The notes below the pieces were generated by a model, which was given only the letters and a program-made list of their open reading frames with translations, was not told where the DNA came from and did no database searches. A DNA stretch of 29,704 bases from a virus. The DNA is taken from IMG/VR virus record IMGVR_UViG_3300025860_000058, positions 1 to 29,704 of that record, one strand, 5' to 3'. Position numbers and translations under genes: made by a program. Shown one piece after another: positions 1-29,704 of the stretch; position 1 is the first letter of the stretch; the number at the start of each line of letters is the position of its first letter.

Positions 1-1
1 A

Positions 2-67
2 GCAAAAGAAGGAGATTCAAAAATGCTGGAATTACAAAAGGTTCCATATACAATTTTCATAGGATAA
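2..67 (+). CDS. C-terminal end of an upstream virion/neck gene (partial)
   Basis: Only the last 21 residues are inside the window, ending with VPYTIFIG and a TAA at 65-67. This frame is preferred because its stop lies one base before the ATG of the next gene, the tight spacing seen throughout this cluster. A second frame closes at 60 and a third at 129, so the frame choice is not certain. By position it could be a head-completion or neck protein (T4 gp13 position), but 21 residues do not allow a family call. Confidence 0.45.
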   Translation, partial: AKEGDSKMLELQKVPYTIFIG

Positions 68-68
68 T

Positions 69-599
69 ATGGCAATGTACACCAGACAAAGGGATGTTTC
101 TCTTATGCGAAAGTTTAATAGAGAATTAATGGGTAATATTATTACTCAACAATGTGCTTTATATCAATTTAAATTAGAAGAAACTAAAGTTAATATTTAT
201 GGCGAAGCAGCTGAAGAAAAATATTATGATGGTCCATTTTTATTTAATGTTTTAATAGATAGAGGAGATGAACAATATCCTGAAGCAGGAGAAGGAGTAT
301 TATTCGAACAAGGTATTAATTTTTACTTTTTTAGAGATGATTTAGTAGATGCTGATGTTGTCCCCCAAGTAGGAGATATTGTTTTATATGAAGAAAAATA
401 TTATGGGGTACAAAGCACAATTGCTAACCAATATTGGGGAGGTAAAAATCCACAATACCCTAATAATGATTCAGATGGAACACCAAACCCATTAAATCCT
501 GATTTAGATCAATTTGGTAATGTAATATCAATATTAGTATCAACATATTACATCCCAGCAGATAAAGTAGCAATTTCACCTCATATAGAAAGAATGTAA
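69..599 (+). CDS. Neck / head-to-tail connector protein, T4 gp14-like
   Basis: The protein has 176 residues. The N-terminus reads SLMRKFNRELMGNIITQQ followed by LEETKVNIYGEA, a pattern I associate with T4-type neck proteins that seal the portal and receive the tail. The middle is acidic and aromatic (residues ~60-110). It lies immediately before a gp15-like terminator, sheath and tube genes, which matches the T4 order 13-14-15-18-19. The ATG follows the upstream stop by one base, and the stop overlaps the next ATG (TAATG), so the genes are translationally coupled. At 176 residues it is shorter than T4 gp14 (about 256). The structural role is well supported by context; the exact gp14 identity is an inference. 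Confidence 0.6.
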   Translation: MAMYTRQRDVSLMRKFNRELMGNIITQQCALYQFKLEETKVNIYGEAAEEKYYDGPFLFNVLIDRGDEQYPEAGEGVLFEQGINFYFFRDDLVDADVVPQVGDIVLYEEKYYGVQSTIANQYWGGKNPQYPNNDSDGTPNPLNPDLDQFGNVISILVSTYYIPADKVAISPHIERM

Positions 600-1507
600 T
601 GGCAAAACCTAGAAAACCTATACCAAAAAGTCAATTAACTTTAAGCACTAGTAAAAATACTGCTTTTAGAGGGATAGAAGATAGGGGGGAGGTAGGAAAC
701 CCTAATAGTTCTATATCACCTCCTAATCCTAATTATACAGAAACAGGTATTGATTTTAATAGATCAAACCAAATGAGTTTTAAAGATGATACTACTAAAC
801 AATACTCAGTTGGTATCAAAGATATTGATGAAGCAGTATTTTATTATTTTCAAAATGTAATTAGACCCTTTGTTTATCAAAATGGTGAACGAAGAGAAGT
901 ACCTGTAATATATGGTGCACCTGAAAGATGGAAATCATTTCAACGTGACGGATACTACAGAGATAAAAGTGGGGCAATTATGCTTCCTATTTTAGTAATA
1001 AAAAGAGATTCAATATCTAAAGATAGAACAGTAGCTAATAAACTAGATGCTAATATGCCTAATTTATATGGTCAATGGTCTAAGGAATTTAGTTCAAAAA
1101 ACTTTTATAGCAACTTTGGTACTTTAAATAATAGAAAACCAGTTGAAAAATTCCATATAGTAGCACAGCCCGATTATGTTACAATGGAATATAGCTGTAT
1201 CATCCAAACTTATTATATGGAACAGTTAAATAAAGTAATTGAAGCATGTGAATATGCTTCTGATGCTTACTGGGGTAATCCTGAAAGATTTCAATTTAGA
1301 GCTTTCATAGATTCTTTTACAACAGCAACTGAATTAACCCAAGGTAAAGATAGATTAGTTACTGGTACTTTTAATATTAGACTAAGAGGATATATACTCC
1401 CAGATACAATACAGAAAGAATTAAATACTACTAAAGTTTATAATTCTAAGGCTAAAATTACTATTACAACAGAAACAACAAATAATATCGAAGATATCGA
1501 CTTTTAA
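599..1507 (+). CDS. Tail terminator / sheath-completion protein, T4 gp15-like
   Basis: The protein has 302 residues and is probably the ring protein that caps the tail tube and sheath and docks to the neck. Residues 101-114 (VPVIYGAPERWKSF) and 129-136 (LPILVIKR) resemble the conserved pattern in gp15-type completion proteins: a VP-x-x-YG segment, then an LP strand. A second half around 187-236 (QPDYVTMEYS, then FRAFIDS) is also typical of tail-end proteins. The N-terminal ~60 residues are low complexity and probably disordered. The ATG overlaps the upstream stop. The position two genes before the sheath supports the role. The family call is from pattern and synteny only; a different connector protein is the main alternative. 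Confidence 0.55.
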   Translation: MAKPRKPIPKSQLTLSTSKNTAFRGIEDRGEVGNPNSSISPPNPNYTETGIDFNRSNQMSFKDDTTKQYSVGIKDIDEAVFYYFQNVIRPFVYQNGERREVPVIYGAPERWKSFQRDGYYRDKSGAIMLPILVIKRDSISKDRTVANKLDANMPNLYGQWSKEFSSKNFYSNFGTLNNRKPVEKFHIVAQPDYVTMEYSCIIQTYYMEQLNKVIEACEYASDAYWGNPERFQFRAFIDSFTTATELTQGKDRLVTGTFNIRLRGYILPDTIQKELNTTKVYNSKAKITITTETTNNIEDIDF

Positions 1508-1518
1508 ATAATCTTTAC

Positions 1519-1535
1519 ATATTTATCAACAAAAT
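1519..1535 (+). promoter_or_regulatory. Degenerate copy of the putative late promoter motif
   Basis: The sequence ATATTTATCAACAAAAT resembles the exact five-copy motif ATATTTATAATAAAAT with one extra base and a changed centre. It sits 10 bases before the start of the coiled-coil gene at 1545, in the same relative position as the exact copies. It is weaker evidence than the exact copies. Confidence 0.3.
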
Positions 1536-1544
1536 AATTTATAT

Positions 1545-1796
1545 ATGAAAAATCAAAAGTTATCAAAAAAAGAGTTACAAGTATTACAAGAATATCAAAA
1601 TAAAACAAATGAGGTTATTGCCGCATTAGGAGGTGTAGAACTACAAATTAGTGCGTTAAAAACCCAAAAAGAAGAAATATTAAAAGATTTTAAAGTCCTT
1701 CAAGACAACCAAGCAAAAACTGGTAAAGAATTACAAGATAAATACGGTGAAGGTAATATAAATTTAGAAAACGGAGAATTTACTCCAAAGGAATAA
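1545..1796 (+). CDS. Small coiled-coil protein of the tail cluster
   Basis: The protein has 83 residues and is rich in Lys, Glu and Gln. A heptad-like helix spans residues ~8-66, including QISALKTQKEEILKDFKVLQ, and the short tail is YGEGNINLENGEF. I do not recognise a characterised family. Its place between the terminator and sheath genes suggests a virion component or assembly factor. It has its own short upstream leader with a degenerate late-promoter-like motif. The composition matches neighbouring genes. Confidence 0.7.
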   Translation: MKNQKLSKKELQVLQEYQNKTNEVIAALGGVELQISALKTQKEEILKDFKVLQDNQAKTGKELQDKYGEGNINLENGEFTPKE

Positions 1797-1815
1797 ATTT
1801 TTGAAATACTTTTTA

Positions 1816-1831
1816 ATATTTATAATAAAAT
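1816..1831 (+). promoter_or_regulatory. Putative late promoter, exact motif copy 1
   Basis: ATATTTATAATAAAAT lies 22 bases before the tail sheath ATG. The same 15-base core recurs exactly before the tube, tape-measure, 8024 and 26747 genes. This copy also has a TTG 17 bases upstream of its embedded TATAAT (1821-1826), which the other copies lack. The promoter role is inferred from recurrence and position. Confidence 0.6.
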
Positions 1832-1853
1832 AAAAATAAATAAACTATAGACA

Positions 1854-3905
1854 ATGGCAGAGACAACATTAATATCTCCCGGTGTATTAACAAGAGAAAA
1901 TGATTCATCCTTTATTGGGGCTAGACCTGTTACCTTTGGTGCAGCTATTATAGGACCCGCAGTAATGGGACCTGTTGGTATTCCAACGGGAGTTTCTACT
2001 TTTTCCCAATACGAAGCAATATTTGGGGGACAAATAGAAAGTGGATCACAACAATACACTTATTTAAACTCTATTTCAGCAAGAAATTATTTTGCTCAAG
2101 GAGGACAATCATTATTAGTAACACGTGTTGTTACAGGTTCTTTCTCTGAAGCATCAAGCTCTATAGGTAGTACTTTAACATCAGGTGCTTTAGTTGGTGG
2201 TGCTAATCAATTATTATCTTCAATTTCAAATGGAACTAACCTAAATATTACAGGTAGTACTGGAGGAACTGAAATATTAAATGTTCCTGTTAATGGTGGA
2301 CTTGGAACAGGCGCAGTAGCTAGTATAACTCTTGCAACTCAAACAGCAGCATCAGTTACTTCATCTGTAACAAATATTACAATCACAACCCCAGGAACAG
2401 GATACGAAGTAGGAGATACAATAAACTTTACATCACAATCTTTAGGTGCGGTAGCAGTTGCGGATTCGGCAGTAGGAACTAACTTAGAATATTCTTTAAC
2501 AGCTGATGATTTACAAACAACTTCATCTTTTACAATTAAAACTATATCTGAAGGTGAGATAATGAATAATTATCAATCAACAGACTCAGCAAATGGTACA
2601 TTAGATAGTGGTTCAGCAAATAATCTTAGATGGGAAATAGCTTCTGTAAACACAGCTTCAGGACAATTTTCATTATTAGTAAGAAGAGGAAATGATACTT
2701 CAACACAAAAGGCTATATTAGAAACATATAACAATATATCTTTAGACCCACAAGCATCTAATTATATTTCAAAAGTAATAGGTGACACATACGAAACTGT
2801 AGAACAAGACGGTACAGATTTCTTTGTCAAAACAAATGGTAATTTCCCACGAAGAAGTGCTTACATATACGTTTCAGAAGTAGGTTTACCAACACCTTCT
2901 TATTTTGATAATAATGGAGAAGCAAAAAGCGAATTTACTGGTAGTTTACCAAAAATTAGCTCTGGATCTTTTGATAATGCTACAGGTAAAAACTTTGAAA
3001 ATGGAAATGCATTGTTTAATGAAAATATAAATGCAAGTAATATACAAGGTATTGGAGCAAACGATTATACACAGTCTATTAACTTACTTAGCAACTCAGA
3101 TGATTATCAGTTTAATGTAATAACTGCTCCTGGATTAAATTCACAAGATCATGCAGCACAAACAACTGGTTTAGTAACATTAGCACAAGGTAGAACTGAT
3201 TGTATAGCAGTAATTGATATTGTAGCATATAATGCGTCAATCAACACAGTTACAACACAAGCAAGTGCTTATGATAGTTCATATGCAGCAACATATTGGC
3301 CGTGGTTACAAACGGTAGATGCCGGAACCGGACAAACAGTTTGGGCACCAGCTTCAACATATATTCCTGCAGTTTATGCATTTACAGATGCTTCATCAGA
3401 CCCATGGTTTGCACCAGCAGGTTTGCTTAGAGGAGCTTTAGGAAGTGTAGTAAGAGCAGAAAGAAAATTAACATCAGGTAATAGAGATACTTTATACGAA
3501 GCAAATGTAAACCCAATTGCAACATTCCCAGGAAGTGGAGTTGTAGTATTTGGACAGAAAACTTTACAGAAAAGAGCAAGTGCTTTAGATAGAGTAAATG
3601 TACGTAGATTATTAATTGCACTTAAAGGATATATCACACAAGTATCAGATAACTTAGTATTTGAACAAAATACAAATGCAACAAGAAACAACTTCTTAGC
3701 AAATGTAAACCCATACTTAGAATCAGTACAACAAAGACAAGGATTATATGCTTTTAAAGTAGTAATGGATGCTACAAATAATACACCAGACGTAATTGAT
3801 AGAAATGAGCTAGTAGGTCAGATTTATTTACAACCAACTAAAACAGCTGAATTCATTATTCTAGATTTCAACGTTTTACCAACTGGAGCAACATTTCCTG
3901 AATAA
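1854..3905 (+). CDS. Tail sheath protein, T4 gp18-like
   Basis: The protein has 683 residues and forms the contractile outer tube of the tail. The N-terminus has the sheath signature ISPGVLTRENDSSF, followed by an IIGPAVMGP segment and FSQYEAIFGG at ~50-59. The C-terminal third carries typical sheath motifs: PWFAPAGLLRGAL, an RRLLIALKGYI helix, and NVNPYLESVQQRQGLYAFKV, then IYLQPTKTAEFIILDF close to the end. The middle (~100-400) is the variable surface-exposed insertion. The length is close to T4 gp18 (659). It is followed directly by the tube gene, as in T4. The ATG choice is supported by the promoter motif 22 bases upstream. Confidence 0.96.
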   Translation: MAETTLISPGVLTRENDSSFIGARPVTFGAAIIGPAVMGPVGIPTGVSTFSQYEAIFGGQIESGSQQYTYLNSISARNYFAQGGQSLLVTRVVTGSFSEASSSIGSTLTSGALVGGANQLLSSISNGTNLNITGSTGGTEILNVPVNGGLGTGAVASITLATQTAASVTSSVTNITITTPGTGYEVGDTINFTSQSLGAVAVADSAVGTNLEYSLTADDLQTTSSFTIKTISEGEIMNNYQSTDSANGTLDSGSANNLRWEIASVNTASGQFSLLVRRGNDTSTQKAILETYNNISLDPQASNYISKVIGDTYETVEQDGTDFFVKTNGNFPRRSAYIYVSEVGLPTPSYFDNNGEAKSEFTGSLPKISSGSFDNATGKNFENGNALFNENINASNIQGIGANDYTQSINLLSNSDDYQFNVITAPGLNSQDHAAQTTGLVTLAQGRTDCIAVIDIVAYNASINTVTTQASAYDSSYAATYWPWLQTVDAGTGQTVWAPASTYIPAVYAFTDASSDPWFAPAGLLRGALGSVVRAERKLTSGNRDTLYEANVNPIATFPGSGVVVFGQKTLQKRASALDRVNVRRLLIALKGYITQVSDNLVFEQNTNATRNNFLANVNPYLESVQQRQGLYAFKVVMDATNNTPDVIDRNELVGQIYLQPTKTAEFIILDFNVLPTGATFPE

Positions 3906-3920
3906 AAACAATAATTATAA

Positions 3921-3936
3921 ATATTTATAATAAAAT
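3921..3936 (+). promoter_or_regulatory. Putative late promoter, exact motif copy 2
   Basis: ATATTTATAATAAAAT ends 9 bases before the tail tube ATG. If the embedded TATAAT (3926-3931) acts as the -10 element, the transcript would have only a very short leader. There is no TTG element at the expected upstream distance, as expected for a phage-specific late sigma. Confidence 0.6.
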
Positions 3937-3945
3937 TATATAACA

Positions 3946-4434
3946 ATGGCAGTATTAGACCCAAACGAAATATTTTATACAGCATTTGAACCGAAACAAC
4001 AAAACAGGTTTATATTGTATGTAGATGGAATCCCTTCATACCAAATTAAAGGTATGGGAGCTGTTTCATTAACTCAAGGTACAGTTCAGTTGAACCATAT
4101 TAACGTTGCAAGATACGTTAAAGGTAAAACACTTTGGAACACAATTCAAATGACGTTATTTGATCCAATTACTCCAAGTGGTGCTCAAGCATGTATGGAA
4201 TGGGTTAGATTACACCATGAGTCAGTAACGGGTAGAGATGGTTATAGTGATTTCTATAAAAAGGATTTAACTATGAACGTATTAGGACCTGTAGGAGATA
4301 TCGTTTCAGAATGGATTATCAAAGGGGCTATGATTACTGAAGCTAACTTTGGAGATTATAACTGGGATAATGAAAGTGCTGCTGTAGAACTACAATTAAC
4401 AGTACAACCAGATTACTGTATCTTAAATTTCTAA
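3946..4434 (+). CDS. Tail tube protein, T4 gp19-like
   Basis: The protein has 162 residues, almost the same as T4 gp19 (163), and forms the hexameric inner tube through which DNA passes. Recognisable segments are EPKQQNRFILYVDGIPSYQI at ~15-34, the VKGKTLWNTIQMTLFDPITPSGAQ stretch in the middle, and the terminal LQLTVQPDYCILNF, all typical of gp19-like tube subunits. It lies directly after the sheath gene and before a strong terminator, so sheath and tube form a high-expression unit, each with its own promoter motif. Confidence 0.95.
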   Translation: MAVLDPNEIFYTAFEPKQQNRFILYVDGIPSYQIKGMGAVSLTQGTVQLNHINVARYVKGKTLWNTIQMTLFDPITPSGAQACMEWVRLHHESVTGRDGYSDFYKKDLTMNVLGPVGDIVSEWIIKGAMITEANFGDYNWDNESAAVELQLTVQPDYCILNF

Positions 4435-4455
4435 GAAACAATTACATAACTTATC

Positions 4456-4488
4456 AAAAATTGCTTGGCTTCGGTCAAGCTTTTTTTT
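4456..4488 (+). terminator. Rho-independent terminator with UUCG tetraloop after the tube gene
   Basis: A 7-bp stem, GCTTGGC / GTCAAGC (one G-U pair), encloses a TTCG loop at 4463-4480 and is followed by eight Ts at 4481-4488. An A-run precedes it. It separates sheath and tube expression from the downstream assembly genes. Confidence 0.92.
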
Positions 4489-4535
4489 ATATTAATATGT
4501 ATAACTGATAAAAACGTTTTAACCAAATAAAGACT

Positions 4536-5267
4536 ATGAGTGAATTTAAATTTCCAACCGAAGAAGTAGAATTACCATCTAAAGGTTTAATATATTCTAA
4601 AGACAATCCCCTATCAAGTGGTAAAGTAGAAGTTAAATATATGACTGCTAAGGAAGAGGATATTCTTTCCAACCAATCCTTTATTCAAAAGGGAGTAGTA
4701 TTAGAAAAATTATTACAATCTGTAATTATAAATAAGGATATTAAACTTGATGATTTAATTGTTGGTGATAAAAATGCGCTTCTAATTGCTACTCGTATAT
4801 TAGGATATGGTAAGGATTATGATGTTGAAGTTAAAGGACAAAATTATACCTTAGATATGTCAACTTTAGAAAATAAAGAATTTGATGAATCTGAATTTGA
4901 AGCAGGCAAAAATGAATTTAGTTTTACCACCCCAGCAACTGGTACAGTTTTAACTTATCAATTAGCTACGGGTAAATTAGAAAAACAAATAGATCGAGAA
5001 TTAGCAGGTCTTAAAAAAATTAACAAAGAAAACTCCTCAGAACTTACTACAAGATTAAAATATCTAATTACATCTGTAGATGGTAATGAAGAAAAAAAAG
5101 AAATTAGAGAATTTGTAGATAATAGATTCTTAGCAAGGGATTCTAGAGCATTTAGAGATCATATTGCCTCTACTCAACCCGATGTAAACTTATCCTATAT
5201 CTTGGATAATGGAGAGGAGGTGACCATACCAATTGGTCTAAACTTTTTTTGGCCTGACTATAACTAA
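4536..5267 (+). CDS. T4 gp26-like baseplate/tail assembly protein (PF12322-type), probable frameshift donor
   Basis: The protein has 243 residues. Diagnostic segments are LPSKGLIY (13-20), VKYMTAKEEDIL (33-44) and VGDKNALLIATRILGYG (76-92), characteristic of the T4 gp26 'base plate protein' family. The C-terminus is FFWPDYN. In T4, gene 26 is followed by 51 and then hub genes; here a short ORF in the +1 frame follows, then the tape measure. That is the arrangement of G/GT-type tail assembly chaperones. A T7 run at 5244-5250 lies inside the only 26-base window where both frames are open, so ribosomes could continue into the next ORF. The assembly role is inferred from family and position. Confidence 0.85.
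   Translation: MSEFKFPTEEVELPSKGLIYSKDNPLSSGKVEVKYMTAKEEDILSNQSFIQKGVVLEKLLQSVIINKDIKLDDLIVGDKNALLIATRILGYGKDYDVEVKGQNYTLDMSTLENKEFDESEFEAGKNEFSFTTPATGTVLTYQLATGKLEKQIDRELAGLKKINKENSSELTTRLKYLITSVDGNEEKKEIREFVDNRFLARDSRAFRDHIASTQPDVNLSYILDNGEEVTIPIGLNFFWPDYN
5244..5250 (+). other. Candidate programmed frameshift site (T7 run)
   Basis: The zero frame reads AAC TTT TTT TGG. The downstream ORF frame is +1 (equivalently -2) and is open only from 5242, after a TAA at 5239-5241; the zero frame stops at 5265-5267. Any shift must therefore happen in this 26-base window, and the T7 run is the obvious slip site. A -1 slip would hit TGA at 5255. The joined product would continue after FF with GLTITNAPEARLNLFK into the downstream ORF. 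A small hairpin (TGCC/GGCA, 5268-5280) lies 17 bases downstream. Confidence 0.6.
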
Positions 5268-5298
5268 TGCCCCTGAGGCACGTTTAAATCTTTTTAAA

Positions 5299-5550
5299 AT
5301 GATTCACCAAATACTATTTCATAGTAAAGGTGGATATGATTATCCCTCTGTTTATAATATGCCTATTTGGTTAAGAAAATTCACTTACTCAGAAATAAAA
5401 GATTTTTATGCTGAAGAGAAAAAATCATACGAAAATGCCAAAAGTGGAGGTAAAGGAACTAAAAATCTAATTAATGCTGACGGTAAAGTTAATACCCCTG
5501 CATTTACCGAAGCATCTAAACCCTATAGAGGTAAAACAAGTTATAAGTAA
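5299..5550 (+). CDS. Frameshift-extension ORF of the gp26-like gene (tail assembly chaperone C-terminal part; T4 gp51 position)
   Basis: From the first ATG it has 83 residues, with a core YDYPSVYNMPIWLRKFTYSE at ~14-33 and a basic, Gly/Lys-rich tail. The reading frame stays open upstream to 5242, and that upstream part reads as plausible protein (NAPEARLNLFK). It is also richer in G+C than normal spacers here. There is no ribosome-binding site or promoter motif before the ATG. I therefore think it is made mainly as a fusion to the gp26-like protein by ribosomal frameshifting, as in lambda G/GT, rather than alone. Separate translation from 5299 remains possible. It lies immediately before the tape measure gene, which fits a chaperone. 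Confidence 0.7.
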   Translation: MIHQILFHSKGGYDYPSVYNMPIWLRKFTYSEIKDFYAEEKKSYENAKSGGKGTKNLINADGKVNTPAFTEASKPYRGKTSYK

Positions 5551-5552
5551 CC

Positions 5553-5568
5553 ATATTTATAATAAAAT
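5553..5568 (+). promoter_or_regulatory. Putative late promoter, exact motif copy 3
   Basis: ATATTTATAATAAAAT ends 6 bases before the GTG start of the tape measure gene and begins 2 bases after the upstream stop. With a start site about 7 bases after TATAAT (5558-5563), the transcript would be almost leaderless. Confidence 0.58.
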
Positions 5569-5574
5569 ACCATT

Positions 5575-7995
5575 GTGTCTAAAAAACAAGAAGAAACAGC
5601 TAAAACTATAAAGGAATTAATAGCGGATCAAAATAGGCTATTTAAAGAACAACTTCGTATTGTTAAAGAACAAGCGGGTATTGAATCTGACTTATTATCT
5701 GATCAACAAGATATTTCTAATGTTATTAAAGACCAGATAACCAATTTAAAGTTTCAAAGAACAGAAAAGTCTTTACTTAGAAAAATTACTAATGATATAA
5801 ATAAAATCTCCCAAGAATCCTATTCTATAGGAAAAAGACAATTAGGGGTAGATAAACAAAGTGAAATTTTTAGTAAACAAAAAGTTAGTTTAGAACAAAA
5901 AATTAGACTTTTAAAACAACAACAAGCTAAGTTTGGTAAAAGTCAAAATGAATTAGACCAAGATATAGCACAAACAATTAAACTACAAGTTGATGAAGCT
6001 ACTAAATTAAAATTGCAAATAGATGGTATAGTAGAATCTTCACAAAGAATTAAAGATAATTTTGGAGTTAAAACATTTGGAAATTTAGCTACTGCCGTAA
6101 AATCCGTTCCAGGAATAACAGCTTTTTCTGCCCCTTTTGAGGCTGCATCTGAGGCAGCTTTAAATACCTCTCAAGATATAGAACATTCTCTTAAAACTGG
6201 AGAGGGTTTAACTAAAGATATGGTTAAAAAGCTTGGTTTAGCCGATAAATTAAAATCAAAGTCTGGAGAGACCCTAGCAGGTTCAGCTGCTTCTAAAAAA
6301 TTCGATAAACTAGGTAAACCTGATGGTAAAAAATTACTAGGTGTTATTGATAGAAAAGGATTTATGTCAGCTATGTCTGGTATTAAATCACTAGCTAAAT
6401 CCTTAAAAGCCGCCTTAGCTCCTGCAGTTTTACTAGCTGAACTATTAAAGGCTGTAATTGCTTCAGATGCAGCAGCAGGTGAAATGGCTAAGAGTATGAA
6501 CATGACATATGCCGACTCTGTAAGAACCAGAGCTGAACTTACCCAAATGGCTAGTTCGCAGTTAGATATAACTGATATGTCTAAAGGTCATGCTGTTACT
6601 ACAAAAGGTTTACAAGAAACCCTTTTAGTTGTCAATAAAACTCTTGGTACAGGTACAATGTTAAGTGAGGATATGCTAGTTCAGTTTACTCAAATGAGAA
6701 AAATGGCTGGGTTTACTAATGAAGAGCTAATGGGTATTGCTTCTATTTCATTAGCTACTGGAAAAGATATGGAGACCATTACAGGTGAATTTATGGCTCA
6801 AGCTACCATTTCAGCATCCCAAAACGGAGTACTTTTAAATGAAAAAGACTTATTAAAAGATATAGGAAAGGTATCAGCTGCTACTACATTATCATTTGGT
6901 AAAAACCCGGCATTAATAGCTGAGGCTGTAGCTACAGCTAAGTCCTTAGGTATGGAATTAGATAAAGTAGATGCCATAGCAAATAGTTTACTAGATTTTG
7001 AAAGTTCTATATCATCAGAATTAGAAGCTGAATTGTTATTAGGAAAAGATATTAATTTAGAAAAAGCAAGACAAGCAGCTTTAAATAATGATTTAGCAAC
7101 AGTAGCAAAAGAAATATCTAACCAAATAGGTGATTCTGCAGAATTTTCTAAGATGAACAGAATACAACAGGAAGCCTTAGCTAAATCTGTTGGTATGAAT
7201 AGAGAAGATTTAGCAAAAACCTTATACGTACAAGAACAATTAGTAGGTGCTACAGGTAAACAAGCAGAAGAAAAAGAAAAATTAATTAACGCCAGTATAG
7301 AGGCAATAGGATTAGAAGCAACCCAGAAAAAATTAGCAGACGAGGGAGTTGATGGTTTAAAAAACCAACAAAGTCAAGCAGAAAGGCTTGCTAATACAAT
7401 AGATAAATTAAAAGAAGTATTTGTAACTTTAGCAGAACCTATTTTAGCTGTGGGGATGGCATTGACTCCATTAATTGAAGGTATAGGATTTATAGTTAGT
7501 GGTATAATGCATGTATCATCTTTAATTGGGGGATTTCTTGGAAAACTGAAAGAAATGGGAGCACTGGGTACAATTGTAGGTGGGATATTTGCTGTTTTAG
7601 CCGCCGCCTTAGCATATGGAGCTTTAGCTTGGATTCCTGTTGTAGGACCTGTTCTAGGTCTAGCAGCAGGAGCAGCTATAATGTCTGCATTTTATAACGC
7701 TTCTTCAGAGGCAGAAAGTGTAGGTGATATGTTTTCCTCCTCAGGTAGGACTATGGTTTCACCAGCAGAAGGAGGATTATTTGAACTATCAAAGAATGAT
7801 GAATTTGCTGCTGCACCGGGATTAGGACAAATGTTAGCAGGAGGAAATACTTCACCTAATTCACAACCAGAAACAGTACAAAATAACACAGTTGTTGAAA
7901 GTAAAACAGATATGAGTACAACAAATGCCCTATTAGAAAAAATATTTAAGAAGACACCAGAAATGTCTCCTTTAGGTATGTACGAAGTACAATAA
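5575..7995 (+). CDS. Tail tape measure protein
   Basis: The protein has 806 residues. The first ~160 are long Lys/Gln/Glu-rich helices (coiled coil), the middle is alanine-rich helical, and residues ~617-705 are strongly hydrophobic (ALTPLIEGIGFIVSGIM, GTIVGGIFAVLAAALAYGAL, VVGPVLGLAAGAAIM). This is the expected layout for a protein that sets tail length and crosses the host membrane during DNA delivery. The C-terminal region (GGLFELSKNDEFAAAPG) is common in tape measures. It follows the G/GT-like pair, the canonical position. The start is GTG: in-frame stops lie at 5560-5565 and the next Met is about 200 residues in, so GTG (or ATT just before it) must be used. Confidence 0.88.
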   Translation: MSKKQEETAKTIKELIADQNRLFKEQLRIVKEQAGIESDLLSDQQDISNVIKDQITNLKFQRTEKSLLRKITNDINKISQESYSIGKRQLGVDKQSEIFSKQKVSLEQKIRLLKQQQAKFGKSQNELDQDIAQTIKLQVDEATKLKLQIDGIVESSQRIKDNFGVKTFGNLATAVKSVPGITAFSAPFEAASEAALNTSQDIEHSLKTGEGLTKDMVKKLGLADKLKSKSGETLAGSAASKKFDKLGKPDGKKLLGVIDRKGFMSAMSGIKSLAKSLKAALAPAVLLAELLKAVIASDAAAGEMAKSMNMTYADSVRTRAELTQMASSQLDITDMSKGHAVTTKGLQETLLVVNKTLGTGTMLSEDMLVQFTQMRKMAGFTNEELMGIASISLATGKDMETITGEFMAQATISASQNGVLLNEKDLLKDIGKVSAATTLSFGKNPALIAEAVATAKSLGMELDKVDAIANSLLDFESSISSELEAELLLGKDINLEKARQAALNNDLATVAKEISNQIGDSAEFSKMNRIQQEALAKSVGMNREDLAKTLYVQEQLVGATGKQAEEKEKLINASIEAIGLEATQKKLADEGVDGLKNQQSQAERLANTIDKLKEVFVTLAEPILAVGMALTPLIEGIGFIVSGIMHVSSLIGGFLGKLKEMGALGTIVGGIFAVLAAALAYGALAWIPVVGPVLGLAAGAAIMSAFYNASSEAESVGDMFSSSGRTMVSPAEGGLFELSKNDEFAAAPGLGQMLAGGNTSPNSQPETVQNNTVVESKTDMSTTNALLEKIFKKTPEMSPLGMYEVQ

Positions 7996-7999
7996 TTTA

Positions 8000-8015
8000 A
8001 TATTTATAATAAAAC
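8000..8015 (+). promoter_or_regulatory. Putative late promoter, motif copy 4
   Basis: ATATTTATAATAAAAC matches the 15-base core exactly and differs only at the last base. It ends 8 bases before the ATG at 8024 and begins 4 bases after the tape-measure stop. Confidence 0.58.
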
Positions 8016-8023
8016 AAACAATT

Positions 8024-8251
8024 ATGAGCTTATTAAACAAATTAATATCAGGTCAAGCTTCAGCTACAAGTCTGAATGGGTCAACGCCTAGTACACCAGA
8101 ATTTGCAACGTCTACTTTACATAGACAATATTCTACCATAGGAAACCCAGATGCAGCAAATGTATCTCCAGTAAATGGAGTTTTACCTCCACCATCAACA
8201 TTAGAGTCTCCAGCAGCACCTACAAGATATTTGGATAATCTTCCAACTTAA
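8024..8251 (+). CDS. Small Pro/Ser/Thr-rich tail-cluster protein, unknown function
   Basis: The protein has 75 residues, a short N-terminal helix (MSLLNKLISGQAS), then a low-complexity Ser/Thr/Pro/Asn-rich body and a C-terminal RYLDNLP. No family is recognised. It is the first gene of a tight run (8024-14159) of baseplate genes and has its own late-promoter motif. It is probably a minor virion component or a short linker protein. Codon use is like its neighbours. Confidence 0.65.
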   Translation: MSLLNKLISGQASATSLNGSTPSTPEFATSTLHRQYSTIGNPDAANVSPVNGVLPPPSTLESPAAPTRYLDNLPT

Positions 8252-8260
8252 AAGTAGGAT

Positions 8261-10531
8261 ATGGCATTAGTTAACTTAACAACCAATCTTAAATCTTTAA
8301 GATATGGTAAGGATACAGTTGGAGGGGGTAATAGTAACCAACCCTATGTAAAAACATCAATTCCGGAAGACCTTTCTGATGTAGGAAGAACAGGTGGTCC
8401 AGATTTTTTACTAAGAGGGGGTACACTATTACCTAAGATTGTAGTTAACGATGTCTCAAGGATGACTAAAATGTTTTTCGATTTTAAATCTCCTAGAGGA
8501 CCTTTATTCATAGCAAAACAAAATTTATTATCTTTAACTAACGTTAGTTCTCAAGTAGGGTATAAAGAATTTAAAGAATCGAATACACCCCCACCTGAAG
8601 GAACAGCTATTGGTAATCTTTTACGTAGTTTAGTACCCCCATTAAATCAGGGTATATATCTACCTTTATCTACAATAGGTCAAGCAGCAGGTAATGCTAT
8701 AGGACTTCATTTAGATAAACAAGGTTTAGGATTTAATTTTAAAACTACAATTGGATCCCCTGATGGAAATTCTCTTTTAGGTTTACCTACATATTTAAAT
8801 ACTATTCATACTAATGCAACTGATGGTCCTAAAAGTAGATTATTTGGTTTACTTGACAAAGTTAATACAGATACTCAAGGTGTCAATGATTTATATTCTT
8901 ATTCTGGGGGGCCAGGTGCTACTTTAGGTGTTGGTAAAACCAACATTAAAATGGTGAATGACCAAAGAACAGGTATTAATAATCCCAATACAACAAGAGA
9001 AAAACCAAAAGTAACTTGGGGGTCAGTAACTAGATTTAACACTTTTGCAAACCAATTTGATGTTAATAATTTTGGTAGTAATCCTTTATCACCTGCTAAT
9101 CAAATAGGAAGTGGGGGTAAAACTTCTTATACTATAGGGGACATAAACATTAGTCCTACAGTAAATGATGAAAATTTAAGTAACGCTATAATTAATGATC
9201 AATTCCTTAGAGTAGGAGCAAGTGCGGCATATTTAGGAAATAGTTTTATTTTACAAAACGCAAATACTTCTATTAAAAACGCTTTTTTAGGAAATGGAAA
9301 AGTACAAACTTTTAGTGTTTATGAACAAAATGATGATCCTTTTTCATTGTCAACTAAAAATAATGGAAAGGCATTTAATAGTGGGATATTAGACAGAACC
9401 CCACAACTACAACTATCACAAGAACAAATATCAAGTAAAGAACCATTTTCTAAAACAGGAAATCAAAATAATATTACAAATTTTACTAAAAACATAGCAC
9501 CTAATGGAAATCAATTTATTCCTAATAGTTTAAACTATGTTAATGATAATAAAATTGAAAACAGAGTTAACTTAGGAGACCCAGGTAAAAGAGCAAATAG
9601 AATAAGTTATACTATTGGTAGACAAGAAGAAGGACAAGATTTAACAGTATCACAAAATTCTGGTTATAAACAAGCTTTAGATAAAATTAATGCTTTACCT
9701 ATATATCAATCAAGTTCACCTACCACAGATACTATTAAAAATGATTTAGTAAAATTTAGAATTGGAGTTATATCTAATTCAAACCCTAATCTAAAAACAT
9801 ATATTCATTTTAGAGCTTTTATTGATAGTATGAGCGATAATTTTACTGCTGAATGGCAAGATCAAGCATATATGGGTAGGGGTGAAAAATTTTATAAATA
9901 CCAAGGGTTTGATAGACAAATATCTTTATCTTGGACTGTAGCAGCTCAATCAAAACAAGAATTAATACCAATGCATCAAAAGTTAAATTACTTAGCTTCG
10001 GTATGTGCCCCTGATTATTCACCAGAGGGTTATATGGGTGGAAACTTAATATCATTAACAATAGGTGGTTGGTGTTATGAACAAGTTGGTATAATGAAGG
10101 GGTTAAATTTAGAGATTCCAACAGAATCACCTTGGGAAATAGCTCTTCCTGATGAAGGAAATAAAGCCTTTGCACAAGATGGTTCAACTATACTAAGTGA
10201 TGCTTCAGTTAAAGAATTACCTATGATAATTAAAGTTACTGGGTTTACCTTTATACCAATCCATGATTTTGTACCCGGAGTACAAAAGAATTTCTTTCCA
10301 CTTAAAAATGGTTCTGAACTAAAAGGAGGTGGAACATTCGTTGGAGAATACGGACAAGAGCAGTATATTGGATTAGCAACAACAGGGGGTAAAAATAACT
10401 ACTCAGGTGGTAAAGGTAATATTAATTATGTTCCCAGTAGAGTAGATGCTGTACCCACTAGTACTCTAAAATCTGATGGTATTGATTTTAATTCATTTTC
10501 AAGTTTTGAAACACCTAATTTATTAATATAA
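8261..10531 (+). CDS. Baseplate / tail-tube initiator-like structural protein (gp48/gp54-like C-terminal domain)
   Basis: The protein has 756 residues. The first ~480 are Asn/Gly/Ser-rich with repeated segments of loop-like composition. The N-terminal part includes GPDFLLRGGTLLPK and FKSPRGPLFIAKQNLLS. Residues ~494-695 form the recognisable domain: an FRAFIDS strand, ISLSWTVAAQSKQELIPMHQKLNYL, then ISLTIGGWCYEQVGIMKGLN, LEIPTESPWEIA and VTGFTFIPIHDFVPG. This pattern resembles proteins that cap the baseplate and nucleate tube growth (T4 gp48/gp54). Its stop overlaps the ATG of the gp53-like gene, supporting a baseplate unit. The large N-terminal extension has no T4 counterpart. The exact homologue is uncertain. 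Confidence 0.7.
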   Translation: MALVNLTTNLKSLRYGKDTVGGGNSNQPYVKTSIPEDLSDVGRTGGPDFLLRGGTLLPKIVVNDVSRMTKMFFDFKSPRGPLFIAKQNLLSLTNVSSQVGYKEFKESNTPPPEGTAIGNLLRSLVPPLNQGIYLPLSTIGQAAGNAIGLHLDKQGLGFNFKTTIGSPDGNSLLGLPTYLNTIHTNATDGPKSRLFGLLDKVNTDTQGVNDLYSYSGGPGATLGVGKTNIKMVNDQRTGINNPNTTREKPKVTWGSVTRFNTFANQFDVNNFGSNPLSPANQIGSGGKTSYTIGDINISPTVNDENLSNAIINDQFLRVGASAAYLGNSFILQNANTSIKNAFLGNGKVQTFSVYEQNDDPFSLSTKNNGKAFNSGILDRTPQLQLSQEQISSKEPFSKTGNQNNITNFTKNIAPNGNQFIPNSLNYVNDNKIENRVNLGDPGKRANRISYTIGRQEEGQDLTVSQNSGYKQALDKINALPIYQSSSPTTDTIKNDLVKFRIGVISNSNPNLKTYIHFRAFIDSMSDNFTAEWQDQAYMGRGEKFYKYQGFDRQISLSWTVAAQSKQELIPMHQKLNYLASVCAPDYSPEGYMGGNLISLTIGGWCYEQVGIMKGLNLEIPTESPWEIALPDEGNKAFAQDGSTILSDASVKELPMIIKVTGFTFIPIHDFVPGVQKNFFPLKNGSELKGGGTFVGEYGQEQYIGLATTGGKNNYSGGKGNINYVPSRVDAVPTSTLKSDGIDFNSFSSFETPNLLI

Positions 10532-10848
10532 TGGGAAGATATACAAGAAATAGAATATTAACAAAAACCGACCCAAACGGGACTAGAGGTATAAGATATT
10601 ATAGGGGCGTAAAATACCCTGAAATTGCTTTATCCCCGGATGACATATATGTTTATGCTGAAGCGGGAGATAGGTTTGATATTTTAGCTAATGAGTACTA
10701 TAGTGATCCTTCCCTATGGTGGATAATATCAACAGCAAATGGTTCATTCCCACAAGATACTTATTATTTACCATTAGGAATACAAATTAGGGTACCAACT
10801 AATATCGGTGCTATACAAAGTGCATATAATAAGTTAAATAAGTTTTAA
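10531..10848 (+). CDS. Baseplate wedge protein, LysM-like, T4 gp53-like
   Basis: The protein has 105 residues. Residues ~41-90 form a LysM-like fold: VYAEAGDRFDILANEYYSDP, then LWWIISTANG and LPLGIQIRVP. The DRxDxLAxxYYxDPxxWWxIxxAN pattern is characteristic of phage gp53/tail protein X-type baseplate proteins. These bind near the hub and link wedges to the inner baseplate. The ATG overlaps the preceding stop (TAATG) and the next gene starts two bases after its stop, so the three genes are coupled. Confidence 0.75.
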   Translation: MGRYTRNRILTKTDPNGTRGIRYYRGVKYPEIALSPDDIYVYAEAGDRFDILANEYYSDPSLWWIISTANGSFPQDTYYLPLGIQIRVPTNIGAIQSAYNKLNKF

Positions 10849-10850
10849 GG

Positions 10851-13800
10851 ATGAGTATAATAGGAGAATCAATTAATAATAGTGTCTCAAGTCAAATTTC
10901 AATACGACAGTATTTACATGGGAAACAAACCAGAAATAAATCTGATATTAGTGTATTAAGTAATAATAATGCTTGGTTAAAACTTGCTTCATCCGTAAGA
11001 GTTATAGGTCAAACAGTAAGTGAAAAATGTGGTGAAGAGTATAATGAAGAATCAATTCCTACTTACAATCCTACTACCGGAAAATTTGAAGAATTAGAAT
11101 CAAATATCAGCGCAGGAGAACAAAAATTAAGAGATATAGGGTTAGATAACACAAGTAAATTTACAGGAAACCAATTAGCAAGAAAAGCTATTTTATTTAA
11201 CACCCTTTCAGAATTATCACCAGATGGGGGTAACACTTATATTAATAGGTCTGGAGTATCTAAAACTAATAGCTTATGGAATAACAGTAGTTATGGTTTA
11301 GGAGGGACAGATTTTGGTCTTGTACCTAGCCCGGGTTTAATCTCAGCTAAAATCGACTGTAAAAATAGGGGTTCAATTCGAGAAGCAACAATAGAATTAA
11401 AGGCTTATAATAAATTTCAATTTGAGTTAATAGAACTTTTATACTTAAAGTTAGGGTATACTATGTTATTAGAATGGGGGTGGAGTAAATACGTAGACAA
11501 TAGTGGAACTTTAAAATTTGTTGAAAATACATTAATCGAAGATATGTGGTTTAATGATAAGAATAACTTTAATGAAATAATTAAAGAAATTAGCACTTAT
11601 CAAAGAAAATATAGTTCTAACTATGATGGGTTTTTAGGGAAAGTAGTTAACTTTGATTGGAATTTTCAACCCGATGGTACTTATAATATAACTTTAAAAT
11701 TAATTACTATAGGGGATGTTATAGAATCCCTAAAAGTAAAACTACCATCAGATCTGGTATCTGCGGCATCTTTAAAGAGAACCCTTGAAAAGGGTAATGC
11801 ACAAACCGCTCAACTAAAGACTGTATCAAGTCCTATTATAACTAATGCAGGATCTTCTACCTTATCCCTTAATTTATTTAACGATATAGCTTCAAGTAAA
11901 CCTGACTTTTGGAGTGGTAACCAAACGAATTATTTTTCTTTATTTTCTAATTTAAAAGAAACAGATTCATTTGGAACAGAAATAGATTACGTAATAAGAA
12001 AAAAATACAAAAGTAATGAAGATGACCAATTCCGCCCTACGGGAGTAGATAGTAACAAATATACTTATTATTTAACTTTTAGGGAGTTACTAGCAAAATT
12101 AGAAAAATATTGCATCCCTTCTATTAATACGGATAAAGTTCTTACTTTTGATACAAGTACTGAAAGTATATGCTCTACTTTTATTAACCAAATTTCCTTT
12201 AATCCTAAAATATGTTTAATTAAACCTGCTTTTACTTCAGCACTAAATATATCAACCCCCCAGGAACTTAAAGATAAAAAATTAGGTGTTAAAAACTTTT
12301 ATAAGGCATTTGCTAAATTGAAAAATTTTACAATTCAAGAAGAAGAAACCAATATAATATATGGGGATATTATGAATATTTATCTTAATTATGATTTTGT
12401 TTCAACCATTTTAGAAAAAAATACTAAAGATGGTAATATCACTCTTTTTAAGTTTTTATCAAGTATATGTGATGGTATAAATGATTCTTTAGGAAACCTT
12501 AATAAATTAGAACCAATTATACAAGATGATAACGTAATTAAAATAATAGATCAAAACCCTATCCCCGGAATAGAAAAGTCTACAAACTTTGGGTGTAGAT
12601 TTGTAGAAACTCCCACCTCCTTTGAAATTTATGGGTATAACTATAGTGATAATACAAAATCAACATCAAATTTTGTAAGGGATTTTGGATTTAGAACTAA
12701 AATAGGCCCAGAATTAGCAAGTATGATTACTATTGGAGCAACAGCACAAAATGAATCCACTAAAAATTATGATGGGACGTCTTTTTCTAAATGGACTGAA
12801 GGATTAAAGGATGCGTATGCTGTTGATTATGATGATCCTGAGGATGCTGAACTTACACCTCCAAAAATCCAACCCGAATTTTATCCTTTCACTTCTGAAC
12901 AAGTTCAAAAAATGTATGAGCATTTTAACGAAGCGGATATTGATTTTTTCTATGGTCCTGATTTTCTTTCTTATAGTAACGTTCTATTCGATTTACCAAC
13001 TTGGAGAAAACAAGAAATCACTTATGTAGGAACTTATAAGGGTACGGGTACAAGAGATATAGACAAAAGATGTCCTGTTACTAAAAGAACATACAGTAAT
13101 GTTACATGGGCCAAATATTTTCTTGAAGCAAAAACTAGTTACATTAAAACACTTGCTAAAAGAGAAAAAGATGATTTACCTGAAGATTTAAATATTCAAA
13201 GTTATGTACAATGGTTAATTAATGCCCTTGGTGGAAAATTAAATGGAAGAACTATTGAGGAACCTTTATACTTTTATTTTAATAGTGATTTTTATAAAAT
13301 AGGAAGTTCTTTATTTAAGGGTTTTATAAACCAAATCAACACTCAAGTATATGAAAAGGGGAATAAATTAGTTCCTTCAAATACTATAGGGTTTATTCCT
13401 ATGGATTTAAATTTAACTATTGATGGGTTATCGGGGATTAAAATATTTAATGCCCTAGATGTTAATCAAAGATTCTTACCTAAGGCATACAGTACCTCCT
13501 TAAAATTTATAATTACAAAAGTAAACCATGAAATATCTAATAATAATTGGGGAACATCTTTAGGTACAATAGTAGTACCTAAAATAAACGAAATTACTCC
13601 TTATATTTTTTCTATACCAGAAGAGAATTTAAAAAAACAAACAGCACGTAATAGCCGTTATGAAGAACTCCCAGTATTAACTTCATTTCCTTCTTCAAAA
13701 TTAACTTATGTTAAAGCAAAAGAAATATTACTTAGAATTGCGGGTGAAGATTTAGGACTTGCTATATTTGCTATACTATGGTCTGAAGCTAGTAAAAGTA

Positions 13801-14159
13801 ATGGATCCTTTAATTCAGCAGGGGGTAATAATTATTCTGGAGTCCAAACAGATAGTGGAGTTTGGGGAGGTAGTAAAGATAGTATATCAAGTAAACTCAT
13901 AGTAGCTAGATTCTCTAGAGAAGATGCAGTAAGCTTAAGAGAATTTGCAGCTTTTGAAAACGATGAAAACTTCCTAAAATTTATGCAGAATAGGGTTAGT
14001 GCTAAAGGTTTTACATCAAATCCTTATAATTGGACTACAACTTATATTAATAAATGGTGGTCCCCTGAAGGAAAAGAAAATTTTACCTCAGACTCTCCTA
14101 CATATAAAACCAAATTATCATTTTTCCAATCAGCTAAAAAAACATGGGATAATATCTAA
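10851..14159 (+). CDS. Very large baseplate hub-like protein with C-terminal putative muralytic domain
   Basis: The protein has 1102 residues. The N-terminus (IRQYLHGKQTRNK, NNNAWLKLASSVRV) and the segment FGLVPSPGLISAKID with LLYLKLGYTMLLEWGWSKY at ~160-215 look like a hub-type ring protein. The middle is Asn/Lys-rich. Residues ~950-1102 resemble a glucosaminidase/lysozyme-like domain: an AIFAILWSEASKS helix (candidate acid Glu979) followed by SAGGNNYSGVQTDSGVWGG. A hub fused to a wall-degrading domain would parallel the separate gp27/gp5 of T4 and would help the tail pierce peptidoglycan. The hub role is inferred from position and length, the enzymatic role from motif only. Confidence 0.72.
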   Translation: MSIIGESINNSVSSQISIRQYLHGKQTRNKSDISVLSNNNAWLKLASSVRVIGQTVSEKCGEEYNEESIPTYNPTTGKFEELESNISAGEQKLRDIGLDNTSKFTGNQLARKAILFNTLSELSPDGGNTYINRSGVSKTNSLWNNSSYGLGGTDFGLVPSPGLISAKIDCKNRGSIREATIELKAYNKFQFELIELLYLKLGYTMLLEWGWSKYVDNSGTLKFVENTLIEDMWFNDKNNFNEIIKEISTYQRKYSSNYDGFLGKVVNFDWNFQPDGTYNITLKLITIGDVIESLKVKLPSDLVSAASLKRTLEKGNAQTAQLKTVSSPIITNAGSSTLSLNLFNDIASSKPDFWSGNQTNYFSLFSNLKETDSFGTEIDYVIRKKYKSNEDDQFRPTGVDSNKYTYYLTFRELLAKLEKYCIPSINTDKVLTFDTSTESICSTFINQISFNPKICLIKPAFTSALNISTPQELKDKKLGVKNFYKAFAKLKNFTIQEEETNIIYGDIMNIYLNYDFVSTILEKNTKDGNITLFKFLSSICDGINDSLGNLNKLEPIIQDDNVIKIIDQNPIPGIEKSTNFGCRFVETPTSFEIYGYNYSDNTKSTSNFVRDFGFRTKIGPELASMITIGATAQNESTKNYDGTSFSKWTEGLKDAYAVDYDDPEDAELTPPKIQPEFYPFTSEQVQKMYEHFNEADIDFFYGPDFLSYSNVLFDLPTWRKQEITYVGTYKGTGTRDIDKRCPVTKRTYSNVTWAKYFLEAKTSYIKTLAKREKDDLPEDLNIQSYVQWLINALGGKLNGRTIEEPLYFYFNSDFYKIGSSLFKGFINQINTQVYEKGNKLVPSNTIGFIPMDLNLTIDGLSGIKIFNALDVNQRFLPKAYSTSLKFIITKVNHEISNNNWGTSLGTIVVPKINEITPYIFSIPEENLKKQTARNSRYEELPVLTSFPSSKLTYVKAKEILLRIAGEDLGLAIFAILWSEASKSNGSFNSAGGNNYSGVQTDSGVWGGSKDSISSKLIVARFSREDAVSLREFAAFENDENFLKFMQNRVSAKGFTSNPYNWTTTYINKWWSPEGKENFTSDSPTYKTKLSFFQSAKKTWDNI

Positions 14160-14175
14160 AAATATAAATTAAACA

Positions 14176-15015
14176 ATGTACTACCCAAAATCACAATTAA
14201 CTACTAATTTATCTACTAATGGGAAAGAATACCAATTAGTAGATACCGGTGAATCCTATGTTGGGTCTTATTTTAAAACATCTGATGGTAAATATTATAC
14301 TGGTAAAACCCCCCAAGATGGTAATAACCAACAATTAGTAAGGTTATTTCAAGACACCCCAAATTCACCATCACTTCCTTCTGATAGCGATCCTACTTTT
14401 CCCCAAACAGAAGTTCCTATAGGATATAGTTTATCAACATCATCCTCTCCCATTTCAATTACCACCCCAAAAGGAAATATAGTTTTCCCAACTGAAGGAG
14501 AATATGAGACTGGAGAATATCAAAGATATTTTTTAAAACACAATGTTAATAATAATTACTTAGAAGTTAACCAACTAACCTATAATAATTTCTTTAATCA
14601 AAATCCAATTGTACCATTTCAGTTATATACTGCTATTAAAATAGATTGGATATTAGTAGGTAAACCAATAGAGGTTTATAATATTAATAGAAATATAGCT
14701 CTACTATATGAAAAAGAAAAAAATATTAGAGGGTTTTCAAATTTCTTTAAAGGTAGGTATTTAAAATATTTTCGCCCTTTAAAAAATGAATATTATACAA
14801 CTAAAGGAGGAGAATTAAGGGTTCAAGATACAAATGAAAATTATGCGGGTAATTATCATGTATATTCAACTAGGGGAGTAATTATGGAAGGTAAATTTCA
14901 TTCTGCCTCCCCACATAGAGTCTTAATCCCATTTGAAGGTGAAGAAATTGCTAAAAATATAATACCTCCTACTATAAGTAGGGAGGTAGGTACTTCAATA
15001 AGAAAAAACTACTAA
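14176..15015 (+). CDS. Virion structural protein with duplicated YxGxY domain
   Basis: The protein has 279 residues. Two similar ~40-residue segments lie at 16-55 and 211-250. Both share the pattern E-x-x-(L/V)-x-DT-x-E-x-Y-x-G-x-Y, then a short turn and an x-G-K segment; the second ends in GKFHSASPHRVLIP. Between them are a Ser/Thr/Pro-rich linker and a domain (110-200) containing QRYFLKHNVNNNYLEV. It closes the tail gene cluster, so a fibre-attachment, baseplate-peripheral or virion decoration protein is likely. I do not recognise a characterised family. The 16-base spacer after the hub gene indicates co-transcription. Confidence 0.7.
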   Translation: MYYPKSQLTTNLSTNGKEYQLVDTGESYVGSYFKTSDGKYYTGKTPQDGNNQQLVRLFQDTPNSPSLPSDSDPTFPQTEVPIGYSLSTSSSPISITTPKGNIVFPTEGEYETGEYQRYFLKHNVNNNYLEVNQLTYNNFFNQNPIVPFQLYTAIKIDWILVGKPIEVYNINRNIALLYEKEKNIRGFSNFFKGRYLKYFRPLKNEYYTTKGGELRVQDTNENYAGNYHVYSTRGVIMEGKFHSASPHRVLIPFEGEEIAKNIIPPTISREVGTSIRKNY

Positions 15016-15043
15016 AAAACTAGGCTACCGCATAAATTAATCG

Positions 15044-15049
15044 TATATT
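15044..15049 (+). promoter_or_regulatory. Putative early/middle promoter of the polymerase gene
   Basis: TCGTATATTTACCTATAAAT begins at 15041 and is very similar to the sequence before the right-edge gene (29283 onward): both share CGTATATT, TATAAA and an AAAGGT just before the ATG. Here the upstream TTG element is replaced by TAG at the expected distance. A 5-bp inverted repeat (TACCT/AGGTA) also spans the leader. It marks the change from tail to replication genes. Confidence 0.45.
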
Positions 15050-15068
15050 TACCTATAAATAAAGGTAT

Positions 15069-16337
15069 ATGTACTGGTTGATAGAAAATGAGGAGCAATT
15101 AAAGGTTTTATTAAATAGTGGTTTTAAAGAGGCATTTGTCGAAGTAATCCCCTATAATGATACAATCCACCCAACTTTAAACAAGGTTAGCCTTGTGTAT
15201 ATTAGACCAATTAACGCACATAAAGGGTTTATGGTATGCGTTAAGCACAATGAAGGTTTAAATGCTTTAGATACGGATGTATACACATTATTGAGCAAAT
15301 TTGATGTGTTGTATTGCCGTGATAAGAAAGAGATACTACATTATTACTCTCTAAAAACTCTTTATGACATAACCGCACCTCCTCATACGTATATACGACC
15401 AACTACCAAAGCACATGAAATATTTTATAACCAACATAAGGATGAAATTTGCGTAAACGCTATTATCCCGATTGTTAAACATTATGAATTGTGTGAACAC
15501 ATTTTTGAAGATCTAAAAACGAATATTAACAGACCTAAAACTAAATATGATGAATTCTTTAATACTAAAGTATCCTTGGTATTCAACTACCTCGAACGAA
15601 GTGGAATACAAATACACAAACCAACCTTCGAAGAACACTTCCATAAAATTGATGGTGAACGAACATACACTCAGTACAACCTTCGGACAACCACAACACG
15701 ACCTTCAAACAAATTTAAAAACGTAAATTATGCAGCTCTCTCACATAAAAACGGGTGTAGAAAAAGTTTTATACCGAGTAATAACAGGTTTATTGACATT
15801 GATATTAGTGCCTACCATCCTAGCTTGTCTTGTCGCCTCATTGATTATAATTTCCCCTCTGTTGATATTCACAGCCATTTACAAACGTTATATAAAGTGG
15901 ACTACGCTAAGTCTAAAGAATTAACTTTTAAACAACTATACGGAGGAGTATTTAAGGAATACAAACACCTAGAATTTTTTAAGAAAATTGATATATACGT
16001 AAAAGAACTCTGGAATAAATTTGAAAGCGAAGGGGAGATAACGTGTCCAATTTCTAGTTTTGTGTATAAAAAAGAAAATTTGGAGGAAATGAATCCACAA
16101 AAACTTTTTAATTATTTGCTGCAAAATTTGGAGACGTCAATGAACGTTTGTATATTATGGGATATGATAACAATATTGAGAAATAAGAAGTCTCAATTGG
16201 TATTATACACATATGATTCGTTCTTAATTGATTGGGATGAAAGTGAAAAACAAGTAATAGAAGATATAAAAGATATATTTACTAAATATAAATTAAATAT
16301 AAAAACAAAAGAAGGTTATGACTACGATTTTAAATAA
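15069..16337 (+). CDS. Short, divergent family A DNA polymerase
   Basis: The protein has 422 residues. A polymerase-like core is seen at ~205-390: TTTTRPSNKFKNVN (207-220), equivalent to the TGRLSS...PNLQN segment; motif A DIDISAYHPSL (243-253); motif B KSKELTFKQLYGG (281-293), with K283, F287, Y291 and G292 at the spacing of Pol I K758, F762, Y766 and G767; and motif C LYTYDSFLID (379-388), with D383 as the metal ligand but YDS instead of HDE. No 3'-5' exonuclease motifs are evident in the ~170-residue N-terminus. It starts a replication cluster that also holds a separate 5'-3' exonuclease. Its role as the replicative polymerase is an inference; a specialised polymerase is possible. Confidence 0.78.
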   Translation: MYWLIENEEQLKVLLNSGFKEAFVEVIPYNDTIHPTLNKVSLVYIRPINAHKGFMVCVKHNEGLNALDTDVYTLLSKFDVLYCRDKKEILHYYSLKTLYDITAPPHTYIRPTTKAHEIFYNQHKDEICVNAIIPIVKHYELCEHIFEDLKTNINRPKTKYDEFFNTKVSLVFNYLERSGIQIHKPTFEEHFHKIDGERTYTQYNLRTTTTRPSNKFKNVNYAALSHKNGCRKSFIPSNNRFIDIDISAYHPSLSCRLIDYNFPSVDIHSHLQTLYKVDYAKSKELTFKQLYGGVFKEYKHLEFFKKIDIYVKELWNKFESEGEITCPISSFVYKKENLEEMNPQKLFNYLLQNLETSMNVCILWDMITILRNKKSQLVLYTYDSFLIDWDESEKQVIEDIKDIFTKYKLNIKTKEGYDYDFK

Positions 16338-16785
16338 TTCTCCAAATACGTATAATACGAACTATGATGTTATAACGTCATTCCAAAACATAGGAGATTT
16401 GAACAATAAGTTATTTTGTACCTTCACAAATTTAGAGAATTTAGATTCTTTATTAGAAGAGATTACAAGCAGATACACCATTATATACAATAAAATGTTT
16501 GTCCTCGAGATCGTGGGCAAAGATGAATATGTTGTAACTTATAATGTAGACCAAGGAAATATACAAACAATTCCAGAAAACACTATATTAGTACATAGAA
16601 AAAAAGAATCTAACACTTTATACACTATTAATGCCCTTAACGAGTTAATTAAGAAGTTAAATGGGGGTGTTGTAGATACTAAATATCAAATAGATTGGCA
16701 ACATTATAGAAATTGTGTTTTACTTACACAACATAATGATTTAAACCAATTGAATACAAAAATATATAAAATAATCGAAGTATAA
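16318..16785 (+). CDS. Unknown protein coupled to the polymerase gene
   Basis: The protein has 155 residues and overlaps the end of the polymerase gene by 20 bases in another frame, which suggests translational coupling. It looks like an alpha/beta domain: RYTIIYNKMFVLEIVGKDEY (50-69) and VTYNVDQGN, then NTILVHRKKESNTLYTINAL, and a C-terminal helix and strand ending NTKIYKIIEV. No catalytic motif is recognised. The overlap suggests a replication accessory role, but function cannot be assigned. An alternative start a few codons downstream cannot be excluded. Confidence 0.72.
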   Translation: MTTILNNSPNTYNTNYDVITSFQNIGDLNNKLFCTFTNLENLDSLLEEITSRYTIIYNKMFVLEIVGKDEYVVTYNVDQGNIQTIPENTILVHRKKESNTLYTINALNELIKKLNGGVVDTKYQIDWQHYRNCVLLTQHNDLNQLNTKIYKIIEV

Positions 16786-16786
16786 T

Positions 16787-16815
16787 TTGGTTCCCCAAAA
16801 TATAGTTCGTATATT
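16787..16815 (+). promoter_or_regulatory. Host-type promoter for the ssDNA-binding protein gene
   Basis: TTG at 16787-16789, a 20-base spacer and TATATT at 16810-16815 fit the Bacteroidetes TTG / TAnnTT(TG) promoter pattern. The TTCGTATATT block is also present at 29281. The leader to the ATG at 16856 is about 35 bases. Confidence 0.5.
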
Positions 16816-16855
16816 AGTTACATATAAACAGTTATAATTAAAAATAAGTTACATT

Positions 16856-17683
16856 ATGGATTTAAATGCCTTAAAAGCAAAATTGGATACACTCCAATCG
16901 AAACCACAAGCTGGTGGAAAAATTGATTACACAACCATTTTTTGGAGACCTACAGTAGGTAAACAACAAATTAGAATCGTACCATCTGCGTATGATTCCT
17001 CAAACCCATTTACAGAATTAAAATTCTATTATGGTATTACCAATAAGGTAATGATTTCACCTACTAATTTTGGTGAAAAAGACCCAATTGCACTCTTCGC
17101 AGCAAAACTTAGAGAAGAGTATACTAAAGAAAATTATGTACTAGCTAAAAAGTTAGATGCTAAAAACCGTATTTTCGTTCCTGTAGTAGTACGTGGAGAA
17201 GAAGATAAAGGTGTTAGATTATGGCAATTTGGTAAACAAGTATATGAAGAATTATTAGCACTAGCTGTTGATGATGAAATCGGAGATTACACTGATATTG
17301 TAAATGGTAGAGACCTTACAGTTGAAACAGTAGGACCAGAATCAACAGGTACTCCTTATAATAAATCATCAGTACGTGTTAGATTAAAAACATCACCTCT
17401 TAGTGAAGATGCTAAACAAGTAGAACAATGGACTAGTGAACAACCAAACCCTAAAGAAGGATTATTTAAATCATATTCATTTGATGAAATGAAATCCGCT
17501 TTAGAAAAATGGTTAGCACCTGAAGAAGGAGGGGACGAAGTAGTAACTGAAGCACCTGTTGCAACACCATCTACTTCTAATTTTAGTTTAGATACTAGTA
17601 ATGTTAAGAAAAACAAAGCAGATCAATTTGATGCTTTATTTCCTGAAGATTCAACAACTCCAAAAGATGATCTTCCTTTCTAA
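16856..17683 (+). CDS. Single-stranded DNA-binding protein, T4 gp32-like
   Basis: The protein has 275 residues. The N-terminal LAST-like basic region (MDLNALKAKLDTLQSK) mediates cooperativity in the gp32 family. The OB-fold begins with IFWRPTVGKQQIRIVPS at ~28-44 and continues through FYYGITNKV and RIFVPVVVRGEEDKGVRLWQ. The C-terminus is an acidic, low-complexity tail ending DDLPF, the type that recruits replication partners. The Cys/His zinc ligands of T4 gp32 are absent: the corresponding loop is ISPTNFGEKDPIALF. It is followed two bases later by UvsX, the functional partner in recombination and replication. Confidence 0.88.
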   Translation: MDLNALKAKLDTLQSKPQAGGKIDYTTIFWRPTVGKQQIRIVPSAYDSSNPFTELKFYYGITNKVMISPTNFGEKDPIALFAAKLREEYTKENYVLAKKLDAKNRIFVPVVVRGEEDKGVRLWQFGKQVYEELLALAVDDEIGDYTDIVNGRDLTVETVGPESTGTPYNKSSVRVRLKTSPLSEDAKQVEQWTSEQPNPKEGLFKSYSFDEMKSALEKWLAPEEGGDEVVTEAPVATPSTSNFSLDTSNVKKNKADQFDALFPEDSTTPKDDLPF

Positions 17684-17685
17684 AT

Positions 17686-18759
17686 ATGGCGAAAAAAATA
17701 TCAAAGTCTCTCTCGGCAGCAGTGTCTGCCGAGATTAAGAGCAAATTTGATTTAAATAAATTTAAATCTTCTAAAGGTTTAGATAAAAACGTCAAATTTA
17801 AAGAACAAAAATGGATACCACTATCTCCCGCTTTTCAAGAAATATCTGGAGTACCTGGAGTACCAATGGGACATATCTCATTGCTTAGAGGACATTCTGA
17901 TACAGGAAAAACTACTGCTTTACTAGAAGCAGCAGTATCGGCACAAAAAATGGGTGTATTACCTGTTTTTATTATTACCGAGATGAAATGGAATTGGGAA
18001 CATGCAGCTCAAATGGGATTACAAGTTAACCTAATTAAAGATGATGAGGATAATGTTGTAGATTATGAAGGTAACTTTATTTATGTTGATAGGGAAACAT
18101 TACATACAATCGAAGACGTAGCAGCCTTTATTATGGATCTACAGAATGAACAGAAAAAAGGTAATTTACCTTATGATTTAGCATTCTTTTGGGATTCAAT
18201 CGGTTCTATTCCTTGTGCAATGTCAGTTGAAAAACTAAAAAATAACAATGAATGGAATGCAGGAGCAATGTCAACACAATTTGGTAATACAGTTAATCAA
18301 AGTATTGTAATGTCTCGCAAAGAATCATCACCATTTACTAATACACTTTGTTGTATTAATAAAGTATGGACAGCAAAAGCTGAATCTCCTATGGGTCAGC
18401 CAAAAATGATGAATAAAGGTGGAATGGCTATGTGGTATGATGCAACATTCGTAGTTACGTTTGGAAACGTCTCTAATGCTGGAACATCTAAAATTAAAGC
18501 AATTAAAGGTGGTAAGCAAGTGGAATGGGGTAAAAGAACAAACTTACAAATTGATAAAAACCATGTTAATGGTATGCAATCAAGAGGTAAAATTGTTATG
18601 ACAAACCATGGCTTTATACAAGATACTGATAAAGATAAGAACGCCTACAAGAAAGAACATTCAGATGAATGGACAAAAATCTTAGGTGGAGGAACATTCA
18701 AAATTGTAGAAGATCAAGAAGATGTAACACCTGTTCTGTTTGACCAAGCAGACATCTAA
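17686..18759 (+). CDS. uvsX: UvsX-type RecA-family recombinase
   Basis: The protein has 357 residues (T4 UvsX has 391). It forms ATP-dependent filaments on ssDNA for strand exchange and recombination-dependent replication. Walker A is GHSDTGKTT (69/70-77), the catalytic glutamate is in IITEM (E99), and Walker B is DLAFFWDS (164-171). Segments SIVMSRKESSPFTNTLCCIN (loop/sensor) and MNKGGMAMWYDATFVVTF are typical of UvsX. The stop-to-start gap after gp32 is two bases. The C-terminus is acidic (EDQEDVTPV), as is common in RecA-like proteins. Confidence 0.93.
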   Translation: MAKKISKSLSAAVSAEIKSKFDLNKFKSSKGLDKNVKFKEQKWIPLSPAFQEISGVPGVPMGHISLLRGHSDTGKTTALLEAAVSAQKMGVLPVFIITEMKWNWEHAAQMGLQVNLIKDDEDNVVDYEGNFIYVDRETLHTIEDVAAFIMDLQNEQKKGNLPYDLAFFWDSIGSIPCAMSVEKLKNNNEWNAGAMSTQFGNTVNQSIVMSRKESSPFTNTLCCINKVWTAKAESPMGQPKMMNKGGMAMWYDATFVVTFGNVSNAGTSKIKAIKGGKQVEWGKRTNLQIDKNHVNGMQSRGKIVMTNHGFIQDTDKDKNAYKKEHSDEWTKILGGGTFKIVEDQEDVTPVLFDQADI

Positions 18760-18768
18760 AAACAAAAC

Positions 18769-19809
18769 ATGAAACATAAAGATTTATTTAAGCTCCTGGA
18801 TACAGTTCAGGAGCAAGGGGAAGAAACTCCTTTGAAAAGACATGATAGAGTATTAATCCTAGACGGTTTAAATTTATTTTTTAGGAATTTTGCTATGATG
18901 AATATGGTTAATCCTGATGGAGTTCATATTGGGGGGTTAGGTGGTTTTTTCCGTTCTTTAGGTGCCATGATTAGACAAACAAATCCAACATCTGTTTATG
19001 TAGTATTCGACGGAGCAGGTTCAACAGTAAATCGTAAGAACCTGCTCTCCGAGTACAAGGGAACAAGAAATTTATCTAGAATTACTAATTGGGAAGCATT
19101 TGACAATATTGAGGAAGAACATGACTCAAAAATTGACCAAATAGTACGTATAATACAGTATTTAAAACTATTACCTGTTAAAACCACCATACTCGATAAA
19201 GTCGAAGCTGATGACATTATAGCCGTGTTAGCTGAAAAACTTGTAGAAAAACATAATTCAACTTGTTTTATAGTATCTAGTGATAAGGATTTCCTACAGT
19301 TAGTAACTGATAAGATTATTGTATATAGACCAATGGAGAAAGAATATTATACTCCAAAAGTTGTAGAAGAAAAATTTGGGTTATTACCTCACAACTTTAT
19401 TTTACATAAAACTCTATTAGGTGACAACTCAGATAATATTAGAGGGATTAAGGGTTTAGGTGCTAAAGGCATATTTAAAAAATTTCCTGAATTAAAAACA
19501 GAAGAATTAACACTTCAAGACATTTTCGATATATCTGCTAGGAAATTTAAGGAACATATCGTATATTCACGCATAGTTCAGGAACAAGATAGAATTGAGA
19601 CAAATTATAAAGTTATGGATTTAAGTACCCCTATGATTGATAATAGAGGAAAAGAACATATCGATAATTTAATTGATGAAGAATTACCTGATTTAAATTC
19701 TGAAATGTTTATATCATTTTACAATGAAGACAAATTAGGGGGGATGATAAGAAATTTAGATATGTGGATTAAAGATATATTTTCTAAATTTCCAGTATAC
19801 AAACAATAA
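18769..19809 (+). CDS. 5'-3' exonuclease / RNase H (FEN-like, T4 rnh-type)
   Basis: The protein has 346 residues. It is a structure-specific 5' nuclease that removes RNA primers. Metal-binding residues are visible in order: LILDGLN (D32), VVFDGAG (D81), VEADDI (E146, D148, D149), SSDKDF (D172, D174) and LLGDNSDNI (D219, D222). The helix-three-turn-helix GIKGLGAKG spans 226-234. Its length and C-terminal extension are like T4 RNase H (305) rather than the Pol I domain. The phage polymerase has no such domain, so this supplies it in trans. It sits between uvsX and the helicase. Confidence 0.92.
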   Translation: MKHKDLFKLLDTVQEQGEETPLKRHDRVLILDGLNLFFRNFAMMNMVNPDGVHIGGLGGFFRSLGAMIRQTNPTSVYVVFDGAGSTVNRKNLLSEYKGTRNLSRITNWEAFDNIEEEHDSKIDQIVRIIQYLKLLPVKTTILDKVEADDIIAVLAEKLVEKHNSTCFIVSSDKDFLQLVTDKIIVYRPMEKEYYTPKVVEEKFGLLPHNFILHKTLLGDNSDNIRGIKGLGAKGIFKKFPELKTEELTLQDIFDISARKFKEHIVYSRIVQEQDRIETNYKVMDLSTPMIDNRGKEHIDNLIDEELPDLNSEMFISFYNEDKLGGMIRNLDMWIKDIFSKFPVYKQ

Positions 19810-19826
19810 TAAAATAAAAAGGTTAT

Positions 19827-21215
19827 ATGACACTTCACACGCTTAATCAATATGGAACAGATTTTCAAGTAAAAGCTATTTCATCCCTTTTAACTCACAA
19901 AGAGTTTTTAGTTAATATACATGATATTATTAGTGAAGAATACTTTGAGAATAGTGCCCATAAATGGATTATTAAAGAGATTTTAAAATATTATGATAAA
20001 TACCATACTACCCCCAATTTAGAAACATTAAAAATTGAGTTAAAGAAAGTAGATAATGACGTACTTCAAATATCATTAAAAGAACAATTAAAACAGGCAT
20101 ATGTAGCCTCGGATGAAGATTTAGAATATGTTCAAGAAGAATTTACTAACTTTTGTAAAAACCAACAATTAAAAAGAGCTTTAATGACATCAGTTGATTT
20201 ATTAAAAGCTGGTGATTTTGAAGCAATAAGGGGATTAGTTGACAACGCCTTAAAAGCAGGACAAGATAAAAATTTAGGACATGAATACTTTAAAGATATT
20301 GAAGATCGTTACAGAGAAAATACAAGAAAAATTATACCTACTCCATGGAATCTCGTTAATGGTATATTACAGGGTGGACTTGGAAATGGCGATTTTGGTC
20401 TTATATTTGGTAACCCAGGAGGTGGTAAATCTTGGTCATTAGTAGCTTTAGGAGGACATGCTGTTAAATGTGGTTATACAGTTTTACATTACACTCTTGA
20501 ACTTGGGGAAGATTATGTTGGAAAAAGATATGATGCTTTCTTTACAGGTATAGATGTTAGTGATAGTGTAAAACTAAAACCTAAAGCAATGGAGTTAATT
20601 CCTGATTTACCAGGTAAATTAATTATTAAAGAATTCCCTACAGGACGCGCAACAGTGTCCACAATTGAGTCCCATATTAAAAAATGTGAGGGAATGGGAA
20701 TGAAAGCTGATTTAGTAATAATTGATTATGTTGACTTACTTTCATCAAAAAAGCAAAATCGTGAACGAAAAGATGAAATTGATGATATTTATGTCAGTAC
20801 AAAGGGATTAGCTAGAACACTTAACATACCTATTTGGTCAGTATCTCAAGTTAATAGAGCAGGTGCAAATGATGATATTATAGAAGGAGATAAGGCAGCA
20901 GGTTCTTATGATAAACTTATGATTACTGATTTTTGTATGTCTCTATCTCGTAAAAAGGAAGATAAAGTAAATGGAACTGGAAGGTTTCATATTATGAAAA
21001 ATCGATATGGGCAAGATGGTATTACATATGGTGTTGAAGCAGATACAAGTACAGGACATTTTAAAGTAACCCAAAATTATTTACCATCAGGAGATGATGA
21101 AGAAAAAACATGGTCACCTAGTACTAGATCTAATAGTCTTGATGATACTGATTTTCAAACAAAAAAGAAATTAGCAGAGAAATACAATTCTGCTTTTTTT
21201 GACTTAAAAACTTAA
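19827..21215 (+). CDS. Replicative DNA helicase, DnaB/T4 gp41-like
   Basis: The protein has 462 residues (T4 gp41 has 475). It is a hexameric 5'-3' fork helicase. The N-terminal helical domain (1-140) is followed by the RecA-like motor: Walker A GNPGGGKS (195-202), LELGEDYVGKRYDA (224-237), Walker B LVIIDYVDLL (296-305), and SVSQVNRAG (338-346) with the sensor glutamine. A final acidic/Ser-rich tail precedes the end. A leader AAAAAGGTTAT before the ATG resembles those before 15069 and 29310. No primase domain is fused and no primase gene is seen in the window. Confidence 0.93.
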   Translation: MTLHTLNQYGTDFQVKAISSLLTHKEFLVNIHDIISEEYFENSAHKWIIKEILKYYDKYHTTPNLETLKIELKKVDNDVLQISLKEQLKQAYVASDEDLEYVQEEFTNFCKNQQLKRALMTSVDLLKAGDFEAIRGLVDNALKAGQDKNLGHEYFKDIEDRYRENTRKIIPTPWNLVNGILQGGLGNGDFGLIFGNPGGGKSWSLVALGGHAVKCGYTVLHYTLELGEDYVGKRYDAFFTGIDVSDSVKLKPKAMELIPDLPGKLIIKEFPTGRATVSTIESHIKKCEGMGMKADLVIIDYVDLLSSKKQNRERKDEIDDIYVSTKGLARTLNIPIWSVSQVNRAGANDDIIEGDKAAGSYDKLMITDFCMSLSRKKEDKVNGTGRFHIMKNRYGQDGITYGVEADTSTGHFKVTQNYLPSGDDEEKTWSPSTRSNSLDDTDFQTKKKLAEKYNSAFFDLKT

Positions 21216-21227
21216 ATTAAATAATAA

Positions 21228-22214
21228 ATGGCAAAAAAAGACATCACACAAGAAAGAATTGTTTACAAACCTTTCGAATACCAACAAGCCTCGGATTATT
21301 GGCTTAAACAACAACAAGCACACTGGTTGCATACCGAAGTTCCAATGATGAGTGATGTTAATGATTGGAAACAAAATTTAGAACCCCATGAAAAAAACAT
21401 TATTGGTACAATTTTAAAAGGTTTTGCTCAAACCGAAACTGTAGTAAATGATTATTGGACTACCTTAGTAACAAGTTGGTTTAGGAAACCTGAAATAATT
21501 AAAATGGCTGTTACATTTGGGGCATTTGAAACTATTCATGCTGAAGCTTATTCTTTATTAAACGAGGAATTAGGATTAGACAATTTTGCAGAATTTCTAG
21601 AAGATGAAGCTACTATGGCAAAAATAGAAGCATTAACTGAAGTAAGAGATTCTCATGATGGTACTCCTAATTGGCATGAAAGAGCAAAATCCTTAGCAGT
21701 TTTTTCTGCTTTTACGGAAGGAGTTAATTTATTTTCTTCATTTGCCGTATTACTTTCTTTTAAATTAGATAATAAACTTAAAGGAGTAGGACAAATAGTT
21801 GAGTGGAGTATTAGAGATGAATCATTACATTCAGAAGCAGGGTGTTGGTTATTTAGAACATTAATGCAAGAACACCCAGAATACAACACACCAGAATTAC
21901 AAGCTGATATAGAAGAAGCAGCTAAATTATCTTTAAAATTAGAATTAGATTTTATTGATAAAGTATATGAAATGGGGGATTTAAAAGGTTGCCCTAAATA
22001 TGATTTAGTATCATTTATTAAACATAGAGTAAACACTAAAATGAGTGATTTAGGATATGGACCTATTGTAAATGGAATAGATAGGGATGCAGTAAAAAGA
22101 ATGAAATGGTTTGATAGTTTATCAGCAGGTAAACAACACACAGATTTTTTCGCAAACCGAGTAACAAATTATAGTAAAGGTGTTCAAAATTGGGACGCCG
22201 AATCGTTATTTTAA
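21228..22214 (+). CDS. nrdB: Class I ribonucleotide reductase, small subunit
   Basis: The protein has 328 residues. It generates the tyrosyl radical used by NrdA to make deoxynucleotides. Metal ligands are at the exact E. coli spacing: E70 (E. coli D84), E101 and H104 in FETIHAEAY, E164 in FTEGVN, and E198 and H201 in IRDESLH. The radical tyrosine is Y108 (E. coli Y122). The C-terminus QNWDAESLF is the tail that docks on the large subunit. The first ligand is Glu rather than Asp, but Tyr is kept, unlike the Chlamydia-type enzymes. It is separated from nrdA by about 430 bases carrying one unknown gene and a mini-ORF. Confidence 0.94.
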   Translation: MAKKDITQERIVYKPFEYQQASDYWLKQQQAHWLHTEVPMMSDVNDWKQNLEPHEKNIIGTILKGFAQTETVVNDYWTTLVTSWFRKPEIIKMAVTFGAFETIHAEAYSLLNEELGLDNFAEFLEDEATMAKIEALTEVRDSHDGTPNWHERAKSLAVFSAFTEGVNLFSSFAVLLSFKLDNKLKGVGQIVEWSIRDESLHSEAGCWLFRTLMQEHPEYNTPELQADIEEAAKLSLKLELDFIDKVYEMGDLKGCPKYDLVSFIKHRVNTKMSDLGYGPIVNGIDRDAVKRMKWFDSLSAGKQHTDFFANRVTNYSKGVQNWDAESLF

Positions 22215-22247
22215 TAATTAATTAATAAATAAAAACAAAAAACAAAT

Positions 22248-22565
22248 ATGCTAGTAGAAATGACTTTAGCACAAGCTGAATATTTAATTGGAATAGTAGA
22301 TAATAATAAGGGTGAATACCATTCGTCCTTTAAGGTTGAAGAATTATTAAGTACCTTTAGAAGAGCCATAAAAAAAGAAGCAGATTTTCACTCCCAATCA
22401 ATAAGTAAAGTAATAGAACAAATGGAAACCTCAACAACAATAGATATAGGGGTTTTAAGTTCGTTAAAACAACACAAAGACAAAATTGAGGAAAGATCAA
22501 ATACTACAAAATATAAGTATTTTGATAAAGAGACAGGTAGAGAGAAAGATGAGATTGGTAAATAA
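22248..22565 (+). CDS. Unknown helical protein between the RNR genes
   Basis: The protein has 105 residues and is predicted to be almost all helix, with many charged residues (Lys, Glu) and a C-terminal RSNTTKYKYFDKETGREKDE segment. No family is recognised. It lies between nrdB and nrdA and is likely co-transcribed with them. A second in-frame ATG at 22260 is possible. No signal peptide or membrane segment is seen. Confidence 0.7.
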   Translation: MLVEMTLAQAEYLIGIVDNNKGEYHSSFKVEELLSTFRRAIKKEADFHSQSISKVIEQMETSTTIDIGVLSSLKQHKDKIEERSNTTKYKYFDKETGREKDEIGK

Positions 22566-22576
22566 GTTTCCAAGCA

Positions 22577-22630
22577 ATGAAAAAATTAATATGGGAATAT
22601 TGGATTAAGCCTTGGGGTGGAAATCTTTAA
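22577..22630 (+). CDS. 17-residue Trp-rich mini-ORF upstream of nrdA
   Basis: The sequence ATG...TAA encodes MKKLIWEYWIKPWGGNL, with three Trp in 17 residues. It fills most of the gap between 22565 and the nrdA ATG at 22649. Composition this rich in Trp codons in a very AT-rich gap is unusual for random sequence. It may be a real micro-protein, a leader peptide or a gene remnant. It is too short for firm support. Confidence 0.35.
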   Translation: MKKLIWEYWIKPWGGNL

Positions 22631-22648
22631 AAGATTAAAAATACATAA

Positions 22649-24364
22649 ATGGAAAACAACGCATTACAAGTAGATTATACAAATTGGGAAAAAGGTAAAA
22701 ACTACCCAGAATGGATGGACGAAATTTCCCTAGCAACTATTTCTAAAGGTTATTTATTACCTGGAGAAGATGTGAAAAAAGCATATAGAAGAGTTTCTAA
22801 CGCCTCTGCTAATAGACTTAAAAAACCTGAATTAGCTAACAAATTCTTTAAAATCATGTGGAATGGTTGGTTAGGATTAGCATCACCTGTGTTGTCAAAT
22901 ATGGGTACAGATAGAGGTTTACCAATTTCGTGTTTTGGTGTTGATACACCTGATTCAATACGTGGAATCGGTTTAACTAACGCAGAACTAATGAAGTTAA
23001 CCGCCTCTGGTGGTGGTGTAGGTATTTCATTAAATCGCATCAGAGAACGTGGAACTGAAATCTCCGGAAATGGTAAAAGTGAAGGTGTAGTACCATGGGC
23101 TAAAATATTTGATTCATCAATTATTGCTACTAACCAAGGAAATGTTAGAAGAGGAGCAGCATCTGTTAATTTAGATATAGAACATGGAGATATAGAAGAA
23201 TTTTTACAAATTCGTAGACCTAAAGGTGATCCAAATAGACAATGTTTAAATTTACATCAATGTGTTGTTGTAGGTGATTCATTTATGAGAAAATTAGAAG
23301 CAAGAGACCCAGAAGCAATGAATAGATGGGCTACTGTTTTAAAATCAAGAATGGAAACAGGTGAACCTTATATAATGTATAAGGATAATGTTAACAAGGA
23401 TAACCCAATAGCCTATAGACTAAACAATTTAGATGTAAGTATGACAAATATTTGTTCTGAAATTACATTATTTACCGATGAAGAGCATAGTTTTATTTGT
23501 TGTTTATCATCTATGAATTTATCTAAATATGATGAATGGAAAGATACAGATACTGTTGAATTAGCTACTTGGTTTTTAGATGGTGTGATGCAGGAATTTA
23601 TTGATAAATCTGCTGGTAAAGATTCATTACAAAGAACTTATAATCATGCTCGTAAGGGACGTGCTTTAGGTTTAGGTGTAATGGGTTGGCATTCATTTTT
23701 ACAACAAAAAGGTTTACCATTTAATTCTATTGCTTCAACTGCCCATACTAAAAATATATTTTCTGATATTAGAAGCAAAGCAGAAAAGGCATCAATGGAT
23801 TTAGCAGCTGAATATGGAGAACCTTTATGGTGTAGAGGAACAGGTATGAGAAATACTCATTTATTAGCTATTGCACCCACAGTATCAAATTCAGTAATTG
23901 TAGGAGGGATTAGTGCGGGTATCGAACCTTTACCCGCAAACATTTATACATTCAATGGTGCTAAAGGAACATTCATTAGAAAAAATAAAGAACTACAGAA
24001 AATTTTAATTGAAAAAGGTGAAGATAAGGACAAATGGTGGGATCAAATGTTAACAGAAGATGGATCATCCCAAGGTCTACCAGATAATGTTTTAACCCCA
24101 GATGAAAAAGAATTATTTTTAACCTTCCCTGAAATAAATCAATTAGAATTAGTTAGACAAGCAGCAATTAGACAAAGATATATTGATCAAACACAATCAT
24201 TAAATTTATCTTTTGACGTAAACGATTCCCCAAAATGGATAAATCAAGTACATTTAGAAGGATGGAAATTAGGAATTAAAACATTTTACTACCTAAGAAC
24301 AGATTCAGTTATTAAGGGTGATTTAGGATCCAGAATGGCAGATTGTGTAAGTTGTGATGGTTAG
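22649..24364 (+). CDS. nrdA: Class I ribonucleotide reductase, large (catalytic) subunit
   Basis: The protein has 571 residues. All catalytic residues are present: C95 in PISCFGVDT, the NICSE motif with N267, C269 (thiyl radical site) and E271, the partner cysteine at 284/285 in ICCLSSMNLS, the radical-transfer pair Y547/Y548 in FYYLRT, and the C-terminal redox pair CVSC (566-569). It is shorter than E. coli NrdA (761) because the N-terminal ATP-cone and much of the first helical region are absent, so dATP overall-activity inhibition is probably missing. It works with NrdB at 21228. Confidence 0.94.
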   Translation: MENNALQVDYTNWEKGKNYPEWMDEISLATISKGYLLPGEDVKKAYRRVSNASANRLKKPELANKFFKIMWNGWLGLASPVLSNMGTDRGLPISCFGVDTPDSIRGIGLTNAELMKLTASGGGVGISLNRIRERGTEISGNGKSEGVVPWAKIFDSSIIATNQGNVRRGAASVNLDIEHGDIEEFLQIRRPKGDPNRQCLNLHQCVVVGDSFMRKLEARDPEAMNRWATVLKSRMETGEPYIMYKDNVNKDNPIAYRLNNLDVSMTNICSEITLFTDEEHSFICCLSSMNLSKYDEWKDTDTVELATWFLDGVMQEFIDKSAGKDSLQRTYNHARKGRALGLGVMGWHSFLQQKGLPFNSIASTAHTKNIFSDIRSKAEKASMDLAAEYGEPLWCRGTGMRNTHLLAIAPTVSNSVIVGGISAGIEPLPANIYTFNGAKGTFIRKNKELQKILIEKGEDKDKWWDQMLTEDGSSQGLPDNVLTPDEKELFLTFPEINQLELVRQAAIRQRYIDQTQSLNLSFDVNDSPKWINQVHLEGWKLGIKTFYYLRTDSVIKGDLGSRMADCVSCDG

Positions 24365-24419
24365 TAAAAATTTACATATGTATAAACACAATCATTATTA
24401 TTAATTAAAATTAAATAAA

Positions 24420-24671
24420 ATGGCTAGAAAAGCAAAAGCAAAAAAAGTAGTAAAAAAACCAGTAAAAATCAGTTGGTTTAAGAAAACATTCAATGCTGTA
24501 AAGGGTTGGATAGTAGGAAATGGAATTGAGGGGATTTTAGGATTAATCGCAGGATTATTACTTTGGTCTTTTGGGTTTAAAATCTATGCAGGAGTCGCAT
24601 TTGGTGTATTTGCTACGCGAAATTGGGACTTATTTAAAAATTGGATTATAAGCTTAAAAAATAAAATCTAA
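24420..24671 (+). CDS. Small basic membrane protein
   Basis: The protein has 83 residues. The first ~25 are strongly basic (RKAKAKKVVKKPVK), followed by an amphipathic stretch and one or two membrane segments at ~37-66 (EGILGLIAGLLLWSFGF, IYAGVAFGVFA). It lies downstream of nrdA and is closed by a strong terminator. The function is unknown; membrane anchoring of phage complexes or a holin-like role are possible, but the position in the replication block argues against lysis. Confidence 0.72.
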   Translation: MARKAKAKKVVKKPVKISWFKKTFNAVKGWIVGNGIEGILGLIAGLLLWSFGFKIYAGVAFGVFATRNWDLFKNWIISLKNKI

Positions 24672-24700
24672 TTTATTATAAAAATTTTAAAAAAAATTAA

Positions 24701-24729
24701 AAAAGGGTGCATTAGCACCCTCTTTTTTT
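24701..24729 (+). terminator. Rho-independent terminator after the replication/RNR block
   Basis: A perfect 6-bp stem GGGTGC / GCACCC (24705-24720) with an ATTA loop is preceded by an A-run and followed by TCTTTTTTT. It separates the replication and nucleotide block from the envelope/lysis genes. Confidence 0.93.
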
Positions 24730-24745
24730 ATATTTATTATCAAAT
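24730..24745 (+). promoter_or_regulatory. Near-copy of the putative late promoter motif
   Basis: ATATTTATTATCAAAT differs from ATATTTATAATAAAAT at two positions and directly follows the terminator. It is about 50 bases before the start of the exported barrel gene, so it could drive the envelope cassette late in infection. Confidence 0.4.
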
Positions 24746-24795
24746 ATAATGTTATTTCTAATGTAGTTATCTCTTTAACTTTAAATTTAAACTAT

Positions 24796-25989
24796 ATGAA
24801 AAAAATATTAACATTAGTATTTATATTCCTTTATATTGTACCTTCTTTTGGTCAAGAAGATAAATCTAACCTATTTAAATCTATATATAAAGATTTTTTA
24901 AAATATGGAACAATATATGCTGCTGGAGATATATCTAATTCGATTGAAGCAGCTGAACCCACTTATTTTTTAAGGACAAATCCTGATGGAAGTCTATATT
25001 CTATCCCTGATGTAGTTAATAATACTGAAGTGTTTCCTTTCGATTATAGATATGGATTTGGTATTAGAAAATTAGCTAGATTTGACTATGAAAGAAAACC
25101 TAAAAATTATTATGATGGTACAGAAGAACAGTTAGTATTTTCTGCCCCAACATCAGCGGTTCAAGGGTTAGAGTATCAATTCCATTTTGAAAAGGAAAGA
25201 TGGAGAGGTGAGGATTTTACTAATTATAATTTTTTCTTAAAACACACAGGTAAGTATCATATCGCAAAAGTACAATCCAGAGAAGTAGGTAAAATTAATT
25301 TAAATTACAATTCAGCAGAACTTAGAGCTAGGTTACCAATAGGAAAAAAATTCTCTTTTTCAGCAGGTGCTATATTAAGAGGACATGAACGAGCTTATGG
25401 TTATAACCCATCTGAAATATGGTTAAATGAGTTAGATGAAAATGGAAACCCATTAAACCCATGGTATACATTAGGATTTATGTATGGTTATGATGATATA
25501 TTTTATACTTCTACAGATGAAAATGGTAATGTAACTAACGATTGGTGTTGGGTTGATGAAAATGGTGTTCAAGTAGCCCATTCAGATTTATCATTTAGAG
25601 AAAAAGTAATGCCTAGTTTAATGAATAGATTTAATGGAGAAGCTTGGGATTTATTAGATCCATGGATGGAAATTGCCCCTATAGTAGGAGTAGATTTTTA
25701 CCACTATAAAAGAAATTTTTGGTTACATGCTTACGCTAATTATATATTACCTGCCCACCAATATATTGCGGGAGAAAAAGAATTTAGCTATTTAAATAGA
25801 AATAATTGGGGTAAAGGTGGATTAGTACAAGATGCAGAATTGGAACAATGGCATGATTATTCTTTTGGAGCTTCACTTGGAGCCAAATTAGGGAAAAATC
25901 TTGGCATATTTATAGAAGGTGAATATTCCCAAATGTGGGATAGTAAACTATATCAAACAACATTCGGATTAAATTATACATTCAAATAA
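24796..25989 (+). CDS. Exported putative outer-membrane beta-barrel protein
   Basis: The protein has 397 residues. A clear Sec signal peptide (KKILTLVFIFLYIVPSFG, cleavage before QED) is followed by a sequence of many short alternating aromatic strands, such as GLEYQFHFEKERW, KFSFSAGAILRGHERAYGY and FWLHAYANYILPAH, ending in a terminal strand FGLNYTFK. This suggests an outer-membrane barrel or periplasmic beta-rich protein. The acidic Asp/Asn/Gly loops fit a surface-exposed protein. It is the first gene after a terminator, with two small envelope genes 3 and 1 bases behind. Possible roles are superinfection exclusion, envelope remodelling or help in lysis. A virion role is not excluded, but the signal peptide argues for host envelope targeting. 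Confidence 0.75.
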   Translation: MKKILTLVFIFLYIVPSFGQEDKSNLFKSIYKDFLKYGTIYAAGDISNSIEAAEPTYFLRTNPDGSLYSIPDVVNNTEVFPFDYRYGFGIRKLARFDYERKPKNYYDGTEEQLVFSAPTSAVQGLEYQFHFEKERWRGEDFTNYNFFLKHTGKYHIAKVQSREVGKINLNYNSAELRARLPIGKKFSFSAGAILRGHERAYGYNPSEIWLNELDENGNPLNPWYTLGFMYGYDDIFYTSTDENGNVTNDWCWVDENGVQVAHSDLSFREKVMPSLMNRFNGEAWDLLDPWMEIAPIVGVDFYHYKRNFWLHAYANYILPAHQYIAGEKEFSYLNRNNWGKGGLVQDAELEQWHDYSFGASLGAKLGKNLGIFIEGEYSQMWDSKLYQTTFGLNYTFK

Positions 25990-25992
25990 AAA

Positions 25993-26277
25993 ATGGCAAA
26001 ACAAATAGGCGAAGATACTAAAGTAATCCTCGATTTAAAAACAATAGCAATGATAGTAGGATTTGTAGTCTCATTATCTACAGTATGGTTTACATTAAAA
26101 GCAGATATTGCTAGAGCAATGGTTCTACCAGAGCCCGTTATCGAAAGAGTTGAATACGACTTAAAAGATGAGTTGGTTCGTCAAACAATAATGGATACTC
26201 AAGAAGATGTAGAAATGCTTTTAGAAAAATTTGACAAACTAGAAGAACGTCTATATGAGTTATCTAAAAAACCATAA
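25993..26277 (+). CDS. Single-pass membrane protein with C-terminal coiled coil
   Basis: The protein has 94 residues. A membrane segment at ~17-36 (TIAMIVGFVVSLSTVWFTLK) is followed by a charged helix that looks like a coiled coil (QEDVEMLLEKFDKLEERLYE). The layout is like an inner-membrane spanin (Rz-like) or a periplasmic tether. It lies between the exported barrel and the exported thioredoxin-fold protein with gaps of 3 and 1 bases, so the three are co-expressed. The function is unproven. Confidence 0.75.
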   Translation: MAKQIGEDTKVILDLKTIAMIVGFVVSLSTVWFTLKADIARAMVLPEPVIERVEYDLKDELVRQTIMDTQEDVEMLLEKFDKLEERLYELSKKP

Positions 26278-26278
26278 A

Positions 26279-26707
26279 ATGAAAAACATTATTTTTCTAT
26301 TATTAATAACCCTTCCTATATTTTCTATTGCACAATCTCAATATGAAGTAACTCCTAAAAAATACTGGATTGATGATACTAATTTTGAAGATAAAATTGA
26401 TCCTAAAGATGCATTTGGAGATGATGATTCTCCTTTAGTTATAGTAGAATTTTGGGCTAAATTTAATGAAGATAACTGTTTTAAAGATTGGAATAAATTA
26501 AAAAATGTTACTTACTATAGAGTAGATATAGCAACAGCCCCAATAGCTAGAAAAAAATATAGAGTTAGAATGGCCCCTACATTGATCTTATTTGTAGATG
26601 GAGTTAAAACTGATGTATTTAAAGCAGGTTTAGATTTAGTACTTAAAGAAGATCTACTCGAAATACAATCCTCGATTGACGAAGCAAAGCTTTCTAGTCA
26701 ATTTTAA
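26279..26707 (+). CDS. Exported thioredoxin-fold protein lacking the CxxC pair
   Basis: The protein has 142 residues from the chosen ATG, one base after the upstream stop. A longer frame from 26255 would put eight extra residues before the signal peptide, so 26279 is preferred. A signal peptide (KNIIFLLLITLPIFSIAQS) is followed by a thioredoxin-like core: LVIVEFWAKFNEDNCF (53-68), a YYRVDI strand and RMAPTLILFVDG (98-108) with the cis-Pro P100. In the active-site position only one Cys (C67) is present, in NEDNC rather than CGPC, so disulfide reductase activity is unlikely. It may act as a binding or chaperone module in the periplasm. Confidence 0.78.
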   Translation: MKNIIFLLLITLPIFSIAQSQYEVTPKKYWIDDTNFEDKIDPKDAFGDDDSPLVIVEFWAKFNEDNCFKDWNKLKNVTYYRVDIATAPIARKKYRVRMAPTLILFVDGVKTDVFKAGLDLVLKEDLLEIQSSIDEAKLSSQF

Positions 26708-26722
26708 TATTTATAATAAAAT
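26707..26722 (+). promoter_or_regulatory. Putative late promoter, exact motif copy 5
   Basis: ATATTTATAATAAAAT begins at the last base of the preceding stop codon and lies 24 bases before the holin-candidate ATG. It puts the lysis genes under the same signal as sheath, tube and tape measure. Confidence 0.6.
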
Positions 26723-26746
26723 TAAGTTTCACCAAAAAGTTACCTT

Positions 26747-27001
26747 ATGTTGAATAAATTAAAACAAAAATGGATGGCATTTAGAGATATTTTTAAAGAC
26801 AGCAATGACATAAATGAAAAAACCGTAGTAGGTTTTGCTTCCTTTGCTATTATGACTATATTTGCAATTGTAGATTTAGTAACTGGTTACTTTGGAAAAG
26901 ATTTGGTTATTAACGAATTTATTTACGACTCGTTCTTATTTATTACTCTGGGTAGTTTTGGTATTGCTGAATTAGGTAATATCTTTAAGAAAAGAAAATA
27001 A
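26747..27001 (+). CDS. Holin candidate, two membrane segments
   Basis: The protein has 84 residues. A short basic N-terminus with an amphipathic helix leads to a membrane segment at ~27-47 (VVGFASFAIMTIFAIVDLV) and a second at ~60-77 (IYDSFLFITLGSFGIAEL). The end is basic (FKKRK). Size, topology, late-promoter motif and direct adjacency to a wall-active enzyme (one base gap) support a class II-like holin that permits endolysin access. Holins have no conserved sequence, so this is inference. Confidence 0.65.
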   Translation: MLNKLKQKWMAFRDIFKDSNDINEKTVVGFASFAIMTIFAIVDLVTGYFGKDLVINEFIYDSFLFITLGSFGIAELGNIFKKRK

Positions 27002-27002
27002 T

Positions 27003-27611
27003 ATGAATTGTTATACAAGAGAACAAATTGAAGAAGCAATGAAATGTAAAGACTATAAGTACTTTACTGGAGGTGATTATGATGTTAATATTATAGGAAT
27101 TAGAAATTCAGAAACTAAAAATAGAGTTACTAATTCATTTGATGACTGCGTTACAATATCATATAAAGTAGAAGGTGAGTGGCAATTCCATTGTTTTAAA
27201 GCTACTACAGACCCTGGAACACATTGGGTAGAAAATGTAATGAATGAAGATGGAGTAGCAATACTTAAACCTGGTCAATATAGAGGTTCTCATAAATTAA
27301 GATTACATGCTGGTAAATATTTAGCTTTAGGACAACAAAAACCAGTTAAAGTATATCGAGACAATAATAGAGATAATAACTATGACTTATTAGAAGAAAA
27401 TGTACAGGAAGGTATATTTGGAATTAACATTCATAGAGCAACTAGCAGATCAGGTGGTACTTCTACTAGAATAGATAAATGGTCAGCTGGGTGTCAAGTT
27501 ATAGCGGATAACGATGATTGGTATGAATTTTTAGATATATGCCAAACAGCAAGAGAAATTTGGGGTAACTCATTTACTTATACCCTCCTAGAAAGTAAAG
27601 ATATAGTATAA
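27003..27611 (+). CDS. L,D-transpeptidase-like cell-wall enzyme, endolysin candidate
   Basis: The protein has 202 residues, with no signal peptide. The C-terminal half has the YkuD/L,D-transpeptidase pattern: H144 (INIHRA), then S161-A-G-C164 (KWSAGCQV). The His-to-Ser spacing of 17 fits the family motif HxX14-17[ST]HGC, with Ala in place of the motif His. C164 would be the nucleophile. The N-terminus includes IGIRNSETKNRVTN. It is one base after the holin candidate and under the same late motif, so a lysis role is likely, although family members usually crosslink peptidoglycan. It might act in hydrolysis or as an L,D-carboxypeptidase. Activity is not shown by sequence. Confidence 0.7.
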   Translation: MNCYTREQIEEAMKCKDYKYFTGGDYDVNIIGIRNSETKNRVTNSFDDCVTISYKVEGEWQFHCFKATTDPGTHWVENVMNEDGVAILKPGQYRGSHKLRLHAGKYLALGQQKPVKVYRDNNRDNNYDLLEENVQEGIFGINIHRATSRSGGTSTRIDKWSAGCQVIADNDDWYEFLDICQTAREIWGNSFTYTLLESKDIV

Positions 27612-27615
27612 TTAC

Positions 27616-27646
27616 TTGGAATCTAGATAGATTTTTCTTATATTTA
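27616..27646 (+). promoter_or_regulatory. Host-type promoter upstream of the nuclease gene
   Basis: TTG at 27616-27618, a 20-base spacer and TATATTTA at 27639-27646 match the same pattern found at 16787 and 29263. The surrounding GAATCT after TTG is also shared with 29266. Only five bases separate the -7-like element from the ATG, so if this is a real promoter the gene at 27652 would start within or before the transcript start and only downstream genes would profit. Confidence 0.35.
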
Positions 27647-27651
27647 TCACC

Positions 27652-27999
27652 ATGTATACATATAACGCAAAATTAGATCGAGTCGTCGATGGGGATACCA
27701 TTGACGCCTTAGTAGACTTAGGATTTAATACTTGGAAAAAAGTAAGAATCCGAATGATGGGTATAGACGCTCCAGAATCAAGAACCAGAGATTTAGAGGA
27801 AAAAAAATTAGGACTGGCTGCTAAGGCTAGACTTATTGAACTAATAGAAAGCAATGACTTTTTGTTTACCTTAAAATCTCATGGTGTAGGTAAATTTGGA
27901 AGATGCCTAGGTGAAATTTTTATAGAAGAAGAGATTAGTATTAACCAAACTTTAATAAATGAAGGACACGCAACACAATACAATGGGGGTACTAGGTAA
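27652..27999 (+). CDS. Staphylococcal-nuclease (thermonuclease) homologue
   Basis: The protein has 115 residues, a compact SNase OB-fold domain. Key residues are present: DRVVDGDTID (8-18) with the metal-binding Asp, R34 and E42 in RMMGIDAPE with the same eight-residue spacing as R35/E43 of the S. aureus enzyme, and R84 in GRCLGEI. It cleaves nucleic acids in a Ca2+-dependent way in the family. No signal peptide is present, so it would act in the cytoplasm, perhaps in host DNA breakdown. Its end overlaps the next gene by 17 bases. Confidence 0.9.
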   Translation: MYTYNAKLDRVVDGDTIDALVDLGFNTWKKVRIRMMGIDAPESRTRDLEEKKLGLAAKARLIELIESNDFLFTLKSHGVGKFGRCLGEIFIEEEISINQTLINEGHATQYNGGTR

Positions 28000-29110
28000 A
28001 ATAAAACAAGGAATGTTTCCATTCCTAATAGCCTTTTCGGCTTTATCAGTCTCAACTTCAGCCGCTTTCTATTCAGTAAGTGGTCTTAGCAAATTATTTG
28101 CTGGAGCTTCTCTAGAGGTTATTATAATGGCAGGTTCATTGGAATTTGCTAAATTAGTAACAGCTTCATTATTGTACCAATATTGGGATACAATTAATAA
28201 AACTTTACGAACTTATTTATCTATAGCTACTATAATATTAGTATTAATTACTAGTATGGGTATTTATGGCTTTTTAAGTGCTGCATATCAAGAAACATAT
28301 TCTAAACTATCAGCAGTAGAAAATCAAAAAGGGTTTATCCAACAAAAAATTGACTTTTACCAAAATGATGTAACACGATATGACACGGAAATTGAAAGAA
28401 TATCTAGTAATATTAGTACTTTATCTAATGCAAAAGCTTCGACCATCCAAGTACGAGACACCTCGGTATCTGGAGGCTTTAGACAAACAATCTCCACAAC
28501 TGAGCTTAGAATGGCGCAAAGTCGTATTAATACTGAGGAGGAAAATCGTAAGTTGGCGCAATCAAAACGAATAATATCCTCAGATAGTTTACAAAAGTTT
28601 CAATTACAAGTATTGGAACTTGACAATAACACCGAAGTAGCTGGTGAACTAGGACCACTGCAGTATCTATCGAGTTTGACGGGTTATCCCATGGATAAAA
28701 TTATAAATGTGCTACTACTTATTATAATTTTTGTATTTGATCCCTTAGCAATATCTCTAGTAGTTGCTGCAAATTTTGCTTTTGATAAAGCTTACCCAAA
28801 AAGAAAATATAAAGAAAACTTATATGGGGAAAGAGTAGAAGATATTATAGTTAAAGATTCTGAGGAAATAAAGACTAATAAAGAATTTATGGATAATCTT
28901 GATAAAATTGAAAAAATTAAAGATTGGGAAAAAGCTGAAGAAAGAATGAATATAATAGGCCAAAATGGAAATGATGGAGAACATTATGAAGATATAAAGA
29001 TTGACCCTAATTTAAAGTTATTTCAAAAAGATGGAAAAGAAATGAATTTAAAAGAATATATACAAAAATTTCAAAAAGGTCCAAGTGACGACGAAACTAA
29101 AACTTATTAA
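27983..29110 (+). CDS. Multi-pass membrane protein with long coiled coil
   Basis: The protein has 375 residues from the chosen ATG; the frame also has an ATG at 27959 that would overlap the nuclease gene by 41 bases. Membrane segments lie at ~12-32 (FLIAFSALSVSTSAAFYSVS), ~40-62 (SLEVIIMAGSLEFAKLVTAS) and ~75-97 (ATIILVLITSMGIYGFL). A coiled-coil stretch follows at ~105-215, then another hydrophobic region (IINVLLLIIIFVFDPLAISL) at ~237-258 and a charged Lys/Glu tail. No characterised family is recognised. The layout suggests a membrane platform with an extended domain between two membrane regions. It may affect the envelope or membrane-bound replication. Confidence 0.75.
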   Translation: MGVLGKIKQGMFPFLIAFSALSVSTSAAFYSVSGLSKLFAGASLEVIIMAGSLEFAKLVTASLLYQYWDTINKTLRTYLSIATIILVLITSMGIYGFLSAAYQETYSKLSAVENQKGFIQQKIDFYQNDVTRYDTEIERISSNISTLSNAKASTIQVRDTSVSGGFRQTISTTELRMAQSRINTEEENRKLAQSKRIISSDSLQKFQLQVLELDNNTEVAGELGPLQYLSSLTGYPMDKIINVLLLIIIFVFDPLAISLVVAANFAFDKAYPKRKYKENLYGERVEDIIVKDSEEIKTNKEFMDNLDKIEKIKDWEKAEERMNIIGQNGNDGEHYEDIKIDPNLKLFQKDGKEMNLKEYIQKFQKGPSDDETKTY

Positions 29111-29112
29111 AT

Positions 29113-29238
29113 ATGAGCAGTAAATTTTTTAATAGTAAACTAAACAATAAAAATAACAACAAAAACCATACACCTAAAAATTCCCAACGTTCAAGTGCTA
29201 AAAAAACTATAGTCCAAAAAGCAGGGAGGGGTAAGTAA
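29113..29238 (+). CDS. Very small basic protein, unknown
   Basis: The protein has 41 residues (MSSKFFNSKLNNK... to ...QKAGRGK), rich in Lys and Asn and without hydrophobic segments. The ATG lies two bases after the upstream stop. The terminal KAGRGK and basic composition suggest a nucleic-acid or ribosome-binding micro-protein, but the function is unknown. Coupled spacing and a non-random composition support it as a gene. Confidence 0.6.
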   Translation: MSSKFFNSKLNNKNNNKNHTPKNSQRSSAKKTIVQKAGRGK

Positions 29239-29262
29239 GTTAAAGACTCCCACATAAAAACT

Positions 29263-29290
29263 TTGAATCTCCAATAATCTTTCGTATATT
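29263..29290 (+). promoter_or_regulatory. Host-type promoter of the right-edge gene
   Basis: TTG (29263-29265), a 19-base spacer and TATATT (29285-29290) match the Bacteroidetes promoter pattern. The block TCGTATATTCAC, then TATAAA and AAAGGT before the ATG is shared with the polymerase leader at 15041-15071. Confidence 0.55.
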
Positions 29291-29309
29291 CACGTATAAA
29301 ATAAAGGTT

Positions 29310-29704
29310 ATGCTATACGAATTTTCAAATCTCAACAAACACGGTAATATTAGATCAAGAGTAGTATCTTGGCCTAAAGGCAAAGCATTTGGAATTAATC
29401 CAAAAGGCTTTGGTAGTTTTATTGCTGTAAAAGTATTTAAATATGAATACCATCACGAAATCAACCCCCCAAGTTTAGCTAATATAGGAGGTAAAAAATA
29501 TATACTTCCTACTTGGCAAGAAGTATTACCCGAAACTGAATTGAGTGATATAAAATGGGTTAAACCAAAACCTAAGTTTAAACAAGAACCTATTATCGAA
29601 ATCCATACTAGTAGTAGTAACCCATCTAAAACATATAAAACAACATACTACCCAGAATCAGGTAAGTTTCACTGTAACTGTCCGGGTAGATGGAGAGCGT
29701 TTGA
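29310..29704 (+). CDS. SWIM-like zinc-finger protein (partial at right edge)
   Basis: There are 131 complete codons before the window edge. The N-terminal part has SRVVSWPKGKAFGINPKGFG. The end reads KTTYYPESGKFHCNCPGRWR with C122 and C124, the CxC half of a SWIM-type zinc finger (CxCx(n)CxH). The second half lies outside the window. SWIM domains bind DNA or protein. It has its own host-type promoter and an AAAGGT leader before the ATG. The function is unknown. Confidence 0.7.
   Translation, partial: MLYEFSNLNKHGNIRSRVVSWPKGKAFGINPKGFGSFIAVKVFKYEYHHEINPPSLANIGGKKYILPTWQEVLPETELSDIKWVKPKPKFKQEPIIEIHTSSSNPSKTYKTTYYPESGKFHCNCPGRWRAF

Follow-up and report, generated by a model that had tools for sequence, protein, structure and literature searches.

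Organization of the tail assembly chaperone locus

In the 29,704-nucleotide stretch of viral DNA that we analyzed (the window), two overlapping open reading frames lie between a tail tube gene and a tape measure gene (Table 1). The gene order is identical in phage immuto, an isolated, completely sequenced Flavobacterium phage whose annotation lists a tail tape measure protein at the place of our tape measure gene. Relative to the upstream ORF, the downstream one is shifted by +1 (equivalent to –2); it opens at 5242, immediately after a TAA at 5239–5241, and its first ATG comes at 5299. The overlap with the upstream frame contains a run of seven Ts at 5244–5250 and ends at the TAA at 5265–5267. 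We verified all of these coordinates, and the placement of the pair just before the tape measure, which begins at 5575; most of them had formed the core of an original prediction that a programmed +1/–2 frameshift joins the two frames. The prediction had also described the overlap and spacer as richer in G+C than other spacers; positions 5242–5298 do have a higher G+C content (35.1%) than the window (31.3%), but the difference is small. Translation across a +1 slip gives a fusion of 337 aa, TAC-NC.

Table 1. Features of the locus, with positions given in window coordinates
Feature	Position	Strand	Details
Tail tube gene, gp19-like, preceding the pair	3946–4434	+	PF06841 E 2e-4 (under the curated cut-off); phrog_4542 E 2e-22
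TAC-N, gp26-like tail assembly chaperone	4536–5267	+	243 aa without a shift; C-terminus ...NFFWPDYN*
SD-like element GAGGAGGTG	5214–5222 (AGGAGG core 5215–5220)	+	Candidate stimulator, from anti-SD energy
TAC-C, +1-frame extension (GLTITNAPEARLNLFK...)	5242–5550	+	99 codons past the slip; translation and alignment of 51 relatives
Slip site C-TTT-TTT-T	5243–5250	+	Proposed: P-site UUU 5247–5249 re-pairs +1 on UUU 5248–5250
A-site UGG, then CCT GAC	5250–5258	+	Double-read: W-P-D in frame 0, G-L-T in the +1 frame
Frame-0 stop TAA	5265–5267	+	Terminates the short product
ATG within TAC-C	5299–5301	+	Not the start of a separate gene; unconserved in relatives
Tape measure gene, following the pair	5575–7995	+	GTG start, 806 aa; assigned by position

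Family and predicted fold of the two halves

The gene belongs to the T4 gp26/gp51 family of tail assembly chaperones (TACs). TAC-N matches phrog_150 (E 9e-7), the PHROG that T4 gp26 and gp51 also match (7e-71 and 3e-84), which bears out the gp26-like identity given to the upstream ORF. On the phrog_150 profile gp26 covers positions 14–235 and gp51 covers 13–280; the additional 45 positions of gp51 at the C end are what is expected of a long form. The downstream ORF had been taken for a gene in the position of gp51, but we find that it is instead a C-terminal extension (TAC-C), and that it is the fused product that corresponds to T4 gp51. At the level of sequence, the long form consists of the N domain with a C extension that a frameshift would add. 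When we compared profiles, the match between the fusion and the single T4 gp51 sequence was not significant, though it was co-linear across the junction, and the comparison with the single T4 gp26 sequence was also not significant. A chaperone role for TAC-N and TAC-NC is predicted from this family membership.

We modelled TAC-N and TAC-C as separate halves. The AlphaFold2 model of TAC-N has a mean pLDDT of 90.7 and structural matches in BFVD to T4-like baseplate hub assembly proteins; its best PDB fold is the HK97 TAC (2ob9), a weak match (Z 4.3 over 94 residues, 8% identity). The second PDB match, also weak (Z 4.0, rmsd 6.1), is 5ir0_B, ORF19 of a Vibrio cholerae PICI-like element, which may be a phage satellite's mimic of a chaperone. 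The TAC-C model is a small helical domain with a pLDDT of about 90 over residues 11–60.

Conservation of the frame relation in relatives

To collect relatives, we scanned viral contigs, in which 388 stretches encode relatives of the N protein and 80 loci were kept, and added scans seeded from isolated or published phages that tblastn had identified. The two halves were located with separate HMMs. Ten further loci were too short, and the 261 alignable copies include the window and one duplicate of it; the non-redundant set contains 214 genes. The original prediction had proposed an alignment of relatives as a check, and 254 of the 261 copies have an open overlap and encode the C domain in the +1 frame. 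The C domain is in the other frame in six copies, one copy has no C-domain match, and the HMM search found no single-frame fusion of N and C among the 261. Since 254 copies keep the +1 frame open and shuffling the window yields 0.00 expected occurrences of the 16-mer CTTTTTTTGGCCTGAC, the arrangement is more than chance. TAC-N and TAC-C each occur once per searched genome, including the complete genome of immuto, indicating that there is no T4-style second gene that supplies the long form.

Codon constraint at the slip site

In the window the site reads AAC-TTT-TTT-TGG-CCT (5241–5255). The sequence TTT TTT TGG CCT is present in 152 of the 214 distinct genes, and nearly all others keep YTT-T before TGG or TAC: we found TTT CTT TGG CCT in 30 genes (phage immuto among them), TTC TTT TGG CCT in 13, TTT CTA TGG CCT in four, CTT TTT TGG CCT in three and TTT TTT TAC CCT in three. 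Nearly all +1 relatives therefore have a slip codon of the YUU-U type, either TTT-T or CTT-T. In the four genes with TTT CTA TGG (L183, L193, L206 and L207), the second codon offers poor +1 re-pairing, and the slip may fall one codon earlier, on UUU-C.

To quantify constraint on these codons, we counted synonymous differences in 84 independent pairs of genes. Across the five codons at 5241–5255 there were 19 differences as compared to 84.0 expected (z –8.8), which is the lowest value of any five-codon window in the gene. The two Phe codons alone have z values of –3.7 and –3.4, and the CCT codon, retained in 152 of 158 representatives, has a z value of –7.4. Double coding accounts for the invariance of TGG CCT GAC and places the +1 frame under protein constraint from the first codon past the U-run.

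Direction of the proposed shift and alternative explanations

The original prediction had left the direction as +1 or –2. A –2 ribosomal shift of the kind used by Mu, on the same U-run, would reach the same frame with one extra Phe. In the window and the 152 T7 genes, the P-site Phe-tRNA could find pairing two bases upstream, and the first Phe codon, too, is constrained to TTT (z –3.7). A +1 slip confined to the P site would not call for this constraint, but an E-site effect might account for it. In contrast, relatives with TTT CTT TGG, TTC TTT TGG or TTT CTT TAC keep the frame relation and cannot re-pair at –2. In the TTT CTT TGG genes of the immuto clade, +1 movement re-pairs CUU to UUU as in prfB, while at –2 the Leu-tRNA would face UUC; TTC TTT TGG permits re-pairing at +1 only. 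Re-pairing two bases upstream is thus not available in every member of the family, as a Mu-type shift would demand. The interrupted sites make +1 the parsimonious direction for the family, and we consider –2 improbable.

We also considered that the locus encodes two separate proteins, with the downstream ORF initiating alone by reinitiation at ATG 5299 or at a non-AUG codon. That ATG is present in the window behind an A/T-rich leader that resembles other starts of this phage, and two relatives (L263 and L267) carry a separate C ORF that starts with ATG. However, the ATG is not conserved: 62% of relatives have no ATG, GTG or TTG within the first 20 codons past the slip, and in 14 of 205 the C ORF has no ATG at all. 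In addition, the alignment contains a conserved FGLT...LF segment upstream of ATG 5299, and the constraint falls on the slip codons, not on the ATG. A conserved start at 5299 had been named as evidence that would speak against a frameshift; relatives keep no start there, and we regard independent initiation as very unlikely. Two specific versions of it were rejected. Initiation at a conserved +1-frame CTG fails because this codon is CTA in Mel-JY01, and an internal start served by the upstream SD-like motif fails because the codons at the right distance are a mixture of ATA, ATT, ATC, GTG and CTG. In immuto, the deposited gene in this region, a 36-aa hypothetical gene (L082 4839–4949; MW353175 150651–150761), starts inside the conserved TAC-C domain and is a TAC-C fragment that was mis-called as a gene.

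RNA polymerase slippage on the T7 run, which would produce mRNAs in the second frame, is just as unlikely. Other bacterial genes are known to undergo slippage on A/T runs, and the T7 run is such a homopolymer; however, seven U is short for such slippage, and the frame relation is unchanged in the 30 distinct genes with T3CT3 (immuto included) and in the 13 with TTCT4. These interrupted runs speak against homopolymer errors as well. Homopolymer runs are error-prone, but a sequencing or assembly error that breaks one continuous frame has a negligible probability, since the frame relation recurs in more than 200 distinct genes from many metagenomes and from isolated phages, some without a homopolymer. 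A miscounted run of Ts had been named as a second way for the prediction to fail; the T7 run is present in many separately assembled contigs (L001–L010 and others), and the isolated phage L082 has the same frame relation with an interrupted run, CTTTCTTTGG, which excludes homopolymer error.

Taken together, the frame relation in 254 of 261 copies, the frozen slip codons and the unconserved ATG support the predicted programmed frameshift between the gp26-like protein and the downstream ORF. Judged from sequence, programmed +1 ribosomal frameshifting almost certainly connects the ORF at 4536–5267 with the next ORF, and it is very probably how this T4-like phage expresses its tail assembly chaperone locus.

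A Shine–Dalgarno-like element upstream of the slip site

The codons GGA GAG GAG GTG precede the slip site and place an AGGAGG 23 nt before the U-run and 26 nt before the P-site codon. This SD-like element had no part in the original prediction. We found that GAGGAGGTG is the strongest anti-SD 9-mer on the plus strand of the window (–13.0 kcal/mol). In the 158 representatives, the best-placed 9-mer has a mean anti-SD energy of –7.7 kcal/mol as compared to –0.2 for background, and the regional minimum is –9.8 as compared to –6.4 for synonymous shuffles (p 6e-24, a value that ignores shared ancestry). AGGAGG itself is present in 45% of representatives and in 0.4% of other stretches. About 85% of representatives carry the element at the aligned position; it is the sole such place in the scanned part of the gene, and it persists through differing amino acids (EE, GG, KE, RR), indicating conservation beyond the protein sequence.

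The 20-mers before 29 gene starts of the window pair worse with the anti-SD than random sequences do (–0.23 as compared to –2.22). The phage's genes thus seem to initiate without SDs, which would fit a phage of Bacteroidia; the closest isolated relative infects Flavobacterium. Ribosomes of Bacteroidia sequester their anti-SD (PMC9976891).

The spacing of the element differs from that of known stimulators. SD stimulators of –1 shifts lie about 10–14 nt from the slip, and the SD stimulator of the prfB +1 shift lies 3 nt from it (PMC12421855), so the ordinary stimulator geometry does not fit here. Nearer to the slip (codons –6 to –1), we found only a weak G-rich sequence (–3.8 as compared to –3.4 when shuffled). 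The motif is missing from the –1 lineage described below, from the three CTT TTT TGG representatives and from some other +1 genes, and it is present in L263 and L267, which have no usable overlap; any frameshift-specific role is therefore putative. The element probably tunes ribosome speed or frame keeping. More tentatively, and with the odds against it, the locus could be a two-part +1 cassette in which an SD-like sequence more than 20 nt upstream acts via the anti-SD of elongating ribosomes. If so, the cassette would work in SD-avoiding phages of Bacteroidia-type hosts that normally hide the anti-SD, and the ratio of long to short chaperone could sense the state of the ribosome, for example ribosomes lacking bS21. 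The records of two relatives, L126 and L143, encode ribosomal protein bS21 (PF01165, in L281 and L282). A phage bS21 was found in these two of the 10 relatives' records that were searched and in neither the window nor immuto. This distribution does not support a general link to the SD-like motif.

RNA structures considered

In 61 genes, no region downstream of the slip has the consistently higher stability, relative to shuffles, that a 3' stimulatory structure would show (mean z about –0.2 to –0.9). The small hairpin that had been pointed out past the overlap does exist, with a 4-bp stem (TGCC-CCTGA-GGCA, 5268–5280), but it is broken in many relatives (for example L012 and L016), and we rejected it as a stimulator because it is not conserved. 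Between the SD-like motif and the slip, a region with a GACCA...TGGTC hairpin (CCNATNGG) folds better than mononucleotide shuffles; this candidate was rejected because its inner pairs lack covariation. Pairing of the purine tract with the U-run was also rejected as weak (–5.9 as compared to –5.2), set beside anti-SD pairing (–9.0 as compared to –5.2).

Variant relatives

Relatives of the versions found in Streptococcus and huge phages are few. The homologue in Streptococcus phage GXN1 keeps the +1 overlap, at TTC TTT CGT. The huge phage LR756511 (L086) and the huge-phage-like contigs L169, L170 and L171 carry TTT TTC TTC at the equivalent point of the protein (slip-aligned site 4700 or 2700) and encode the C region in the –1 frame, suggesting an apparent switch to –1 frameshifting at U UUU UUC. 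The C-domain matches of these four to an independent HMM are weak (E 6e-4 for L171, 1e-3 for L086 and 0.12 for L169 and L170). In L263 and L267 (at about 2700), where the C domain matches with E values of 2e-27 and 1e-26, a C ORF with its own ATG starts a few bases past the N stop and there is no usable overlap. The fusion is thus not universal, and in these two the link between N and C may have been lost or solved otherwise.

Proposed mechanism and comparison with known systems

We propose that most ribosomes would read AAC UUU UUU UGG CCU GAC UAU AAC UAA and release the short TAC-N of 243 aa, while a minority would slip forward at the U-run with UGG waiting in the A site. In the latter, the peptidyl-tRNA-Phe would move from UUU at 5247–5249 to UUU at 5248–5250, and reading would resume at GGC CUG ACU to give the TAC-NC of 337 aa. 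We infer from the sequence the occurrence of the shift, its rate, the ratio of its products and the +1 movement of the tRNA. If the locus works like lambda G/GT, the tape measure protein would be covered by many copies of TAC-N and few of TAC-NC, with the C domain serving to recruit tail tube subunits.

The lambda gpG/gpGT pair likewise consists of two overlapping frames before the tape measure, with a presumably rare long form and a C domain presumed, as here, to bind the tube protein; however, lambda shifts –1, and the T4-like contractile-tail family described here is a different sequence family. T4 gp26 and gp51 belong to the same PHROG as TAC-N, exist as short and long forms and adjoin the tape measure. 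In T4, 26 and 51 are separate, divergently oriented genes, whereas here there is one gene with a proposed frameshift.

Frameshifted TACs have already been published in T4-like phages, and the kind of system is therefore known. Frameshifting was reportedly described in several T4-like TAC groups by Vladimirov, Gautam and Davidson in 2022. According to two later papers, T4-like TACs have separate short and long genes in some phages and poly-T –1 signals in others (PMC10885494, PMC12846349, citing Vladimirov et al. 2022). The poly-T signals are cited there as –1 (PMC12846349), in contrast to the +1 downstream frame here. Vandenendeviridae and Andersonviridae (phage Adele, PMC12846349) likewise encode TAC-N and TAC-NC upstream of the tape measure, and their poly-T slip is conserved; however, it is GTTTTT and its direction is –1 (PMC12846349). 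In the accessible literature on T4-like TACs, we found no mention of an SD-like element upstream of the slip. The apparently new features are the +1 direction, the near-invariant U7GGCCU site and the strong SD-like AGGAGG 23 nt upstream of the U-run.

The closest parallel in slip mechanism is prfB (release factor 2), where CUU UGA C likewise has a YUU-U codon, a peptidyl-tRNA that moves +1 onto UUU and an SD-like motif upstream. The immuto-type CUU-UGG-C is one base from the prfB CUU-UGA-C, and poly-T variants of prfB exist (PMC12421855). The two differ in that the A site holds a stop codon in prfB and here a sense codon, UGG in nearly all genes and UAC in a few, and in that the SD-like motif is 3 nt from the slip codon in prfB and 26 nt from the P-site codon here.

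These findings correct the annotation of an abundant aquatic group of T4-related phages; immuto, whose deposited genome we examined, is annotated without the long chaperone. They also provide, for comparison with prfB, a +1 site that involves a sense codon and is conserved across hundreds of phages. A distant SD-like element in SD-independent genomes poses a testable puzzle about the role of the anti-SD during elongation in Bacteroidia. Finally, a single TAC family appears to reach its long form by +1 frameshifting in most lineages and, at the same protein position, apparently by –1 frameshifting (U UUU UUC) or with a separate ATG elsewhere.
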